This document shows positions 1 through 64,000 of a stretch of DNA of 64,000 nt, in pieces. The position numbers and the translations under genes were made by a program. The DNA is taken from positions 2,232,001 through 2,296,000 of the forward strand of contig CP114179.1 of assembly GCA_039555135.1 (NCBI GenBank). The letters are read 5' to 3'. Below the pieces are notes generated by a model. It was given only the letters and a program-made list of their open reading frames with translations, did no database searches and had not been told where the DNA came from. Position 1 is the first letter of the stretch, and every line of letters begins with the position of its first letter. The stretch is from Phycisphaeraceae bacterium D3-23 (GTDB taxonomy: Bacteria; Planctomycetota; Phycisphaerae; Phycisphaerales; Phycisphaeraceae).

Positions 1-190
1 CGGCGAAGGCAGCGGTGCTCTGCGACATACTGCGCACGTTGGCCAAGCATTGCGCATTGCGGGCGGAGTTGCGTGCCGCGCCCAGCGCGGGCAGCAGGAT
101 GCCGATCAGCAGCGCGATGATGGAGATCACGACCAGCAACTCGATGAGCGTGAAGGCGCGGGGTCGGGGTGTGGCTCGGCGGTACATCAT
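1..190 (-). CDS. Prepilin-type N-terminal methylation domain protein (partial, runs off window)
   Basis: Reading the minus strand from an ATG pair at 190/187 gives a short basic leader ([12 protein letters not shown]) followed by [18 protein letters not shown], the classic type IV prepilin/pseudopilin cleavage and methylation site with its hydrophobic helix. The frame stays open to the window edge, so about 63 residues are visible and the C-terminus is missing. Proteins of this type are abundant in Planctomycetes, where many are DUF1559-like pseudopilins of unknown role rather than pilus subunits. It is divergent from the LacI-type regulator, with about 385 bp between them that hold two inverted copies of a GTGAACCGTTT motif. 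The prepilin motif is certain; the subfamily is not. Confidence 0.85.
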
Positions 191-575
191 GACTTCAGCT
201 TCTTCATTCCAAGAGGTGACGGTTGCTGGGCGGCTAAAACGGTTCACTTTGCCCGCCGCTTCGGAGTGCCGACTCCCCCACGTTTGAGGGGTTGGTGTGG
301 CCCTGTTGCCTACGGCGATTCCTCTCCGGCCTCATGGCTCACTCATTCTCCAGTTGGTGAACCGTTTAATAAGTATAAAAACATATCCTACCGGGTCAAC
401 CCTCATGCTGTAAACTTGTGCAATTTTTACAGATCGACGATTTTTTGCATGCCAGGCAGGCAGTGCGGCGTTGATGGGGGCGATCCCATAAATTTTTGCG
501 ATTGCCAGGGAGGATGCCGCTTGCGGCTGTTCAATAGTCTGGTAAACTGTTTTACCGGCATCTTTGTCGGCCGCG
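191..575. promoter_or_regulatory. Divergent intergenic region with operator-like sites
   Basis: No gene is visible here. The region separates the prepilin gene (minus) from the LacI-type regulator (plus). It contains TAAAACGGTTCAC at 235-247 and, inverted, GTGAACCGTTTA at 357-368. The two share an 11-base core whose centre (AACCGTT) resembles LacI-family half-sites flanking a central CG. An AT-rich stretch follows at 366-440, unusual for this GC-rich window and suitable for promoters. The role as operators is inferred. Confidence 0.4.
541..556 (+). promoter_or_regulatory. Probable LacI-type operator upstream of the regulator
   Basis: The sequence GGTAAACTGTTTTACC is an inverted repeat with 6-bp arms GGTAAA/TTTACC. 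It sits 20-30 bp before the likely start codons of the LacI-family gene. Position and symmetry suggest autoregulation; binding is not shown. Confidence 0.45.
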
Positions 576-1699
576 ATGCCCGCCATGCCCAAAGAGACAC
601 CCCCCAGCCCAGTCACGCCCGGCCCGTCGCCCAAACAGCGGTCGAAACCCGCCAACGGGGCCGCCAAACGCGTCGGTATCCGTGAGATCGCCAGCAAGGC
701 CGAGGTCTCCGCCGCGACCGTCTCGATGGTACTCAACAACAACCCCAAGATCACTGCCCAGACCCGGCGGAAGGTCAACCGCGTCGTGAAGGAACTGGGC
801 TACCGGCCTAACCGGATCGCCCAGTCGCTATCGAGCAAGTACACCAACATGCTCGCGGTCTTGATGCCGACCCTCCGCCACACCATGGCCGACCCGTACT
901 TTGGCGAGCTCATCTCCGGGATCTGCGACAAGGCTGCCCGGCTTGGCCACAAAGTGATGCTCGAACACGCCAAGCCCGACTTCATCCGCGAGAAAAAACA
1001 CCTCGACCTGTTCGACCGCAGGTTCATCGACGGTGTCCTGTGCATCGGCTTTAGCGATATCCACACCTTCCTCAGCGACTTCGCCGAGGGCGGCTACCGC
1101 GCGATGATGGTCAACAACGTCGCCACCGACCTCGGCCTCGACTACGTCGTGTGCGACTACGACTCGGCCGCGCAGCAGGTCATGACCTATCTGTTCCAAC
1201 TCGGCCACCGCAAAGTCGGCATGATCCACGGCGCGCCCGATGTCTACACCATGCGGCAGATGATGGGCGTCTACCGCACACGCATGAAGGAACACACCGG
1301 CAGTGCAGGCGTAGAGCTTATGGTCGACGGACGATTCACCGAGGAGCACGGCTACGCCGCGGCGACGCGCCTGCTCGACGCACACCCGGACGTCACCGCG
1401 ATCTTTGCGGGCAACGACAAGATGGCGTTGGGCGCGCTCTACACTGCGCCAGCCAGCGTGGGCTCAACGTGCCCCAGGACCTCTCGGTCATCGGTTGCGA
1501 CGACATCCAGTACGCCGCTTTTGTGAACCCGACGCTGACCACAATTAACACCCCACTCTACGATGCCGGGGCCATCGCCTGCGAGCGCCTAATCGACCGG
1601 ATCCACGGCAGCAAAGAACCCGTAGGCGAACAGCTCGCGACCCACCTCGTCCTGCGCCAGTCCACCGCGATCAACCGGCAGGCCAACGGGCTTGGCTAG
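576..1699 (+). pseudogene. LacI-family transcriptional regulator, frameshifted
   Basis: The N-terminus carries a standard LacI helix-turn-helix (VGIREIASKAEVSAATVSMVLN) followed by the hinge and a periplasmic-binding-protein-like sensor domain. The first frame is in register up to GNDKMALGALYTA near 1443 and then becomes nonsense, ending at 1526. The family C-terminus (LNVPQDLSVIGCDDIQYAAF ... TTINTPLYDAGAIACERLID) continues in another frame from about 1454 to the stop at 1699. One base appears to be missing between 1443 and 1457. Start candidates are TTG 564, ATG 576 and ATG 585. Next to GH13 and sugar-transport genes it would be the local sugar-responsive regulator. Either the gene is broken or the assembly has a one-base error. 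Confidence 0.85.
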
Positions 1700-1719
1700 C
1701 ACCAACACCGAGGTTACGC

Positions 1720-4353
1720 ATGTGTGAAGGCAAGACCGCGCGATCCACCGAGTCTGCACCACCCACGGATAGCCGGCGGCCTACGGGCGTTGGACGATTC
1801 GCGCTAAGGCGAGCGAGCGCGTCTGGCGTACGTAGGCCGCCGGCTATTACATTGGTGGTCGCTTTGCTGGCGTTAATGTTTGCATGTGCGGCCCAGCCGA
1901 ACAAGCACGCGATCGCGCAGGGCGATGCGTCGGGCCATACCTTCACTTACGCGCCAGCTCCTGGGCGCCCGGACGCGCGAACCGTTCATGTGGCCGGCTC
2001 ATTCAACGAATGGTCCCGCACCACGACACCGATGACGCGCGGCGACGACGGGGTCTGGCGCGTGACGGTCGACCTGCCCGACGCGGTGCACCACTACAAG
2101 TTCGTCATCAACGGCGACACGTGGGTGAACGACCCCGACTCTGATACCGACCACGAACAGCCCGACGGCCACGGCGGGGTCAACTCGGCCGTGCTAATCG
2201 GCTTCGACCTGCGTGACTTGGGCGAGCCCGTCACCAACGCGATCGAACAACGCGCGGTGTTCCACGACCCCGACGCACCCGCCGACCACACCGCCGCGTC
2301 GGCGGACGTGCTTGTGCTGTCGGTACGGGCGCAGGCGGGCGATGTTGAGACGGCCTACGCCCTGATCTCGGACGCGGCGACGGACTCCGCCCTGCGCCGG
2401 GTCGAGCTGCCTCTCTATCGCACCGCAGACGGGCTCGACCGCTTCCGCCAAGTGATCACGGTGTTCGGCAATGCGCAGTACCGCATCGAACTCGTCGATG
2501 GTGACGCGACGCACACGCTGCCCGGCGACGGCGGTTTCTACCACGCCGAGATGCGCGAGACGATCCAGACCCCCGACTGGGCCAAGCACGCGGTGTGGTA
2601 CCAGGTCTTCCCCGAACGCTTCCGCAACGGCGACGCAAGCAACGACCCCGATGCGTTCTGGTACGAACGCATCGTGCCCTGGACAAGCGACTGGTGGGAC
2701 ACCCTCCCCGGCGAACAGGCGGGCGAAGGCAACTTCTACCAAGGCGCGGGCAACGTCTGGCGCAGGCGCTACGGCGGCGACCTGCAGGGGCTCCAACAAC
2801 AGCTCCCCTATCTGCGAGGGCTCGGCATCAACGCGCTCTACCTCAACCCGATCTTCGAGGCCGAGTCGATGCACAAGTACGACACGGCCGACTACCGACA
2901 CGTCGACGACAACCTCGGCGTCAAACGCGATACACCCTTCGAAGGCCTCCCCGGTGAGACCGGCGACCCCGACACCTGGCAGTGGACCGGCAGTGATCGC
3001 GTTTTCCTCGACTTCCTCGAAGACGCACACAACCAGGGTTTTAGGGTTGTCCTCGATGGCGTGTTCAACCACGTCGGTACCGCTCACCCGTTTTTCCAGG
3101 ACGTACTCAAGAACGGCCGGGACTCTGACTATGCCGACTGGTTTGCGATCACCGACTGGGGCGACCCTCGGAACTGGGGGAATGCCGACATGCACGGCAA
3201 GCCCGGCGGCATCCAGTGGGAGGCCTGGGACCAGCCCAACGGCGCACTCCCAGCGTTCCGCAAAGACGCCGAGCTCGGCCTCGCCCCGGGGCCGCGCCAA
3301 CACATCTTAGACATTACCACGCGATGGATGGACCCCAACGGCGACGGCGACCCGTCCGACGGTATCGACGGCTGGCGACTCGATGTGCCCAACGATATCC
3401 CCCACCCGTTCTGGATCGCCTGGCGCGCCCACGTCAAAGCGATCAACCCCGACGCCTACATCACCGGCGAGATCTGGCAGTGGGCCCACCCCTGGCTGCA
3501 GGGCGACCAGTTCGACGCCGTGATGAACTACCGATTCGCCGAGGCCGCAACGGACTTCTTCATCGACCAACGCGACGCGATCACCCCGAGCGAATTCGCC
3601 GCCCGGCTCGATGAACTCGCGTATAGCTACCCGCTCGAAGTCGCCTTCGCGCAGCAGAACCTGATGGACAGCCACGACACCGACCGCCTCGCGTCGATGT
3701 TCGTCAACCCAGATCGGCCCTACGACGGGCGCAACCGCCTGCAAGACAACGGCCCCGACTATAACCCCCGGAAACCTCACGACGAAGAACGCGCCCGGAT
3801 GCGGCAACTCGTCGCGTTCCAGATGGCCTTCGTCGGCGCACCAATGATCTACTACGGCGACGAGGCCGGCATGTGGGGCCCCGATGATCCGAGCAACCGG
3901 ATGCCGATGGTGTGGGAGGACTTGGAGCCGTATGAGGGGGAAGCTGTCGCGTTCGATGCGGAGATGTTCACGTGGTATCAGCGTTGCATCGCGGTGCGGA
4001 ACAAGGTCCCGGCGTTGCGGACAGGCACGTATCGCACGGTTTTGGTGGACGATGAGGCGGGGGTGTTGGTGTTCGAGCGTGCCCTTGGAGATGAGCGGGT
4101 GTACGTGGTGATGAACCGATCACGAAGCGCACGGCGTGTTGTGTTTGCGGTCGACGAGGCGCTGGAGGGGCGGGCATTGGCAGACCTGCTTTCGGGTGGG
4201 TTCACGGTGAGAGAGGCCCAAGCGGGCCGGCCCGGATTGCAGTACACACCGACCCGCCGGCACCCGGGTTCTGTCGCGTTGGGACAGTTTGGGTTCCATG
4301 CCGATGCCTACAGCACCGCGATTCTGATCGATCCCCAGGCACTGAGCGAGTAA
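1720..4353 (+). CDS. Secreted GH13 alpha-amylase/neopullulanase-type enzyme with CBM48-like domain
   Basis: This predicted extracytoplasmic enzyme hydrolyses alpha-1,4-glucans or maltodextrins. After a hydrophobic segment (ITLVVALLALMFAC) there is a CBM48/AMPK-like glycogen-binding module (VHVAGSFNEWSR, HHYKFVING), a linker domain, then the GH13 barrel starting at VWYQVFPERF. The four GH13 signatures are visible: DGVFNH, GWRLDV (nucleophile near D555), TGEIW (acid/base near E584) and SHDTDR (near D653). The layout resembles the cyclomaltodextrinase/neopullulanase group. ATG 1720 has a GAGG Shine-Dalgarno about 7 bp upstream, but the first 42 residues are encoded by a palindromic repeat (1769-1847), so the true N-terminus is uncertain. 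The cysteine after the hydrophobic segment might be lipidated, although the lipobox is poor. Confidence 0.88.
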   Translation: MCEGKTARSTESAPPTDSRRPTGVGRFALRRASASGVRRPPAITLVVALLALMFACAAQPNKHAIAQGDASGHTFTYAPAPGRPDARTVHVAGSFNEWSRTTTPMTRGDDGVWRVTVDLPDAVHHYKFVINGDTWVNDPDSDTDHEQPDGHGGVNSAVLIGFDLRDLGEPVTNAIEQRAVFHDPDAPADHTAASADVLVLSVRAQAGDVETAYALISDAATDSALRRVELPLYRTADGLDRFRQVITVFGNAQYRIELVDGDATHTLPGDGGFYHAEMRETIQTPDWAKHAVWYQVFPERFRNGDASNDPDAFWYERIVPWTSDWWDTLPGEQAGEGNFYQGAGNVWRRRYGGDLQGLQQQLPYLRGLGINALYLNPIFEAESMHKYDTADYRHVDDNLGVKRDTPFEGLPGETGDPDTWQWTGSDRVFLDFLEDAHNQGFRVVLDGVFNHVGTAHPFFQDVLKNGRDSDYADWFAITDWGDPRNWGNADMHGKPGGIQWEAWDQPNGALPAFRKDAELGLAPGPRQHILDITTRWMDPNGDGDPSDGIDGWRLDVPNDIPHPFWIAWRAHVKAINPDAYITGEIWQWAHPWLQGDQFDAVMNYRFAEAATDFFIDQRDAITPSEFAARLDELAYSYPLEVAFAQQNLMDSHDTDRLASMFVNPDRPYDGRNRLQDNGPDYNPRKPHDEERARMRQLVAFQMAFVGAPMIYYGDEAGMWGPDDPSNRMPMVWEDLEPYEGEAVAFDAEMFTWYQRCIAVRNKVPALRTGTYRTVLVDDEAGVLVFERALGDERVYVVMNRSRSARRVVFAVDEALEGRALADLLSGGFTVREAQAGRPGLQYTPTRRHPGSVALGQFGFHADAYSTAILIDPQALSE
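1769..1847. repeat. Palindromic repeat P1, inside the 5' end of the GH13 gene
   Basis: Perfect 17-bp inverted arms (ATAGCCGGCGGCCTACG at 1769-1785 and its complement at 1831-1847) enclose a 45-bp loop. One arm recurs exactly at 21894-21910. The element is open in the GH13 frame and lies between the likely Shine-Dalgarno/ATG and the signal peptide. Confidence 0.75.
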
Positions 4354-4390
4354 GCCCCGGCTTGGTTACAGTTGTCGCGGTGTGTCTTAC

Positions 4391-4406
4391 GCGGGCTGAA
4401 GCCCGC
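4391..4406. repeat. Small REP-like hairpin
   Basis: GCGGGCT-GA-AGCCCGC is a perfect 7-bp stem with a 2-base loop between the GH13 gene and the transporter gene. A related hairpin (CCCGCT-GA-AGCGGG) occurs at 45636-45649. It could weaken read-through between the two genes, but there is no T-tract. Confidence 0.5.
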
Positions 4407-4446
4407 TCCACCATTGTTTGTTTGACCCTGTCTTTTGCCCGCCCGC

Positions 4447-6852
4447 ATGCAATGGATCGCCCGCGCATTTCGATGGACCCTCGGCGTCTTCGCGCTCGGG
4501 CTCGTGCTGTGGTCGTTCTACGACGTCGGCTCGCGCACCGTCGCGGACATCACGGGCAGCAACAGTGACGCTGACGTGGTGCTGACCGTGCTGCACTGGG
4601 GCACGCCGGAGGAAGAGCAGATCGTCCAGGCGATGATCGATGCGTACATGGCCGAGCACCCGGGCGTCGAGGTCCGGCGGATCCACGCGAATGATTTTGA
4701 TGCGAAGCTGAAGACGATGCTCGCGGCCGGGACGCCGCCGGACCTGTTTTATCTCCGGCCCGACGATGTCGCCGAGTTTGCCGACACGGGCATGGTGCTG
4801 AATCTTGAGGGCTACGTCGCCGCGCAGCGCGATGCAGGCGAGGCCGACTGGCTCGATGCCTTCTACCCGACGCTGATGGATGCTTTTCGTTGGGACGCCA
4901 ATGCGGGCCGCACCGGCGCTTCCGGCGACCTTGTCGCGATCCCCAAGGACTTTACGCCCGGCGTCATGTACATCAACGCCGACCTCTTCCGCGCGGCAGG
5001 GTACACCGACGCCCAGCTCGGAGCGATCCACCGCGACGGCTGGACCTGGGACGAATACCGCACCGCGATGATCGCCATCGACGCGCTCAACGATGACGAC
5101 GCCTTTGCCGATGGCCAACGCATCTACGGCGGGGTCATCAAGCACTGGCCCGACCCGATGCGCAACTTGTTGTGGACCTTTGGCGGGTCGTTCTTCGGCG
5201 ATGGCGACAGCGACTTCACCGATGTGCAGACGGACTCGCCCGAGTCGGTCGCGTGCTTGGAGTTCATCCGCCAACTCCGGTTTGAGGACGGCTGCGTGTT
5301 CAACGCGTCAGGGATCACCGAGGGCGAGGACGATTTGTTTCGGCGCGGTCGTGTCGGTGCGCTGGGGCCGTATGGCCGGTGGTTTACGCCGCAGATGGCT
5401 GAGGTGCCTTTCGAGTGGGATGTCGTACCGATCCCGCACGCCCAGGGCGTCGAGCCGGTGAGTTTCCTTTTCACGGTGGCGTGGGCGGTCAGCGCGCAGA
5501 CCGCCCACCCGGACGAGGCGGCGGCGCTGCTCAAATCGTTGTGTGGCGAGGCGGGCCAGCAGCGCACCGCGGCGCTCGGCCTCGCGATGCCCGCGATGCA
5601 GACAGTGGCCGAGTCCCCGGCGTTTCTCGACACGCCGCACGGCCCCGAGCATATCCACGTCTTTACCGACAGCGCGGCCGACGGCCGACTCCCGCAGTTC
5701 CCCCGGCTCAAGCAGTTCAACCGCATCCTCGAAAGCGAGATGAAGGAGACGCTCGTCCTCGACAGCAAGACCGGCGAAGAGGCCGGCCGGGCGGTCGAAG
5801 ACCTCTGGCTCAACGAGCTCGCGTCGCCGCTCTACTCGACCGACTACGGCGTGATGCCTTGGGGCAGGGTGCTGGGCACGACGGGCGTCGGCTTGTTGCT
5901 CGCGCTGGGTGTGTTTTTCGTTTTGGCGCGGCGCGAGAAGACCGGCAAGCTTGCCGCGGCCGAGGAACGTACGGGCTGGCTGTTCATCTCGCCGTGGGTG
6001 ATCGGATTTCTGCTGTTCGTCATCGGCCCGATCGTCCTGGCGCTGCTGCTGAGCCTGACGCAGTGGTCCGCGATGGCGCCGCTGGGCGAAGCGCGCTTTG
6101 TCGGGCTCGACAACTACCGGCACATGGCGTTGTACGACCACGACTACGCGCACTCGCTCTGGGTGACGGTGTACTACACGCTGCTGGCCGTGCCGCTGTT
6201 GCAGGCGTTTGCGCTCGGGGTCGCGGTGCTGATGAACGTCGAGGTGCGCGGGATCGCGCTGTGGCGGACGGTGTTCTTCCTGCCCTCGGTTGTGACGGGC
6301 GTCGCGCTGGTGACGCTGTGGATCGCGATGTTTGATAACGAGCGCGGCGTCATCAACGCGGCGATCTCGCTGGTCGGCCTGCCCGCGCCGGACTGGTTCG
6401 GCAAGGACGGCCCGGTGTTTGCGATCCCGGCGATCGTGCTCATGTCGCTATGGGGTGTCGGCGGCGGGATGGTGATCTACCTCGCCGGGCTCAAGGGCAT
6501 CCCGGCATCGCTCTACGAAGCCGCACGGATCGACGGCGCGGGGCGGATCAAGCAGTTCATCAACATCACCCTGCCCATGCTCAGCCCGCTGATCTTCTTC
6601 AACGTCGTGATGGGCATCATCGGCTCTTTTCAGGTCTTTACGCAGGCCTACGTCATCACGTCGAGCACCGGCGGGAGCAACGACGACCTCAACGTGTATG
6701 TGCTCAACCTCTACCGCCATGCGTTCGAGTTCCACAACATGGGTTACGCGAGCGCGCTGGCGTGGGTGTTGTTCGTTGTGCTGGTCGTACTGACCGCGCT
6801 CGTGTTCCGGGGCAGCAAGAACATGATCCACTATGAGGGGCTGCGCGGATGA
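4447..6852 (+). CDS. Fused extracellular solute-binding protein and MalF-type ABC permease
   Basis: Two normally separate ABC sugar-importer subunits occupy one frame of about 801 residues. An N-terminal membrane anchor (TLGVFALGLVLWSFYDVG) leads into a family-1 solute-binding domain (VVLTVLHWGTPEEEQIVQAM, GTPPDLFYL, WAVSAQTAHPDEAAALLKSL), roughly residues 40-440. A transmembrane helix near 475-495 follows, then a MalF-like permease from about residue 515 (WLFISPWVIGFLLF) with the EAA loop EAARIDGAGRIKQF. ATG 4447 is preferred over TTG 4435; no clear Shine-Dalgarno is visible. It overlaps the next permease by 4 bp (ATGA). The probable substrate is maltodextrin, from the adjacent GH13 and GH31 genes. 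No ATPase gene lies nearby, so a shared MsiK/MalK-type ATPase elsewhere is presumed. Confidence 0.88.
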   Translation: MQWIARAFRWTLGVFALGLVLWSFYDVGSRTVADITGSNSDADVVLTVLHWGTPEEEQIVQAMIDAYMAEHPGVEVRRIHANDFDAKLKTMLAAGTPPDLFYLRPDDVAEFADTGMVLNLEGYVAAQRDAGEADWLDAFYPTLMDAFRWDANAGRTGASGDLVAIPKDFTPGVMYINADLFRAAGYTDAQLGAIHRDGWTWDEYRTAMIAIDALNDDDAFADGQRIYGGVIKHWPDPMRNLLWTFGGSFFGDGDSDFTDVQTDSPESVACLEFIRQLRFEDGCVFNASGITEGEDDLFRRGRVGALGPYGRWFTPQMAEVPFEWDVVPIPHAQGVEPVSFLFTVAWAVSAQTAHPDEAAALLKSLCGEAGQQRTAALGLAMPAMQTVAESPAFLDTPHGPEHIHVFTDSAADGRLPQFPRLKQFNRILESEMKETLVLDSKTGEEAGRAVEDLWLNELASPLYSTDYGVMPWGRVLGTTGVGLLLALGVFFVLARREKTGKLAAAEERTGWLFISPWVIGFLLFVIGPIVLALLLSLTQWSAMAPLGEARFVGLDNYRHMALYDHDYAHSLWVTVYYTLLAVPLLQAFALGVAVLMNVEVRGIALWRTVFFLPSVVTGVALVTLWIAMFDNERGVINAAISLVGLPAPDWFGKDGPVFAIPAIVLMSLWGVGGGMVIYLAGLKGIPASLYEAARIDGAGRIKQFINITLPMLSPLIFFNVVMGIIGSFQVFTQAYVITSSTGGSNDDLNVYVLNLYRHAFEFHNMGYASALAWVLFVVLVVLTALVFRGSKNMIHYEGLRG

Positions 6853-7754
6853 CCCCCGGAACCCCCGGAAATCATGACAACGCGCTGGCACCCCGGCTGG
6901 TGACCTGGTCGCTGCTGGTCCTCGGCGGTGCGCTGCTGATGCTGCCGTTCTTTATTCTGCTGAGCAACTCGCTCAAGCTCGACCAAGAGATCAGCAACAC
7001 TGGCCAACTCATCCCTGGCGTGGCGGACAACTGGGACCTCCTGCGCCACCCGATCCAGTCACTACGAAACATCGCGCCGCAGTGGCAGAACTACCCGGCC
7101 GCGCTGGACAAGATGGGGTTCTGGCCCGCGCTGTCGAACACGGTCGTCATCACCGTCTGCTGCGTCGTCGGGCAGGTGCTTTCGTCGTCCCTCGTCGGTT
7201 TCGGGTTCGCGCGTTACCGTTTCCGGGGGCGCGATACGACGTTCGCCGTCATGCTCGCGACGATGATGCTGCCGGCGCAGGTCACGATGATCCCCGTGTT
7301 TTTGATCTTCCGCCAGCTCGGGTGGATCGACACGTTCCTGCCGCTGATCGTGCCCAACCTGTTCGGCGCCCCGTTCTTCATCTTCATGTTCCGGCAGTTC
7401 TTCCAGCAGGTGCCCGAGGAGCTGCTTGAAGCCGCGCGCCTCGACGGCGCAAGCGCGCTGGCGATCTACTGGCGATTGATGCTCCCGCTGTCGAAACCCG
7501 TCATCGCCATCGTCGCGATCTACACCTTCATGTTCACGTGGAACGACTTCATGGCTCCTCTCATCTACCTCAACTCCCCCGAGAACCGCACGCTCGCGCT
7601 CGCGCTCAACAGCTTCAACGGGCAGTATGGCGTGCAGGACCGCAACCTGCTGATGGCGGCGAGTTTTGTGACGATGCTCCCGTGCATCCTGCTGTTCTTC
7701 GCGGCCCAGCGGTTCTTTATTGACACCGGCGCGAGCTCGGGGTTGAAAGGTTGA
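6849..7754 (+). CDS. MalG-type carbohydrate ABC transporter permease
   Basis: This is the second membrane subunit of the sugar importer, 301 residues. It has the usual six hydrophobic segments, beginning with LVTWSLLVLGGALLMLPFFILL. The cytoplasmic EAA motif is EAARLDGASALAIYWRLMLP, followed by the typical WNDFMAPLIYL segment. The start overlaps the stop of the fused binding protein/permease by 4 bp, indicating translational coupling and a heterodimeric channel. A strong palindromic terminator follows the stop codon. Confidence 0.92.
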   Translation: MTPGTPGNHDNALAPRLVTWSLLVLGGALLMLPFFILLSNSLKLDQEISNTGQLIPGVADNWDLLRHPIQSLRNIAPQWQNYPAALDKMGFWPALSNTVVITVCCVVGQVLSSSLVGFGFARYRFRGRDTTFAVMLATMMLPAQVTMIPVFLIFRQLGWIDTFLPLIVPNLFGAPFFIFMFRQFFQQVPEELLEAARLDGASALAIYWRLMLPLSKPVIAIVAIYTFMFTWNDFMAPLIYLNSPENRTLALALNSFNGQYGVQDRNLLMAASFVTMLPCILLFFAAQRFFIDTGASSGLKG

Positions 7755-7760
7755 GGGAGT

Positions 7761-7790
7761 AAAGCCCGGCCGAGGCCTCGGCCGGGCTTT
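7761..7790. terminator. Bidirectional terminator between convergent transporter and GH31 genes
   Basis: A perfect 30-nt palindrome (arms AAAGCCCGGCCGAG and complement around a central GC) lies 6 bp after the permease stop and 15 bp from the convergent GH31 stop. A-tracts and T-tracts at the two ends suit intrinsic termination in both directions. Confidence 0.8.
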
Positions 7791-7805
7791 AGGCGGATCG
7801 GTAAC

Positions 7806-10182
7806 TTACTCGCCCAAGGCCAGCGTGGCGGATTTTGACACGCGCAGTGTTCCGCCCGTCAGCGTCACACCCCCCGGCTTGAGCGCCACCCCGCGTCGGC
7901 CGGTGCCTGCGCGGAGGGTGAGTTCTTTCGCGTTTTCGTAGAGGACGAAGCGCACGCGCAGCGGGCCGTGGCCGTAGCTGTCGCCCACCGCGCTCACGGT
8001 GAGCTTGCGGCCGTGGCGTCGGGCTTCGAAGGTGACGCGCGTCTGTTCGCCGCGCTGGTAGCCGTAGCCCCGGCCGTCGTCGGCGGTATAGGTGTAGCGT
8101 GTCGCGCCGCGGAAGCCGGCGCTCACGAATAGGTGAAGCTCGATGTCGAGGAGGTCCGTCGTATTGTCCGTCGGCTCGCCGGGCCGCATCGGGACAATCG
8201 ACCCGTCGCGCACGAACAACGGCGTCGTGTTGGGCTCGGTCCTGATGCGTACCCGCCGCCCGCCCGCGGCCCACCTGCCGCGCATCGCGTCGTACCACCG
8301 CCCGGCCGGGAGCACGGCCGCGCGCTTGCTCGCAGTTTCATCCAGCACCGGCGCCTGCATCAGCGCAGGCCCGACCATGAACTGGTCGTCGACCCGGTCG
8401 AGCGGGAGCGTCTTGGTATCCGCGAAGTCGTGCAGCAGCGGGCGGAGGATCGCCTCGCCGGTTTCTTCTTGCTCGACGAACAGGTTGTAGAGGTAGGGCA
8501 GCAGCTTGTACCGCAGGCGGATGTACCGCCGGATCGTGCGCATCGTCTTTTGCGCCAAACGCCCAGGGCTCCTGCTCGCGGTTGCCTTTGTTGCTGTGGT
8601 TGCGCAGGAACGGGAACAGGAACGCGGCCTTGTACCAGGCGGTCGCGAGCGCCGGCGTCGCGTCCCCGCCAAAGCCAGGCACGTCGGGCCCGTTGAACGG
8701 CAGGCCCGACAGCGCGAGGTTCAGCGACGTCGGGATGCTGTTTTGGAGGTGGTGGGTGTTGGAGAAGTTGTCGCCCGTCCACGCCGCGGCGTAGCGATTG
8801 ATCGAGGTGTACCCGCTGCGGGTGAGGAGGAACGGCCGCTCGTCCGGGTGCGCGCTGCGCAGCCCGTCGTGCGTGGCCTTGGCCATGCCCAGCGCGTACT
8901 GGTTGTGGTACGCGTCGTGCGGGAGCGTGCCGTCGCGGAACAGCATCTCGCTGTTTTCGCTGAGCCCCGTGGCCGGGTCGTTCATGTCGAGCCAGCACCC
9001 GGTGATGTCCGGCGCGTTGACGGTCTTCTCGACCTGCTTAGCCCACCAGCCGCGCCCTTCGGGCTTTGAGAAGTCCGGGAACACCGTCGTGCCGGGCCAG
9101 ACGAAGCCGACGTACGCGCTGCCCGCCGGGTTCTTGCAGAACACGTCGGCCTTGCTCCCGCTTTTGCAGGCGTGGTACCTCGGGTCGAGCTTGACGCCCG
9201 GATCGAAGATCGGCACGACGCGCTGGCCGCGCGCCTGCAGCTTCGCGACCTGCGCGGCGGGGTCTTTCCAGTGTTTTTTGTCCCAGGTAAACACGCGGTA
9301 GCCCGTCATGTAGTCGATGTCGAGCCAGAGCCCGTCGTTAGGGATCTTGTGTTTGCGGAACTGTTTGTCGAGTATGTCGAGGTCTTTGTAGCTCGCGTAG
9401 CCCCATCGGCACTGCTGGTGGCCGAGCGCCCAGAGCGGCGGGCGCGGCGTCGTGCCCACGAGGCGCTGGAGCTTGCGCGTCAGATCGGCGAGCGAGGGGC
9501 CGACGATGAAGAACACCTCGGGCTGGCCGTCGGGCGCGCCGATGAAGAAGCGCGTGTCGTCGTCGCCGTCGGCGGCGTCGGCCTGCTCGGCGATGCGCAC
9601 TTTCGGGTTGAGCGACACGAACGACGCGTAGGGGTTATTGATCAGTACGCCGACGTAGCGGTTGCCGCGCTTGACGATGAGGTAGGGGATCGAGAGGTAG
9701 GCGGGGTCCGGGGCCTGGTTGACGAAGACGTTGCCGTCGAAGTCGGCCCAGACGTCGGTGTTCCAGAACTTGGTGTGTTTGCCGGTGTGCTCGAAGCCGG
9801 TGTACTTCTCGCCCAAGCCGTAGAACCGCAGGGCCTTGTCGTAGCTGAACCCCATCATCCACGCGCTACCCGACACGCCGAACAGCCGGCCGGGTTCGGA
9901 GCCGAGCAGCACCCGGCCCGCGTCGTCGCGCACCGTGAGCCCATCGCGCCCGTTGACTGCCGCTTCGCCCACCGGGTCGTCGGCGAAGCCCGTATCGAGC
10001 TCCGCCTCACTGAGCTGCGTCGGCCAACGCTTGTGCTTGACGCGGTAGCGGAACACGCCCTCGCCCAGCGCGTCGAGCGACTGGTGGAAGGTGGTGCTGT
10101 TGATCGAGAGCTTGCCGGGCGAGACGCCCCGCGTGGCCGGGAACGCGAAGTTCTCCGGCTGGTGGATCTTGTGGAAATACAT
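7806..10182 (-). pseudogene. GH31 family alpha-glucosidase, frameshifted
   Basis: The N-terminal and catalytic parts read in one frame: YNKALRFYGLGEKY-type sheet (YDKALRFYGLGEKYTGFEHT), PPLWALGHQQCRWGY, LWLDIDYM, the nucleophile motif WLDMNDPATG and WTGDNFS. Near 8551-8556 the frame breaks after EPWAFG. The conserved continuation QKTMRTIRRYIRLRYKLLPY and the C-terminal beta domains follow in another frame down to 7806. Removing one G after the GGC codon would restore the family sequence, so a one-base insertion is likely. ATG 10182 (MYFHKIHQ) is preferred; upstream starts at 10302 or 10341 would add only low-complexity sequence. The intact enzyme would release glucose from oligosaccharides. 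The motif has DMND where most GH31 enzymes have DMNE. Confidence 0.85.
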
Positions 10183-10412
10183 AGCGGGGCCTGAGACAGG
10201 GGTGGCGCGGCCCACCGGCACCGACCCCCGGCCCGATGGGGGCGGTAGTTTAGCGGGTTTGGCGAGGGGATACGGGCTGGGCACCGTCGTAAAACTTTGC
10301 ATGTAAGCCAACGCCCCGCCGCGCGTCGTTATCATGCCCATCCCCGCGCGGGAGCAGTCCCGCCGGGCCTGTAGTTGTTCAACCCGACCCCGAATTTTTT
10401 AAGGATGACGAG

Positions 10413-10880
10413 ATGAAGCTGGCGAAGACCCCTGTTGCGATCTTTGGTTTGGCCCTGATGATTGCAGGGGCCAGCGCGCTCCTGCCGCGCCCCGCGTTTG
10501 TCGCGGCCGACCACCACGAAGGCCCGGGCCATGAGCTGCACGAGACGATGGAAGAGATGAACGGGCTCTACCGCACCGTCCGTCGGCAGGCGCGCGACGA
10601 GAGCAAGAACGCCGACACCGCCGACCAGCTCCACCAGCTCGCGACCCTCGCGCTGGCCGCGAAGGACTTTCTGCCCGCGATGGTCAGCGAGATGCCCGCC
10701 GCCGAGCAGGCCGCGATCACCGCGACCTACCGCACCATGATGAACGACCTGGTCACCCACCTGCTCGCCGCGGAGAATGCGCTGCTTGCGGGCGACAACG
10801 CCGCGGCGTGGGAATCCGTCCTCGCCGCGAACGAGGTCAAGGGCCAGGGGCACGAGCTGTTTATCCCGGAAGACGAGTAG
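10413..10880 (+). CDS. Exported cytochrome b562-like protein
   Basis: The protein has 155 residues with a signal peptide (AIFGLALMIAGASALLPRPAFVAA) and a helical mature domain. The start of the mature part (HELHETMEEMNGLYRTVRRQ) and its end (NEVKGQGHELF) match the first and last helices of cytochrome b562. The Met in ETMEEMN and the His in GHELF sit where the two heme ligands of Escherichia coli CybC are found. A four-helix bundle binding heme b in the periplasm is therefore plausible. The ATG is preceded by TAAGGA. It stands alone and ends in an intrinsic terminator. The family call is motif-based; heme binding is inferred. Confidence 0.7.
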   Translation: MKLAKTPVAIFGLALMIAGASALLPRPAFVAADHHEGPGHELHETMEEMNGLYRTVRRQARDESKNADTADQLHQLATLALAAKDFLPAMVSEMPAAEQAAITATYRTMMNDLVTHLLAAENALLAGDNAAAWESVLAANEVKGQGHELFIPEDE

Positions 10881-10909
10881 GCGGGAGCAGGAGAGGTATC
10901 CACAGATTT

Positions 10910-11105
10910 CACAGATGGCGCAGATTATAAACACCGAGCCGAGGGGCTCGGTTTTTTTATTGCGGTATTGATGGAACGTGGGTTTGCGGTCGGTGGATCC
11001 GGGCCTTCGCGAACTCAGACCTCGGCGTGTTGGGGTTGTGTGATTAGAGAGAAAGCGTACATCCGCTTCGGGGCTAGTTTCCCCTCCCCATCTGCGCCAT
11101 CTGTG
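10910..11105. repeat. Inverted repeat spanning the b562/algH intergenic region
   Basis: CACAGATGGCGCAGAT at 10910-10925 recurs as its perfect complement at 11090-11105. The 16-bp arms bracket the terminator and about 160 bp of otherwise featureless DNA between two convergent genes. An additional partial copy (CCACAGATTT) adjoins the left arm. Confidence 0.6.
10933..10959 (+). terminator. Rho-independent terminator after the b562-like gene
   Basis: An 8-bp GC-rich stem (ACCGAGCC/GGCTCGGT) with a 4-base loop is followed at once by a run of seven T residues. It lies about 50 bp downstream of the stop codon. Confidence 0.88.
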
Positions 11106-11123
11106 GACGCCCTACCAACGTCC

Positions 11124-11708
11124 TCAATTCATCGCCGGGTCGTGCGGGATGAGCTTGGGGTTCATTGCGAGCATCGCGATCGCGCGGTCGATGCCGGTGA
11201 TGACGCGCATCCACAGCCCGTCGTCGGCGTCCTCATCAAACACCACGGCCGGGGTCGCCTGGGTCACGAGCCAGGACCCGGTGGTGAGTTCGGCTTCGAG
11301 CTGACCCGCCTCCCAGCCCGCATAGCCGACGTAGAAGCCCAGCCGGGTGTCGGGTGTGTCGTCGTCTTCGTCCGCGCCGCCGGGCTCGATCGCGCCGGTG
11401 ACCAGGGCCTCCTCGCTGCTGAAACACACGCCGCGGCATACTTCGACCTGCGCGTGCGTCGGCCGGTCGTGCAGCAGCATCAACGGGCCCGGGCAGGGGC
11501 CGCCACGCCGCACCCACTGGTCGACCGGGCAGGGCAGGATGCTGATCTGGTCCCACACCGCGTCGACCTTGGTCTGCGAAGGGCGGTTGAGGACCAGCCC
11601 GAGTGCGCCGTGGTCGCCGTGATCGACCAGCAGGATCACGGCCCGAGCAAAGTTCGGGTCGTCCATCGCCGGGGCGGCGACCAGGAGATTTCCACTGAGC
11701 GAGTCCAT
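11124..11708 (-). CDS. algH: YqgE/AlgH family protein (UPF0301, DUF179)
   Basis: At 194 residues this is close to the family norm of about 185. It opens with SGNLLVAAPAMDDPNFARAVILLVDHGDHGALGLVLNRPS, the hallmark N-terminus of the family, and later has RLGFYVGYAGWEAGQLEAEL and GSWLV. The biochemical function of AlgH/YqgE is not settled; a link to alginate regulation is reported in Pseudomonas. An acidic insert (GADEDDDTPDT) in mid-protein is slightly unusual. It is divergently transcribed from hrpA with under 100 bp between, suggesting a shared promoter region. Confidence 0.93.
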   Translation of the reverse strand: MDSLSGNLLVAAPAMDDPNFARAVILLVDHGDHGALGLVLNRPSQTKVDAVWDQISILPCPVDQWVRRGGPCPGPLMLLHDRPTHAQVEVCRGVCFSSEEALVTGAIEPGGADEDDDTPDTRLGFYVGYAGWEAGQLEAELTTGSWLVTQATPAVVFDEDADDGLWMRVITGIDRAIAMLAMNPKLIPHDPAMN

Positions 11709-11804
11709 CGACGACCTCGATTCGAGACAGGTTTAGACAGCATACCCAAGTTGCGTGCGGGATAGAATGGGGATTGAACCCTAAACGCGAAAGTTTTTTT
11801 TACC

Positions 11805-14800
11805 GTGAGCGATCCGCTTACCCAGCTTGCCCAGCGCCTCGACGGCGCGATGTTGATCGACCGGCGCCGCCTGTCGCGTCGGCTTGATGCGCTGCGCAAC
11901 ACCAAACGCGACGGCCGGCCCTACGACCACAACCTCCGTCGGCTGACCGAGCAGCTCGACCGCTCGGCCGCGCTGCGCGCGAAACGCGAAGCGTCGCTAC
12001 CCCATCCGGAATTGGTCGCCGACCTGCCGATCGCGCAGCGGGCGGACGAGATTGCGGCGGCGATTCAGTCGCACCAGGTCGTCGTCGTCGCCGGCGAGAC
12101 GGGGTCGGGCAAGTCGACGCAGCTGCCCAAGCTGCTCCTGAAGATGGGGCGGGGTGTTGGCGGGTTGATCGGGCACACACAGCCCCGGCGGATCGCCGCG
12201 CGTTCGGTCGCGGCGCGGGTGTCGGAGGAGCTGGGCAGCACGCTGGGCTCGGCCGTGGGCTACAAGGTGCGCTTCAACGACAAGACTTCTCCCACCACCT
12301 ACATCAAGCTGATGACCGACGGCGTGCTGCTGGCCGAGGCGTCGCGCGACCGGTTCTTCGAGCAGTACGACACGCTCATCATCGACGAGGCGCACGAGCG
12401 GTCGCTCAACATCGACTTCATCCTGGGCCACCTCAAACAGATCCTGCCCAAACGGCCCGACCTGCGGGTGGTGATCACGTCCGCGACGATTGATACGCAG
12501 CGGTTCGCCGAGCATTTCGCCGACGCGAAGACGGGCGAGCCCGCGCCGGTGATCGAGGTGTCGGGGCGGACGTACCCGGTCGAGGTGCGGTATCGACCGC
12601 CGCACGTTGATGAGGAGTCGGGCGAGAGCGAAGAGCTTGGCGATGCGCTGTGCCGCGCGATCGATGAGTTGTCGCGTGACCCGGGCGATGCGGAGCCGGG
12701 CGGGGATGTGCTGGTGTTTATGCCGACAGAGCGTGACATCCGCGAGGCGTGCGAGATGCTGGAGCACCACCTGTCGCGTGGGCGTCGCCGGGCGGAGGTG
12801 CTGCCGCTGTTTGGTCGGCTAAGCAACGCGGAGCAGGACCGGATCTTCAAGCCCACGCCGGGCGGGCCGCGTCGGGTCATCGTCGCGACGAATGTGGCCG
12901 AGTCGTCGCTGACGGTGCCGGGGATCCACTACGTGATCGATACGGGGACCGCGCGGGTGAGTCGGTACTCGCCCAACAGCAAGGTGCAGCGTCTGCCCAT
13001 CGAGCCGGTGTCGCAGGCGAGCGCCGACCAGCGCAAGGGCCGGTGCGGCCGTCTGGGGCCGGGCGTGTGTATCCGGCTGTTCAGCGCGGAGGACTTCGCG
13101 GGGCGCGATGCGTTTTCGACGCCGGAGATCTTGCGGACGTCGTTGGCGGCGGTGATCCTGCAGATCACGGCGCTGCGGTTTGGCGCGGTGGAGCGATTCC
13201 CGTTTCTCGACCCACCGCGGATGAGCATGATCCGCGATGGGTACAAGACGCTGCACGAGCTCGGGGCGTTGGATGTCGAGGCGCGGGGCGGGCCGACGAT
13301 GACGCCGATCGGCCGATCGCTGTCGCGGATGCCCGTGGACCCGCGGGTCGGGCGGATGGTGCTGGCGGGCAAGGATGAGGGTGTCCTGGAGCAGGTGCTG
13401 GTCGTCGCGGCAGCGCTCGAAGTACAAGACCCGCGAGAAAGGCCCGCCGAGAAGCGCGGCCCGGCCGACGCGGCGCACGAGAAGTTCACCGACCCGCGCA
13501 GCGACTTCCTCTTCTACCTCAACCTCTGGCGGTTCTACCACGACCAGCGCCGCAAGCTCTCGCACAGCAAGCTGCGTAAGAGCTGCTCGCAGAACTTCCT
13601 CAACTACATGCGCATGCGCGAGTGGGTCGATGTCTACCAGCAGCTCGCCCGGCTGGCCAAAGACGTGGGGCTGGCCGACCAGACCCCGCGCGGCGAAGAC
13701 CTGCCCGAAGAAATCAAAGACAGCGCCTGCGACGCGATCCACCGCGCGCTACTTACCGGCCTGCTCTCCAACATCGCGCTCAAGGGCGACGGCTACGACT
13801 ACCAGGGCGCGGGCGGGCAGACACTGCACCTCTGGCCCGGGTCGGCGCTGTTCAAGTCCAAGCCCAAGTGGGTCGTCGCGTCCGAACTCGTCGAGACGAC
13901 CCGGCGGTATGCGCGGACGGTCGGGCGGGTGCAGCCGGGCATGATCGAGCCGCTCGCGCGTCACCTGGTCAAGCTGACACACAGCGAGCCGCGCTGGGTG
14001 CGCGAGACCGGGTCGGTGATGTGCAGCGAGCGCGTGTCGCTCTACGGGCTCACGCTGATCGCCGCCCGGCCCGTGCCGCTGGGCAGGGTCAACCCGGCCG
14101 AGGCACGGCAGATGTTTATCCAGCACGCGCTGGTCGAAGAAGACTGGGAGCCGACTACGAACAAGGGCAAGTCCAAGGCCAAGGGCAAAGACCCGCTGGA
14201 TTTTGTATCACACAACCGCGCGCTCGTCGCCGAGGTGCGCGGGCTGGAAGCGAAGTCGCGTCGGCACGGGCTGCTTGTCTCGGACGACCGCCGGTTTACG
14301 TTCTACGACGAGCGCCTCCCGGCCGACGTGTTCGACGCGGTGGGGCTGAAGCAGTGGCTCAAGCGCGAAGGCGAGCGCGCGGCACAAGCGCTCACGATGT
14401 CGCGCGCCGACCTGCTTGCGCCAGGCACGCGGAGCGACGACATCACGCCGACGCATTTCCCCGATCGGCTGTCGGTGGATTCGGCGGACTATGCGCTCGA
14501 CTACCGCTACGAGCCGGGCGCGGAGGACGATGGGTTGACGCTGACGCTGCCGCGCGAGGGGCTTGCGTCGCTGGACCCGCGCCGGGTGGGCTGGCTGGTG
14601 CCGGGGCTGCTGAAAGAGAAGCTGGTCGCGCTGATCAAGTCGCTGCCCAAGGGGCTGCGGAAGTCGCTGTCGCCCGCGCCGGACGCGGCGCGGCGTGCGC
14701 TCCAGGCGATGCCGTTTGGTGAGCGGTCGTTCGAGGAGCAGGCGGCCGAGGCGTTGAGCACGGTGGCGGGTTTGCGGATCGCGGCCGACGATTTTGATAG

Positions 14801-15842
14801 CGCAAAGCTGCCCGAGCACCTGGCAATGCGTTTGCGGGTGCTGGATAAGGACGGCAATGAGGTCGCCGCCGGGCGCGATGTCGCGGCGGTTCGGCGGGCG
14901 TGTGGCGCGGGGAGCATGCAGACCTACCTCGGGATGGACCTCGAGCGCTGGTCCGCGCCGGGCGCTACACAGTGGGCCTTTGGCGAGCTGCCCAAGCACG
15001 TCGACCTGACGCGCAGCGGCATCGCGGCCAGGGGGTACCCGGCCCTGATCGACGAGGGCGACACGGTCGCGCTGCGGCTGGTGGATCAGCGTGGCAAGGC
15101 CCGCCGGCTGACGCGAGCCGGGCTGCGTCGGCTCTATACATTCGAGGTGCAGCGTGAATTGCGATGGCGCGTCGACCAGTGGCCGGGGATCGAGGACCAG
15201 CGATTATGGTTTTCGCCCTACGGCCGGCCCAAGGACCTGCGCGACCAGCTCGTCGCGCGCGTAGTCGAGCGGGCGTTTCTTTTTGATAACGCGAAGATCG
15301 CCGACGCGGAGGGCTTTATCACCCGCCAGCGCGTCGGATTCCAGCGGCTGGACGCGGCGGTGGACGAGGTGCAGCGCGTCGCCGGCCCGGTGCTGCAGTC
15401 GGCGCATTCGGCCCGGCTGGCGGTGGAGCGGTCCAAGCTCCCGGCCGACCACTACGCCCGGGCGGATGTGCGGATCCAGCTGGATAACCTGCTTGGCACC
15501 GGGTTTTTGATGGAGACGCCGTGGGATCGGCTGGTGTCATACCCGCGTTATTTGTCGGCGGTGGTGAAGCGTCTGGAGAAACTCGGGGCGGGCGCGGCGT
15601 CGGGGGGTTCGGCCGCGCGGGACGTGGCGGGGTTCAAGGAGGTCGCACCGCTGTGGAACAAGTACGCCCAGCAGCAGACGGCCAACCGCGAGCACGGGCG
15701 GGTCGATCCGGAGCTGGACCGGCTGCGGTGGATGATCGAGGAGCTGCGGGTTTCGCTCTTTGCGCAGGAGCTGGGCACGGCCGAGAAGGTGTCGGTGCCC
15801 CGCCTGGAGCAGCAGTGGGCGAAGGTGGGTTCGGCTTCTTGA
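11805..15842 (+). CDS. hrpA: ATP-dependent RNA helicase HrpA
   Basis: This 1345-residue DEAH-box helicase matches the size of Escherichia coli HrpA (about 1300). Helicase motifs in order are GETGSGKSTQLP (Walker A), DEAH in IIDEAHERS, SATI in VITSATID, and motif VI as DQRKGRCGRLGPG. The helicase-associated and OB-like regions and a long DUF3418-type C-terminal domain follow (WPGIEDQRLWFSPYGRP). HrpA proteins act on mRNA and on stalled or collided ribosomes. The gene starts at GTG 11805; no ATG in the family-conserved N-terminal region is better placed. It is the longest gene in the window and monocistronic. Confidence 0.95.
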   Translation: MSDPLTQLAQRLDGAMLIDRRRLSRRLDALRNTKRDGRPYDHNLRRLTEQLDRSAALRAKREASLPHPELVADLPIAQRADEIAAAIQSHQVVVVAGETGSGKSTQLPKLLLKMGRGVGGLIGHTQPRRIAARSVAARVSEELGSTLGSAVGYKVRFNDKTSPTTYIKLMTDGVLLAEASRDRFFEQYDTLIIDEAHERSLNIDFILGHLKQILPKRPDLRVVITSATIDTQRFAEHFADAKTGEPAPVIEVSGRTYPVEVRYRPPHVDEESGESEELGDALCRAIDELSRDPGDAEPGGDVLVFMPTERDIREACEMLEHHLSRGRRRAEVLPLFGRLSNAEQDRIFKPTPGGPRRVIVATNVAESSLTVPGIHYVIDTGTARVSRYSPNSKVQRLPIEPVSQASADQRKGRCGRLGPGVCIRLFSAEDFAGRDAFSTPEILRTSLAAVILQITALRFGAVERFPFLDPPRMSMIRDGYKTLHELGALDVEARGGPTMTPIGRSLSRMPVDPRVGRMVLAGKDEGVLEQVLVVAAALEVQDPRERPAEKRGPADAAHEKFTDPRSDFLFYLNLWRFYHDQRRKLSHSKLRKSCSQNFLNYMRMREWVDVYQQLARLAKDVGLADQTPRGEDLPEEIKDSACDAIHRALLTGLLSNIALKGDGYDYQGAGGQTLHLWPGSALFKSKPKWVVASELVETTRRYARTVGRVQPGMIEPLARHLVKLTHSEPRWVRETGSVMCSERVSLYGLTLIAARPVPLGRVNPAEARQMFIQHALVEEDWEPTTNKGKSKAKGKDPLDFVSHNRALVAEVRGLEAKSRRHGLLVSDDRRFTFYDERLPADVFDAVGLKQWLKREGERAAQALTMSRADLLAPGTRSDDITPTHFPDRLSVDSADYALDYRYEPGAEDDGLTLTLPREGLASLDPRRVGWLVPGLLKEKLVALIKSLPKGLRKSLSPAPDAARRALQAMPFGERSFEEQAAEALSTVAGLRIAADDFDSAKLPEHLAMRLRVLDKDGNEVAAGRDVAAVRRACGAGSMQTYLGMDLERWSAPGATQWAFGELPKHVDLTRSGIAARGYPALIDEGDTVALRLVDQRGKARRLTRAGLRRLYTFEVQRELRWRVDQWPGIEDQRLWFSPYGRPKDLRDQLVARVVERAFLFDNAKIADAEGFITRQRVGFQRLDAAVDEVQRVAGPVLQSAHSARLAVERSKLPADHYARADVRIQLDNLLGTGFLMETPWDRLVSYPRYLSAVVKRLEKLGAGAASGGSAARDVAGFKEVAPLWNKYAQQQTANREHGRVDPELDRLRWMIEELRVSLFAQELGTAEKVSVPRLEQQWAKVGSAS

Positions 15843-15874
15843 GCGCAGCGCCAGCCGCAACGGGGCCGGGGCCC

Positions 15875-15880
15875 TAGAAT
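15875..15880 (+). promoter_or_regulatory. Possible -10 element just before the ATG
   Basis: TAGAAT ends 9 bp before ATG 15890, with no Shine-Dalgarno in between. That spacing would give a transcript starting at or within a few bases of the start codon. The same TAGAAT-N9-ATG arrangement precedes the gene at 36364. No convincing -35 box is visible. Confidence 0.35.
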
Positions 15881-15889
15881 ATCGCCCCC

Positions 15890-16645
15890 ATGCGCGACTG
15901 GTCCCGACTGCTGCTGTGCCTTGTGCTGTTGTTTGCGTCTTGCGAGGAGCGCGACGGTGTCGTGACGTATGACGTCGAGCCGGCGTCGGCGTACGACTGG
16001 CCCGAGACAGAGGCGGGGGAGGGCGCGGCCGAGGGCTTTGTGTGGCACGTGCCTGCGGGGTTTGTGGCGTCATCAGATGTGCCCGACGCGTTGCTGGGGG
16101 ACTACCGCATCCCGGGGACAACGCAGACGCTGCCGGGCCGGCTGACGGTCTCGATGATCCTGGGCGAAGGCGGCGGGCTGGATGCGAATGTGCAGCGCTG
16201 GGTTGGGCAGTTGATCACACTGCCGCCGAGCGACCTGTCGGGGCTGGTGCGGGTGTCGCCCGAGCTGCCCCACCCCTGGGGGACGGTGTGGATCGTGCAT
16301 ATCACCGGGCAGTACGCCGGGCCCAGCGTGCCCACGGCGATGCTCGCGGCGATCGTGCGCATCCCGGACCCGGCCAACCCGCAAGGCCCGGCCCTCGTGA
16401 CGTGGTTCATCAAGCTGACCGGCGACCGCGCGACAGTGACGGCCGCGGCCGACCCGATGACCGAGGTGATCTACTCGCTTCGGCCCGAGGGCACGCCGAT
16501 GCCCGAGCTCAACCTCCCGCCCAACCCCGCAGCCGATCCGCACGCCGGCGTGCCCGACGCCCCGCCGCTGACGGCCGAGCAGGACGGACCGCCCGAGCCA
16601 GATGAATCGGTTGACCCCGACGACTCTGGGGAGGCATCGCCATGA
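15890..16645 (+). CDS. Lipoprotein of unknown function in the cytochrome c maturation operon
   Basis: I do not recognise a family. The protein has 251 residues and a lipoprotein signal (RLLLCLVLLFASC, lipobox FASC). The mature part from about residue 50 is a beta-rich domain (WHVPAGFVASSDVPDAL ... RLTVSMILGEGGG) and the C-terminus is a Pro/Asp/Glu-rich tail. It overlaps the resB-like gene by 4 bp (ATGA), so it is translationally coupled to cytochrome c maturation. A role as an accessory, envelope-anchored factor is inferred from position only. Confidence 0.7.
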   Translation: MRDWSRLLLCLVLLFASCEERDGVVTYDVEPASAYDWPETEAGEGAAEGFVWHVPAGFVASSDVPDALLGDYRIPGTTQTLPGRLTVSMILGEGGGLDANVQRWVGQLITLPPSDLSGLVRVSPELPHPWGTVWIVHITGQYAGPSVPTAMLAAIVRIPDPANPQGPALVTWFIKLTGDRATVTAAADPMTEVIYSLRPEGTPMPELNLPPNPAADPHAGVPDAPPLTAEQDGPPEPDESVDPDDSGEASP

Positions 16646-18180
16646 CGATTGCCACCCCACCCCTCTGGCTGCGTTTGCTGACGCTGCCCCTGATCCCGGT
16701 GCCCTACTTGCTGATCGCGTGGTACGACGACCTGCTGGCGGGCATGGGTCCGGTGTTCTACGGCCTGCTGGCGCTGTCGATCGTGCTGTCGCTTGGCGCA
16801 GGCATCCTCCACCGCCACTGGCTCGCGTCGCTGCGGCTGACCGTCACGCTGCTCACGCTGAGCATCATCCTCGTCTTCCTCGGCACGCTCGCGCAGGTCG
16901 AGCTCGGGGTGTGGGACGCGGTCGACCAATACTTCCGGTCTCTCTTCGTGTGGGTGCCGGTGGATGTGTTCCGGTCGGTCCTCGTGCCGGGCTCGAAGCA
17001 GGCGTGGTCGGGCCAGTTCATCTTCCCCGGCGGGTTCCTGCTGCTGGGGCTGCTGATCGAGAACCTCGTCGCCGCGCATACGGTGCGATACAAGGTCCGG
17101 GCGCGCGGCAAGGGGCTGGGCGTCGGCGTCGCGCTGCTGTCGGCGTCGGTCTTGATGTTTGTCCTGACCGTGGCGGTACCGCGGCTGTCGATGGCGATCC
17201 AGCAGGACGTCGTGCTGATGCTGGGCATCTGGGCGTTGCCGATGCTGCTGGCGACGGTAGCGATGTATGTGCTGTTCGGCAGCCGGAAGGCCGGGATCGT
17301 ACTGATCCACGTCGGGCTGCTGCTGCTCTTGACCGGCGAGTTCGTCACCGGGCTCGAAGCCGACGAGGGGCAGATGCAGATTTCTGAACACGGCGCGAGC
17401 AACTACACCTACGACATCCGGGAGGTCGAGCTGGCGCTGGTCGCGCCGCTTGATAACGGGAACGAGCGGCATGTCGTCGTGGCGCAGTGGATGCTGGAAG
17501 AGGCCGAGCAGACCGGCGAGCCGATCCGCGATGACGGGCTGCCCGCGTCCATTCGTGTCGAGGGGTTTTTGGCCAACAGCGTGCTCACCTCGGGGCGGTT
17601 TATCGGGATGGACGGCGCGCGGGTGGCGTGGGAGGCGGAGGAGGTCGAGCGCAACAGCGGGACCTCGGGCGCGTCGCGGGCGGACATGCCCAGTGCGAAG
17701 ATCGCGATCCCGGACGAGACGGGCCAGATGCGCCAGTTCTGGGTGTCGGTCTATGAGTTTGTGGAGCCGACGTACATCGAGATCGAGGGTGTGCCCTGGC
17801 GGATTGAGCTGCGATTCAGGCGGACCTATCTGCCGTACACGCTCCAGCTCCACGACTTCCGAAACGACACGTTCACCGGCACGGGCGTCGCGAAGAATTA
17901 CTCGAGCGACCTGCGCTTGATCGAGCCCGACGGCCTGGCCCGCGAGGCGTTTATCAAGATGAATCGGCCGTTGCGTTACGACGGCAAGGCGTTTTTCCAG
18001 TCCAACTTTTTCCAGGACCCGCTGAACCGCAACACCGGGACGATCCTGCAGGTCGCCCAGAACCCCGGTGCCCTGATGCCGTACATGGCGTGCGTCGTCG
18101 TGACGGTCGGGCTGTGTGTGCAGTTCGGTGGGTCGCTTCGGCGTTACGGCCGACGCACCGCAGCGCAGGGGATCGGCTAG
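16642..18180 (+). CDS. resB: Cytochrome c biogenesis protein, ResB family
   Basis: ResB/Ccs1 and CcsA together move heme across the membrane and attach it to CXXCH apocytochromes (system II). The 512-residue protein has an N-terminal cluster of transmembrane helices containing the family segment LRLTVTLLTLSIILVFLGTLAQVELG. It has a large extracytoplasmic domain (about residues 250-450) and a final helix near MPYMACVVVTVGLCVQF. The helical part is longer than in canonical ResB, with several extra helices at 150-250. It is coupled to the upstream lipoprotein and followed 48 bp later by ccsA. Confidence 0.85.
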   Translation: MTIATPPLWLRLLTLPLIPVPYLLIAWYDDLLAGMGPVFYGLLALSIVLSLGAGILHRHWLASLRLTVTLLTLSIILVFLGTLAQVELGVWDAVDQYFRSLFVWVPVDVFRSVLVPGSKQAWSGQFIFPGGFLLLGLLIENLVAAHTVRYKVRARGKGLGVGVALLSASVLMFVLTVAVPRLSMAIQQDVVLMLGIWALPMLLATVAMYVLFGSRKAGIVLIHVGLLLLLTGEFVTGLEADEGQMQISEHGASNYTYDIREVELALVAPLDNGNERHVVVAQWMLEEAEQTGEPIRDDGLPASIRVEGFLANSVLTSGRFIGMDGARVAWEAEEVERNSGTSGASRADMPSAKIAIPDETGQMRQFWVSVYEFVEPTYIEIEGVPWRIELRFRRTYLPYTLQLHDFRNDTFTGTGVAKNYSSDLRLIEPDGLAREAFIKMNRPLRYDGKAFFQSNFFQDPLNRNTGTILQVAQNPGALMPYMACVVVTVGLCVQFGGSLRRYGRRTAAQGIG

Positions 18181-18228
18181 CGCGACACCACGAGGCACAC
18201 GCCGCGCTACTTTGAGTGAGCACCTTCC

Positions 18229-20070
18229 ATGGCAGATTCCATCCATCAGCACGAAAACGACACGGGCATCGCCGCACGGGTGCGGTACCTCTTGCCGTAC
18301 GCGATCGCGCTGGTGCTGGTGCTCTGGCTGATGTCGGGCGTCTTGCGCGCGAGCGGCGGCAGTGAGCTGGGCAGCTACGACTACGCGGCGTTCGGCGCGC
18401 TGCCGGTGTCGGAGGACGGCCGGGTCAAGCCGATGGATACGCTGGCGCGCAATTCACTCTTGCAGATCAGCGGGAAGCAGTCGCTGGTTGAGGAGATGCT
18501 GCTCGAGGGTGAGGACGAAGGGCTGCCGGCGATCATCTGGCTGGCGGAGGTCGTGTCACAGCACCCCAACGCACAGCAGCGCGCGGTGTTCCGCATCGAC
18601 GACCCGGATGTGCTCGGGCTGATGGGCAAGACGGTGGATGATGGCAAGTACTTCAGCATGGCGGAGGTCTGGCCCTCGATCCAGCAGATCGACGAGGAGG
18701 CTCGGCGGGCCCGCGACCTGCCCGACGACGAGCGCTCGCGGTTCCAGGAACACGCGCTCGGGCTGTGGCGCAGCGTCGGCCTGCTGTACGAGTTGCAGGT
18801 CGGGCTTCGGCCGTACATGGTCCCGCCCACGGCGGAGGGTGAGGACTGGCAGCCCCTCGTCGAGCAGGGCGCGGTCGGTGAGCCGACGTTTACCCCTGCG
18901 GCGCGCGCTCGTCCCGCCGGGCAGTCGTGGCTCGACATGATTTCGGCCTACGGTCAGGGCGACATCGCGCAGTTCAATCAGCGCGTCGCCGCACACGCCA
19001 CGGCGGTCGGCGCGGCCGGTCAGGCCGATGCGGACCTCAACACGAAGAGCATGATGCGCAAGGCCGACTTCGAGCAGGGCTTCAACGCCTACCGCCCGTT
19101 CGCGAAAGGCATCGTGCTCTACACGCTCGCGGGTTTGATCGGTCTGCTCGGGCTGATGCTGCGGCCGATGCTGCCCGAGGGCTGGTACAAGACGGTGTGG
19201 CGTTCGGGCGTTGGCGTGCTGATCATCGCGTTCCTGCTGCACACGGCCGGGCTGCTGATCCGCATGTGGCTGCAGGGCCGCCCGCCGGTGACGAACCTGT
19301 ATTCCTCGGCGGTGTTCATCGGCTGGGCGGCGGTGGGGTTTGCGATCGGCACGGAGCTGCTCAGCCGGCTGGGGATCGCGTCGCTGGCGTCGTCGATCGT
19401 CGGTGTGTCGACGCTGTTCATCGCGCACAACCTGGCGAAGGACGGCGACACGATGGGCGTGATGCAGGCCGTGCTCGACTCAAATTTCTGGCTGGGCACG
19501 CACGTCATCACGGTGACGCTGGGCTACGCGGCGACGTTCTTCGCCGGGTTCCTCGCGCTCTTGTACATCGTGCTGGGGATGGCGACGCCGGTGCTGGATA
19601 AGAAGTCGGCGCGGCTGCTGGTGGGGATGGTTTATGGCACGATCTGCTTTGCGCTGCTGTTCAGCTTTGTCGGCACGGTGCTGGGCGGGATCTGGGCCGA
19701 CCAGAGCTGGGGCCGGTTCTGGGGCTGGGACCCAAAAGAGAACGGCGCGGTGATGATCGTGCTGATGAACGCGATCACCCTCCACGCGCGTTGGGGCCAC
19801 CTCGTGCGCGAGCGCGGGGTCATGTGCCTGGCGATCGTGGGCAATATCGTCACGGCCTGGTCGTGGTTCGGGACCAACCTGCTGGGCGTCGGGCTTCACA
19901 CCTACGGCTTCATGGACGGGGCGATGCAGAAGCTGATGATGTTCGCCATCGCCAACCTCGCGGTGATCGCGATCGCTCTGGCGGTGCCCACACGGTACTG
20001 GGTGAGTTTCCGGCCACAGCCATCGCCGGGCTCGGGCAACGGCCCAGGCGAGCCCTCCCGCCCCGCTTAG
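18229..20070 (+). CDS. ccsA: Cytochrome c assembly protein CcsA/ResC
   Basis: This is the partner of ResB in system II heme attachment. The 613-residue protein has an N-terminal helix, a soluble region of about 220 residues (VKPMDTLARNSLLQISGKQS ...), then eight or so transmembrane helices. The heme-handling WWD signature reads SWGRFWGWDPKENGAVM. Conserved histidines flank it (LHTAG, LHARWGHL, GLHTYGF). The soluble N-terminal extension is typical of planctomycete and epsilonproteobacterial-like forms rather than of the roughly 320-residue classical CcsA. The stop codon is embedded in a palindromic repeat (P2). Confidence 0.9.
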   Translation: MADSIHQHENDTGIAARVRYLLPYAIALVLVLWLMSGVLRASGGSELGSYDYAAFGALPVSEDGRVKPMDTLARNSLLQISGKQSLVEEMLLEGEDEGLPAIIWLAEVVSQHPNAQQRAVFRIDDPDVLGLMGKTVDDGKYFSMAEVWPSIQQIDEEARRARDLPDDERSRFQEHALGLWRSVGLLYELQVGLRPYMVPPTAEGEDWQPLVEQGAVGEPTFTPAARARPAGQSWLDMISAYGQGDIAQFNQRVAAHATAVGAAGQADADLNTKSMMRKADFEQGFNAYRPFAKGIVLYTLAGLIGLLGLMLRPMLPEGWYKTVWRSGVGVLIIAFLLHTAGLLIRMWLQGRPPVTNLYSSAVFIGWAAVGFAIGTELLSRLGIASLASSIVGVSTLFIAHNLAKDGDTMGVMQAVLDSNFWLGTHVITVTLGYAATFFAGFLALLYIVLGMATPVLDKKSARLLVGMVYGTICFALLFSFVGTVLGGIWADQSWGRFWGWDPKENGAVMIVLMNAITLHARWGHLVRERGVMCLAIVGNIVTAWSWFGTNLLGVGLHTYGFMDGAMQKLMMFAIANLAVIAIALAVPTRYWVSFRPQPSPGSGNGPGEPSRPA

Positions 20071-20148
20071 CCCAAGCCCCTACGGGGGCTGGCGGGTCGG
20101 CATGCCCGACGTTGATGTGAGCCAGCCCGGTTGGGGCCTGGGCTAAAC
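20066..20148. repeat. Palindromic repeat P2, copy at the ccsA stop codon
   Basis: About 82 bp bounded by TTAGCCCAAGCCCC and GGGGCCTGGGCTAAAC, an imperfect inverted repeat whose left end contains the ccsA TAG. Relatives with the same GTTTAGC/GCTAAAC ends occur at 53216-53290 and 58523-58604, with a half copy at 60921-60946. It may double as a transcription terminator. Confidence 0.6.
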
Positions 20149-20407
20149 ACAGCCAGCCCCACGCAGCCGCCGAAAACCGCCGATTCAGGCCCCGGAGCCA
20201 CATTAATTCTCATTAATGCGGCCTTCTGATAACGTCAGGCCCGATCCTTGTTGATTGACCGCGTTATCACGTGCCGATGGCTGTAATACAATGTCTGGCC
20301 TCCCGTCGCCAAAGGGTAGGACAGGTACTCCCTTGGCGTTTCGCGACCCGTACGGGTGTTATCGGGTCTTCTTTTAGCCGCGTTCTCCGGCAGATGGATA
20401 TACACAC
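20149..20407 (+). promoter_or_regulatory. Promoter and structured 5' leader of the DUF1501 gene
   Basis: The CcsA-DUF1501 gap holds no gene. CATTAAT is present as an inverted pair around TCTC (20201-20218). A sigma-70-like promoter is suggested by TTATCA (20264-20269), a 17-bp spacer and TACAAT (20287-20292). Downstream, CGCCAAAGGG/CCCTTGGCG can form a hairpin (20307-20338). GACCCG/CGGGTC forms a second one (20345-20368) followed by TTCTTTT, which looks like an intrinsic terminator ahead of the start codon. Attenuation or a riboswitch is possible; I recognise no known aptamer. Confidence 0.4.
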
Positions 20408-21769
20408 ATGAGTCAGCACGACCCTAAGCGTCCGATATTCACGCCCTGTGGCTGCGCGGACCACACGATGGGCCCGTCGCGTCGCGAGTTCCTCTACGCC
20501 GGGCTGGTCGGCGGGCTTGGGCTGACGCTGCCCCAGTTCTTCAAGCTTCAGGCCGCGCAGGCCGAGCAAAAGGACTACGCCCTCCGCGAGCCGGTCGCCA
20601 CCAGCGTGATCCAGATCTTCCTGCCCGGCGGGATGTCGGCCCAGGAAACCCTCGACCCTAAGCCCTACGCCCCGGTCGAGTACCGCGGGCCCATGGGCTC
20701 GATCGACACGAACGTGACGGGCGTGAAGTTCGGCGAGCTGATGCGCAACACCGCGCAGATCGCCGACAAGCTGACCGTCATCCGCTCGATGACGCACGGC
20801 GAAGCCGCCCATGAACGCGGCACGCACAACATGTTCACCGGCTACCGCCCGAGTCCCGCGCTGCAGTACCCGTCGATGGGCGCGGTCGTCTCGCACGAGA
20901 TGGGGCCCAACGGCGAACTGCCGCCCTACGTCTGTGTGCCCAACATCCCCAACGAGTTTGCCGGGACCGGCTACCTGTCCTCGGCCTACGGCGCGTTTGC
21001 GCTGGGGTCCGACCCGGCCCGCGACGACTTCCAGGTCCGCGACCTCTCGCTGCCCGACGATATCGACCACCAGCGGTTCAACCGCCGACAGCGCATGCTC
21101 GAAGCCGTCGATGCGCACTTCCGCGATTTGGAATCGTCCGATGCGCTCGACGCGATGGACGAGTTCTACAACCGGGCATACACGATGATCAGTTCGTCGG
21201 TGGCGCGCGAGGCGTTCAACCTCCGCGACGAGTCGGACGCGATGAAAGAGAAGTATGGCAAGAACCCGGCCGGGATGCGGCTGCTGCTATGCCGGCGCCT
21301 CGCGCAGGCGGGCGTGCGGTTTATGTCCACGACTATCGGCGGGTGGGACCACCACCAGAACATCCGCGACGCGATGACGGGCCAGGTGCCTTCGCTCGAC
21401 AAGGCCTTTGCCGCGCTGATCACCGACCTCGAAGAGCAGGGCATGCTCGACTCGACGCTCGTGATCCTGTCGACCGAGTTTGGCCGAACCCCCAAGATCA
21501 ACAACGACGGCGGGCGCGACCACTACCCCCGCGTGTTCTCGATCGCGATGGCGGGCGGCGGCGTCAACGGCGGGCAGGTCTACGGCGAGTCGGACGCGAC
21601 CTCGACGGCCGTGGGCGACAAACCCGTGACGGTGCAGGACTTCGCCAAGACGCTCTACAACCAGCTCGGCATCACGGGCGACAAGGAACTTATGGCCCCG
21701 GGCGGTCGGCCCATCGAGATCGTCGACGGCGGCCGCGTGCTCAGCGAGATCCTCGCGAACGAGGCGTAG
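20408..21769 (+). CDS. DUF1501 family protein, Tat-exported
   Basis: This 453-residue protein belongs to the DUF1501 family, which has an alkaline-phosphatase/sulfatase-like fold and is very common in Planctomycetes. The N-terminus has a twin-arginine signal (MGPSRREFLYAGLVGGLGLTL) preceded by the family motif PCGCADH. Family segments include QIFLPGGMSAQETLDPKP, RSMTHGEAAHERGTHNMFTG, STEFGRTPKIN, GRDHYPRVFSIAMAGGGVNGGQVYG and the C-terminal DFAKTLYNQLGI. DUF1501 genes usually pair with DUF1549/1553 cytochrome-like genes, as here. Enzymatic substrate is unknown. Expression may be set by the structured leader upstream. Confidence 0.93.
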   Translation: MSQHDPKRPIFTPCGCADHTMGPSRREFLYAGLVGGLGLTLPQFFKLQAAQAEQKDYALREPVATSVIQIFLPGGMSAQETLDPKPYAPVEYRGPMGSIDTNVTGVKFGELMRNTAQIADKLTVIRSMTHGEAAHERGTHNMFTGYRPSPALQYPSMGAVVSHEMGPNGELPPYVCVPNIPNEFAGTGYLSSAYGAFALGSDPARDDFQVRDLSLPDDIDHQRFNRRQRMLEAVDAHFRDLESSDALDAMDEFYNRAYTMISSSVAREAFNLRDESDAMKEKYGKNPAGMRLLLCRRLAQAGVRFMSTTIGGWDHHQNIRDAMTGQVPSLDKAFAALITDLEEQGMLDSTLVILSTEFGRTPKINNDGGRDHYPRVFSIAMAGGGVNGGQVYGESDATSTAVGDKPVTVQDFAKTLYNQLGITGDKELMAPGGRPIEIVDGGRVLSEILANEA

Positions 21770-21776
21770 AAAAGCA

Positions 21777-21876
21777 GGGTGGGTGGAGCGAGTCCGCGAG
21801 CGATACCCACCGCCGCGTTGTCGGCATCGTTGGCAACCCCCGGTGGGTTGCGCTCGCGGGCTCGCTCCACCCACCC
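21777..21876. repeat. Long imperfect hairpin P4 after the DUF1501 gene
   Basis: Two 35-bp arms (21777-21811 and 21842-21876) starting GGGTGGGTGGAGCGAG match as inverted repeats at 32 of 35 positions, with a 30-bp loop. It lies 7 bp after the DUF1501 stop and probably acts as a terminator or mRNA-stabilising hairpin. It falls inside an open-frame extension of the next gene, but that gene has a better start at 21930. Confidence 0.75.
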
Positions 21877-21893
21877 TACAAAAGTCCGGCGTC

Positions 21894-21910
21894 CGTAGGC
21901 CGCCGGCTAT
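21894..21910. repeat. Single arm of palindromic repeat P1
   Basis: CGTAGGCCGCCGGCTAT is identical to the right arm of the P1 element at 1831-1847. Its inverted partner is absent. It lies between hairpin P4 and the start of the PPC-domain gene. Confidence 0.7.
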
Positions 21911-21929
21911 CCACGGAGGGATCATCATC

Positions 21930-24407
21930 ATGAAACGAAACCTATCCCTGTTGATCCTTCCAGTGCTCACGGCGTTTGTTCTGCTGCTGTGCCCCGCCCC
22001 CGCCCGCGCGGGCCAGCCGGAGCTGCACAACATCGTCCAGGTCGCGGGCCAGCAAGGCACCGACGTCGAGGTCCGGTTCTATGGCCGACGTTTGCAGGAT
22101 GCGCCGCAGGTTTTGTTCCACACGGAAGGCATCACCGCCGGGCCCGTCGAGGTCGTCGATAACAACCAGGTCAAAGCGACGCTCACCATCGCGCCCGACG
22201 CGGCGTTGGGCGAGCATCAGTTGCGGATTGTCACCAGCTCGGGTGTGTCGGAGATGCGCACCTTCCACGTCACCGCGCTGCCGACCGTGAGCGAACGCGA
22301 CGGCGACGACGAGAACAACAACCGCTTCGACCAGCCCCAGCCGATCGAGCTGGACCGCACTGTGCTTGGCCGGGTCCGCAACGAGGACGTCGACTACTTC
22401 GTCGTCGAGGCCAAGCAGGGCCAGCGCATCACCGCCGAGGTGCATGCGATGCGGCTGGGCCGGGCGATGACGGATTTGTATGTGGCGATTATGAACGAGG
22501 CGCGTTTCGAGCTCGCGGCCAGCGACGACTCGTCGCTGCTGCTGCAGGATCCCGTCGCGTCGCTCATCGCGCCCGAGGACGGGCGGTACATCATCATGCT
22601 GCGCGACTCGGCCTACGCGGGTGGCGACAACTGCCGCTACGCGATGCACGTGGGCACGTTCGCCCGGCCGCGCGTCGTCTTCCCCGCCGGCGGTCAGCCC
22701 GGCGAAACGCTCAGCGTCCGGTTCATCGGTGACGCGGCAGGCGACTTCGAGCAGACCGTCACGCTGCCCGCCGAAGCGAACAACGACTACGGCCTATCCC
22801 CGCAGACGAACGGCGCTCGCACCCCTTCGCCCCACCGCTTCCGCGTCAACGACCTCCCCAATGTCATTGAGCAGGGCGATGTCGACAACAGCCACTGGCG
22901 TCCGCTCGAAGAGACCCCGGCCGCCGCGATCCCCGCGGCGTTCAACGGCATCATCGACACCGAGGGCCAGCACGACTGGTTCAAGTTCGAAGCGAAGCAG
23001 GGGCAGGTCATCGACTTCGCCGTCTACGCCCGCTCGCTGCGCAGCCCGCTCGACGCGGTCATCAACATCTTCAAGGGCGACGGCGGCCACCTCCAGGGCA
23101 ACGACGACCAGGGCGGGCCCGACAGCAAGCTGCGGTTCACCTTCCCCGAGGATGGCGTCTACTATCTCCGCATCCGCGACCACCTCGGCGGCGGCGGCCC
23201 CGAGTTTATCTACCGCGTCGAGGCGACGCCGGTCGAGCCCGGGCTCCGCGTCTACCCCAACCGCAACGACCGCAACAACGTGCAGGTCCGCCAGCACCTT
23301 TCCGTACCGCAGGGCAACCGCGCGGCGATCCTGATGCGCGTCGAGCGCATCGATGTCGGCGGCGCGGTCGAGCTGTCGTGCGACCTGCTGCCCGACGGCG
23401 TCACGCTCCAGACCGACGGCTGGCTCAACGGCACGGACCAGGCACCCGTCGTGATCGAGGCCGACGCCGACGCCCCGCTCGGGTTCCGCCTGGTCGAAGT
23501 TATGGGCACCCGTGTCCGCGACAACGCGAGCCCCGTCATCGGCGGGTTCCGCGACAATACCGCGCTCGTGCAGGGTAACCCCAACCGGACCGAGTACTAC
23601 CACACGGCGCTTGAGAAGCTGCCCGTCGCCGTGACCGCGCATGTCGGCTTCCGCATCACCGCCGTCCAGCCCGCCGCGCCGCTGGTCCGCGAGGGGAAAA
23701 TGCGTCTGCGCATCACCGTCGAGCGCGACGAGGGCTATGACCAGCCGATCCGCCTGTACATGCTCTTCAACCCGCCGGGCATCAGCTCGACCGGCCGCGT
23801 CGATATCCCCGGCGACCAGTCCGAAGGCGTCTTCGAGATCAACGCCAACGGCAACGCGCCGACCAACACCTGGCCCCTCGCGGTCCACGGCCACGCGCCG
23901 GCGACCAACGGCCACGCCTGGGTCAGCACCCAGCTCGTCCACCTCACCGTCGAAGAACCCTTCATCCGAGGCAATGTCGAGATGGCCGCATGCGAGCAGG
24001 GCCAGACCGCCCGCATGATCGTCAAGCTCCAGCACCCCCGCGAATGGGAAGGCGAAGCCGAGCTCAAGCTGCTCGGGCTCCCCGCCCACGCGACGACCCA
24101 GCCGCAGATGATCACACACGGCCAGGAGCAGGCCGTCTTCGAGATCACCACCACGAACGAGACCCCGGTCAACCAGCACCGCGGCGTGTTCTGCGAAGTC
24201 ACGCTGCAGGTCAACGCCGAGCCCGTCGTCGCCCGCGCGACGCCCAACGGCACGCTCCGCGTCGACCGTCCGCGCCCGGCCCAGCCCGCGCAGACTGCGG
24301 CGCCGGCCGAACAGCCCCAGCAGCCGGCCGAGCAGGAAGAACAGCTCACCCGGCTCGAACAACTCCGACGCGACGCCCAGCGCCAACGCGAACAGGGAGG
24401 CGAGTAG
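21930..24407 (+). CDS. Secreted protein with pre-peptidase C-terminal (PPC) domains
   Basis: ATG 21930 starts a clear signal peptide (MKRNLSLLILPVLTAFVLLLCPAPARAG) and is preceded by GGAGGG, so upstream starts are rejected. The 825-residue protein has an IPT-like N-terminal domain, then at least two PPC-type beta domains. The first has VDYFVVEAKQGQRITAEV and DGRYIIMLRDSAYAGG; the second has HDWFKFEAKQGQVIDFAVYA and DGVYYLRIRDHLGG. The C-terminal third is beta-rich, ending in an Ala/Pro/Gln-rich coiled tail. Such proteins are typical of planctomycete DUF1501/DUF1549 clusters; the function is unknown. It sits 10 bp before the DUF1549 gene. Confidence 0.85.
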   Translation: MKRNLSLLILPVLTAFVLLLCPAPARAGQPELHNIVQVAGQQGTDVEVRFYGRRLQDAPQVLFHTEGITAGPVEVVDNNQVKATLTIAPDAALGEHQLRIVTSSGVSEMRTFHVTALPTVSERDGDDENNNRFDQPQPIELDRTVLGRVRNEDVDYFVVEAKQGQRITAEVHAMRLGRAMTDLYVAIMNEARFELAASDDSSLLLQDPVASLIAPEDGRYIIMLRDSAYAGGDNCRYAMHVGTFARPRVVFPAGGQPGETLSVRFIGDAAGDFEQTVTLPAEANNDYGLSPQTNGARTPSPHRFRVNDLPNVIEQGDVDNSHWRPLEETPAAAIPAAFNGIIDTEGQHDWFKFEAKQGQVIDFAVYARSLRSPLDAVINIFKGDGGHLQGNDDQGGPDSKLRFTFPEDGVYYLRIRDHLGGGGPEFIYRVEATPVEPGLRVYPNRNDRNNVQVRQHLSVPQGNRAAILMRVERIDVGGAVELSCDLLPDGVTLQTDGWLNGTDQAPVVIEADADAPLGFRLVEVMGTRVRDNASPVIGGFRDNTALVQGNPNRTEYYHTALEKLPVAVTAHVGFRITAVQPAAPLVREGKMRLRITVERDEGYDQPIRLYMLFNPPGISSTGRVDIPGDQSEGVFEINANGNAPTNTWPLAVHGHAPATNGHAWVSTQLVHLTVEEPFIRGNVEMAACEQGQTARMIVKLQHPREWEGEAELKLLGLPAHATTQPQMITHGQEQAVFEITTTNETPVNQHRGVFCEVTLQVNAEPVVARATPNGTLRVDRPRPAQPAQTAAPAEQPQQPAEQEEQLTRLEQLRRDAQRQREQGGE

Positions 24408-24417
24408 CACGATATGG

Positions 24418-27078
24418 ATGACACACCCCACCGCGCTGTACGATCCGACGGGTGCCACACAACTGGCCGCAGGCCTGCTGTGTGCGGCACCCAAGAAGGT
24501 CGTTCAACACACACACAGCAGCCCTTCGGGCAGTTGTGTGGCACCCCGGTCAAAAAAACGCCGAGCCCGCGCCGCGCTGCTCGGCCGACTGACCCTCAGC
24601 GCCGCCTGCCTCGTCGCCGCCGGCGTGATGTCCTTCTCCATCGTGCAGGCCAGCGCCGACGACGCCGCGCCAGCGCAGGCGGCTGCGCCCGCCGTCGCCG
24701 TGCAGCCCGGCGAGCTTGAGGTCTACCCCGCGTCGATCGACCTCAACACCAACGCCGACCACCAGTCCCTCGTCGTCCGCACCCGCCGGGCCGATGGCGT
24801 CACGGTCGACCTCACCCACAGCGCGACCTACCGGGTCGAGAACGCCGAGCTCGCCTCCGTCGAAGGCAACGTCGTCCACCCGAAGCAGGACGGCGAGACC
24901 GCCATCATCATCGAGCACGGCGGCAAGACCGCGCGCGTCCCGCTCACGGTCAGTGAGGCCGGCGCGGATCGGCCGATCAGCTTCCGCCTCGACGTCATGC
25001 CCGTCTTCGCCAAGGCCGGCTGCAACAACGGCTCGTGCCACGGCTCGGCCCGCGGGCAGGACGGCTTCCACCTCTCGCTCTTCGGCTACGACCCCGCCAA
25101 CGACTACCACAACATCACACGCCAGCTCCCGGGCCGGCGCATCAACCTCGCCGACACCGCACGCTCGCTCCTGCTCACCAAATCCACCGGCAGCGTCCCG
25201 CACACCGGCGGCCAGCTCTTCACCGAAGACCACGACTTCTACGCGACGCTCGAGCGCTGGCTCGACGCCGGCGCGCCCGACGACCCCGCCGACGTCGCGA
25301 CCGTCACGGCTGTCGAGATCCTCCCGCTCGACATCGTGCTCGAAGGCGAAGGCGCGGCCCAGCAGGTCACCGTCCGCGCGCACTACTCCGACGGCAGCGA
25401 CCGCGATATTACCGACCAGGCCGTGCTGATGACCAGCAACGAGCCCAGTGCCGCGATCGGCGACGACGGTGTCATCACCGCCGGGTCGCGCGGCGAGGCC
25501 TTCGTCATGGCCCGCTTCGAGGCCTACACCGTCGGCACGCCCGTCATCGTCATCCCCGCCGGCAGCGACGTGAGTGCTGCGGAAGCACTTTTCCCGGGGG
25601 CGGGCAACAACTACGTCGATGAGCTCATCAACGACAAGCTCCGCAAGATGCGCATCGTCCCTTCGGACGTATGCAGCGACGAGGTATTCCTCCGCCGGGT
25701 GTACATCGACATCGCGGGTCAGCTCCCGACGCCCGAAGCGCTCGACGCCTTCCTCGCCGACGAGTCGCCCGACAAGCGTGCGGCCGTGATCGACCAGCTC
25801 CTCGAACGCATGGAGTTTGTCGAGATCTGGGTGATGAAGTGGGCCGAGCGCCTGCAGATCCGGTCGAGCAACCAGACGATCAGCCAGAAGTCGGCGGTGC
25901 TGTATTACGAGTGGCTGCGCGAGCAGCTCGCCGCCGAGCGCCCCATGAACCTGATCGCCCGCGACCTGGTCGGCTCCGAGGGCGGGACATTCGCGAGCCC
26001 GGCGACGAACTTCTACCAGATCGAACGCGACACGCTCAAGCTCGCCGAGAACACCGTGCAGGTCTTCGTCGGCGCGCGGATGCAGTGTGCCCAGTGCCAC
26101 AACCACCCGTTCGACCGCTGGACGATGGACGACTACTACGGGTTCGCCGCGTTCTTCTCGCAGATCGGGCGCAAACGCGGCGAAGACCCGCGCGAGACCG
26201 TGGTCTTCAACCAGAACCGAGGTGAGATCAACCACCCCGTCGATAGCCGACAGATGCCGCCGACCTACCTCGGCGGCGCGGTCGCGGAGATCGAGCGCGG
26301 CACTGACCGACGCGTCGCGCTCGCCCAGTGGCTGACCGCGCCCGAGAACGACTTCTTCAACCAGAACCTCGCGAACTTCGTGTGGGAGCACTTCATGGGC
26401 CGGGGCATCACGCACCCGGTGGATGATGTGCGTGTCTCCAACCCGCCGGTGAACCCGCAGCTCCTCGCGGCGCTGGGCGACCGGCTGGTCGAGACGGACT
26501 ACGACCTCAAGCAGCTCGTGCGTGACATCTGCAACTCCCAGGCCTACCAGCGCTCGACCCAGGTGAACCCGACCAACGCCGACGATACCACCAACTTCAG
26601 CCACGCCCATGTCCGCCGGGTCCGGGCCGAGGTGCTGCTCGACTGCATCAGCCAGGTCACCGACACGCAGGACAAGTTCACGGGCCTCCCGCGCGGCGCA
26701 CGTGCGGTGCAGATCGTGGACGGCAACACCAGCAACTACTTCCTCACGACCTTCGGCCGAGCGCGACGCGACACCGTCTGCACCTGCGAGGTCATCATGG
26801 AGCCCAACCTGAGCCAGGCCCTCCACCTGATCAACGGCGACACGACGAACAACAAGATCCGACAGGGCGGCGTTGTCCGCAACATGCTCCGCGAGGAATC
26901 GCTCGAACCCGCCCAGGTCATCGACCGGTTGTACCGCACATGCGTCACGCGCCCGCCGACGCGGCAAGAGCTCGACACGCTGCTCGCGTATGTCAACGAG
27001 GCCGAGGACACACGGCAGGCGCTCGAAGACGTCTTCTGGGCGCTGCTGAACTCGAAGGAGTTCATGTTCAACCATTGA
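24418..27078 (+). CDS. DUF1549/DUF1553 protein with Ig-like domains and a cytochrome-like CX4CH site
   Basis: The frame encodes up to 886 residues. Order: a signal-like segment (LGRLTLSAACLVAAGVMSFSIVQASA), an Ig-like BIG2 domain, a PSCyt1-type site (FAKAGCNNGSCHGSARG, spacing C-X4-C-H), a second Ig-like domain, DUF1549 (YVDELINDKLRKMRIVPSD ... CSDEVFLRRVYIDIAGQLPTP) and DUF1553 (TDYDLKQLVRDICNSQAYQ ... RPPTRQELDTLL). A CXXCH-like ARMQCAQCHNHPFDRW lies within DUF1549. The start is uncertain: ATG 24418 would place repeat P3 inside the coding region, while GTG 24538 at the end of the repeat gives a compact signal peptide (VAPRSKKRRARAALL). The role is unknown; heme or redox chemistry in the periplasm is often proposed. 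Confidence 0.85.
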   Translation: MTHPTALYDPTGATQLAAGLLCAAPKKVVQHTHSSPSGSCVAPRSKKRRARAALLGRLTLSAACLVAAGVMSFSIVQASADDAAPAQAAAPAVAVQPGELEVYPASIDLNTNADHQSLVVRTRRADGVTVDLTHSATYRVENAELASVEGNVVHPKQDGETAIIIEHGGKTARVPLTVSEAGADRPISFRLDVMPVFAKAGCNNGSCHGSARGQDGFHLSLFGYDPANDYHNITRQLPGRRINLADTARSLLLTKSTGSVPHTGGQLFTEDHDFYATLERWLDAGAPDDPADVATVTAVEILPLDIVLEGEGAAQQVTVRAHYSDGSDRDITDQAVLMTSNEPSAAIGDDGVITAGSRGEAFVMARFEAYTVGTPVIVIPAGSDVSAAEALFPGAGNNYVDELINDKLRKMRIVPSDVCSDEVFLRRVYIDIAGQLPTPEALDAFLADESPDKRAAVIDQLLERMEFVEIWVMKWAERLQIRSSNQTISQKSAVLYYEWLREQLAAERPMNLIARDLVGSEGGTFASPATNFYQIERDTLKLAENTVQVFVGARMQCAQCHNHPFDRWTMDDYYGFAAFFSQIGRKRGEDPRETVVFNQNRGEINHPVDSRQMPPTYLGGAVAEIERGTDRRVALAQWLTAPENDFFNQNLANFVWEHFMGRGITHPVDDVRVSNPPVNPQLLAALGDRLVETDYDLKQLVRDICNSQAYQRSTQVNPTNADDTTNFSHAHVRRVRAEVLLDCISQVTDTQDKFTGLPRGARAVQIVDGNTSNYFLTTFGRARRDTVCTCEVIMEPNLSQALHLINGDTTNNKIRQGGVVRNMLREESLEPAQVIDRLYRTCVTRPPTRQELDTLLAYVNEAEDTRQALEDVFWALLNSKEFMFNH
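24450..24546. repeat. Palindromic repeat P3, copy A (within the 5' end of the DUF1549 frame)
   Basis: 97 bp with perfect 16-bp inverted ends (GGGTGCCACACAACTG and complement). Each half can itself fold into a hairpin (GCCGCAGGC on the left, GCCCTTCGGGC on the right). The centre contains AAGGTCGT. Copy B at 30492-30591 shares the ends, length and central octamer. Confidence 0.8.
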
Positions 27079-27086
27079 GTGTAAGC

Positions 27087-27557
27087 ATGCGAACGTCACG
27101 AGTAGTTCTAGCGGCCGGGCTATCGGTGGTGCTGACCGGCACGGCCGCGACCTATGGCGTTTATCGCTGGATGAGCTTCCGCTCCATGGCGCGTTCTCAG
27201 ACCGTGGAGCGTGCGGAGTGGGAGCACGGTGTCGCCCTGCCGGTCTCGGCAAACAACGTGGAGTGTCTGGGCGAGGCGTACGTGCTATGGGCGCCGGATA
27301 AAGGGGCGTGTACGGCATTTGAAATGAGAAAGTCGGACGTGCCGGTGCTGAAGTCGCATTTGGGTGCGCCGATCAGCTACCCGACTTTTGTGCCGGGCAA
27401 CCAGCAGTACCAGCGACACACGTTTAGCTGGTTGAACGGGCATGGGCCAAGCGAAATGCTGAGCTGTTCGTCCATGACGGGCGACTGGCTGCATGTTGAG
27501 ATTTGGCCGATCGACACGGACCGCGTCGGCGTCCGGATGTACACGGATTGGAACTGA
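27087..27557 (+). CDS. Small membrane-anchored protein of unknown function
   Basis: 156 residues with an N-terminal hydrophobic helix (VVLAAGLSVVLTGTAATYGVY) and a soluble domain containing three cysteines (NNVECLG, KGACTAFE, LSCSSMTGDW). No family is recognised. It lies 8 bp after the DUF1549/1553 stop and its TGA overlaps the ATG of the next gene by one base, so it is probably part of the same operon. The base composition appears less GC-rich than its neighbours, which may mean a recently acquired or fast-evolving gene. Confidence 0.6.
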   Translation: MRTSRVVLAAGLSVVLTGTAATYGVYRWMSFRSMARSQTVERAEWEHGVALPVSANNVECLGEAYVLWAPDKGACTAFEMRKSDVPVLKSHLGAPISYPTFVPGNQQYQRHTFSWLNGHGPSEMLSCSSMTGDWLHVEIWPIDTDRVGVRMYTDWN

Positions 27558-30475
27558 TGAAACGACGAATGACCGCCGCCATCCTGACCCTCTTGCTCCC
27601 TGTTGCCGCGCTCGCCGACGACGATGCGGTGACGTACGTCGACCACGTGCGCCCCATCTTGCAGCAGCACTGCTTCTCGTGCCACGGCCCGGACAAGCAA
27701 AGCGGGGGGCTCAACCTTTCAAACTACAACGCGCTGATCGGTGGCGGCTCGGCGGGCGAAGTTGTTTCGCCCCAGGACGTTGCGGGCTCGTCGCTGGTCG
27801 GGGTATTGGACCACACGCGCCAGCCCACGATGCCGCCCAATTCCCAGCCGATCGACGCGGCGAAGATTGAAATCGTCCGGCAGTGGGTGGCGCAGGGCTG
27901 CCGCGAAACGGCGGACAGCGCCGCGCGCGCGCCGAGTCGGCCGGTCGTGGACCTGTCGGTCGGTGAGCCGACGCTGGGTCGGCCCGAGGGCCCGCCTCTG
28001 ATGCCGCGCGATATGCCGCTGGGCCCGATCGTGCAGACGGCCCGGCCCGGCGCGGTGACATCAATCGCGGGTCACCCGTGGTCGCCGATCGTCGCGGTCG
28101 CCGGCCAGCAGCAGGTTCTGGTGTACCACACGGAGACGCTCGAGTTGCTCGGTGCCTTGCCCTACGAAATCGGTCAGCCCGAGGTGCTCCGGTTCAGCGG
28201 GACAGGCCGGCTGCTCATGGCCGGCGGCGGCGTCGGCGGGCAGAGCGGCGGCGTGGTGGTGTGGGATGTCGAAACAGGCGGCGAGGTCGCGCGCGTCGGC
28301 GAGGAGACCGACGCCGTCCTCGCGGCCGACATCGACCCGATGCAGCGCTACGTCGCGCTCGGCGGGCCGGCAAAGATCGTCAAGGTCTTCGAACTCGCCA
28401 CCGGCGAACTGCTCTACCGGATCGAGAAGCACACCGAGTGGATCACCGCGATCGCGTTCAGCCCGGACGGCATCCTGATGGCGACCGCCGACCGCAACGG
28501 CGGTGTCCACGTCTGGGAGGCGGAGACCGGCGCGCCGTTCTACACGCTGGGCGGGCACGACGGTCGGGTGACGCAGCTCGCCTGGCGGTACGACGGCAAC
28601 GTACTCGCGTCCGCCGGCGAGGACGGCCAGGTCAAGCTCTGGGAAATGAACGGCGGGTCGCAGGTCAAGGCCTGGGGCGCGCACGGCGGCGTACAGTCCG
28701 TCGCCTTTGCCGAGGACGGACGACTGGTCACGACCGGCCGCGACCGCCGCGTCAAGGTCTGGGACGCCAACGGCAACCTCGCCCGCGAGACCGCGGTGTT
28801 CACCGACATCGCGCTGGGTGCCGCGTTCGACACGACCGGCGGGCACATCTTCGCAAGCGATCTCGCGGGCCGGCTGACGCGTTGGACGCCAGGCGATGGC
28901 GGCGAGACGTTTGCCGACCTTGACCACAACCCCGCGCCGCTGGCGCAGCAGCTAGCGCTATGGTCCGCACAAGAGAGCGTGACGCGTGAAGCGATGGCCG
29001 GTGCCGAGCAGCAGTTCGCGCAGACGAACGAAGCTCTGTCCGCAGCGCAATCTGCCAAGCAGCAGGCCGACCAGCAGCTCATGGAGGCCCAGCAGGAGGT
29101 CGATCGGCGCCGGCAGGCGCGCGAGCAGGCGATGGCGATCCTCGGGCAGCAGACCCAGGCGCGCGACGCGCTGCGCACACAGGTCGCGGAACTGACGACC
29201 CGCCACGAGGCGGCGCAGCAGCAGGTGGCGATGCTCGCGGGGCAGATGCAGCAGCACGAGCAGGAGCTCGCGCAGGCCACAGCACAGCGTGACGCGTTGG
29301 CGCAGGAAGCGGAGCAGGCCCGCGCCGCGGCGGAGGCGGCGCAGCAGGCCGCGGCACAGTCGCCCGAAGACGAGTCGCTGCGGGAGCAGGCCGCGCAGGC
29401 CGCGCAGGCGTCGCAAGAAAAGACCGAGCAGTTGGCGGCGCAGGAACAGCAGGTGCAGCAGCGTACACAGGCCGTCGAGCAGTCGGCCGGCCAGCACGCC
29501 GAAGCGCAGACGGTCACGCAGCAAGCGGCCGCGACGCTGGACCCTGTGCGTCAGCAGCTCGAAGCGGCGGAGACCGAGGTCGCCTCGGCGACGGGGATGC
29601 GCGACGCGGCCCAGCAGGCGCTGGCGCAGGCCGAGCAGGCGGTCCCCTCGGCGACGCTGCGGCAGGCACAGATGGCCGAGCAGCTCGCGGCCACAGAGCA
29701 GGCGCGGCCGCAGCACGAGCAAGCCCTGGCCGCGGCGCAGTCCGAGCACGCGCTCGCAGCGCAGCGGCTAGCGAAGTGGCAATCAGCGCAGGTCCGTGTC
29801 GAACTAGACGCGATGCGTGATGAGCTGGCGCAGCTCCGCGCGGCCGAGCACCCGGCGGTGATCGCGGATGAAGAGGCGGAGCTCGCGCTCGAAGGCGTGC
29901 GCGGCCGATTGACCGAGGCCGAGGCGTCGCTGGCGTCCGGCCCGGAGCGCATCGCGCGGCAGCAGGAACGCATCGCCGCCCTGCAGCAAGCGGTGGAACA
30001 GGCGAACGAGCAGATGACGCAGCGCCAGCAGGCCGCGGCGCAGCGCGAGCAGATGCTGACGACGCAGCGCACCGCGGTGGAGACTTTGGAAACGCAGGCC
30101 GAGCAGGCACAGGGCGACCCGATGGTCGCGCAGGCGCTGGAGCAGGCGCGTGCCGCTTTGGCGTCGCTCGAACAGGCGAGCCAGGCCGCGGCCGAGTCGA
30201 TGGACGACATGTCGTTCGATTTGGAGGACGCGGAGTTCGAGCACGAGTCGGCCGTCGCGGCGTTGGCACGGCTTCAGGAAGAGGTCGCCGCGCTGCCCGC
30301 CGCGATCGAGGCGCTGCGTGGCGAGGTGGCGCAGGCCGAGCAGGCCAAGCAGCAGGCCGAGCAGCAGCTCACCGCCGCGCGTGAGCCGGGTGATGCGCTG
30401 GAAACGCGGCTCAACGAGCAGCTGCCGCAGTACGTCGAACTACGCGCCGCGGCCGGGTTCGGCGTCGCGGAGTAA
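27557..30475 (+). CDS. Cytochrome c (PSCyt1)-WD40-coiled-coil exported protein
   Basis: ATG 27557 gives a signal peptide (MKRRMTAAILTLLLPVAALADD) and a 972-residue protein. First comes a planctomycete cytochrome c domain with a true CXXCH (YVDHVRPILQQHCFSCHGPDK) and a distal region around TMPPNSQPID. Next, roughly residues 165-460 form WD40-type repeats (VDHVRP-independent blades such as WITAIAFSPDGILMATADRN and LAWRYDGNVLASAGEDGQVK). The last 500 residues are an Ala/Gln/Glu-rich coiled coil. Heme would be attached by the ResB/CcsA system encoded upstream. Proteins of this layout are characteristic of Planctomycetes and may mediate periplasmic electron transfer or scaffolding. Confidence 0.87.
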   Translation: MKRRMTAAILTLLLPVAALADDDAVTYVDHVRPILQQHCFSCHGPDKQSGGLNLSNYNALIGGGSAGEVVSPQDVAGSSLVGVLDHTRQPTMPPNSQPIDAAKIEIVRQWVAQGCRETADSAARAPSRPVVDLSVGEPTLGRPEGPPLMPRDMPLGPIVQTARPGAVTSIAGHPWSPIVAVAGQQQVLVYHTETLELLGALPYEIGQPEVLRFSGTGRLLMAGGGVGGQSGGVVVWDVETGGEVARVGEETDAVLAADIDPMQRYVALGGPAKIVKVFELATGELLYRIEKHTEWITAIAFSPDGILMATADRNGGVHVWEAETGAPFYTLGGHDGRVTQLAWRYDGNVLASAGEDGQVKLWEMNGGSQVKAWGAHGGVQSVAFAEDGRLVTTGRDRRVKVWDANGNLARETAVFTDIALGAAFDTTGGHIFASDLAGRLTRWTPGDGGETFADLDHNPAPLAQQLALWSAQESVTREAMAGAEQQFAQTNEALSAAQSAKQQADQQLMEAQQEVDRRRQAREQAMAILGQQTQARDALRTQVAELTTRHEAAQQQVAMLAGQMQQHEQELAQATAQRDALAQEAEQARAAAEAAQQAAAQSPEDESLREQAAQAAQASQEKTEQLAAQEQQVQQRTQAVEQSAGQHAEAQTVTQQAAATLDPVRQQLEAAETEVASATGMRDAAQQALAQAEQAVPSATLRQAQMAEQLAATEQARPQHEQALAAAQSEHALAAQRLAKWQSAQVRVELDAMRDELAQLRAAEHPAVIADEEAELALEGVRGRLTEAEASLASGPERIARQQERIAALQQAVEQANEQMTQRQQAAAQREQMLTTQRTAVETLETQAEQAQGDPMVAQALEQARAALASLEQASQAAAESMDDMSFDLEDAEFEHESAVAALARLQEEVAALPAAIEALRGEVAQAEQAKQQAEQQLTAAREPGDALETRLNEQLPQYVELRAAAGFGVAE

Positions 30476-30491
30476 ACATACACTACAGTCC

Positions 30492-30591
30492 GGGTGCCAC
30501 ACAACTGCCCAAAGGGCTGCTGTGTGTGATTGAAACAAGGTCGTAGAATCCTGCAAACTGCAGCTCTCCGAGCAGGGCAGTTGTGTGGCAC
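30492..30591. repeat. Palindromic repeat P3, copy B
   Basis: About 100 bp with perfect 17-bp inverted ends (GTGCCACACAACTGCCC at 30494-30510 and its complement at 30575-30591). The centre AAGGTCGT is shared with copy A. It sits between two convergent genes. ACAGT occurs just outside both ends, a possible but weak target-site duplication. Confidence 0.82.
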
Positions 30592-30627
30592 ACAGTACAC
30601 GGACTTGGCATTCGGTACTTGTTGGAA

Positions 30628-31413
30628 CTACTCCGCCTCGCGGGCGCGTTGGCGTTCGTAGGTCCGCGCCATCTCGCTTGTTCCCAGCAGGTGCTGCGCA
30701 GTCCGGCTGGGGGTCTGGGCCGATGCGTGTCGGCGCTTGATCAGGATGATGCTGAGCGCCTCGTCGTCCACAAAGTCTTGGATGCCGTGCGAGCTGCCCT
30801 GCGCGGCGAGGGAGTCGATGACCCACAGTTGGTCGGGCCCGTCGGTCGCGAGGACCATCCAGTGGTACGTGCTGCGGTAGACGACGGTGAGCGCGAGCTG
30901 GTCGCGCTCCAGGTGGTCGGCGAGCTGCTGTGCCGCGCCGGTTTGATCGAGGTCGAGTACGGTCGTCTCGAAGCCGTCTTGCGCGAGGACGCGCAAGAGG
31001 TCGGGGTGGAGCGTGCCCTCGGAGCCGGGCGCGGTGGGGAAGGCGGTGAAGTCGGTGCCCAGGCGGTAGCGGATGTTGTAGGCCTCGGGGTCGAGGCTGT
31101 AAGCGCGGTAGGCGGCTTGCATGGAGCGGAAGCCGCAGGTGTGTGGCAGGGTCTGTTCAACCCGCACAGGCCGGGTGGCCTGGATGTTGGGCCCCACGAG
31201 GACGGGGGTGTCTCTCGTCTGGTGCGTGGCGTCGGGCCGGGCCGTATGGGGGACGGGGTCGATGCCGTCGTACTTCCCGCCGCCGGCACGGAGCAGGATC
31301 GCCAGCGCGAACAGCGAGAGCGGCAGCGTCAAGATAAACAGCAGTGGCAAGAGTACGCGGTTCTTCCGCCACCAGGGTTTGGGCTTACGCGTGGTTGGTT
31401 TGGGACCTTTCAT
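30628..31413 (-). CDS. Membrane-anchored C39-like cysteine peptidase domain protein
   Basis: The 261-residue protein has a basic N-terminus and one transmembrane helix (VLLPLLFILTLPLSLFALAILL). The soluble domain has VEQTLPHTCGFRSMQAAYRAY, resembling the Q-X5-CG active-site start of C39/papain-like peptidases. A later TYHWMVLATDGPDQLWVIDS would supply the catalytic His and Asp. Family members include bacteriocin-transporter peptidases and many uncharacterised C39_2 proteins. No transporter or peptide precursor is seen here. Its start overlaps the rmuC stop by 4 bp, so the two are cotranscribed. The peptidase assignment is by motif only. Confidence 0.6.
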   Translation of the reverse strand: MKGPKPTTRKPKPWWRKNRVLLPLLFILTLPLSLFALAILLRAGGGKYDGIDPVPHTARPDATHQTRDTPVLVGPNIQATRPVRVEQTLPHTCGFRSMQAAYRAYSLDPEAYNIRYRLGTDFTAFPTAPGSEGTLHPDLLRVLAQDGFETTVLDLDQTGAAQQLADHLERDQLALTVVYRSTYHWMVLATDGPDQLWVIDSLAAQGSSHGIQDFVDDEALSIILIKRRHASAQTPSRTAQHLLGTSEMARTYERQRAREAE

Positions 31414-32831
31414 TGGGCCTCCCCGTCAATACCCACGGCCGCGTCGTCTTCGCTATCGATCCCCAGCAGTGTCACCGACTCGCCCGTCGGCAGTTCCTGC
31501 ACCTTCGACAGCTTCCGCGTCATCTGGCGGGTGCGGACGGCGGCCTTGTCCATCTCTTTGGTCGCGCTGTGGAGTTTTTTCTGCACGGCGTCGATCCACT
31601 GCTCGAATCGGCCGAACTCGGTCTTGACACCGCCCAGCAGCTTCCAGACCTCGCCCGAGCGTTTCTGGATGGCGAGGGTTTTGAAGCCCATCTGCAGCGA
31701 GTTGAGCAGCGCCATCAGCGTGGTTGGCCCGGCGAGGTTGACGCGGCAGTCGCGTTGGAGCTTTTCGACCAGCCCCGGCCGGCGCAGCAGCTCCGCGTAG
31801 AGCCCCTCGGTCGGGACGAATAGGATCGCGAAGTCCGTCGTGTGCGGCGGGGCGACGTACTTGTCGCGGATGTCACGGGCGCACTTGAGCGCGGCGGATT
31901 CGAGCTCTTTCTGCGCACGCTCCAACGCATCGACATCGGCGTGGTCGGCGGCGGCGACGATGCGCTCGTAGGGCTCTTTGGGAAACTTCGAGTCGATCGG
32001 CAGGTAGACAAAACTGTCGGCGTCTTCGTCGGGCCCCGGCAGCTTGACGGCGAACTCGACGAGGTTGTCGGAGCGCGGGCGGACCTTGCAGTTCTTCTCG
32101 TACTGCTCGGGGGTGAGCACCTGTTCGAGCAGGTTCCCCAGGAGGACTTCGCCCCACGTGCCGCGGGTCTTGACGTTGGTCATGACGCGCTTGAGGTCGC
32201 CGACACCTGTGGCGAGTTCCTGCATCTCGCCCAGGCCGCGCTGGACTTTTTCGAGGCGTTCGCTGACGATCTTGAACGACTCGCCCAGGCGTTTGTCGAG
32301 CGTGGTCTGGAGTTTTTCATCGACGGTCTCGCGCATCTTTTCGAGCTTGTCGTCGTTGGACTTCTGTAGCTGGTCGAGCTTCTTCTCGACGGCGAGACGC
32401 AGCGTGTCGGCCTTCTTGTCGCTGGCTTCGGTGAGCTTGCCGACCTGCTCGGTGACGTCGGCGAGGCGTTTGTGCTGCTGTTCGCCGAGCGTCTTGATAT
32501 CGCGGTTGATGATAGTGGCGAAGGCCTCGAACTTCTGCGCGAGCTCATCGCGCTGCTGTTTGGCGGTCTTGGCGTGTTCGGCGCGGCCGGCGCGGTCGGC
32601 CTCGGCGAGCTGGGCACGGAGTTTGTCGGCCGCGTCGGTGTGGTCTTTGCGTGAACGGTCGGCCTCGTCGCGTAGGAGCTGGGGGGTGCGGCCGCCCTGC
32701 TGCTCGATGCGGTCGAGCTGCTCGGCTTGAGCGCGGTTCTCCCCGCTTTTCTGGCGCAGCAGCACGACCACCTGCAGCACGATCGCCACCAGGACCAAGG
32801 CGAGCGTGAGGAGTGGGAGCGTGTCGGGCAT
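31410..32831 (-). CDS. rmuC: DNA recombination protein RmuC
   Basis: 473 residues, typical for RmuC. An N-terminal transmembrane helix (LLTLALVLVAIVLQVVVLL) is followed by a long coiled coil (residues about 30-220) and the conserved nuclease-like domain: TRGTWGEVLLGNLLEQVLTPEQYEKN, YLPIDSKFPKEPYERIV, DFAILFVPTEGLYAELLRRPG and LAGPTTLMALLNSLQMGF. RmuC limits inversion recombination at short inverted repeats and has been linked to defence against foreign DNA. This is notable beside so many palindromic repeats, though the link is only suggestive. It is divergent from hemC. Confidence 0.95.
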   Translation of the reverse strand: MPDTLPLLTLALVLVAIVLQVVVLLRQKSGENRAQAEQLDRIEQQGGRTPQLLRDEADRSRKDHTDAADKLRAQLAEADRAGRAEHAKTAKQQRDELAQKFEAFATIINRDIKTLGEQQHKRLADVTEQVGKLTEASDKKADTLRLAVEKKLDQLQKSNDDKLEKMRETVDEKLQTTLDKRLGESFKIVSERLEKVQRGLGEMQELATGVGDLKRVMTNVKTRGTWGEVLLGNLLEQVLTPEQYEKNCKVRPRSDNLVEFAVKLPGPDEDADSFVYLPIDSKFPKEPYERIVAAADHADVDALERAQKELESAALKCARDIRDKYVAPPHTTDFAILFVPTEGLYAELLRRPGLVEKLQRDCRVNLAGPTTLMALLNSLQMGFKTLAIQKRSGEVWKLLGGVKTEFGRFEQWIDAVQKKLHSATKEMDKAAVRTRQMTRKLSKVQELPTGESVTLLGIDSEDDAAVGIDGEAQ

Positions 32832-32905
32832 GGGTTCTTCCGGTGCGGTTTTTCTGCGTCGGCGGGTGCGTGGCCGTTTGTATAGTATGCGTTGTCGACC
32901 CGAGC

Positions 32906-33934
32906 ATGGAAGCGCCCCCCTTGCGACGAAGCCAGAAACCCATTGTGATCGCCTCCCGCCGAAGCCCGCTTGCGCGTGTGCAGGCGGAGATGGTTGCGCG
33001 CGGGCTCTCTCGGCTGCACCCGCAGCTCGAGGTGCAGTTTGTGTGGATCGAGTCCGAGGGCGACCAGGTGACCACCGGGCCGCTGTCGGCGGTGGGTGGC
33101 AAGGGGCTGTTTACCAAGGCCGTCGAGCGCGCGGTCCTGTCGGGTAAGGCGGACCTCGCGGTGCATAGCATGAAGGACATGCCAGCCGACGAGGAGACGC
33201 CGGGCCTGCAGATTGCGGCGGTCCCCAAGCGGACGGACGTGCGGGACGTATTGGTGGCAAGGAGCGGTGCGCAGTCACTAACCAGCCTGCCGCACGGCGC
33301 GACGCTGGGGACATCGAGTCCGCGCCGCGCGGCGCAGCTCCTGCGTGCCCGGCCCGACCTGGTCATCGAGCTGCTGCGCGGCAACGTCGGGACGCGCGTT
33401 CAGCGCACAACCCAGGGCCCCGGCCCCGACGCGACGCTGCTCGCCGCAGCGGGGCTGCGCCGGCTGGCGATGACGCGGTGGCTCGGAGGCGCATTGGATG
33501 TGGCCACGATGCTTCCGCCTGCGGGCCAGGGCGCACTAGGGATCCAGTGCCGACGCGACGACCACATCTCGCTGACCCGCTGCCTGCCCTTGAACGACGC
33601 GACGACCTCGACCGCAGTCCACGCCGAGCGTGGGCTCGTCGCGGCGCTCGGCGCGGATTGTCACTCGCCGATTGCGGTGCTTGCCGAGCAGGTCGACCCC
33701 GCCAAAACGCAGGCCAAACGCAACTCGGATTCGCACCGATTCCGCCTGCGGGCGCGGGTGCTGGCCAGTGACGGGTCGCGGCTGCTGGAGGTCGATGACA
33801 CGTGCAAGACGCGCGACCTGCGTCGGCTGGTGGCGTCGGCTGTGAAGGACCTGTCGGATCGCGGGGCGGCGGAACTGCTCGAGGACTGCCGGGGGCTCCC
33901 GCTGGGTCGGGCCTCGGCGTCCAAGGCGTCGTAG
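32906..33934 (+). CDS. hemC: Porphobilinogen deaminase (hydroxymethylbilane synthase)
   Basis: HemC polymerises four porphobilinogens to hydroxymethylbilane in tetrapyrrole synthesis. Start ATG 32906 gives about 342 residues; the open frame extends upstream without family similarity. Visible signatures are IASRRSPLARVQAE, VGGKGLFTKAVERA, LAVHSMKDMPAD, TSSPRRAAQLL, LRGNVGTRVQ, LPPAGQGALGIQ and the dipyrromethane-cofactor cysteine in GADCHSP. A TATAGT box lies about 20 bp before the start in the short divergent region with rmuC. Confidence 0.96.
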   Translation: MEAPPLRRSQKPIVIASRRSPLARVQAEMVARGLSRLHPQLEVQFVWIESEGDQVTTGPLSAVGGKGLFTKAVERAVLSGKADLAVHSMKDMPADEETPGLQIAAVPKRTDVRDVLVARSGAQSLTSLPHGATLGTSSPRRAAQLLRARPDLVIELLRGNVGTRVQRTTQGPGPDATLLAAAGLRRLAMTRWLGGALDVATMLPPAGQGALGIQCRRDDHISLTRCLPLNDATTSTAVHAERGLVAALGADCHSPIAVLAEQVDPAKTQAKRNSDSHRFRLRARVLASDGSRLLEVDDTCKTRDLRRLVASAVKDLSDRGAAELLEDCRGLPLGRASASKAS

Positions 33935-34058
33935 CGGTTCGGGGCTTGTGCGGTGGGTTTGTAGGTTCCCCGTCCGCGTCGCCAGCTTGGATCAGTTATC
34001 ATCTTCGTTTCCCCCAGCCGACCGTATGGGCCGGCTTGTTGCATTTGGAGTGCTTGAT

Positions 34059-34838
34059 ATGGCTGGCCGTACGCCGACGATTGGTGGCAACTGGAAAATG
34101 AACCTGCACTTGCAGGACGCGGTGTCGCTTGCGACCGAGCTGTCGCAAAGCGTGCAGGGCGACGGCGTGCAGGTCGCCGTGTTCCCCGCGTTCCCGTACC
34201 TCGGGCTGGTCGCTTCGGTGTTCTCCCAGGCACACAGCCCGGTACGCGTCGGGGCGCAGGACTTCTACCACCAACCCAACGGGGCATTCACGGGCGAAGT
34301 GTCGCTCTCGATGCTGCAGGACGTCGGCTGTTCGGTCGTGCTTGTCGGCCACTCGGAGCGCCGCCACGTCATCGGCGAGTGCGATACATTGATTAACGAG
34401 AAGGTCCGGGCCGCTCTCGAAGCCGGGTTCGAGGTCGTCCTCGCGATCGGCGAGAAGATCGAGCAGCGCGAAGCCGGCATGACCGACTTCATCAACTACG
34501 GCCAGCTGTGCTACGGGCTGGCGGGCGTCAGCGCCGAGCAGATGAAAAATATCACGATCGCCTACGAGCCCGTCTGGGCGATCGGCACGGGCAAGACCGC
34601 GACGCCCGAGGATGCGCAGAAGGCACACGCCGCGATCCGAAGCTGCGTGAAGGGCATCTACAACGAACAGGTCGCTGATGCAGTGCGCATCCAGTACGGC
34701 GGATCGATGAAGCCCGGCAACGCGGCCGAACTCCTGGCCCAGCCCGACATCGACGGTGGGCTGATCGGCGGCGCGGCGCTGAAGCACGAGGACTTTGGCG
34801 CCATCATTGACGCGGCACGCACAGGTGTGCCGGCCTAA
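34059..34838 (+). CDS. tpiA: Triosephosphate isomerase
   Basis: TpiA interconverts dihydroxyacetone phosphate and glyceraldehyde 3-phosphate in glycolysis. ATG 34059 has GGAG 8 bp upstream and gives 259 residues, the usual size. Catalytic elements are GGNWKMN (Lys), VLVGHSERR (His), AYEPVWAIGTGKTA (Glu and flexible loop) and the phosphate-binding QYGGSMKP and GGLIGGAAL. It is followed by secG, a common gene order in many bacteria. Confidence 0.97.
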   Translation: MAGRTPTIGGNWKMNLHLQDAVSLATELSQSVQGDGVQVAVFPAFPYLGLVASVFSQAHSPVRVGAQDFYHQPNGAFTGEVSLSMLQDVGCSVVLVGHSERRHVIGECDTLINEKVRAALEAGFEVVLAIGEKIEQREAGMTDFINYGQLCYGLAGVSAEQMKNITIAYEPVWAIGTGKTATPEDAQKAHAAIRSCVKGIYNEQVADAVRIQYGGSMKPGNAAELLAQPDIDGGLIGGAALKHEDFGAIIDAARTGVPA

Positions 34839-34908
34839 CCCAACAATTCTGAGACTGACAAACAAGCAACACGCGGGCAACCACGCCCGCACGACGAAGG
34901 AAGTAGCG

Positions 34909-35325
34909 ATGGAAACTTTGACACTGGGTGCGGCGGGCCTTGGGCCTTGGGTTTGGGTGATGGCGATCGGCTTCGCGCTGGTCTGTGTCATCATGATGCT
35001 CGTGATCCTGATCCAGAAGCCCAAGGGCGGCGGGCTCTCCGGCGCGTTCGGCGGCGGCGCGGGCGGCGGCGGCGCGGGCGACATCATCGGCGGCTCCCGT
35101 GTGGGCGATGTCCTCACGATCATCACGGTCGCATGCTTCTTGATCTTCCTCGGCCTCGCGATGGGACTGACCTGGTCTACCGCCCCGGTCACCGAAGCCG
35201 ATCCTGCCGCAGAGACCGCAAGTGACGCTGGCGGAGCGGGCGCAGGCGAAGACACCGAATCGGACAATGACACAAACGACGGCACCGAAACCGGCGACAC
35301 CGTTGAGACCGGCAGAGATAGCTAA
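34909..35325 (+). CDS. secG: Preprotein translocase subunit SecG
   Basis: SecG is the small auxiliary subunit of the SecYEG channel. The 138-residue protein has two transmembrane helices (VWVMAIGFALVCVIMMLVILIQ and VLTIITVACFLIFLGLAMGL) joined by the family motif QKPKGGGLSGAFGGG. It has a Gly-rich loop and a long Asp/Glu/Thr-rich acidic tail not found in short SecG proteins. ATG 34909 has GAAGGAAG upstream. Confidence 0.95.
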   Translation: METLTLGAAGLGPWVWVMAIGFALVCVIMMLVILIQKPKGGGLSGAFGGGAGGGGAGDIIGGSRVGDVLTIITVACFLIFLGLAMGLTWSTAPVTEADPAAETASDAGGAGAGEDTESDNDTNDGTETGDTVETGRDS

Positions 35326-35364
35326 ACCCACCCCTTCCCCACGCGTCACCCGAGAGTCCACCGC

Positions 35365-36258
35365 ATGATCCGATCGATGACCGGCTTCGGAGACGCCTCG
35401 GCCGCGGCGGACGGCGTCAACTATACGCTCGAGATGCGCAGTTTGAACAACAAGTTCTTCAAGCTCAGTTGCCGCATGCCCGAGGAGCTAACCGGGCTCG
35501 AGGCCCAGCTCGAAGCCCATCTCCGCAAGCGCGTCGCCCGCGGGTCGTTCGGCCTCAACCTCCGCACTAAGATCGACGATGACCGCGCCGCCATGCATAT
35601 CAACGAGGAAGCGCTCATGGCCTACCTCGGCCACCTCGAAATCGTCCGCGAAAAAGTCCATGATCAGGCGATGAATATTGATCTCACCCAGCTGCTCGCG
35701 CTGCCCGGCGTGATGCAGCCGGCCCACGACGCGCAGGCCGCAATCGCCCGCGCCCGGCCGGTCGTGATGGGGCTGCTCGACGAGACGCTCGCCAAGCTGC
35801 TGGTCATGCGCGAAAAAGAGGGGGCGGCCCTTGCCCAAGACCTGTCGGGCCTGCTCGGTGGCATGATCCAACGCGTCGAAGCGATCGCGAAGCGTTCGCC
35901 CGTCGTCGTCAATGAATACCACGACAAGCTCCGCGCCCGCGTCGACGAGCTCATGGCCAAGGCCCAGCTCAAGCTCAACGAGACCGACCTGATCCGCGAG
36001 GTCGCGGTCTTCGCCGACCGCGCCGATATCGCCGAGGAGATCACACGCCTGCGCGGCCACGTCGACCAGTTCCGCGAGGTCATCGCGTCCAAGGACGACG
36101 CCCCCGCCGGCCGGACGCTCGACTTCCTCGCCCAGGAGATGTTGCGCGAGGCGAATACCATCGGCAGCAAGTGCAACGACGCCGAGATCAGCCGGGCGGT
36201 TGTCGAGCTCAAGAGTACGATCGACCGCATCAAAGAGCAGGTCCAGAACGTCGAGTAA
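35365..36258 (+). CDS. yicC: YicC family endoribonuclease
   Basis: 297 residues, the normal family length. The N-terminus MIRSMTGFGDAS, the internal MRSLNNKFFKLSCRMPEEL and the C-terminus RTLDFLAQEMLREANTIGSKCNDAEIS identify YicC (YicC_N plus DUF1732). Escherichia coli YicC has been characterised as an endoribonuclease acting on small RNA. It follows secG by 39 bp and probably shares the transcript. Confidence 0.95.
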   Translation: MIRSMTGFGDASAAADGVNYTLEMRSLNNKFFKLSCRMPEELTGLEAQLEAHLRKRVARGSFGLNLRTKIDDDRAAMHINEEALMAYLGHLEIVREKVHDQAMNIDLTQLLALPGVMQPAHDAQAAIARARPVVMGLLDETLAKLLVMREKEGAALAQDLSGLLGGMIQRVEAIAKRSPVVVNEYHDKLRARVDELMAKAQLKLNETDLIREVAVFADRADIAEEITRLRGHVDQFREVIASKDDAPAGRTLDFLAQEMLREANTIGSKCNDAEISRAVVELKSTIDRIKEQVQNVE

Positions 36259-36348
36259 CCGGATGTGCGATGGCGGGTCGCAGATGGCCGATGAAAACGC
36301 CGGGCCTGCAGTGCGTTGGGCCCATCTCATAATTGCCAGCGACCCGGC

Positions 36349-36354
36349 TAGAAT
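36349..36354 (+). promoter_or_regulatory. Possible -10 element just before the APH-fold gene
   Basis: TAGAAT ends 9 bp before ATG 36364 without a Shine-Dalgarno, the same arrangement as at 15875. A leaderless transcript is possible. No clear -35 box is visible. Confidence 0.35.
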
Positions 36355-36363
36355 TGACCGCGT

Positions 36364-37611
36364 ATGCCCGACCCCACCCCCAGCCAGACACGGCCGACCC
36401 CCGCGGGTGGGGCCGATCCGCGCTCCACGCCGGCGTCGGTCGCGCAGTCCGGCGGGTCCGGGCCGTCCGGGCTCAGCGGCATGGCGGGCTCGGGCATGGC
36501 CGGCCGAAGCAGCGCAGGCAGCGATTCGGGATCGGGCGTCGCGAAGCTTGGCAAAGGCGCGGCCGGCCGACAGCGTTTCGCCGCCGACGAGCTCGCTATC
36601 GTCCTGAGCCACTTCGACCTGGGCACGATCGAAAAAATACAGGAGTACCCCCGCGGCTCACGCAAGGCACCCAAGCTTATCCTCCTCACCGACAGCGGGC
36701 TCTACCTCCTCAAGAGACGGGCGCGCGGCAAGAACGATAAGTACAAGGTCGCCTTCTGTCACGGCATCCAGCTCCACCTCGCCGCCCGGCAGTTCCCCCT
36801 GCCCCACCTCATCGGCACCCGCAAAGACAACAACTCCATGCTCCGCTTGGGCGGCCACACCTATGAGCTCTTCGAGTACATCAAGGGCACGCCCTACGAC
36901 CTCTCGCTCGAAGCGACGCAGGACGCCGGCAAGATCCTCGCGCTGCTGCACAAGCTCATCCGCGACTACCACCCCAAGTACGAAACACCCGTCGGGTCTT
37001 ACCACAACTCGACCTCGGTCCACAACGCGTTCCAGGTCTTGCCCCAGACCATCGCAAGACTTAGCCCGACACAGACGCCCGCGCAGGCCCAGCGCGTCAG
37101 CCAGATCAACCGATCGCTACGCGAGGCGTACCTCGGTGCGGTCCAGCACGTTGAAGACGCCGGGCTCGCGAGCTGGCCCAAGCAGATCGTGCACAGTGAC
37201 TGGCACCCGGGCAACATGCTCTTCCGCGGCAGCCGGGTCGTCGCCGTGATCGACTACGACGCTTCGCGCATCCACCAGCGCATCATCGACGCCGCCAACG
37301 GCGCGCTGCAGTTCTCCATCATCGGCGGCGGCGACGACACCGGGTCTTGGCCCGACTACATCGACGAGTCCCGCTTCAAGCGCTTTATACGCGGCTACGA
37401 TTCGGTGCCCGACAACGTGCTCTCCCGCGCGGAGCTGCGCGTCATCCCCGCTTTGATGATCCAGGCGCTCATCGCCGAGAGCGTCATCCCCATCGCCGCG
37501 ACGGGCCAGTTCTCCCGTATGGAGGGCACCGCCTTCCTCGAAATGGTCGGGCGCAAGGTCGCATGGCTGCAGACGAACACCGACGACCTCATCGCCGCCG
37601 CCGAAGGGTAG
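36364..37611 (+). CDS. APH-fold phosphotransferase (aminoglycoside phosphotransferase/CotS-like family)
   Basis: A protein-kinase-like small-molecule kinase of 415 residues. The first 80 residues are Pro/Gly/Ser-rich and probably disordered. The kinase domain follows: a GTIEKIQEYPRGSRKAPKLILL glycine-poor N-lobe, the hinge ELFEYIKGTPYDLS, the catalytic loop IVHSDWHPGNMLF (Asp and Asn), and the metal-binding AVIDYDASR. These match the phosphotransferase enzyme family. The substrate is unknown; resistance to an antibiotic is not implied, since many such proteins phosphorylate sugars or spore or lipid components. It is probably a separate transcript from yicC. Confidence 0.8.
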   Translation: MPDPTPSQTRPTPAGGADPRSTPASVAQSGGSGPSGLSGMAGSGMAGRSSAGSDSGSGVAKLGKGAAGRQRFAADELAIVLSHFDLGTIEKIQEYPRGSRKAPKLILLTDSGLYLLKRRARGKNDKYKVAFCHGIQLHLAARQFPLPHLIGTRKDNNSMLRLGGHTYELFEYIKGTPYDLSLEATQDAGKILALLHKLIRDYHPKYETPVGSYHNSTSVHNAFQVLPQTIARLSPTQTPAQAQRVSQINRSLREAYLGAVQHVEDAGLASWPKQIVHSDWHPGNMLFRGSRVVAVIDYDASRIHQRIIDAANGALQFSIIGGGDDTGSWPDYIDESRFKRFIRGYDSVPDNVLSRAELRVIPALMIQALIAESVIPIAATGQFSRMEGTAFLEMVGRKVAWLQTNTDDLIAAAEG

Positions 37612-37663
37612 CCCTGGTACTACGTGACAGATGGGGCCGGAGTGAAGCGATCGGAGAAACGAC

Positions 37664-38488
37664 ATGCCGCGATGGTTCAATACGTTTGTCCTTGCCGCCG
37701 TTGTAGCATGCCCTTGCGCCGCCGCAGTCGTCATGCAGCCAGATTCGCCGGAAGACGCTGATCTAATCGAGCACGTGACCGACGAAACCGAGCGCGACAT
37801 CGGCGGCGCGGTCGAATCGCTCTTCGGCGGCGACAACGGCGCGGCCGAGGCGGCCCTGGCCTTGCTCCTCGACGACGCGATGGACGGCGAAGGATTGGCC
37901 GAGATGGTCCGCAGCGCCCAGACCGCCGAGCAGTTCGCCCGGCTGCGTGCAATCATCCAGCACCACGTCCTGACCCGCCTGCGACAAGAAGAGCTCGCCG
38001 ACCTCGAGGACGACACCGTGCTCATCGGCTTCCAGTTCTCCGTCATGCCCACCGCCGGCCGGGTCGGCGCGGGTACCGACGAGCTCGTCGAGCAGTACCC
38101 GTGGGGCGCGCAAGTCAGCTCCACCACCGCCGGCTTCCCGGGCTTCGCGTACCTCCGCGTGGGCGACATGATCGTCGCGATCTCGGACGAGCCGATACCG
38201 CAAAACCTCGCGACTGGCCAGCAGTTCATCATCGATACGGTTAAGGCTCATACGCTCGACCAGCATGTCGCGATGACGGTGATCCGCAACGGGCAAGCCC
38301 TCGAGCTCAGAATCCCGCTCGCCCGCGCTGCGGCCCTGCCGGAGATGTACGATGCCCGGACGGTGACGCGAAACCTGATCGACCCGTTCCTGTTTCTGTG
38401 GGAAGAGGCCTGGGCCGACATCCTCCTGGATGCGGGTTTCGAGGAAGACCAACCGCCGTTCTCTGATGAAGGTGGGACTGGTCGGTAG
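37664..38488 (+). CDS. Exported PDZ-like domain protein (tandem copy 1)
   Basis: 274 residues with a signal peptide (FVLAAVVACPCAAAVVMQ). An alpha-helical region (residues 30-110) precedes a PDZ-like domain: GFPGFAYLRVGDMIVAISDEPI and HVAMTVIRNGQALELRIPL. Its closest visible relative is the next gene, which shares the helical-then-PDZ plan and the block GFPG[FY]AYLxxGD[MI]I[VL]AI. No protease or other catalytic domain is present. A periplasmic binding or adaptor role is inferred. Confidence 0.7.
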   Translation: MPRWFNTFVLAAVVACPCAAAVVMQPDSPEDADLIEHVTDETERDIGGAVESLFGGDNGAAEAALALLLDDAMDGEGLAEMVRSAQTAEQFARLRAIIQHHVLTRLRQEELADLEDDTVLIGFQFSVMPTAGRVGAGTDELVEQYPWGAQVSSTTAGFPGFAYLRVGDMIVAISDEPIPQNLATGQQFIIDTVKAHTLDQHVAMTVIRNGQALELRIPLARAAALPEMYDARTVTRNLIDPFLFLWEEAWADILLDAGFEEDQPPFSDEGGTGR

Positions 38489-38541
38489 TCTGCTGAGTCA
38501 ATGCGATTGTCCGCACCCGATGCCCTTGCGAGAAACGAACA

Positions 38542-39315
38542 ATGCCCCGCTGTTTGACATGCTTTATCGTTGCTTTGATGTGTCTTGTCGTTTCGGCGCA
38601 TGCGATCGCACAGGACGATCCGCCCGCTGAGCCGCCCGACATGACCCAGGCCCAGTGGGTCGAGCAACTCGCGGATGCGGACTACGCCAAGCGCGCCGCG
38701 GCCTCGGCCGCGCTGATGCGTGACGACACACTCGACGAGCCGGCGCTGCGTGCGATGCTGCTGGCGGACGACCACCCCGAGCGCCGCCGCCGGCTGCTCG
38801 CGATTGCCGAACACCACATCATGCGCGGCCTGGTCGCGGAGGTGGCGCGAGACCCGCGCGAGCCCGACGCCCCGCCAGACCGCGGCGCGGTTGGCTTTTC
38901 GTACGACCCGCTGCTTCCCGACAATAACCCCCACGGCCCCGGCGCCGGTCTCATCGTCCTCGCCACGATGCCCGGCTTCCCGGGATACGCCTACCTCCAG
39001 ACCGGCGATATCATCCTCGCCATCGCCGGCCGAAGCACACGCAGCGCCACCGTCACCAGTATCCGCAACTGGGTCCAGCTCGAGATCGGCAGACACCGTG
39101 AGGGGGACCGCGTCACCCTCACCGTCCACCGTGAGGGCGAGACCTTCGATGTCGAGATCCCCTGCGCCAGCATCACCGCACTCAACGAGGTCTACTCGAC
39201 CACCGGGCTCGGCGACACCAGCCGACGCGACAAATACCAACAGCCGCTCGACGAAACGATGGCCCGGCTAACCGAAGGGTTGCCCGAGCCCGAAGCGCTG
39301 ACGCCGGGTGAGTAA
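38542..39315 (+). CDS. Exported PDZ-like domain protein (tandem copy 2)
   Basis: 257 residues with a signal peptide (CFIVALMCLVVSAHAIAQ), a helical region (QWVEQLADADYAKRAAASAALMRDD, HEAT-like) and a PDZ-like domain (GFPGYAYLQTGDIILAIAGRS, GDRVTLTVHREGETFDVEIP). It follows copy 1 after 53 bp in the same direction. The pair most likely arose by tandem duplication and has diverged strongly outside the PDZ core. Confidence 0.72.
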   Translation: MPRCLTCFIVALMCLVVSAHAIAQDDPPAEPPDMTQAQWVEQLADADYAKRAAASAALMRDDTLDEPALRAMLLADDHPERRRRLLAIAEHHIMRGLVAEVARDPREPDAPPDRGAVGFSYDPLLPDNNPHGPGAGLIVLATMPGFPGYAYLQTGDIILAIAGRSTRSATVTSIRNWVQLEIGRHREGDRVTLTVHREGETFDVEIPCASITALNEVYSTTGLGDTSRRDKYQQPLDETMARLTEGLPEPEALTPGE

Positions 39316-39349
39316 GTCACTCAGGCATGTTTTCGTAGATGGATGCGGC

Positions 39350-40135
39350 TCACGTTGTTTCCAGTGATCTCGCGCGCACCTTGCCCCACTGCTGCAATGC
39401 CCCCGCGACGCCTTGCTTGGCGCGCCAGCGATAGGTGCCTTGTAGCGCGCGTGTTTCATCAAACACGTCTTGCCCGTCGGCACTGCCGAACACAGGAGTC
39501 TCGCCATCGTGCATCGAGTAGAACGTGGCGTAATTGCCTTCGGCGTCGGGTGTCAATGACGCGAGCCAGTCCGTCATCGCGTCCGCCATCGCGCGGTGCG
39601 AGCCGGCCAGGCGGTCGGCCAGCAGTTCACACAGGCGGACGACGCTGGCGGTCGACATCGTGTGGTAAGCGAGCTGCGGCTCCCAGGCGCGCTGCTTCGC
39701 GGGGTAGTGCGGGGCAGCGGGCGATGATTGGCTGGGCAGCGCCCGTGCCGGGCCATGCAGCGACGCGGCGGCCGCGCAGTCGAGCACGCGCAGCGCCATC
39801 GCGACGAGCCGATCCGCAGTGAGTGATGGCTTCGACCGAGCCAGTGTTGGAAGCAACTCGGCCGATTCAAGCAGATATTTGCCCGTCAGGAACGCACTGC
39901 TGTCGGCCCAGTGGATGTTGGCTCCGCTCGGCCGGGACGAATGGCCCGAGACTTCGGGGATGCCGCCGCCGCTCTTGGCCTGGTCCGACTCGATCCGGTC
40001 CGCGAGGTGCGCCGCCAAGTTCAGCGCGGCCGAGGTGTCGTTGCTCGGCCCCAACTCCCCCGCCGCGACGCGGAGATTGCACAGCAACGCGAAAGCAACG
40101 CTGCCCCGGTCGTGTGGGAGCGCGAAAGTGCTCAT
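39350..40135 (-). CDS. Hypothetical protein, about 261 residues
   Basis: No family is recognised. ATG 40135 (MSTFALPHDRG) is chosen because GGAG lies 6 bp upstream; the frame runs open further upstream to 40321 in unlikely, His/Cys-rich sequence. The protein looks soluble and largely helical, with Ala-rich segments (RLVAMALRVLDCAAAASLHG, VVRLCELLADRLAGS), and has no signal peptide. It is divergent from the GbsR/MarR-type regulator, with 322 bp of regulatory-looking DNA between. Confidence 0.55.
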   Translation of the reverse strand: MSTFALPHDRGSVAFALLCNLRVAAGELGPSNDTSAALNLAAHLADRIESDQAKSGGGIPEVSGHSSRPSGANIHWADSSAFLTGKYLLESAELLPTLARSKPSLTADRLVAMALRVLDCAAAASLHGPARALPSQSSPAAPHYPAKQRAWEPQLAYHTMSTASVVRLCELLADRLAGSHRAMADAMTDWLASLTPDAEGNYATFYSMHDGETPVFGSADGQDVFDETRALQGTYRWRAKQGVAGALQQWGKVRARSLETT

Positions 40136-40364
40136 GGTGGACTCCATGGTTTGTGAGGGATGGGGCATTGCGGTGATCGTCGGTCCATCCTTCTGAGGCG
40201 AGCGGCATGGTGCGTGCGCATCGAAATGGACATGGGTTATGTAAGTGACATAAATGCAATTATTTACATGCGATGCGTGTGCGTGGTGTGCGTGACATCT
40301 TGATACCCATTGTGCGCACACGCCCAGAAGTCATCTTCGGCCGGGCTTTTTTTCATCGAAACGC
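40136..40364. promoter_or_regulatory. Divergent intergenic region upstream of the GbsR/MarR operon
   Basis: This stretch holds no gene. It contains an AT-rich inverted pair ATGTAA (40239-40244) and TTACAT (40264-40269). A long stem GCGTGTGCG/CGCACACGC follows (40275-40283, 40315-40323), leading directly into the terminator-like hairpin at 40322-40353. Its arrangement fits either an independent small transcript or promoter elements for the minus-strand gene. Confidence 0.35.
40322..40353 (+). terminator. Orphan rho-independent terminator upstream of the regulator gene
   Basis: GCCC-A-GAAG-TCAT-CTTC-GGCC-GGGC forms a two-part stem followed by seven T residues. No plus-strand gene precedes it, since the previous gene is on the minus strand. 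It would end a short transcript starting in the upstream intergenic DNA, or insulate the regulator promoter. Confidence 0.6.
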
Positions 40365-40412
40365 TTGACGATTGCCAGATAAGATGGTAATTTCAGTAAA
40401 GACTGAAATTAC
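40365..40412 (+). promoter_or_regulatory. Promoter and palindromic operator of the GbsR/MarR operon
   Basis: TTGACG (40365-40370) and TAATTT (40388-40393) are separated by 17 bp and look like a sigma-70 promoter. A perfect inverted repeat GTAATTTCAGT-AAAG-ACTGAAATTAC occupies 40387-40412 and covers the -10 box. A third half-site CTGAAATT follows at 40416-40423. The layout suits repression by the regulator encoded 46 bp downstream. Confidence 0.65.
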
Positions 40413-40457
40413 AGTCTGAAATTGGCCGATACCAAGTCAAGATACACGAGGACCGCC

Positions 40458-40979
40458 ATGCAACTCACACCCGTCACACAGAAGTTCGTGCTCCACTGGG
40501 GCGAGATGGGCTCGCGTTGGGGGATCAACCGGACGATCGCCCAGATCCACGCCCTGCTCTACGTCAGCCCCGAGCCGCTCAACGCGGACGAGATCGCCGA
40601 GACTTTGAGCGTAGCGCGGAGCAATGTGAGCATGTCGCTGCGCGAGCTCCAGGGCTGGGGGATCGTGCAGGTCGTCCCGGTGCTCGGCGAACGCAAGGAC
40701 CACTTCACCACACAGCAGGACGTGTGGGAGATGCTGCTGGTCGTACTCGACGAGCGCAAGAAGCGCGAGCTGGACCCGACACTTACCGTTCTGCGCGAAT
40801 GCGTGATGGAAGCCCGGGAATCGGGTGACGACGACAAGCACACCGCGAAACGCCTGGGCGAGCTCTTACAACTCGTCGAGACCTGCGGCGGGTGGTACGG
40901 CCAGGTCCGCGCACTGCCACGCCCGATGCTGGTGCGTTTCCTCAAGATGGGCTCGAAGCTGACGAAGCTGCTGCGTTGA
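40458..40979 (+). CDS. GbsR/MarR-family winged-helix transcriptional regulator
   Basis: ATG 40458 has GAGGA just upstream and gives 173 residues; the earlier TTG at 40422 would start inside the operator region. The N-terminal domain reads FVLHWGEMGSRWGINRTIAQIHALLYVSPEPLNADEIAETLSVARSNVSMSLRELQGWGIV, a winged helix typical of the GbsR group (GbsR of Bacillus controls glycine-betaine synthesis; many relatives control membrane or osmotic genes). A wing (GERKDHFTT) and a C-terminal helical dimerisation region follow. It heads the run of genes to 45574 and probably binds the palindrome at 40387-40412. Confidence 0.85.
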   Translation: MQLTPVTQKFVLHWGEMGSRWGINRTIAQIHALLYVSPEPLNADEIAETLSVARSNVSMSLRELQGWGIVQVVPVLGERKDHFTTQQDVWEMLLVVLDERKKRELDPTLTVLRECVMEARESGDDDKHTAKRLGELLQLVETCGGWYGQVRALPRPMLVRFLKMGSKLTKLLR

Positions 40980-41063
40980 TCGATCGTGCGGCACTGCCGC
41001 GTTTGAAGTCCGATGCTGCGACGTCGCCGCATCTTACCCGGCCAACCGACAAGGAGCATGACC

Positions 41064-41462
41064 ATGCAAGACTACATCGTGATTAGCTACGCGACTTACC
41101 TGTTCCTGAGCATCACCGCGACGATCTGGGTCGCGCGGACCCTGCACCGCAACGGGCGGGTCTTCCTCGTTACCGCGTTCCACGGCGATGAGAAGCTGGC
41201 GGACTCCGTGAACCACCTGCTCGTGGTCGGGTTCTACCTGATCAATATTGGCTGGGTCACGCTGGCGCTTCGCACGAGCGAGACGCCCAAGACAGTGGCG
41301 GATGTGTTCGAGCTGCTGTCTTACAAGCTCGGCATCGTGCTGCTGGTCCTGGGTGCGATGCACTTTTTGAACCTCTACGGATTCAACAAGATGCGTAAGG
41401 ATGCGCTGTACCAGCAGGCCCCGCCGCCGGTTGAGCCGGACGACGCGCTGGTGCTTGAGTAG
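41064..41462 (+). CDS. Small integral membrane protein
   Basis: 132 residues with three predicted helices (YIVISYATYLFLSITATIWVA, LLVVGFYLINIGWVTLAL, LGIVLLVLGAMHFLNLYGF) and a charged C-terminal tail. ATG 41064 is chosen because AAGGAG lies 7 bp before it; the ATG at 41058 is too close to that site. No family is recognised. It is the first structural gene after the regulator (85 bp). Confidence 0.7.
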   Translation: MQDYIVISYATYLFLSITATIWVARTLHRNGRVFLVTAFHGDEKLADSVNHLLVVGFYLINIGWVTLALRTSETPKTVADVFELLSYKLGIVLLVLGAMHFLNLYGFNKMRKDALYQQAPPPVEPDDALVLE

Positions 41463-41551
41463 CCGGTTCTGTGTCGTGGGGCCGGGCGCTCCGGGGGTCC
41501 GGCCCCGCGTTTTGACTGTGTTTCAGCCCGAAACAGGAAGGAGTCCATGTC

Positions 41552-42034
41552 ATGAAACAGCTCACTGTGCTTTACGATCCGACGTGTGGGTTATGTGTGC
41601 GTTGCCGGCAGTGGCTGGCGAAGCAGCCCGCGTTGATCCCACTGCGGTTTGTGCCCCAGGGCTCGCGGCGGCAGGCAACGCTGTTCCCGGGGTTCGAGAC
41701 GAAGACCGATGAGCAGGGTCGGCCTGAGGAGTTGGTTGTCATCGACGATTCGGGCCAGGTGTACCGCAACGACAAGGCGTGGGTGATGTGTTTCTACGCA
41801 TTGCGTGAGTACCGTGCGCTCTCGATGCGGCTGGCGAGGCCGGGTATGGCCGGGCTCGCGCGGCGGGCTTACCACCTGATCGCGGTTAACCGGCGGGCGC
41901 TGTCGTGGCTGATCGGCGGCGGCGAGGACGAGGTGGTCGAGCGTTTGCAGCGGGCGATCGATCCGCCGCGCTGCAACAACGCGTTGGACGCGCTACGTAC
42001 TGCGAAAGAAGCGGCGGCGAAGCGGTATGACTAA
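41552..42034 (+). CDS. DCC-family thiol-disulfide oxidoreductase-like protein (DUF393)
   Basis: 160 residues. The N-terminus LTVLYDPTCGLCVRCRQWL carries the thioredoxin-like CXXC of the DCC family, named after its DXXCXXC motif. It continues with ELVVIDDSGQVYRNDKAWVMCFYAL. No signal peptide is seen, so it is cytoplasmic. A strong GAAGGAG precedes the ATG. Family members are uncharacterised; a redox partner for the desaturase in the same operon is a reasonable guess but unproven. Confidence 0.82.
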   Translation: MKQLTVLYDPTCGLCVRCRQWLAKQPALIPLRFVPQGSRRQATLFPGFETKTDEQGRPEELVVIDDSGQVYRNDKAWVMCFYALREYRALSMRLARPGMAGLARRAYHLIAVNRRALSWLIGGGEDEVVERLQRAIDPPRCNNALDALRTAKEAAAKRYD

Positions 42035-42049
42035 TCACTGGAGCGCACG

Positions 42050-43180
42050 ATGCCCGCTGGATGCCACAACCCGCTGTTCCCCCCCGCGCCCGATGGGGCC
42101 GAGCGTTTGCCGCGATGCCTGGGCTGCGGGTATCGGCTCGATGGGCTGAGCCATCCCGCCTGCCCCGAGTGCGGCCGGCGATATGACGCTGCCCGCCCGG
42201 AGACCTATTCCTTGCGTCGGCCGTTCGTGTGGCACCGCTACTGGTGGCCGGGCATGTTGTTTACGCTGGTCTCGGGCCTGGTGTGGGCGGTGTTTTTCTA
42301 CGGCATCGGGGAGCTGGGCTGGGGGCTGTTCATCGGGCTGCCGTTTATGCTCGGGACGTTGATGGGCTACGGCGGCCGATTCAACGGCTGGATGGGCCTT
42401 CTGCTGGGCCCGGTGTGTCTGATGCTCTGTGTCGCGATGCTTGTGGCGCTATTGATGGTGGGCGGGCTCGCGGGGATGTTCTGTGGCGCGTTCCTGCTGC
42501 TGTTCCTGATCCCGATCGGGATCGGCGGGCTGTTCTTTGGGATTTTTGCAGCGCGGGCGCTCGCGGCGATTCTGAAGCAGACGGCCTTCAGCCAGCGCGA
42601 GTACCTCCCGTTGCTGCTGGTGATCTTCCTGCTGCCGGGTTTGGCGCACCTCGCGCAGGTGCTGTTTGCACCTCCTGTACAGGTCGAGACGATCCAGACG
42701 ACGCAGAGGGTGGCGGCGCGTCCGATGTCGGCATGGGATGCGTGGATGTTTTACGAAGAGGTCGATCACCAGCCGCCGTGGCTGCTGCGGATGGGGCTGC
42801 CGACACCGAGCCATGTCGAGGGGCGCATCGTCACGGTGGGCGACCGGGAAGTGTGTGTCTACACCGGCGACGCCCGGCTGGTGAAGCGGGGGACGTCTGT
42901 CGAGCCCGGCCGGCTGCTCGCGTTTGATGTAGTGGGACAGCACTCCTTCGAGGACAACTCGATCCGACTGATCGACGGCAGTTTCCGATTTACGCCGGCC
43001 GGACCCGAAGCGACGGACGTGACACTTTCGACGCGGTATGAGCCGTTGTTGAGGCCGCGCGCCCTTTGGCGTCCGATCGAACACGCCGTGACGCGCCAGC
43101 TTCACGGGCACGTACTCGAAGGGATGCGTCTTGAGATCGAACGACGACGGTACGCCGACAACACCGGGGGGCCACGATGA
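42050..43180 (+). CDS. Zinc-ribbon, multi-helix membrane protein with SRPBCC-like C-terminal region
   Basis: 376 residues in three parts. Residues 20-50 form a zinc ribbon, CLGCGYRLDGLSHPACPECG, of a type recurring in this window (60411 gene). Then come at least four transmembrane helices (about residues 65-205). The C-terminal 150 residues form a beta-rich domain (HVEGRIVTVGDREVCVYTGDARLVKRG ... DVTLSTRYEPLLRPRALWRPIEHAVTRQLHGHVLEGMR) with the look of a polyketide-cyclase/SRPBCC lipid-binding fold. It overlaps the next SRPBCC gene by 4 bp. The function is unknown; a membrane-bound lipid handler is inferred. Confidence 0.65.
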   Translation: MPAGCHNPLFPPAPDGAERLPRCLGCGYRLDGLSHPACPECGRRYDAARPETYSLRRPFVWHRYWWPGMLFTLVSGLVWAVFFYGIGELGWGLFIGLPFMLGTLMGYGGRFNGWMGLLLGPVCLMLCVAMLVALLMVGGLAGMFCGAFLLLFLIPIGIGGLFFGIFAARALAAILKQTAFSQREYLPLLLVIFLLPGLAHLAQVLFAPPVQVETIQTTQRVAARPMSAWDAWMFYEEVDHQPPWLLRMGLPTPSHVEGRIVTVGDREVCVYTGDARLVKRGTSVEPGRLLAFDVVGQHSFEDNSIRLIDGSFRFTPAGPEATDVTLSTRYEPLLRPRALWRPIEHAVTRQLHGHVLEGMRLEIERRRYADNTGGPR

Positions 43181-43737
43181 CACGGGTGTGCCTGACGAGC
43201 AGGGGGTGCGTGAAGGCCGAGGTGGCGGTGAAGCTTGCTGCGCCTGCGGAGGCGGTGTGGCGAGAGATGTCGCGGTTCCAGCAGTTCATCGCGGCCGACC
43301 CGTACCACACGCGCATCACCGACACGGCGGGCCGACGGTTCGACGCACTCCCGCCACGCGGGACGCGGCTGCGGATCGGGCACGGCGTGGGGTGGACCTG
43401 GTTCGAGCGCGTCGGCACGATGTTGTATGTCCGAGACGGCAAGGGCTTCGCGTTCTCCGACCTGTCGGGCCGGGGCCGGGCCGTCGGCTTCCCGCATGTC
43501 TATCACTACACGCTCGAACCCCGTGACGGGCGAGGCTGTGTGCTCCGGCTGCGGGTACGCGGCCGATGGTCGGCGCGGTGGCTGCCGCGCGGCCTGGTGA
43601 TGGTCTGGCTGTACTGGGTGATGTTTCAGGCCGGCTGGCTGATGCGGGCCCGGCTGGTGTTCGCGCTGCATCGCGAACGCCGCACGCAACGCTCGGCGGG
43701 GAGACGCCCCGCCCACGCACAAGGAGAATCGCGATGA
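43177..43737 (+). CDS. SRPBCC-family (START/Bet v 1-like) protein
   Basis: 186 residues. The opening VKAEVAVKLAAPAEAVWREMSRFQQFIAADPYHTRI is typical of SRPBCC proteins, which form a hydrophobic pocket. A hydrophobic segment near residues 130-150 (LVMVWLYWVMFQAGWLM) could associate with the membrane, and the tail is basic. Both ends overlap neighbours by 4 bp (ATGA), so translation is coupled to the preceding zinc-ribbon protein and the desaturase. The ligand is unknown. Confidence 0.65.
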   Translation: MTRVCLTSRGCVKAEVAVKLAAPAEAVWREMSRFQQFIAADPYHTRITDTAGRRFDALPPRGTRLRIGHGVGWTWFERVGTMLYVRDGKGFAFSDLSGRGRAVGFPHVYHYTLEPRDGRGCVLRLRVRGRWSARWLPRGLVMVWLYWVMFQAGWLMRARLVFALHRERRTQRSAGRRPAHAQGESR

Positions 43738-44552
43738 CTGCACGCGACCCCGCACTACGACGGATCGAATGGCACGACCTGCTGCCGATGACATGGGGGC
43801 AAGTGCTCAATGAGTTGACGCTGTCGCTGCCCTGGCTGTTGGCTTCGCTCGGGTGTTACTACGCGGGTGGGTGGTGGGTCTTGTTCGGGATGCTGTGTTC
43901 GTTCTTCTTTTTCCTCACGGGGTTGCGCCAGTCGCACGGTTGTCAGCACTACCAGTTGCCGATCGCGCGGCGGTGGCAGGACGTGATGCTCGCGGCGCTG
44001 AGTGTACTGATGCTGTCGTCGATGCATGCGGTGCAGGCGACGCACCTGAACCACCACCGGCACACGCTGGACGAGCACGACTTCGAGGGCTCGGTCGCGC
44101 GGCAGCCGATGTGGCGGGCGCTGTTGACCGGCCCGCTGTTCCCGATCCGTTTGCATGGGCACGCATGGCGGCTCGCGCGGCCGAGTAAACGCAGGTGGAT
44201 CGCCTTGGAAATGCTCGCGGTGTTCGGCTTGGTTGCGTTGTTGCCTGTCCTGCCCGCCGCGCTGCGTTGGCACGTGCTGGCGATGTTGGTCGGCGAGTGT
44301 TTTGTCGGGTTTTTCGCGGTGTGGACCGTGCATCACGATTGCGATGCGCACACGCCCTACCGGACGCAGCGCGGGCGTTGGATCAATCGGCTGTTTTACA
44401 ACATGTTCCTGCACACCGAGCACCACCTGTTCCCCGCCGTGCCGACGTGCAAGCTGCACCTGCTTGCGCAGCGGATCGATGTGGCCGAGCGGCGCTACCG
44501 CACGTTGCAGGTGCTGCCAAGCATGGCTCATACACGGAAGGAAGCGGGATGA
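43734..44552 (+). CDS. Membrane fatty-acid desaturase family protein
   Basis: ATG 43734 has AAGGAG 7 bp upstream and gives 272 residues. Histidine clusters of the integral-membrane di-iron desaturase/hydroxylase superfamily are present: HGCQH, HLNHHRH, HHDCDAH and the C-terminal HTEHHLFP. Four or so transmembrane helices separate them. The family includes acyl-lipid desaturases and carotenoid ketolases. The final box NMFLHTEHHLFPAVP favours an acyl or carotenoid substrate, which cannot be decided here. It is the likely catalytic core of the operon. Confidence 0.85.
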   Translation: MTARDPALRRIEWHDLLPMTWGQVLNELTLSLPWLLASLGCYYAGGWWVLFGMLCSFFFFLTGLRQSHGCQHYQLPIARRWQDVMLAALSVLMLSSMHAVQATHLNHHRHTLDEHDFEGSVARQPMWRALLTGPLFPIRLHGHAWRLARPSKRRWIALEMLAVFGLVALLPVLPAALRWHVLAMLVGECFVGFFAVWTVHHDCDAHTPYRTQRGRWINRLFYNMFLHTEHHLFPAVPTCKLHLLAQRIDVAERRYRTLQVLPSMAHTRKEAG

Positions 44553-45364
44553 ACTTCGCGAAGCCGACAGACATGGTGTTGCGTGGCCGGTTGGCCGACA
44601 CGGTGCTACTGACGTATCGCACCCCGGCGGATTCGGTGCGTGAGATGCTGCCCGACGGGCTGGAACTGGTGCAGCGTGGCCCCTGGGCATTTTGGAGCGT
44701 GGTGTGCTGCCGGGTCGAACAGATGCGGCCAATCGGTGTGCCTGCAGCGCTGGGAGTCGGCCTTCATCATGTCGCTTACCGGCTGCGGGTGCAGGCGATG
44801 ACTGCGTCGGCGGAGGTAATCGACGGGCTTTACTTCACGCACAGCGATGCGGATGCGCCGCTACCGCCGCTGTTCGGCGCGGTGGGTAACCGCCTGACGG
44901 ACCTGCGGCTGCACCGCGCCGAGATCGCAATGAACTGCGGCGATGATGCCATGTGCGTCACGGTCGATCCGGCGGCGAGTGAGGCGGGTTACGGCTTACG
45001 CCTCGATCTTGCACACGCGCCGGCCGCGCGCCTGGAAGGCTCGTGTTTCCCGACGGTCGAGGATGCGCGTTCGTTTGGCCGATACCCACGTGCCGCGCTG
45101 TCTGTACATCCGAGCAAGGGCGACCCAGAGCGCAGGACGCTGCATGTCATGCGGGTCGAGCGTGTGGATTCATCGTGGTGCGAGACGCCGGTCGCGGTGC
45201 GCGATGCCCGGCTGGGCTATCTCGATGCGATCGGGCAGGGCGGCCAGGCCGAGTTGGAATGGGCGGTCCGGCTGCGGCCGATGGAGTACCGCTGGGTGCT
45301 GGGCGAGCGGCACGCGCTGTTGGATCGCTGCGACACGGCACGGCGGTGGACGGGAGTGGCGTAG
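44549..45364 (+). CDS. DUF2071 (YqjF-like) family protein
   Basis: 271 residues starting at an ATGA overlap with the desaturase, after GGAAGGAAG. The sequence (LLTYRTPADSVREMLPDGLELVQRGPWAFWSVVCCRVEQMRPIG ... HHVAYRLRV) matches DUF2071/YqjF, whose fold resembles acetoacetate decarboxylase. The function of the family is unknown. It often accompanies DCC and SRPBCC genes, consistent with this operon. Confidence 0.78.
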   Translation: MNFAKPTDMVLRGRLADTVLLTYRTPADSVREMLPDGLELVQRGPWAFWSVVCCRVEQMRPIGVPAALGVGLHHVAYRLRVQAMTASAEVIDGLYFTHSDADAPLPPLFGAVGNRLTDLRLHRAEIAMNCGDDAMCVTVDPAASEAGYGLRLDLAHAPAARLEGSCFPTVEDARSFGRYPRAALSVHPSKGDPERRTLHVMRVERVDSSWCETPVAVRDARLGYLDAIGQGGQAELEWAVRLRPMEYRWVLGERHALLDRCDTARRWTGVA

Positions 45365-45391
45365 CTGCGGAACAGAAAGGGGCGACAGGTG

Positions 45392-45574
45392 ATGGCGGTC
45401 TTCTATGGCGCGGGTTTCATCTTGGCGGTGGTCGTCAGCGGCGGGGTCGGCCTCGCGGCGAGCTACGCGACGGTCTCGCGGTCGGGCGGCTTGTGGTCGC
45501 TGGCGTGTGTGCCGATTTCGCTGGTTGTGTTTTTGTGGCTGGTGCTTTGTGTGCCGTGGTGGCGGTATCTTTAG
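45392..45574 (+). CDS. Very small membrane protein
   Basis: 60 residues with two hydrophobic helices (FYGAGFILAVVVSGGVGLAASYA and LACVPISLVVFLWLVLCVPWW). It lies 27 bp after DUF2071 in the same direction and closes the run. ATG 45392 is preferred to GTG 45389. The gene is short and without family support; its position and two clean helices make it plausible. Confidence 0.5.
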   Translation: MAVFYGAGFILAVVVSGGVGLAASYATVSRSGGLWSLACVPISLVVFLWLVLCVPWWRYL

Positions 45575-45635
45575 CGCAGTTGATGCGGCGGCATCGTCAC
45601 GGCTGACAGCATTGTTGATTTGAGAATGCTCCCTG

Positions 45636-45649
45636 CCCGCTGAAGCGGG
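45636..45649. repeat. Small hairpin between convergent operons
   Basis: CCCGCT-GA-AGCGGG, a perfect 6-bp stem, just before the coaB stop and after the plus-strand operon. It resembles the hairpin at 4391-4406. It may help termination in both directions, but there is no T-tract. Confidence 0.45.
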
Positions 45650-45651
45650 GG

Positions 45652-46299
45652 CTACACGTTCGCGCGGGGCTGGCTTCGTACGGCGTCGATCTGGTCGATG
45701 AGCCAGCCAGCGAGATGTTGCTTGAGCATTTTGCCCGGGGCGTCGCGTTGGCCGTTGGCGAAGAAGAGGATGGGCTCGATATCGACGGCGTCCATCGTCG
45801 CGAGGGGGTTGGCGAGGATGGCGTCGACTTTTTTGCGTTGCATCTTCTCGACGGCGCGGGTTTCGAGCACGGCGGGCTCTTCGAGGGCGAAGGCGATAAT
45901 GGTCTGGTCGTCGCGTTTGGTTTTCGCACAGCCCGCGACGAGGTCGGGGGTGGGTTCGAGCTCGATCTTGAGCCCGTCGCTGCGCGGGGTCTTGCCGTCG
46001 ATGACATGTGTCGGCCGATAGTCGGCGACGGCGGCTGCCTTGATGAGCGTATCGGCGTTGGGGAAGTGCTCGGCCAGGAGCGACTCAAGCTCGGCGGTCG
46101 TGTTGAACCGGACGACACGCGCGACGTCTTCGACGCTGGGCGGCATCAGGACCGGCCCCAGCAGCAGGGTTACATCGTGGCCCGCCTCGGCCGCGGCGCG
46201 CGCGAGTGCGAACCCCATCTGCCCGCTGGAGCGGTTGGAGATGAAACGGACATCGTCGATGGGTTCGCGGGTCGGCCCCGCGGTGATCAGTACGCGCAT
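45652..46299 (-). CDS. coaB: Stand-alone phosphopantothenate-cysteine ligase domain (CoaB-like)
   Basis: ATG 46299 gives 215 residues: [49 protein letters not shown], then [11 protein letters not shown] and VDAILANPL. These are the DFP/CoaB signatures of the coenzyme A pathway enzyme that couples cysteine to 4'-phosphopantothenate. In most bacteria this domain is fused behind the flavin-dependent decarboxylase CoaC. Here no CoaC domain is attached or adjacent, so the decarboxylase must be encoded elsewhere. It is 40 bp downstream of the M16 gene. Confidence 0.85.
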
Positions 46300-46339
46300 G
46301 GGTGGTAGGCAAGGTTTGTTTGTCGATCGACGCGGCATT

Positions 46340-47569
46340 CTAGTTTACCGTCAGGGCTTGGGCTCCGATCGTCGCGAACGTCATCGGGCCCGGCGGGTTG
46401 TCCTTGAGGAAGGCGTTGACGGCGTCGAGGGTGACGGCGTCGACCTGATCGGCGAGGTCGCTGAGGGTGCGGGCCTTGCCGCGGACGTAGAGGTCGGCGG
46501 CGATCGCGGAGGCGCGTGAGCTGGTGGATTCGCCCTGCATCACGAGGCGCGATTTCATGCCGACGCGGGCACGCTCGAGCTCGTCGTGCGTGACGCCGTC
46601 GGCGAGTTTGTGGATCTCGGCGAGCATAACGTCGAGGGTTTCCTGGGCGCGTGGGGTGGTGGTGCCCGCGTAGCCGAGGATCGCGCCGCGGTCTTTCATG
46701 CCGGCGTAGCTGGCGTAGACGGAGTAGCACAGCCCGCGCTTCTCGCGGACCTCGCTGAAGAGCCGGCTGGCGGTGCCGGCGCTCAGGACAGCGTTGCCCA
46801 TGCGCTGCAGGATCGACCGCTCGTCGGGGTCGGGCAGCGCATCGTAGGCCAGCGCGATGTGGACCTGCTCGGTGTCGTCGTTCTGGTGGCGCGAGCCGCG
46901 CGTCGGCTGGGCGGTGGCCTGGATGTCTTCGCATGAACCCGCCCAGTCGGCGGTGAGTTCGCCGACGCGCCGGACGAGCGCGTCCCAGTCGATACTGCCC
47001 GCGACGGCGAGGATCGATCCGCCGGGCTTGATGGTGTCTTGCCAAAAGGCGCGGAGCTGATCGAGGGTGAGTTGTTCGAGGTGTTCGCGCTGGCCGACGC
47101 TTGGCCGGCCCAGCGGCTCGGGGAAGTGCCGGCCGCGCAGGTCGATCATGACTTTACTTTGCGGTTCGTCTTCAAGCGCGTCGATTTCCTGGAGGCAGAG
47201 GTCGCGTGCGGGTTCGAGTTCGGCGGGGTCGAGGTTGGGCTTCAGGGCCTGGTTCAGCAGGAGGGGGAGCGCATCGTGGAGCTGGTCGCCGACGAGGACC
47301 GCGCCGATGCGGAGGTGCCGGTTGCCGTTGCTGATCGATCGGTGAACGCCGAGGTCGTCAAGCGCATCGCTGTGCTGGCGGGAGGTGAGCCCGTCTGCGC
47401 CACGGCCCATGACTTCGGCCAGGAGTGGCGCAACGCCGAGCTGGTCGGCTCGCTGGCAGGCGTTGCCCGCAGGCGTGAGGAAGGTGATCGCGGCAGACTG
47501 GACGCCGGGCATGGGCTCGGCGAGGAGCTCAAGTCCGGAGGGGAAGGTGTGTTGCAGGATGTCTGGCAT
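46340..47569 (-). CDS. M16-family peptidase homologue lacking the zinc-binding motif
   Basis: ATG 47569 ([16 protein letters not shown]) gives 409 residues. The overall fold signals are those of M16B (pitrilysin/processing-peptidase) proteins: [28 protein letters not shown], the C-half [21 protein letters not shown] and [24 protein letters not shown]. At the place of the zinc motif HXXEH the sequence is [14 protein letters not shown], so all three key residues are replaced. Such inactive M16 subunits normally pair with an active partner; none is adjacent. Activity as a peptidase is therefore unlikely. Confidence 0.82.
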
Positions 47570-47632
47570 AGGCCGGGGATTGTAGCGGCCCCGGTGCGCG
47601 TTGCGGTTGGCGCGGTGTGCGGGTGTGTGTAA

Positions 47633-47659
47633 AAGCCTACGGATGAAATCCGTGGGCTT
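47633..47659. terminator. Hairpin between the HPt gene and the M16 gene
   Basis: AAGCCTACGGAT-GAA-ATCCGTGGGCTT forms a 12-bp stem with one G-T pair. It lies between the HPt gene stop and the M16 start on the minus strand. It is similar to the AAGCCCACGG repeats near 60286. The role as terminator is likely but there is no long T-run. Confidence 0.5.
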
Positions 47660-47691
47660 AGTACATTCGTTCTTTAGGTGGGTCGCAAGCG

Positions 47692-48030
47692 CTATGCGAC
47701 GCGGGCGCGGTTGCACAGGTCGATCAGCTCGGCCGCGGCGCCCTGCAGGTCAGCGGCTTCACCGGCGACAGCTTGCTTGGATTCCGCTTCGAGACGTGCG
47801 GCGGCCTGGCCGATCGACGGGTAGCCGTACCCTCCAGATGAGCCCTTGAGCTGGTGCGCCAGGCGGTGCAGGGCATCGAGGTCCTGAGCGTCGAGCGACT
47901 GCTGGATCGCCGAGATACGTTGCCCGAGTTCGCCCGAGAAAAACGCGATGAGCTCGGCCATCTCCGGGTCGCCTGCGAATTCGCTGTGCAGTGGTGTGTT
48001 CGAAGCGTTAGTTGAATCGGCACCAGACAT
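47692..48030 (-). CDS. Stand-alone histidine phosphotransfer (HPt) domain protein
   Basis: ATG 48030 (MSGADSTNAS) gives 112 residues. The helix-bundle core has the phosphorylatable histidine in LHRLAHQLKGSSGGYGY (near H59), as in phosphorelay HPt proteins such as ArcB-type domains or YPD1. Nothing else is fused to it, and no histidine kinase or response regulator lies next to it. The sigma-54 regulator at 62482-63945 is a distant possible partner. Confidence 0.85.
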   Translation of the reverse strand: MSGADSTNASNTPLHSEFAGDPEMAELIAFFSGELGQRISAIQQSLDAQDLDALHRLAHQLKGSSGGYGYPSIGQAAARLEAESKQAVAGEAADLQGAAAELIDLCNRARVA

Positions 48031-48101
48031 CTTGGGCCCCTTTTGGGTAGGACCCCCCATGCTGATACATCGGCGATCGTGATGCCCTGCTTGAGCCTTG
48101 C

Positions 48102-48899
48102 TTAGTTGTCGCTGGAGGGCCGTGTGCGTTCGAGGGTCGGTCTGGGTTCGGGATCGGGCTCCTCAGGCGTGACATCTTCAACGCCCGGCAACTCGGTTTC
48201 TAGGGTCGGTTCGGGTGTCGTGGGTCCGTCGATGTCGTGGACCAGAGTCGGTTCGATCAGGGTCTCGACCGGGTCGGCGGATTCCGGGGCCTCGACGTGC
48301 GGGGTGATAACGCCGTTGGGTTGGCTGAGTTCGGCGGTGCCGGCGGACTGGACCCACTCGGCAGCGGGTGAGGCGTAGCTGGTTGTCGGCGTGACGCCCG
48401 GGGTGTAGGCGAGCGGAGCGCGGGCAGGGTCGGGCGCTTCTTCAAAGGCGTCAAGCGTGGTGCCGTTGAGCTGGTTGTAGAGTTCGAGGGTTTCGCGTTC
48501 GCTGAGTTGGGGCAGCACGCGGGCGCGGAACACGCCGGTCGTTGGGTTGTACCAGAAGCCGGCCTGCTCGGGCCCGGTCACGATCGGGTCGGGCGGGTGG
48601 ACGCCTTCATCGCCTGGGGGCGCGAGGTCGATCCATGGCTGGTCTTCGCCGACGAGGATGTTGGTCGGTAAGTCGCCGTGGAACCAGCCGGGCATGACCT
48701 GCACGACGACGGTCTCGCGGCCGGCGATGGCCGTGTCGATCGCGGCGTGGTGCTTGGTCTGTTTGTACAGCCGGTTGAGCGAATCGATGACGGTTGCCGT
48801 TTCCTGCTCACCCTTTTCCTCTTGACGGTTGAGGTACAGCACGCCCCCGATGACACCGAGGACCATGACAACAATCAGACTATCGATCACCAGCCGCAT
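48102..48899 (-). CDS. Single-pass membrane protein with Pro/Glu-rich tail, unknown function
   Basis: 265 residues. An N-terminal helix (LIVVMVLGVIGGVLYLN) is followed by a helix of about 40 residues and a small domain (FWYNPTTGVFRARVLPQLSERETLELYNQLNG). The C-terminal 110 residues are Pro/Glu/Thr-rich and likely disordered. The plan of N-terminal helix plus a TGVFRARV strand recalls pseudopilin-like proteins, but there is no prepilin cleavage motif. It lies 71 bp upstream of the HPt gene on the same strand. Confidence 0.65.
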   Translation of the reverse strand: MRLVIDSLIVVMVLGVIGGVLYLNRQEEKGEQETATVIDSLNRLYKQTKHHAAIDTAIAGRETVVVQVMPGWFHGDLPTNILVGEDQPWIDLAPPGDEGVHPPDPIVTGPEQAGFWYNPTTGVFRARVLPQLSERETLELYNQLNGTTLDAFEEAPDPARAPLAYTPGVTPTTSYASPAAEWVQSAGTAELSQPNGVITPHVEAPESADPVETLIEPTLVHDIDGPTTPEPTLETELPGVEDVTPEEPDPEPRPTLERTRPSSDN

Positions 48900-49077
48900 G
48901 CGTTTCCCTCCGAAGCTCTCCCTGGCGGTGAAGCCCTACACGATACATACCCACGCAGGGCCTCCTGGATAACCATCGAATGGATGGCGGAGCGAGGCCA
49001 ACGGCTGCGCACTAAAAGGGTAGGGTGGACATCGCGACGATCCGCACAACCGGCACGATGGTCGCAGAGCGCATGTA

Positions 49078-49102
49078 AAACCCTCGGCGTCGCCAAGGGT
49101 TT
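49078..49102 (-). terminator. Terminator downstream of the HtrA-like protease gene
   Basis: Read on the minus strand, AAACCCTTGGCG and CGCCGAGGGTTT pair around a minimal loop and end in TTTT. It lies about 40 bp after the protease stop codon. The remaining 240-bp gap up to the next gene holds nothing else that I recognise. Confidence 0.6.
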
Positions 49103-49139
49103 GGGGAGTGTGTCTTGTCTTGTTGCTGCGGGCGAGGCG

Positions 49140-50705
49140 CTATTCTTCCTCGGGCAGCAGGTGGCGCAAATCGCTGCTGGCCTGGTAGCGGATGCCGTTG
49201 TCGGTCAGGATCTCTTCGGTCGCGTCTTCTATCTCCTGACGCGAAAAGACGAGCGTCTCGGTCGCGATGCCCATGAACTCGATCACGACGAACTCGTCGT
49301 CGAGGCCGTAGAGGATCGTGACTAGGGACTCGAGGTTTGTGACGTCTTGCCCGTTGATACTTGCGATGACGGCGAGGTGGTGGCCGTCGTAGCCCTTGGT
49401 GATGCGGTGGTCAAACATCGGCGCGGCGACGACGACGAGTTCTTCGCCCTCGAAGGCGGGGGTGTCGCCGACACGGGTGACCAGCGGGCTCTCGATGTAG
49501 TTGAATAGCTGCAGGAATCGTGGGGGCAGCGCGCTCGCGACCTCGTCGGTCACTTGCGAAAACACGATCGGCCCGTAGATGAAGTAGCGCGGGTAGGCGT
49601 TGTCGCGCCGAAGAGACGGCATCAGCGAGGGCACCTGCAGCGGCGCGGGGACTGCGAGCTTGATCGATTCGCCGTCGCGAATGACGGTGAGTTCGACGGT
49701 GCCTTCGTCGTTGACCAGGTCGTGGACGAAATACCTAAAGTCGCCGCGCAGGTCGTCGCGGACCGGGCACTGGCCCTCGTTGTCGATGTCGTGTTCGCCG
49801 ATGTGGGTGATGACGTCCCAGGGCTGCAGGGGCGAGTCGGTGTCGTCTTGGACGCTGGTGACCATCATGCCAGTGACATCGCGTTCGAGGCCGAGCTTGG
49901 CGCGGAGCGCGTCGTTTTCGAGCGTCTGCATCGAGCCGAGTTGGAGTTCGGGTCGGCCGTCGTACGTGCCGTCGGCTGCGTCTTCGATGAAGTCGAGGAC
50001 TTCTTCGGCGGGGATGAGGTAGCCGATGTTGTCGGCCGAGCCGATGCCGGAGAACACGATGCCGACGATCTGCTTATCGATGAGCGCCGGGCCGCCGGAG
50101 TTGCCGGGGTTGAGCGCGGCGTCGACCTGGATGCGGAGCCCGATGAAGCCGTGGTTGTAGCTGGCGACCTCGATGCGTGAGACGATACCGCGGGTGACGG
50201 AGAGGTCGTCCCCGCCGACCGGGTAGCCGAAGGCGCTGATATCGCCGCGGATCGCGGGCAACTCGTCGGCGATGGGCAGCGGTGGCCGGTCGTCGAAGAA
50301 GTCGGTGTCGTCATCGACGATCTCTAACATCGCGAGGTCCACGCCCGGCGCGAACGCGACGACACGCGCCTCGATCCGGTCGGCGGACTGGTAGCCCTGG
50401 ATGTATACCCGGCTGGCATAGTTCACGACGTGCGCGTTCGTAATGATGCGGCCGCCTTCGATGATGACCCCCGTGCCCGAGCTTTCGGACGGGCCCTCCT
50501 TGCGCCACGGCTGGAACAAGTTGGGGTAGCGTGCGGTGGTGTGGATCTTCACGACCGACGCGCGGACATCCGCGTCGATCGCTTCGTCGGCCGCGGGGTC
50601 GTCGAGTAGCACTTGCGCGGGTGAGGGGGCGGCTACAACAAGCGAGAGGAGCGCGGCGGCGGCGAGCAAGACGGCGAACCGGCAGGAGGCAGGGGTCAGA
50701 GACAT
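49140..50705 (-). CDS. HtrA/DegP-like trypsin-fold serine protease with PDZ region
   Basis: ATG 50705 gives 521 residues with a signal peptide (FAVLLAAAALLSLVVAAPSPAQ). The catalytic triad is visible as H92 (ITNAHVV), D123 (GVDLAML) and S203 (NPGNSGGPAL), in the order of DegP. A PDZ-like segment follows (GMMVTSVQDDTDSPLQPWDVITHIGEHDI), and a long C-terminal region includes a possible second PDZ-like unit. This plan resembles the plant/planctomycete Deg group with large C-terminal extensions. A role in periplasmic protein quality control is inferred. It is monocistronic. Confidence 0.88.
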   Translation of the reverse strand: MSLTPASCRFAVLLAAAALLSLVVAAPSPAQVLLDDPAADEAIDADVRASVVKIHTTARYPNLFQPWRKEGPSESSGTGVIIEGGRIITNAHVVNYASRVYIQGYQSADRIEARVVAFAPGVDLAMLEIVDDDTDFFDDRPPLPIADELPAIRGDISAFGYPVGGDDLSVTRGIVSRIEVASYNHGFIGLRIQVDAALNPGNSGGPALIDKQIVGIVFSGIGSADNIGYLIPAEEVLDFIEDAADGTYDGRPELQLGSMQTLENDALRAKLGLERDVTGMMVTSVQDDTDSPLQPWDVITHIGEHDIDNEGQCPVRDDLRGDFRYFVHDLVNDEGTVELTVIRDGESIKLAVPAPLQVPSLMPSLRRDNAYPRYFIYGPIVFSQVTDEVASALPPRFLQLFNYIESPLVTRVGDTPAFEGEELVVVAAPMFDHRITKGYDGHHLAVIASINGQDVTNLESLVTILYGLDDEFVVIEFMGIATETLVFSRQEIEDATEEILTDNGIRYQASSDLRHLLPEEE

Positions 50706-50844
50706 CAGGTTTCCTTCATGCGGGGTGGGGTGGCTAAGCGGCCGTGGGTACGGCGCGGCCGGATTCACTGGCATTCCAGTATACGCGGGGTCTGGCGGGT
50801 GCTGCCGAATCAGTCTGGTGCGCGGATGCTCCGTCTAATAGGCA

Positions 50845-50865
50845 AACGCCGCAAGGTGCGGCGTT
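50845..50865 (-). terminator. Hairpin downstream of the zinc-ribbon gene
   Basis: AACGCCGCA-AGG-TGCGGCGTT is a perfect 9-bp stem with a 3-base loop, about 70 bp after the minus-strand zinc-ribbon stop and upstream of the protease gene. Only a short T-run follows on the minus strand. Confidence 0.55.
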
Positions 50866-50933
50866 CGCCAGGAGGAATCACGAGGGTGCATCTGTGTTTT
50901 GGAGTGGCTGGGGCCGCCTGTGTTGTCGAGGCA

Positions 50934-51230
50934 CTAGGCGTCGAGGTCGTCCGCGAGGATGAATGCGGGGTCTTCGGTGCCCGCGTCATCCGACTCAGCC
51001 AATTCACCCAGTGCCTCGGCGACCTGATTCGGGTTGGCTTCCTTCTGGATCGTGATGTTCCACATCACGTGGCCACAGCCCTGGCAAGCATGGGCGTGCA
51101 ATGGCTTGGGGTGTTTGTAGTTGCCGAAGATGTCTTTCTCACCGCTGACGGGCGACCACATCAGCGGGTTGTGCCCCGAGAAGACTTTGATGAGCTGGAC
51201 ATCGGACGATTGGCAGGCCGGGCATTGCAT
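50934..51230 (-). CDS. Small zinc-ribbon protein
   Basis: ATG 51230 gives 98 residues beginning MQCPACQSSDVQLI. Two Cys pairs (CPAC and CQGC in HACQGCGHVMWN) form a likely zinc ribbon, and the C-terminus is acidic. No catalytic domain is present and no specific family is recognised. The open frame extends further upstream, but that part contains no similarity and begins in a Cys/Phe-rich stretch. Confidence 0.65.
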   Translation of the reverse strand: MQCPACQSSDVQLIKVFSGHNPLMWSPVSGEKDIFGNYKHPKPLHAHACQGCGHVMWNITIQKEANPNQVAEALGELAESDDAGTEDPAFILADDLDA

Positions 51231-51409
51231 GATGGGTTCCCACAGGGTGAAACATGAACAGAAGAGATAGGGGTGAGACGCATGAAAGTCGATTGCGTTC
51301 CCCGGATAAAGACGGCTCAACAAACGGGCCGTTACGGAAAGGAATACAGAGGATACCGGCCGAGGATGCGGCGACGCAAGGGCTGAGCGGAATCGCTATT
51401 GCGTATGTA

Positions 51410-53191
51410 TTAGCGTGTCGGGGTTTTCGGCCTGGGATCGCGGGGCCGTAAGAGCACGAAGGCGTTTGGCTCGGGTCCGTAGGCGCTTGCGGATTCGGGC
51501 CAATGGGTAAGGGGGACAAGGTGGGCCGTGGCGGCTTGGCCCAGCCGGGGGTCGGCGCGGATGTCGTCCCAGGTCGATGCCGTCATCCAGACGAGCACGG
51601 GGTTCGGGGCGTCGGCGAAGGCGGTGTCCCAGGCGAAGCCCGGGGCGCCGGGCTCAATCCGTTTAGCGCCGGGTGAGCCGTAGAACACGAGGGCGGTCTC
51701 TTCGAAGCCGACGGTGTAGACGGTGGGCGGGTGGTCCGGGCTGCCGTGTTGCTGCGCGAGGTCGGTAAGCAGTGTCCGTGCCGAGCGCGGGGTGACGATG
51801 CGGTCTTCGAGGACGCTGCCCCAACCCCAGCCCACTACGAACGTGATGAAGGCGATCGTGAGGCCCGCGCCGCGCCGGTGCGGCGTGCGCCAGCACCAAG
51901 CAAACACGCCGACACCCAGCACGACCGCGAATAGCGGCGTGAGCTGTGCGGGGCCGGCATATTCGTAGGCATGAAGGAAGACGGACGGCCCGATAGCCAC
52001 ACAGGCGACGAACAGGAGCGTCGTGAGACCGGCCGGGCCACGCAGCCAGGCGAACAGCCCGAGGCCTGCTTGTGTAGTTGATGTGATGTCGTTGCGACGT
52101 TGCGCGAGCCAGTAGTCCAGCGACTCCGCCGCGAGCAACGCGATCATCGGTGTCAACGGCAGCAGATAATTCATGCGTTTGCCCGCGTTAAGCGAGAAGA
52201 CAAGCAGCGGCACCCCCAGCGCCAGCCACCACAGCGCGTTGGGCGATTGGCAAAGCTTCCGCAGCATCGAAACCGGGCCGCCGCGTGCCGACCATACGGC
52301 CCGCCCGACACGCGGCAGGTCGACCAGCATATTCGCCGGGTACAGACCCACGAGGTACACCGGCAGGAAGTACCACCACGCCTCGGCATGGTCGCCGCCC
52401 GCCGCGCTCCCGGCCGCGCGGTCCAGCGTCTCGTGACGCCAGAGCTCGACCGCCCCGGGATGTTTCTCAATGACCAGTACCACCCAGGCCAGCAGCGGCA
52501 GCGCCGCGATCGGCAACCCGGTCCAGATGCGCAGCCGACGCATCGCGTCCCACCGGCCTAGCAACGCCAGCCACAAGACCACGACGCCAACTGGTAATAG
52601 CACCAGGTGCGCCTTAGCGAACAGACCCAGCGCGACCCCGGCCCAGAAACCAAACACCCAGCCCCGTCCCACCCAGCCCACGCCCACCGCGTACCCGCAC
52701 GCCAGCACCCCGACCCAGCCCAGCGTCAGCCACGGGTCCGTCAGCGGCTGGCGCATCACCGCGACGAACAACGGTTGGACCCCAAGCAGCGCCGCCGCCA
52801 GCAGGCCGCGACGCGTCCCGCCCAGGCGTCGGCCAAAGAAGAACACCCCCACCACCAATGCCGACCCCGCGAGCGCCGACGGCGCACGCACCGCCCACTC
52901 GTTTTCGCCGAGCGCCGCGATCGAGACCGCCGATGCCCAGTACGCCAGGGGCGGCTTGGTCAGGTGCGCTTCGCCCCGGAACTCGGGCACCAGCCAAGAG
53001 CTTTCTCCCCTCGCCATTGCTTGGGCGATCACCGCGTACCGCGCCTCGGTTCGGCCGTTGAGCGGGTGATCGCCCAGCGACATCCACAGGGGCAAGACCG
53101 CCAGCGCCAGCACGCACACGATCCAATACCGTTTGGGATGTTGTTCAACTTCGGCCACAGCGCGGCGGGCTCCGTTCCACAGAGACCCCAC
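51410..53191 (-). CDS. ArnT/PMT-like membrane glycosyltransferase (GT39/GT83 type)
   Basis: 593 residues with about ten transmembrane helices. The N-terminal extracytoplasmic loop has DHPLNGRTEARYAVIAQAMARGESSWLVPEFRGEAHLTKPPLAYW, with the acidic residue and KPPL pattern of the ArnT/PMT group, which use polyprenyl-phosphate sugars to glycosylate lipid A or proteins. The C-terminal 120 residues form a soluble domain (HPPTVYTVGFEETALVFYG). The acceptor is unknown. The upstream neighbour rdgB is separated by repeat P2. Confidence 0.85.
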   Translation of the reverse strand: MGSLWNGARRAVAEVEQHPKRYWIVCVLALAVLPLWMSLGDHPLNGRTEARYAVIAQAMARGESSWLVPEFRGEAHLTKPPLAYWASAVSIAALGENEWAVRAPSALAGSALVVGVFFFGRRLGGTRRGLLAAALLGVQPLFVAVMRQPLTDPWLTLGWVGVLACGYAVGVGWVGRGWVFGFWAGVALGLFAKAHLVLLPVGVVVLWLALLGRWDAMRRLRIWTGLPIAALPLLAWVVLVIEKHPGAVELWRHETLDRAAGSAAGGDHAEAWWYFLPVYLVGLYPANMLVDLPRVGRAVWSARGGPVSMLRKLCQSPNALWWLALGVPLLVFSLNAGKRMNYLLPLTPMIALLAAESLDYWLAQRRNDITSTTQAGLGLFAWLRGPAGLTTLLFVACVAIGPSVFLHAYEYAGPAQLTPLFAVVLGVGVFAWCWRTPHRRGAGLTIAFITFVVGWGWGSVLEDRIVTPRSARTLLTDLAQQHGSPDHPPTVYTVGFEETALVFYGSPGAKRIEPGAPGFAWDTAFADAPNPVLVWMTASTWDDIRADPRLGQAATAHLVPLTHWPESASAYGPEPNAFVLLRPRDPRPKTPTR

Positions 53192-53215
53192 AGGATAGAC
53201 CCTGTGCCCTGCCCC

Positions 53216-53290
53216 GTTTAGCCGTCGCCCAACGGGCGGCGTGCTCAGTGAGTCAGCCCTAACGCGCCGCCCGTTGGGCGACGGCTAAAC
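53216..53290. repeat. Palindromic repeat P2, best-conserved copy
   Basis: Perfect 26-bp inverted arms (53216-53241 and 53265-53290; ends GTTTAGCCGTCGCCC and GGGCGACGGCTAAAC) with a 23-bp loop. It lies immediately after the rdgB stop codon and 25 bp before the glycosyltransferase start, and probably also works as a terminator. Confidence 0.85.
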
Positions 53291-53294
53291 AAGT

Positions 53295-53945
53295 TCACGC
53301 CAGCTTGAGCGCCGCCAGCATCTTCCGCGTCGCGTCGCCGCGGTGGCTGCGTTTGTTTTTTTCTACCGGCGCGAGCTGTGCGCTCGTGCAGCCGGCATCC
53401 GCCAGCCAGAACAGCGGGTCGTACCCGAAGCCGTTGGACCCGCAGCCACGCCAGGGCTGCGCGGGGTCGTCCGCCTGGTCGGGGGTGATGATCCGCCCCT
53501 CGAACGTGCCGCGCACGACGCACGACCGCCCGGCGTCGGCCGGGTCCACAAACGCCATCGCGCAGACGAACCGTGCGACACGTTGCGCGGCCGGGGTCTC
53601 GCCCAGCGCCGCCATCAGCTTACGGTTGTTCGCCGGGTCCACGACATCGCGTCCGCCTTCGACCCCGCTGTACCGCGCGCTCAAGACGCCCGGCTCACCG
53701 CCCAGCGCATCGACTTCGAGCCCGCTGTCGTCCGCCAAGCACGCCATGCCGGCCTGCTCGGCGTAGTACGCCGCCTTGAGCTCCGCGTTACCCTCAAACG
53801 TCGGCCGATCCTCCACCGGCTCGGGCACGGCGAGCCCGATGTCCGACAGCCCCACAAACGTGAGCGATCGACCGGGATGCTCCGCCGTGATCGCGCGGAT
53901 CTCGTCGAGCTTGTGCGGGTTGGAGGTGGCGATGAGGATGGGCAT
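53295..53945 (-). CDS. rdgB: XTP/dITP diphosphatase (RdgB/HAM1 family)
   Basis: RdgB removes non-canonical purine nucleotides such as dITP and XTP from the pool. ATG 53945 (MPILIATSNPHKLDEIRA) gives 216 residues; ATG 53960 is an equally possible start five codons upstream. Signatures: SNPHKLDEI, FEGNAELKAAYYAEQAGMACLADDSGLEVDAL, GVLSARYSG and the substrate-binding GSNGFGYDPLFW, followed by KNKRSHRGDATRK. Confidence 0.94.
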   Translation of the reverse strand: MPILIATSNPHKLDEIRAITAEHPGRSLTFVGLSDIGLAVPEPVEDRPTFEGNAELKAAYYAEQAGMACLADDSGLEVDALGGEPGVLSARYSGVEGGRDVVDPANNRKLMAALGETPAAQRVARFVCAMAFVDPADAGRSCVVRGTFEGRIITPDQADDPAQPWRGCGSNGFGYDPLFWLADAGCTSAQLAPVEKNKRSHRGDATRKMLAALKLA

Positions 53946-53985
53946 GGGTTTCCAACTCATTAGGTAGCCGCCAAGGAAGGCAATC

Positions 53986-54339
53986 CTAGCTCGGTTGGGA
54001 CAGCTCGACTTTGATCCCACTTCTTAGCTGAATCACTGCGCGGATGCCCCAGGGAGAAGGTTGGGGGGCCGCTTTTGTTATCGCATCGATTGAACTAGCC
54101 GACTTCATGGCTTCGTCGATGTTGGGCACATTCAGCCCCAGCCGGATATGGGTGGGCGGATTGGCTTGTGATGCGGGGTAGATTTCCAGGCACAAACCGG
54201 CCGTCTCGCATGCGTCATGGATCGGCCCTTGCCCGTGCTGATGCTCTTCAAACACCAAGCCGAATGCGGCCAACTCGTCCCGCAATCGTTCGCGATGATC
54301 GGTGTAGATCACGATCAGGTTGATGTGCGCTGGTGGCAT
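53986..54339 (-). CDS. VOC superfamily (glyoxalase/bleomycin-resistance-like) protein
   Basis: ATG 54339 (MPPAHINLIVIYTDH) gives 117 residues, a single VOC module. The pattern LIVIYTDHRERLRDELAAFGLVFEEHQHGQGPIHDACETAGLCLEIYPA matches a common VOC subgroup, with His (EEHQHG) and Glu (LEIYP) as candidate metal ligands. The substrate is unknown. The start is about 40 bp upstream of rdgB on the same strand. Confidence 0.75.
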   Translation of the reverse strand: MPPAHINLIVIYTDHRERLRDELAAFGLVFEEHQHGQGPIHDACETAGLCLEIYPASQANPPTHIRLGLNVPNIDEAMKSASSIDAITKAAPQPSPWGIRAVIQLRSGIKVELSQPS

Positions 54340-54377
54340 CTGACTTCCTTGGCGTTTTGGCGGTTCGCAATCTTCAT

Positions 54378-54638
54378 TCACCGCACCGACCGCGCCAGCG
54401 CGAACGTCCCCGTGATCACCGGCGAGATCGCCGCGATCGTGTACGCGCTGTAGAGGTTTTTCCCGCTGTGCCAAAACCAAAGCACCGCGACGACGACGCC
54501 CAGCACCGACACACCCAGCCCGAGAAAAAACGCCAGCTCGCTCCGCGGCGCACGCAGCGACGCCGCCACCGCCGCCCCGCCCAGCAGGATCGCGGGGACC
54601 ACCGTCGTCAGCGTCAGCATCGGGATCTCGGTGGGCAT
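54378..54638 (-). CDS. Small membrane protein next to the GH57 gene
   Basis: 86 residues with two or three hydrophobic segments (LTLTTVVPAILLGGAAVAASL, LAFFLGLGVSVLGVVVAVLWFW, AAISPVITGTFALA). It starts 2 bp after the GH57 stop codon, so it is cotranscribed. No family is recognised. Confidence 0.6.
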   Translation of the reverse strand: MPTEIPMLTLTTVVPAILLGGAAVAASLRAPRSELAFFLGLGVSVLGVVVAVLWFWHSGKNLYSAYTIAAISPVITGTFALARSVR

Positions 54639-54640
54639 GC

Positions 54641-56374
54641 CTACGCCTTCCACCAGCCCAGGTCGATCTCGGGGAAGATCACATCGTGGATGTGCGCATC
54701 GGCGATCTCGTGGCGCTCGACCTCGGTCAGCCCGCCGAGGTACGACGAGTCGGCCGCGACCTTCTCGGCGATATCCATCAGCGACTCGAAACGCGCGACG
54801 TGCTGCATAAAACGCTTGATCCCATAATCAATCGCCTGGCCCCGGCGGATCACGAACGGCCAGTCGCTCGCCTGCATCAACAACAACTCACGCCCCGCGT
54901 CTTCGAGCAGGCCCTTGAGTTCCGCGTTCGATTTTTCCTGCCACGGCAGCTCGCGCAGCGATCGGCCGAAGTTCGTCTCACAGCGGTACAAGATGTCCCA
55001 CATCCAGTCGACCTGCTCGTTGGTCCACACGCGGTGGTCGCCCTCCTCGCCCCACGACCCCTCGGGCATCGCCACGACCTTGTCGACAAACGTCTCTTCC
55101 AGGTACTCGCTCGTCGTCTTGCACGCGACCTCGGGGTCGGCGTTGAGCGAGAGCATCACGTCCCGCAAGAACTGCGGGCCCTCGAACCACCAGTGGCCAA
55201 ACAGCTCGGCATCGAACGTGCAGACGACGACGCCCTGCTTGCCGGTTTTGTCTTTGTATTGGCGTAGCCGATCCTTGACCATGTTGCAGAAATGGCTGGC
55301 GTGTTCGTGGACCTTGGTGTCGATGTTTTCGGGGTAGTAGAGGTGCTTATCGCCGAGGTCGGTCTTCTTGCCCGTGACTTTCCAGTAGCGGAGCCCCCGC
55401 TTGGCGCCCCACTGCTTGTGGAACTCGAGGTACTCGCCCGACGCCGGGTAGCCGAAGCTGCCCGACCAGACCTGCTCGCAGGCGACCTGGTCGCGTGCGA
55501 ATGCGATCGATCGGCCAAGCCCGTTGCCGTCCGAGTTCACCCAGTGCGCCTCGTTGACGCTCTGCCACCCGCGGTTGGGGTACTTCGCCGCCTCGTCCCA
55601 GCCGACCTTGTGCCAGTCGCCATCATTGAAGACGTACTCGCTCCGGCAGCCCTCGATCAAATGGTTCTCGACGAAGAAGTGCGTGATGCCTTCATCCGCC
55701 ACGAGGTGTTCGATGCCGACGCGGTAGTCCTGGTGCCCCCAGTTGATCGGCGGGTCCCACGGCCCGCCGGGCCGATACGCGCACTCGGGCAGCCACATGC
55801 CGGTGGGCTTGAAGCCGAGGATGCGCTCGCTCGATGCGACCCCCGCGCGGATCTGCGCACGGATGCTGGCGTCTTCAAAGAGCAGCGGCATGTAGCCGTG
55901 CGTCGCGTTGGAGGTGATGATCTCGACATAGCCCTTGCCCCCGTCCTGAGTCGCCCGCGCCGCAAAGGCCTTGGGGATATCGCGGTCGATCGCCCGGAAC
56001 TGTTCAAGGAGTTTCGTGTAGATGGCCGCCCACCGCTCGGCCAAGTAGACCATGTGCCCGTTGGGCGGGTCGTGCGTCTCGAACTCTTTTTTGTCTTGCT
56101 TCGCCCGCGCGATGCGGTCCTTAAGAAAATGCTCAAAGCCATCCTTGAAGTGCTCGTGGGTGAGCTGTTCGAGGAGGACGGGGGTGAGCCCCATGGTGAT
56201 CTTGGGGTTGCCGTTGAGGAACGCGCACTCGTCGAGCATCGCGAGGATGGGCAGGTAGGTCTCGGCCGCGGCTTCGTAAAGCCAGTCCTCGCCGTGGGGC
56301 CAGGTGCCGTGGCGGAGGACGTAGGGCAGGTGGCCGTGGAGGACGAGGCAGAAGGTGCCGAGGGGATCGCTCAT
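54641..56374 (-). CDS. GH57 family 1,4-alpha-glucan branching enzyme-like protein (DUF1957)
   Basis: ATG 56374 (MSDPLGTFCLVLHGHLPYVLRHG) gives 577 residues. GH57 signatures are HGHLPYV, the catalytic Glu in GMWLPECAY, and the catalytic Asp in VVCTFDAELFGHWW, followed by the C-terminal helical DUF1957 region (NFGRSLRELPWQEKSNAELKGLLEDAGRELLLMQASDWPF). The family makes alpha-1,6 branches in glycogen-like glucan. The GH13 and GH31 genes at 1.7-10.2 kb suggest active alpha-glucan metabolism in this organism. Confidence 0.92.
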   Translation of the reverse strand: MSDPLGTFCLVLHGHLPYVLRHGTWPHGEDWLYEAAAETYLPILAMLDECAFLNGNPKITMGLTPVLLEQLTHEHFKDGFEHFLKDRIARAKQDKKEFETHDPPNGHMVYLAERWAAIYTKLLEQFRAIDRDIPKAFAARATQDGGKGYVEIITSNATHGYMPLLFEDASIRAQIRAGVASSERILGFKPTGMWLPECAYRPGGPWDPPINWGHQDYRVGIEHLVADEGITHFFVENHLIEGCRSEYVFNDGDWHKVGWDEAAKYPNRGWQSVNEAHWVNSDGNGLGRSIAFARDQVACEQVWSGSFGYPASGEYLEFHKQWGAKRGLRYWKVTGKKTDLGDKHLYYPENIDTKVHEHASHFCNMVKDRLRQYKDKTGKQGVVVCTFDAELFGHWWFEGPQFLRDVMLSLNADPEVACKTTSEYLEETFVDKVVAMPEGSWGEEGDHRVWTNEQVDWMWDILYRCETNFGRSLRELPWQEKSNAELKGLLEDAGRELLLMQASDWPFVIRRGQAIDYGIKRFMQHVARFESLMDIAEKVAADSSYLGGLTEVERHEIADAHIHDVIFPEIDLGWWKA

Positions 56375-56432
56375 GGGGATATGGTACCCCACACGTTTAG
56401 CAGGCGACGCGCGGCAACTGATCGTCTAGCCG

Positions 56433-56711
56433 CTACCTGAGTTCTACTCCGCAATGAGGGCAGAGTTTCGGGTCATGATCCCGGATGTAGGCGGTGCAAT
56501 CAGGGCAGCGACTATTTTTGAATAGCGCTACGACGACCGCCACGGTTGTGCCGATCGCCAATGCAAAAAACACGACCGACCTCCCTTTGGCTGGAGCAAG
56601 GTCCAACAAGACGACGGCGAGTCCCGCGACCCAAACGAGCACGATCCAGAATGACACCCATATTGATCGGCGCTGCTGCATGCGCCACCGAGTGGGTGTG
56701 TTCTCAGCCAT
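56433..56711 (-). CDS. Small membrane protein with C-terminal zinc ribbon
   Basis: 92 residues: two transmembrane helices (WVSFWIVLVWVAGLAVVLLDL and VVFFALAIGTTVAVVVALF) and a C-terminal zinc ribbon (SRCPDCTAYIRDHDPKLCPHCGVEL). Function unknown. Confidence 0.65.
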   Translation of the reverse strand: MAENTPTRWRMQQRRSIWVSFWIVLVWVAGLAVVLLDLAPAKGRSVVFFALAIGTTVAVVVALFKNSRCPDCTAYIRDHDPKLCPHCGVELR

Positions 56712-56786
56712 CGCCCTATTCTAGAGCCCGTTGGTACGCAGGTCAGCAGATCCTCCAGGCGGTGATCTCAGCACTGCAGATCCCCC

Positions 56787-57599
56787 CTACTCCACCACCT
56801 CCAGCACCACCAACACCGGTGCATGGTCCGATGCCAACGGCTCGTCGAGCACCCGCACCTCCAGGACGCGCCAGCGGTCGACCGGGTAGGCGAAGACGTA
56901 GTCGATGCGTTTGATAGACGGGTTGGAGGGGAACGTGGGCTGGGGGTCGCCGAAGTGGTCGGCGGTGTCGAGCCAGCGGGCTGTCATGGCGTTGTGGCCC
57001 GGCGCTCCGGGGGTGAAGTTGAAGTCGCCGGCGATGAGGACGAGGCGGTTGGGGTCGACGAGGAGTTGGTCATTGATCTGGCCGACCTGCGACAGCCGGG
57101 CCTCGGCGGCATAGGGGCTGAGGTGGGCCCCGGCGAAGGTCACGGTCGGCCCCTCGTCGCCCCAGGGGTGCAGCCCGACGACCGCGATCGCGAGCATGGC
57201 CAGGTCCGGCTCGATGCCGGCGGTGTCGAGGCCCGCGGGTACGCCTTCGATCGGGACGCGGGTGAGGATGGCCTCGCCGTAGAGCCCGCCGTCATACGGC
57301 TTGGCGGAGACGAAGTAAGGGTACATGCCGGTGTGTTCGCCGAGAACCGCGGGCTGGTCCACGCCACTGGATCGGCCGGTCGCGACATCGACCTCCTGTA
57401 GCGCGACAACGTCCGGCTCAACCGATCGGATGATGTCGGCCAATCGCTTGTAGTCGAACTCGCCGTCGGTGCCCTGTGCGTGGTGAATGTTGTAGGTGAG
57501 TACGCGGAGGCGGCGGGGCGCATCTGCATCGGGCGTCGTGCCGCACGCGACAAGCATGGTGAACAGCGGCAGGATGAATGCGGCGCGGACCTTCCACAT
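56787..57599 (-). CDS. Endonuclease/exonuclease/phosphatase (EEP) family lipoprotein, tandem copy
   Basis: 270 residues with a lipoprotein signal (FILPLFTMLVAC, lipobox VAC). The EEP fold follows: LRVLTYNIHHAQGTDGEFDYKRLADIIRSVEPDVVALQEVD (catalytic Asn and Glu), LIAGDFNFTPG (Asp/Asn) and the C-terminal SDHAPVLV (Asp-His). The substrate may be a phosphodiester such as nucleic acid or a phospholipid. It follows its close paralogue after 3 bp. Confidence 0.87.
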   Translation of the reverse strand: MWKVRAAFILPLFTMLVACGTTPDADAPRRLRVLTYNIHHAQGTDGEFDYKRLADIIRSVEPDVVALQEVDVATGRSSGVDQPAVLGEHTGMYPYFVSAKPYDGGLYGEAILTRVPIEGVPAGLDTAGIEPDLAMLAIAVVGLHPWGDEGPTVTFAGAHLSPYAAEARLSQVGQINDQLLVDPNRLVLIAGDFNFTPGAPGHNAMTARWLDTADHFGDPQPTFPSNPSIKRIDYVFAYPVDRWRVLEVRVLDEPLASDHAPVLVVLEVVE

Positions 57600-57602
57600 G
57601 GT

Positions 57603-58418
57603 TTACTCGTTGACCTCCAGCACCACCAACACCGGCGTGTGGTCGGAGGCGACTTGCTCGTCGATCACGCGGACCTCGACGATGGTCCACGCCCCTGCGG
57701 GCCGAGCGAAGACGTAGTCGATACGTGAGCGTGGGCTGGTGGCGGGGATGGTGGGCTGGGGGTCGCCGAAGAGTTGGGCGGTGTCGGTCCACCGGCGGGC
57801 CATCTCGTTGTAGGCGGCGGTGTCGGGGGTGAAGTTGAAGTCGCCGGCAATGAGGGTGCGTTGGCGGATCTGCGGGAAGGCGGCGTTGATCTCGCGGGCT
57901 TGGGCGAGCCGGGTCTGGGCGGACTGGTGGCACAGGTGGGTCCCGGCGAAGACGACATCCGGCCCATCGTCGCCCCACGGCCGAACGCGGACCGCGGCGA
58001 CGGCACGCGGCTCCTGGCCCGGGGCGCAGGACAGGTTGACGGTCCACGCCTCCTCGATCGGGAAGCGGGAAAGCACGCCTTCGCCGTAGCCCCCGCCGTT
58101 GTAGGGCATCGCCTCGGCAAAGGTGTGGTGCATGCCTGTGAGCTCGCCGAGCCGGGCGGCTTGGTCGACGCCGCTGGATCGGCCGGTTGCGCGGTCGACC
58201 TCCTGTAGCGCGACGAGGTCGGGGTCGACCGACTGGATCACGGCCGCGAGGCGTTCGTAGTCGAACACGCGGTCCATGCCTTCGCCGTGGTGGATGTTGT
58301 AGGTCAGGACGCGGAGCTGCTTGGGCGGGTCAACCGTGGCGTCAGTCTGGGTGTTGGACCGGCAGCCGACAGTCAGCGCCAGCAGCGTCGCGACGAGTAG
58401 GCAATGAAGATGTTTCAT
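57603..58418 (-). CDS. Endonuclease/exonuclease/phosphatase (EEP) family lipoprotein, first copy
   Basis: ATG 58418 (MKHLHCLLVATLLALTVGC) gives 271 residues with a clear lipobox (TVGC). The EEP motifs are the same as in the downstream copy: LTYNIHHGEGMDRVFDYERL, VALQEVDRATGRSSGVDQ, LIAGDFNFTPD, SRIDYVFARP and SDHTPVLVVLE. The two proteins are similar along their whole length. TATCCT lies 8 bp before the ATG with no Shine-Dalgarno, possibly another near-leaderless start. Confidence 0.87.
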   Translation of the reverse strand: MKHLHCLLVATLLALTVGCRSNTQTDATVDPPKQLRVLTYNIHHGEGMDRVFDYERLAAVIQSVDPDLVALQEVDRATGRSSGVDQAARLGELTGMHHTFAEAMPYNGGGYGEGVLSRFPIEEAWTVNLSCAPGQEPRAVAAVRVRPWGDDGPDVVFAGTHLCHQSAQTRLAQAREINAAFPQIRQRTLIAGDFNFTPDTAAYNEMARRWTDTAQLFGDPQPTIPATSPRSRIDYVFARPAGAWTIVEVRVIDEQVASDHTPVLVVLEVNE

Positions 58419-58522
58419 AGGGATAGAGGATAGCGTGGGGAAGAGTTGTCGGTAAAGACGCCGCGTAGACACTTCGGCAGTTGAGCACGCAGCCGATCAG
58501 CCCGCCCGTCGTCAACCCCCGT

Positions 58523-58604
58523 GTTTAGCCCAACGCCCAACGGGCGTGGCGTCCGGCGACACGGTGCAGGACGGACGCCGGCCCCGTTGGGGCTCGAGCT
58601 AAAC
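58523..58604. repeat. Palindromic repeat P2, copy upstream of murC
   Basis: About 82 bp from GTTTAGCCCAACGCCC to GTTGGGGCTCGAGCTAAAC, an imperfect inverted repeat related to the copies at 20066 and 53216. It sits in the divergent region between the EEP lipoprotein gene and murC and is open in the murC frame, but murC starts further down. Confidence 0.7.
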
Positions 58605-58670
58605 GGGTGCATCCGCCGCGAAACATTCGGACGGAAATCTGCCGTGCCCACTGCGGGTCTTGCCGATACG

Positions 58671-60263
58671 ATGGGAATGATGCCGACCCCCGCCCCCGGA
58701 ACGGATTCCGACCGCCCCGCCGTCACGATCACGGCCTCGGGCCAGACCCCCGCCGCCCCGCGCACGGATTGGGCTGCCGGTCTGGCCGACCCTTCGGCCC
58801 CGCTGAACCTTGCGGGTAAGCGTCTGCACTTCGTCGGGATCGGCGGGTGCGGGATGTCGGGGCTTGCACGCATGGCCGCGAAGCATGGGGCGCTCTGCAC
58901 CGGCTCCGACATCGGCATGAGCAAGACCATCGGCCAGCTCCGCGCCGCAGGCATCGCGGTCTCGCTCAAGCAGGACGGTTCGGCGATCGAGGGCGGGCCA
59001 AAGCCGCTCGACCTACTGGTCATCAGCGCCGCGATCCGCGAGCAGCACCCCGAGGTGCTCGAGGCGATCCGCCAGGGCGCGGCCGTGATGAAGTACGCGC
59101 AGCTGTTAGGCCGGCTCATGGTCGGGCGCATGGGGGTCGCCATCGCGGGCACGCACGGCAAGTCCACAACAACCTCGATCCTCAGCCACATCCTCATACA
59201 GTCCGGGCTCGACCCCTCCTTTATCGTCGGCGCGCACTGCGAGCAGATCGGCGGCGGCTGGCGCGTCAGCGAGAAGCGCGGGATGGACGAGACACTTGTG
59301 GCCGAGGCATGTGAGTATGACCGCAGCTTCCATAACTTCAGCCCGACCCACGCGACGATTCTGAACGTCGAGGCGGACCACCTGGATTTGTATACGTCGA
59401 TCGACGAGATCGTTGAGGCATTCAGGGTGTTTGCGCAGCGTGTGCCGGCGGCCGGGTCGCTGCTGGTACATCACGAGTCGCCCCACCGCCTCGCGGTCAC
59501 GGCCGGTCTGTCGTGCGACGTCGAGACGATCGGCTTCGCCCCCCAGGCAGACTGGCGGGTCGAGGTGATGGCGGCCGGCGGTTGGGCGATGGGCGGCGGC
59601 GAGCAGGCCGGGGCCCACATCAAGCTCTGGCATGGCCAGGAAGCGGTCGCCCGCTGGGTCAACCCGATGCCCGGCGACCACTTCGCCTACAACGCCGCCG
59701 TCGCGGCCGTCACCGCGCACCGGCTGGGCGCGAAGTGGGGCCCGATCGCGCAGGCGGTCTCGTCGTTCAAGGGCCTCGACCGCCGCATGCAGGTCGTCGG
59801 CCAGCGCACCTTGCCCACCGCACTCACCGATACCGCGCAGCCCCCTCTACCCGTCACCGTCATCGACGACTACGGCCACCACCCGACCGAGGTCGACACC
59901 ACCCTCCGCGCACTTGCGTCGCACTACAAGCCCAACCGCTTAGTCTGCGTGTTCCAGCCCCACCAGCACTCACGCACCCGGCACCTCATGGACCAGTTCG
60001 TGGTCAGTTTCGGCGCGGCGGACATCGTCATTGTCCCGGAGATCTACTTCGTGCGCGACTCCGAGCAGGAGAAACACGCGGTCACGGCCGGTGACCTCGT
60101 CGTGCGGCTACGCCAACAAGGCGTCACCGCGATGCACCTGCACCCGTTCGAGGCGATCATCGAACAACTCGAACTCATCACCCGGCCCGGCGACCTGGTC
60201 GTCACGATGGGCGCGGGCGACGTCTGGCAGATCGGGCACGCTTTCGTCGAGGGCGGCACATAG
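58671..60263 (+). CDS. murC: UDP-N-acetylmuramate-L-alanine ligase
   Basis: MurC adds the first amino acid of the peptidoglycan stem. ATG 58671 (MGMMPTPAPG) gives 530 residues, longer than the usual 460 because of a Pro/Thr-rich N-terminus of about 45 residues. Motifs: LHFVGIGGCGMSGLARMA (UDP-MurNAc site), VAIAGTHGKSTTTSILSH (P-loop), NVEADHLDLY, NAAVAAVTAHRLG and VIDDYGHHPTEV. No other mur or fts gene is adjacent, so it lies outside any dcw cluster. Confidence 0.93.
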   Translation: MGMMPTPAPGTDSDRPAVTITASGQTPAAPRTDWAAGLADPSAPLNLAGKRLHFVGIGGCGMSGLARMAAKHGALCTGSDIGMSKTIGQLRAAGIAVSLKQDGSAIEGGPKPLDLLVISAAIREQHPEVLEAIRQGAAVMKYAQLLGRLMVGRMGVAIAGTHGKSTTTSILSHILIQSGLDPSFIVGAHCEQIGGGWRVSEKRGMDETLVAEACEYDRSFHNFSPTHATILNVEADHLDLYTSIDEIVEAFRVFAQRVPAAGSLLVHHESPHRLAVTAGLSCDVETIGFAPQADWRVEVMAAGGWAMGGGEQAGAHIKLWHGQEAVARWVNPMPGDHFAYNAAVAAVTAHRLGAKWGPIAQAVSSFKGLDRRMQVVGQRTLPTALTDTAQPPLPVTVIDDYGHHPTEVDTTLRALASHYKPNRLVCVFQPHQHSRTRHLMDQFVVSFGAADIVIVPEIYFVRDSEQEKHAVTAGDLVVRLRQQGVTAMHLHPFEAIIEQLELITRPGDLVVTMGAGDVWQIGHAFVEGGT

Positions 60264-60285
60264 CCAATCCTATCCCCGAAGCCCA

Positions 60286-60401
60286 CGGCATTGAGGTGAG
60301 CGGTAGCGATCCGAAACGCCGTGGGATCGAGTTGTGAAAGACGCCTCGGAAATCCCACGGCGTTGTCGCTCGCGGGGCTCGCGCTAAAGCCGCGGGCTTT
60401 A
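60286..60401. repeat. Clustered palindromes after murC
   Basis: The murC to 60411 gap is filled with inverted repeats: AAGCCCACGGC at 60286-60296, AACGCCGTGGGAT at 60315-60327, its perfect complement at 60352-60364, and TAAAGCC-GCG-GGCTTTA at 60385-60401. The last is a good hairpin between convergent genes. Related AAGCC(C/T)ACGG sequence occurs at 47633. Confidence 0.7.
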
Positions 60402-60410
60402 GGCGTGGAC

Positions 60411-60848
60411 CTATCGGCGTAGCCGCCGAATCGCCGGGTGACTGGCGAGCGCGACCCCGCACTCCGGGCAGTGTTTTTGGTCGATCGAGCCGCGCAGGTC
60501 GTAGAGGCAGCCCACGCAGTGCCCTTCCCGGACGCGCCGTTGATGGCCGGACGCGCGGATGAGGGTGTAGCCGATCCATGCCAGCAGCGCGACGGCGAGG
60601 ACCCACACAACGACCGCCCAGCCGGTCGGCAGGTACAGGTACGCCAGCAGCGCTCCCACAAAAGTTGGCCAGACCAGGAAGACCGAGAAGAACAGCCGGG
60701 TGACGCGCCTGCGCTCATAGGGTGTCCACTGCTGCTGGGCCCTGCTGCGCGGGAGGGTCGAGATCGTCAGCGCGGCAGCGATCTCGAACGACACCACCCC
60801 CGACAGGATCATCAGGACCGGTGCGGCGACCCACAGTAGGTCGTTCAT
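60411..60848 (-). CDS. Membrane protein with planctomycete-type zinc ribbon
   Basis: ATG 60848 (MNDLLWVAAPVLMILSGVVSF) gives 145 residues with three transmembrane helices (residues 5-25, 55-75 and 80-100) and a C-terminal ribbon CVGCLYDLRGSIDQKHCPECG. The ribbon closely resembles that of the 42050 protein (CLGCGYRLDGLSHPACPECG). Function unknown. Confidence 0.7.
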   Translation of the reverse strand: MNDLLWVAAPVLMILSGVVSFEIAAALTISTLPRSRAQQQWTPYERRRVTRLFFSVFLVWPTFVGALLAYLYLPTGWAVVVWVLAVALLAWIGYTLIRASGHQRRVREGHCVGCLYDLRGSIDQKHCPECGVALASHPAIRRLRR

Positions 60849-60920
60849 CGACGAGTTGGCAAGTGTGGCCGGCAAGCGTGGGCTCCACCGACATCATAGG
60901 TGCGGGCCTGACGCATGGGC

Positions 60921-60946
60921 TTAGCCGTCGGCCATCGGGCGGCGCG
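60921..60946. repeat. Half copy of repeat P2
   Basis: TTAGCCGTCGGCCATCGGGC resembles the left arm of the P2 copy at 53216. No matching right arm is seen before the EamA transporter stop. Confidence 0.45.
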
Positions 60947-60952
60947 ATAGCG

Positions 60953-61945
60953 TTACCCCGACTCGGGCGTGATGACGACGGTGTCGGTGCTCGGTGCGAG
61001 TTGGGAGATGAGCATGCCGGCGAGCATCAGCGCGCAGCCGAGGTAGCCCCGCGCTGACATGGATTCGCCCAGCAGAATCGCCCCGCCCACGGCCGCGAAG
61101 AGGACTTCGCTGGACATGATCACTGCCGCAGCCGTCGGGTGGGCGCCGCGCTGTGCGACGACCTGGAGCGTAAACGCCACCGCCACCGCCATCACGCCGC
61201 AGTACGCGATCGCGTGCCACCCGGCGGTTAACTGATCGGGCGTGACTTGCTCACCCATCGCCCAGGCCCCGGCCGCGCTCAAGACGGCACAGACGAAGAA
61301 CTGGATCAGCGAGAGTATCAGCGCGTCGCCGCGCTTTGAGAAAAAATCGATCAGCAGGATATGTGCCGCCCAGAACGCCGTCCCCAGCAGCACGAGCCCG
61401 TCGCCCCGGCTGATCGTCGGTGTCGCCTCTTCGAGATTGATCGATAGCAGGAACAACCCGACCAGCGCGAACGCGACGCCGAGCCAGACCCACCGCCCTG
61501 TGCGTCGCCCCACCGCGATGCCCAGCACTGGGACCAGCACGACGTAGAGCCCGGTGATGAATCCGCCTTTGCCGGCCGTCGTTTCCGCGTCGCCGAGCCC
61601 GGCCTGCTGGAGCGCGGAGCCCAGCGCGAGCGCGACGCCCATCAAGCCCCCGCCGATCAGCAGCGCGAACGGTTGCGAGCCCGTAGGCGTGTCACCGCGA
61701 GGAGGTGTTTGCTCAGCGCTGTTATGCGACGCGTTCTGCAGAAAGCCACGCCGCACACGACGGCGCAGGACGAACACCAACGGCAGGAGCACCGCCCCAC
61801 CCAGCGCGAAGCGCATCGCGTTGAAGGTGAGCGGCTCGAGCCCGGCCGTGACGGCGTACTCCTGAAAGACAAAAGCTGTACCCCAGATCGCCGCAGTGAT
61901 GAGCAGCAACGCATCGGAGCTCAGGCGTGGGGTGGGATTGGACAT
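60953..61945 (-). CDS. EamA/DMT-superfamily transporter
   Basis: ATG 61945 (MSNPTPRLSSDALLLITAAIWGTAFVFQEYAV) gives 330 residues with ten predicted transmembrane helices in two EamA repeats. The typical segments are WGTAFVFQ with LTFNAMRFALGG in the first half and SEVLFAAVGGAILLGESMSARGYLGCALMLAGM in the second. Substrates of the family include metabolites and amino acids; the one here is unknown. Confidence 0.88.
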   Translation of the reverse strand: MSNPTPRLSSDALLLITAAIWGTAFVFQEYAVTAGLEPLTFNAMRFALGGAVLLPLVFVLRRRVRRGFLQNASHNSAEQTPPRGDTPTGSQPFALLIGGGLMGVALALGSALQQAGLGDAETTAGKGGFITGLYVVLVPVLGIAVGRRTGRWVWLGVAFALVGLFLLSINLEEATPTISRGDGLVLLGTAFWAAHILLIDFFSKRGDALILSLIQFFVCAVLSAAGAWAMGEQVTPDQLTAGWHAIAYCGVMAVAVAFTLQVVAQRGAHPTAAAVIMSSEVLFAAVGGAILLGESMSARGYLGCALMLAGMLISQLAPSTDTVVITPESG

Positions 61946-61989
61946 CGGTGTTTTGGCGATGCGTAGTGCGCGGTGCGGGAAAATAACAA

Positions 61990-62017
61990 GGCCCACCCGT
62001 TACGTAATGGGTGGGCC
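61990..62017 (-). terminator. Terminator after the DUF2007 gene
   Basis: A near-perfect 28-nt palindrome (GGCCCACCC ... GGGTGGGCC around TTACGTAA). On the minus strand it is followed by TTGTTATTTT. It lies 45 bp after the DUF2007 stop. Confidence 0.75.
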
Positions 62018-62061
62018 CGTGCATGTTGGCCGTGGCGCGGCCTGCCGCAAGGCAGAGTGTA

Positions 62062-62385
62062 CTACGACGTCGGCGTATTGTCATCGGCCTCTTCGTTTTT
62101 TTCTGCGCCGTCTTCACCGCCCGAGAGGTCGACCTGCGACCAGTCGATGTTTTCTTTGGAGTGCGTGTAGTCGTCGAAGAGTTCTTTTGCCCGCGCGAGG
62201 TCCGCCTTGCGCACGAGCACTTTGACCCGGCCCGGCGCTTCGGCACGGAACGAGCCGGTGAGGATCCCCGCGACCTCGGAGTGGATGCCTTCGAGGTTGA
62301 GTGCATCGCTCAGCAGCTTGGCCTCGACCTCGCTATTGAGGAGCGCGAGGGTCACGATCTTGATGTCGTCGTTGTGGTTTTCCAT
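62062..62385 (-). CDS. DUF2007 family (putative signal-transducing) protein
   Basis: 107 residues. The N-terminal 70 residues (DIKIVTLALLNSEVEAKLLSDALNLEGIHSEVAG ... VKVLVRKADLARAKELFDDY) match the DUF2007 domain, a small alpha/beta module often with an acidic tail, as here (SGGEDGAEKNEEADD). No biochemical function is established. It stands between an EamA transporter and a sigma-54 regulator and has its own terminator. Confidence 0.8.
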   Translation of the reverse strand: MENHNDDIKIVTLALLNSEVEAKLLSDALNLEGIHSEVAGILTGSFRAEAPGRVKVLVRKADLARAKELFDDYTHSKENIDWSQVDLSGGEDGAEKNEEADDNTPTS

Positions 62386-62481
62386 CGCTGCATTGTAGGC
62401 GCATCAAGCGCTTGCACACGATGAAACAGCTTGGCTGGATGTGCGGGCCAGACGCTTTTGTAAGTTTTTGGTGGTGCCGTC

Positions 62482-63945
62482 CTACTCCGGCTCATCGAGC
62501 CGATACAGCTTGATCTTTTTGTAGAGTGTCGTGCGGTTGATATCGAGCTGGCGTGCGGTCTCCTGCCGGTTCCAGGCGTTGGCCTCGAGCGCGGCGCGTA
62601 GGATCTGCCGTTCGGGCTCCTTGAGCGCATCGACCAGCGGGGTCGGGGTCCAGCCGTCGGCCAGGCACGGCGCGACGACGGAATGTGCAGCCTCGGGCAG
62701 CGCCCCCGCCGGGATCGTTGATAGCGCACGCGGCACCGCCAACCCCGTGAGCCCGCGCGTAAACGTCTCGGGCAGGTCGTCTACTTCGATCCAAGGCGAC
62801 TGGGTTAAGACGACCGCCCGCTCAATCACGTTCTCGAGTTCCCGCACGTTACCGGGCCAGGCGTGCTGGCTCAGCGCGACTAGCGCCTCCTCGCTCAGCC
62901 GACGCTCGCGGTTCATCTTCTTGCAGTACGACGCGAGGAAGTGCTCCGCCAGCAGCGGGATATCGCCCGGCCGATCACGCAGCGCGGGCATCGCGATGTT
63001 CACCACGTTGATGCGGTAGTACAGGTCCTGCCGGAACGTCCCCTGCTCGACAAGCTTCGAGAGGTCTTCGTTGGCCGCGACGACAAAACGCACATCGACG
63101 TGCCGTGTCTCGCTCGACCCGACCGGCTCGAAGCACTTCTCCTGCAACACTCGCAGCAGCTTGAGCTGTAGCGCGGGGGTCGCGCTGTTGATCTCGTCGA
63201 TCAGCAGCGTCCCGCCGTCGGCCTGGCTCACCTTGCCGGGCTTGTCGTAGTCCGCGCCCGTGAACGCGCCCTTGACGTGCCCGAACATCTCGCTCTCCAA
63301 AAGCGATTCGGGGATCGACCCGCAGGCAAACGTCACAAACGGCCCGGCCGCGTGCGCGCTGGCCGCATGGATCGCCCGGCCGACCATGGTCTTGCCCGTG
63401 CCCGACTCGCCATCGATCAGCACCGTCGTGTCGCTCGCGGCGACCGCCTCGACCAGGTCGTAGACCCGCTGCATCCGGTGGTCCCCGCCGATCAGGTTGC
63501 CCATGCCGAAACGCTCGTTGAGCTGTTCTTTGAGTACCCGGTTCTCGGCGACCAGCGCGTGCGACTGTAGGGCCTTCTCCACCGCCGCCTGGAGCTCTTC
63601 CTCGACCAGCGGCTTCATCAGGTAGTCGGCCGCGCCCAGCCGCATCGCCTGCACCGCGGTCTCGACCTTGCCAAAGCCCGTGATGAGGATCGGCACGACG
63701 TCGCTGTAATCCTGGCGCAGCCGCTTGACCAGGTCGAGCCCTTTCTGACGCGGCAGGTCCTGGTCGCTGATAACGATGCCGAAGTGCTCGGCCGCCCGGC
63801 ACGCGGCGTCCTCCAGCATCGACAGCGCGTGCTCGGCGTCCGGTGCGATCGCCGTCGCGTGGCCCCAGCTGTCCAGTGTCTGCGCGAGCGACTGCGCCAA
63901 GACCGGGTCGTCGTCCACGATCAAGATTCGATGGTTCGGCGGCAT
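62482..63945 (-). CDS. Sigma-54-dependent response regulator (NtrC family)
   Basis: ATG 63945 (MPPNHRILIVDDDP) gives 487 residues, preceded by CGGAG. A receiver domain (phosphoacceptor near D61 in VISDQDLP, LMKP lysine) is followed by an AAA+ domain with Walker A GESGTGKT, the sigma-54 contact loop GAFTGA, Walker B-like GTLLIDEI and the arginine-finger region. A Fis-type helix-turn-helix ends the protein (RQETARQLDINRTTLYKKI). All key residues are intact, so it should activate sigma-54 promoters after phosphorylation. The cognate kinase is not in the window. Confidence 0.95.
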   Translation of the reverse strand: MPPNHRILIVDDDPVLAQSLAQTLDSWGHATAIAPDAEHALSMLEDAACRAAEHFGIVISDQDLPRQKGLDLVKRLRQDYSDVVPILITGFGKVETAVQAMRLGAADYLMKPLVEEELQAAVEKALQSHALVAENRVLKEQLNERFGMGNLIGGDHRMQRVYDLVEAVAASDTTVLIDGESGTGKTMVGRAIHAASAHAAGPFVTFACGSIPESLLESEMFGHVKGAFTGADYDKPGKVSQADGGTLLIDEINSATPALQLKLLRVLQEKCFEPVGSSETRHVDVRFVVAANEDLSKLVEQGTFRQDLYYRINVVNIAMPALRDRPGDIPLLAEHFLASYCKKMNRERRLSEEALVALSQHAWPGNVRELENVIERAVVLTQSPWIEVDDLPETFTRGLTGLAVPRALSTIPAGALPEAAHSVVAPCLADGWTPTPLVDALKEPERQILRAALEANAWNRQETARQLDINRTTLYKKIKLYRLDEPE

Positions 63946-64000
63946 GTCGGCTCCGAGGAACAAAGTGACCCACCGGGGCCGCGTCTTCAGCACGCCCACA

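Follow-up and report, generated by a model that had tools for sequence, protein, structure and literature searches.

Described GbsR systems and the locus examined here

The closest described systems are built around repressors of the GbsR family. In Alishewanella, CydE is a GbsR-type repressor of its own operon, with cytochrome bd genes (cydAB) as targets and sulfate as inducer; its footprinted site 1, TATTTCAGAAATTTCTGAAAGTTCA, has the core TTTCA-N8-TGAAA, and the second footprinted site is another sequence (PMC6096048). Bacillus subtilis GbsR (gbsAB-opuB) and OpcR are likewise family repressors with several target operons, and GbsR is described as a choline sensor that controls osmoprotection genes and acts by roadblock; its operator, an A/T-rich inverted repeat whose spacer is 4 bp, is located downstream of the start site (PMC7396694). 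A 2018 survey could deduce no function for 73 of 179 GbsR proteins, most of them belonging to Euryarchaeota and Bacteroidetes, and gives no consistent gene neighbourhood for the Bacteroidetes group (PMC6207618).

Here we describe a regulator of this family in a window of 64,000 nucleotides, the whole stretch analysed, from Phycisphaeraceae bacterium D3-23. Its candidate operator has the core of CydE site 1 and the 4-bp spacer of the B. subtilis repeat, but lies over a candidate promoter, and the eight genes behind it include no cytochrome bd genes. As an explanation of the region as a whole, we moderately favour a GbsR-family regulator that stands outside the osmoprotection and cydAB groups, represses itself and has this region as its main target.

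Organization of the locus

An earlier note on this DNA described eight consecutive plus-strand genes, and eight open reading frames occupy 40458-45574 in the order that it gave, flanked by minus-strand genes at 39350-40135 (without a Pfam match) and 45652-46299 (DFP domain). They encode a GbsR-family winged-helix regulator of 173 aa (40458-40979, with a possible alternative TTG start at 40422; MarR_2, 30.4 bits, cut-off 27); a small membrane protein of 132 aa without a Pfam family, here called 3TM (41064-41462); a DCC1-like thiol-disulfide oxidoreductase of 160 aa (41552-42034; PF04134, 50.3 bits, cut-off 27.8); a 376-aa protein with a zinc ribbon, membrane helices and a possible SRPBCC-like C-terminal part (42050-43180; below all Pfam cut-offs); a possible SRPBCC-like protein of 186 aa (43177-43737; Polyketide_cyc2, 17.6 bits, cut-off 27.4); a small membrane enzyme of 272 aa that belongs to the FA_desaturase superfamily (43734-44552; PF00487, 69.5 bits, cut-off 29.7); a DUF2071 (COG2071) protein of 271 aa (44549-45364; PF09844, 42.9 bits, cut-off 27); and a possible membrane protein of 61 aa without a family (45389-45574), the weakest member, for which a search of other loci gave no relative. 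The family labels first proposed stand for the four that passed Pfam cut-offs among the eight proteins searched (MarR_2, DCC1-like, FA_desaturase and DUF2071), but the SRPBCC label is weak for both genes 4 and 5, gene 4 being without an SRPBCC match in that search.

The three 4-bp ATGA overlaps previously reported are present at 43177, 43734 and 44549, but the description of a tightly packed unit fits less well at the first two junctions, which are gaps of 84 bp (genes 1/2) and 89 bp (genes 2/3; gene 2 counted from the ATG at 41064). We infer that the eight genes are transcribed as one unit, although a weak terminator-like stem in the gap that separates genes 2 and 3 makes a single transcript uncertain.

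The first gene product is assigned to the GbsR family of MarR-like regulators by homology to MJ223 (1ku9), which serves that family as structural template: its profile (A2) matches MJ223 at E 3.7e-24 over positions 3-150 of 172. The same profile has a single match in the genome at E <= 0.01. Two subgroups were considered and rejected, the choline/betaine-sensing GbsR/CudC subgroup on a CudC model score of 42.2 bits, far under the cut-off of 218, and the CydE subgroup on the lack of any cytochrome bd family match in the eight proteins or five neighbours.

A candidate operator and a second site

Ahead of the regulator gene is a perfect 26-bp palindrome (40387-40412; 11-bp arms, 4-bp loop) with the operator core TTTCAGT-N4-ACTGAAA at 40391-40408. 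The palindrome covers a candidate -10 element, TAATTT (40388-40393), and a candidate -35 box, TTGACG, stands 17 bp ahead of it on the plus strand (40365-40370). An automated scan of the window found no promoter; by eye, TTGAC precedes the palindrome in all 10 distinct same-family loci with upstream sequence, window included. This inverted repeat at the regulator's own promoter is conserved, and is probably recognised by its own repressor. The earlier note does not contain the palindrome, and the coordinate at which it lets the unit start, 40365, coincides with the first T of TTGACG.

In the 4.62-Mb genome the core has two sites at <=1 mismatch, and its two exact matches compare with 0.004 per genome expected from base composition. 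The second copy, 0.75 Mb away, overlies the start codon of an epimerase gene of the TIGR01777 (yfcH) type, whose product scores 240.3 bits against a cut-off of 207.35. A site is found at the epimerase start in all four close orthologs of the same genus, once with 1 mismatch, whereas of 40 more distant homologs the 26 that were examined all lack it.

Conservation of the operator across genomes

Within the family (51 genomes), the exact site occurs in 22 genomes, all 22 of which carry the GbsR gene, and in none of the 24 that lack a GbsR of the window type (Fisher p 8.7e-10, which is not an independent-sample probability, as the genomes are related). Most sites (24 of 28) lie within 150 bp of the GbsR gene, five being on its 3' side ahead of the next gene, and three of the 28 are at an epimerase start; one exact site, G017:C60, falls outside this pattern, where an ArsR-like gene ends. 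Five GbsR-positive genomes are without the exact site. In four of these the upstream sequence was inspected: a single base departs from the relaxed pattern in G036, in G042 and at both copies in G033, and the pattern is absent at the distant regulator of G043.

Over a wider range of relatives, TTTCW-N8-WGAAA is found upstream of GbsR in 37 of 47 distinct loci, these being 13 loci added to a set of 34 in which L015 and L094, which are the same locus, count once and from which the window and L159, where the GbsR gene is partial, are left out. The 10 misses are two contig ends, seven loci with one mismatch and one without a match. Spacers of 4-7, 9, 10 and 12 gave no matches in the same 47 loci and a spacer of 11 gave two. 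Among the Chitinophagaceae, TTTCA-N8-TGAAA is present at 26 of 31 GbsR loci, or 28 after two start corrections; strict matches anywhere in the genome occur in 25 of 33 GbsR-positive but also in 9 of 27 GbsR-negative genomes, so that the motif alone is unspecific there, the genome-wide pattern being too loose for such A/T-rich genomes. Locus tallies, except those in the Chitinophagaceae, are six-frame profile matches because the gene caller put genes on the wrong strand in GC-rich relatives (e.g. L079).

A recurring neighbourhood with changing cargo

A search for these genes in other genomes showed GbsR, 3TM and desaturase genes recurring together in another phylum. At 12 Bacteroidota desaturase loci (including Kapaibacterium, L016, following its NCBI placement) GbsR is upstream in 11 and a TIGR01777 epimerase gene is present in eight; GbsR is absent at L016 and at three other desaturase loci, those of the Planctomycetota L022, L035 and L044. 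This co-recurrence, together with the excess of core matches over expectation, places the gene set and operator beyond chance. Proteobacterial relatives have other partner genes. Relatives of 3TM are found in 37 of 392 genomes of the phylum, own included, and 3TM and DCC occur together in 21 of the 37 phylum loci, a tally that leaves out matches of 40 bits or less. One locus, L138, has the operator, GbsR, desaturase, 3TM, DCC and DUF2071 in a row.

The complete eight-gene order was seen only in the window, and the closest relative (L015) has six of the eight genes. Thus, while the earlier note knew of no described system with exactly this set, the set is no fixed system. Among the 51 family genomes, 3TM is present in 11 and window-type DUF2071 in nine, and at 12 of the 31 Chitinophagaceae GbsR loci the next six genes downstream include none of the other core genes. 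Alternative operons include an MBOAT-like gene in one case and a DoxX_3 gene in another, and one relative's operon has an OsmC gene. Scattering of the genes in relatives, which would have counted against the original proposal, gave a mixed picture: the eight genes form a modular cargo within a wider regulon, in which GbsR keeps its operator and the cargo changes. The proposal of a GbsR-controlled linked set is supported at the sequence level, and more strongly than the window by itself could show, by the common operator, the predicted second target at a distant gene of the same genome and the associations across phyla.

The Chitinophagaceae regulators are probably of the same kind as the Bacteroidetes group of the 2018 survey, for which a recurring neighbourhood is found here where that survey reports none that is consistent (PMC6207618). 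Regulators of this type thereby gain a defined operator, a set of targets that recurs and, in one genome, a predicted regulon of two sites, making their role directly testable, and the poorly understood DCC1-like, DUF2071, TIGR01777 and 3TM families are tied to one candidate control circuit. As the same switch precedes related genes in distant bacteria, a repressor group without a clear role acquires likely targets. In the open part of PubMed Central, neither DUF2071, DCC and desaturase together nor COG1510 was found, DUF2071 by itself occurs in one paper, pairs drawn from TIGR01777, DCC, DoxX, SRPBCC, COG1090 and COG3011 occur in three papers that do not look relevant by titles and abstract openings, and a broader search gave no title on the gene set among the matches listed; as far as that part of the literature shows, the gene set is undescribed.

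The membrane enzyme and the DCC1-like protein

Membership of the membrane enzyme in the FA_desaturase superfamily follows from its Pfam score and conserved histidines, 11 of which (H68, H72, H104, H107, H108, H141, H200, H201, H227, H230 and H231) are invariant in 27 sequences; the enzyme is presumably di-iron. We take its histidine-rich motifs to resemble those of AlkB and stearoyl-CoA desaturase, which have a similar fold but are larger than this 272-aa protein and share <15% identity with it in structural alignments. Its model (pLDDT 91.9) aligns with AlkB (8f6t) at Z 14.2 over 225 residues and 3.8 A, versus Z 7.8 for stearoyl-CoA desaturase (4zyo). The best structural matches come from the chloroplast FtsHi motor complex, in one of its chains (8xks_K, Z 18.0; 8xqw_M, Z 17.0), and Foldseek gave no match for the model at E <= 0.001. 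The modelled fold is nearer AlkB than stearoyl-CoA desaturase, and for this reason we do not claim 'desaturase' as a settled activity; the desaturase/AlkB fold is common to several chemistries, and the fold does not settle the chemistry here. The DCC1-like protein has, besides its Pfam match, an N-terminal CxxC (residues 12 and 15), and neither cysteine varies across an alignment of 10 sequences that includes four chosen for the motif.

A proposed circuit and its alternatives

We propose that a GbsR dimer binds the TTTCwGT-N4-ACwGAAA palindrome over the -10 element of its own promoter and, in the genus of the window, also the promoter and start codon of the TIGR01777 (YfcH-type) epimerase gene, and that bound GbsR would keep both the operon and the epimerase gene off. 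A small molecule would release it, whereupon 3TM, the thiol-redox DCC protein, the putative hydrophobic-pocket proteins, the DUF2071 protein, an NAD(P)-dependent epimerase-like enzyme and the oxygen-using membrane enzyme would be made, products whose most likely joint task is the modification of a membrane lipid, of fatty acyl or isoprenoid type. The autorepressor would thus control an inducible, oxygen-using set for membrane-lipid modification. The gene order, the palindrome with its conservation and the second site are read directly from sequence, and the predicted regulon and operator we regard as very probable; GbsR binding, repression and the lipid substrate are inferred, as is the lipid change or repair suggested in the earlier note, and for membrane-lipid modification as the joint function we put the chances at about even. 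The lipid side is favoured by the AlkB-like fold and by the MBOAT-like and DoxX_3 genes of alternative operons. More tentatively, and with somewhat less than even confidence, the locus may represent a further GbsR regulon class common to Planctomycetota and Bacteroidota, with an undescribed oxygen-dependent lipid remodelling by the AlkB/desaturase-fold enzyme, TIGR01777, DCC and 3TM.

The fold being closer to AlkB than to stearoyl-CoA desaturase, with neighbouring genes for a thiol-redox partner and for what may be pocket proteins, would also suit a defence against hydrophobic compounds, in which an aromatic or hydrocarbon frees the repressor and an AlkB-like hydroxylase is made with helper proteins. 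We think this unlikely, given that none of the eight proteins matches a rubredoxin, ferredoxin-reductase or efflux family and that the Pfam family is FA_desaturase, with a fold of several chemistries. By analogy with CydE and alternative oxidase, the set might instead adjust membrane thiol or quinone chemistry, to which the CxxC of DCC, the DoxX_3 and OsmC genes in relatives' operons and the operator core in common with CydE all point; but DoxX and OsmC were each met at a single locus and the eight give no cytochrome, quinone-synthesis or oxidase match, leaving this a minor though real prospect.

That the regulator resembles the GbsR family had suggested an osmotic role, hinted at in the earlier note. 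A choline- or betaine-sensing operon is nonetheless highly improbable and we reject it, in view of the low CudC score, the gene content (none of the eight matches a family for making or importing betaine) and the inducer-binding aromatic cage, which is absent outside the osmostress group according to the survey (PMC6207618). Finally, the widely varying cargo, and a 61-aa frame confined to this locus among those searched, might indicate unrelated genes gathered behind one promoter without a joint function; the recurrence of the same families with GbsR in two phyla and the same operator at the distant epimerase gene make this a poor prospect. We retain lipid modification under GbsR autorepression as the preferred reading.

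Remaining products

Gene 4 has zinc-ribbon cysteines at C23, C26, C38 and C41, all four kept in an ortholog in L015 that is 53% identical, and its low-confidence model (pLDDT 48.5) has short N-terminal strands, six helices, a beta-rich end and a closing long helix. The gene 5 ortholog in the same locus is 49% identical. Gene 7, a DUF2071 member by its Pfam score, shows weak homology to ADC (E 0.01).

Gene content of the GbsR unit

Eight consecutive ORFs, all on the plus strand as the earlier note had described, occupy 40458-45574 of the window. In order, they encode a GbsR-like regulator (40458..40979), a 132-aa membrane protein (3TM), a DCC1-like protein (DCC), a zinc-ribbon/membrane protein, a small possible SRPBCC protein, an FA_desaturase protein, a DUF2071 protein and a 61-aa ORF. 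When the eight proteins were compared with Pfam, the regulator, DCC, desaturase and DUF2071 reached the cut-offs. The tight packing attributed to the unit stood only in part: its three ATGA overlaps were confirmed, but 84 bp separate genes 1 and 2, and 89 bp separate genes 2 and 3. Both neighbours lie on the minus strand, so the ends of the unit are clear. The genome, a single 4.62-Mb contig, holds one match each to the GbsR and desaturase profiles.

A probable palindromic operator at the regulator gene

A perfect palindrome, GTAATTTCAGT-aaag-ACTGAAATTAC, lies at 40387-40412, immediately 5' of the GbsR gene. It covers a TAATTT, 17 bp downstream of TTGACG, and we read this TAATTT as the -10 of the GbsR promoter; an automated scan called no promoter at TTGACG/TAATTT. 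At up to two mismatches, TTTCWGTNNNNACWGAAA is found at one place in the window, the palindrome itself (0.12 expected). A whole-genome search that allowed one mismatch turned up the operator core twice, where base composition predicts 0.004 exact matches. Footprinting of CydE, a GbsR-type repressor from Alishewanella, is reported at two sites, one of which, TATTTCAGAAATTTCTGAAAGTTCA (PMC6096048), contains TTTCA-N8-TGAAA and has the same right flank as many Chitinophagaceae sites (GAAAGTTC or GAAAATTC). By analogy with this site, which has the same core, the palindrome is very probably the binding target of the window GbsR. In Bacillus subtilis too, the GbsR operator is an inverted repeat, rich in A/T and with 4 bp between its arms (PMC7396694).

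Across 51 genomes of the family, 28 exact sites were found in 22 genomes, all 22 of which carry a GbsR gene, and none in the 24 GbsR-less genomes (Fisher p 8.7e-10, to be read with caution given the kinship among genomes). The same pattern read backwards occurred in 5 genomes with no association with GbsR. No exact site was found in five genomes that do have GbsR (G033, G036, G042, G043 and G044). In the four of these whose loci were compared with the relaxed pattern, G033 (two copies), G036 and G042 are a single base away from it, and the distant regulator of G043 has no such site. For 24 of the 28 exact sites a GbsR gene is found within 150 bp (five of these sites are 3' of it, before the next gene), and three sites lie at an epimerase start. 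The remaining site (G017:C60:16499; L190 3000-3017) falls where an ArsR-like gene ends, and no known target adjoins it.

The spacing was examined in the 200 bp upstream of 47 distinct GbsR genes, which came from the window's own family, from the phylum sample or from the desaturase search. TTTCW-N8-WGAAA preceded 37 of the 47; spacers of 4-7, 9, 10 and 12 gave none and a spacer of 11 gave two. The 10 misses comprised two contig ends, seven sites one base off and one locus (L204) with nothing. The regulator was also present in 33 of 60 Chitinophagaceae genomes, and 26 of the 31 GbsR loci fetched from this group carried TTTCA-N8-TGAAA, the remaining spacers giving 0 or 1. Correction of mis-called starts added two further loci. 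Of the rest, L299 is one mismatch away from the motif, L300 carries a variant of it, and the most divergent regulator (L311) has no such motif upstream.

A second site at an epimerase gene

A second site, at 1523662 (G000:C1; L102 7663-7680), takes in the start codon (ATG) of a gene for a TIGR01777 epimerase-like protein of 310 aa. Close orthologs (65-100% identical) occur in four same-genus genomes, the window genome included, and the site spans the start codon in all four, with a single mismatch in one; the fifth, G018 (70% complete), has only a distant homolog. Since the start codon falls inside the palindrome, the epimerase mRNA in this genus may be leaderless or nearly so. Among the distant TIGR01777 matches, 26 of the 40 in the family were returned as loci, and none of these 26 has the operator at its start (at least 5 mismatches). 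The window genome has one other TIGR01777-like gene, at 114421.

Probable target genes across loci and phyla

The desaturase search returned 61 loci, and partner genes were sought in the 36 closer ones (L015-L050). Twelve of these are from Bacteroidota, with GbsR upstream in 11, the epimerase in eight and 3TM in five; L016 (Kapaibacterium, placed in Bacteroidota) has none of the three at its desaturase locus. L015, from the window genus, retains six of the eight window genes. At the remaining 23 loci GbsR was not found (0/23); an unassigned protein, read as a membrane protein, adjoins the desaturase at 18 and a saccharopine-dehydrogenase-like protein is found at 14; a DCC gene adjoins the desaturase in L037 and L049 and the epimerase is present in L029 and L032. 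In nine Proteobacterial and related MAGs (L018, L020, L021, L024, L027, L029, L030, L034 and L040) the desaturase is followed by a conserved Pfam-less protein and the saccharopine-dehydrogenase-like protein, an order that is a second stable context.

The 3TM gene was found in 37 of the 392 genomes of the phylum sample. In 21 of the 37 loci a same-strand DCC gene is no more than 1.5 kb away, and 14 have GbsR within 3.5 kb. Within six genes of the 31 Chitinophagaceae regulators we found the epimerase at 15 loci, a DCC-motif protein at four and 3TM at four; 19 loci had at least one core gene and 12 had none. At L310, 3TM and the epimerase occur together with a DCC protein and with a 106-aa protein whose match to polyketide cyclase is below threshold. 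In L138 (same order, another family) the operator, GbsR, desaturase, 3TM, DCC and DUF2071 are consecutive. Partner genes differ from locus to locus, so the cargo is modular, and the regulator and its operator are stable.

Several loci carry other genes. In one Chitinophagaceae genome an OsmC-family peroxiredoxin gene (L305 4695-5105) follows GbsR and 3TM. The GbsR locus L200 (4583-9660) encodes an NAD(P)-binding protein, DUF2071, an MBOAT-like acyltransferase, two small proteins and then the epimerase, and its operator is one base from the relaxed pattern. Just upstream of the GbsR operon in L033, L036, L041, L047, L048 and L050 are clusters of type III polyketide synthase, methyltransferase and FAD oxidoreductase genes (labels from one tested representative each; the synthase of L041 lies beyond the fetched region), which we take to resemble phenolic-lipid clusters.

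This type of GbsR-controlled circuit is already known. A published survey gives osmotic, transporter and cydAB contexts, with no consistent picture for Bacteroidetes and archaeal groups (PMC6207618). Among the literature matches listed (open PubMed Central) we found no description of this target set or its two-phylum spread, in agreement with the earlier note, which knew of no system with exactly these genes. As far as these searches go, the target set and its occurrence in two phyla are undescribed.

Possible function

Membrane-lipid modification is the most economical joint function of the gene set, a reading to which we give roughly even chances. It draws on the desaturase-like enzyme, the thiol-redox DCC protein (Cys 12 and 15), the possible pocket proteins and the NAD(P)-binding epimerase-like enzyme, and also on a DoxX_3 gene and an MBOAT-like gene, each in the operon of a single relative. 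Choline is an unlikely inducer of the window GbsR. The desaturase-like protein, in which 11 histidines are invariant among 27 sequences, may carry out either desaturation or hydroxylation. Its structural model is confident (pLDDT 91.9); Foldseek gave no match at E <= 0.001, and on structural realignment it came closest, at Z 18.0, to a chain of the FtsHi motor complex of chloroplasts, followed by AlkB at Z 14.2 and stearoyl-CoA desaturase at Z 7.8.
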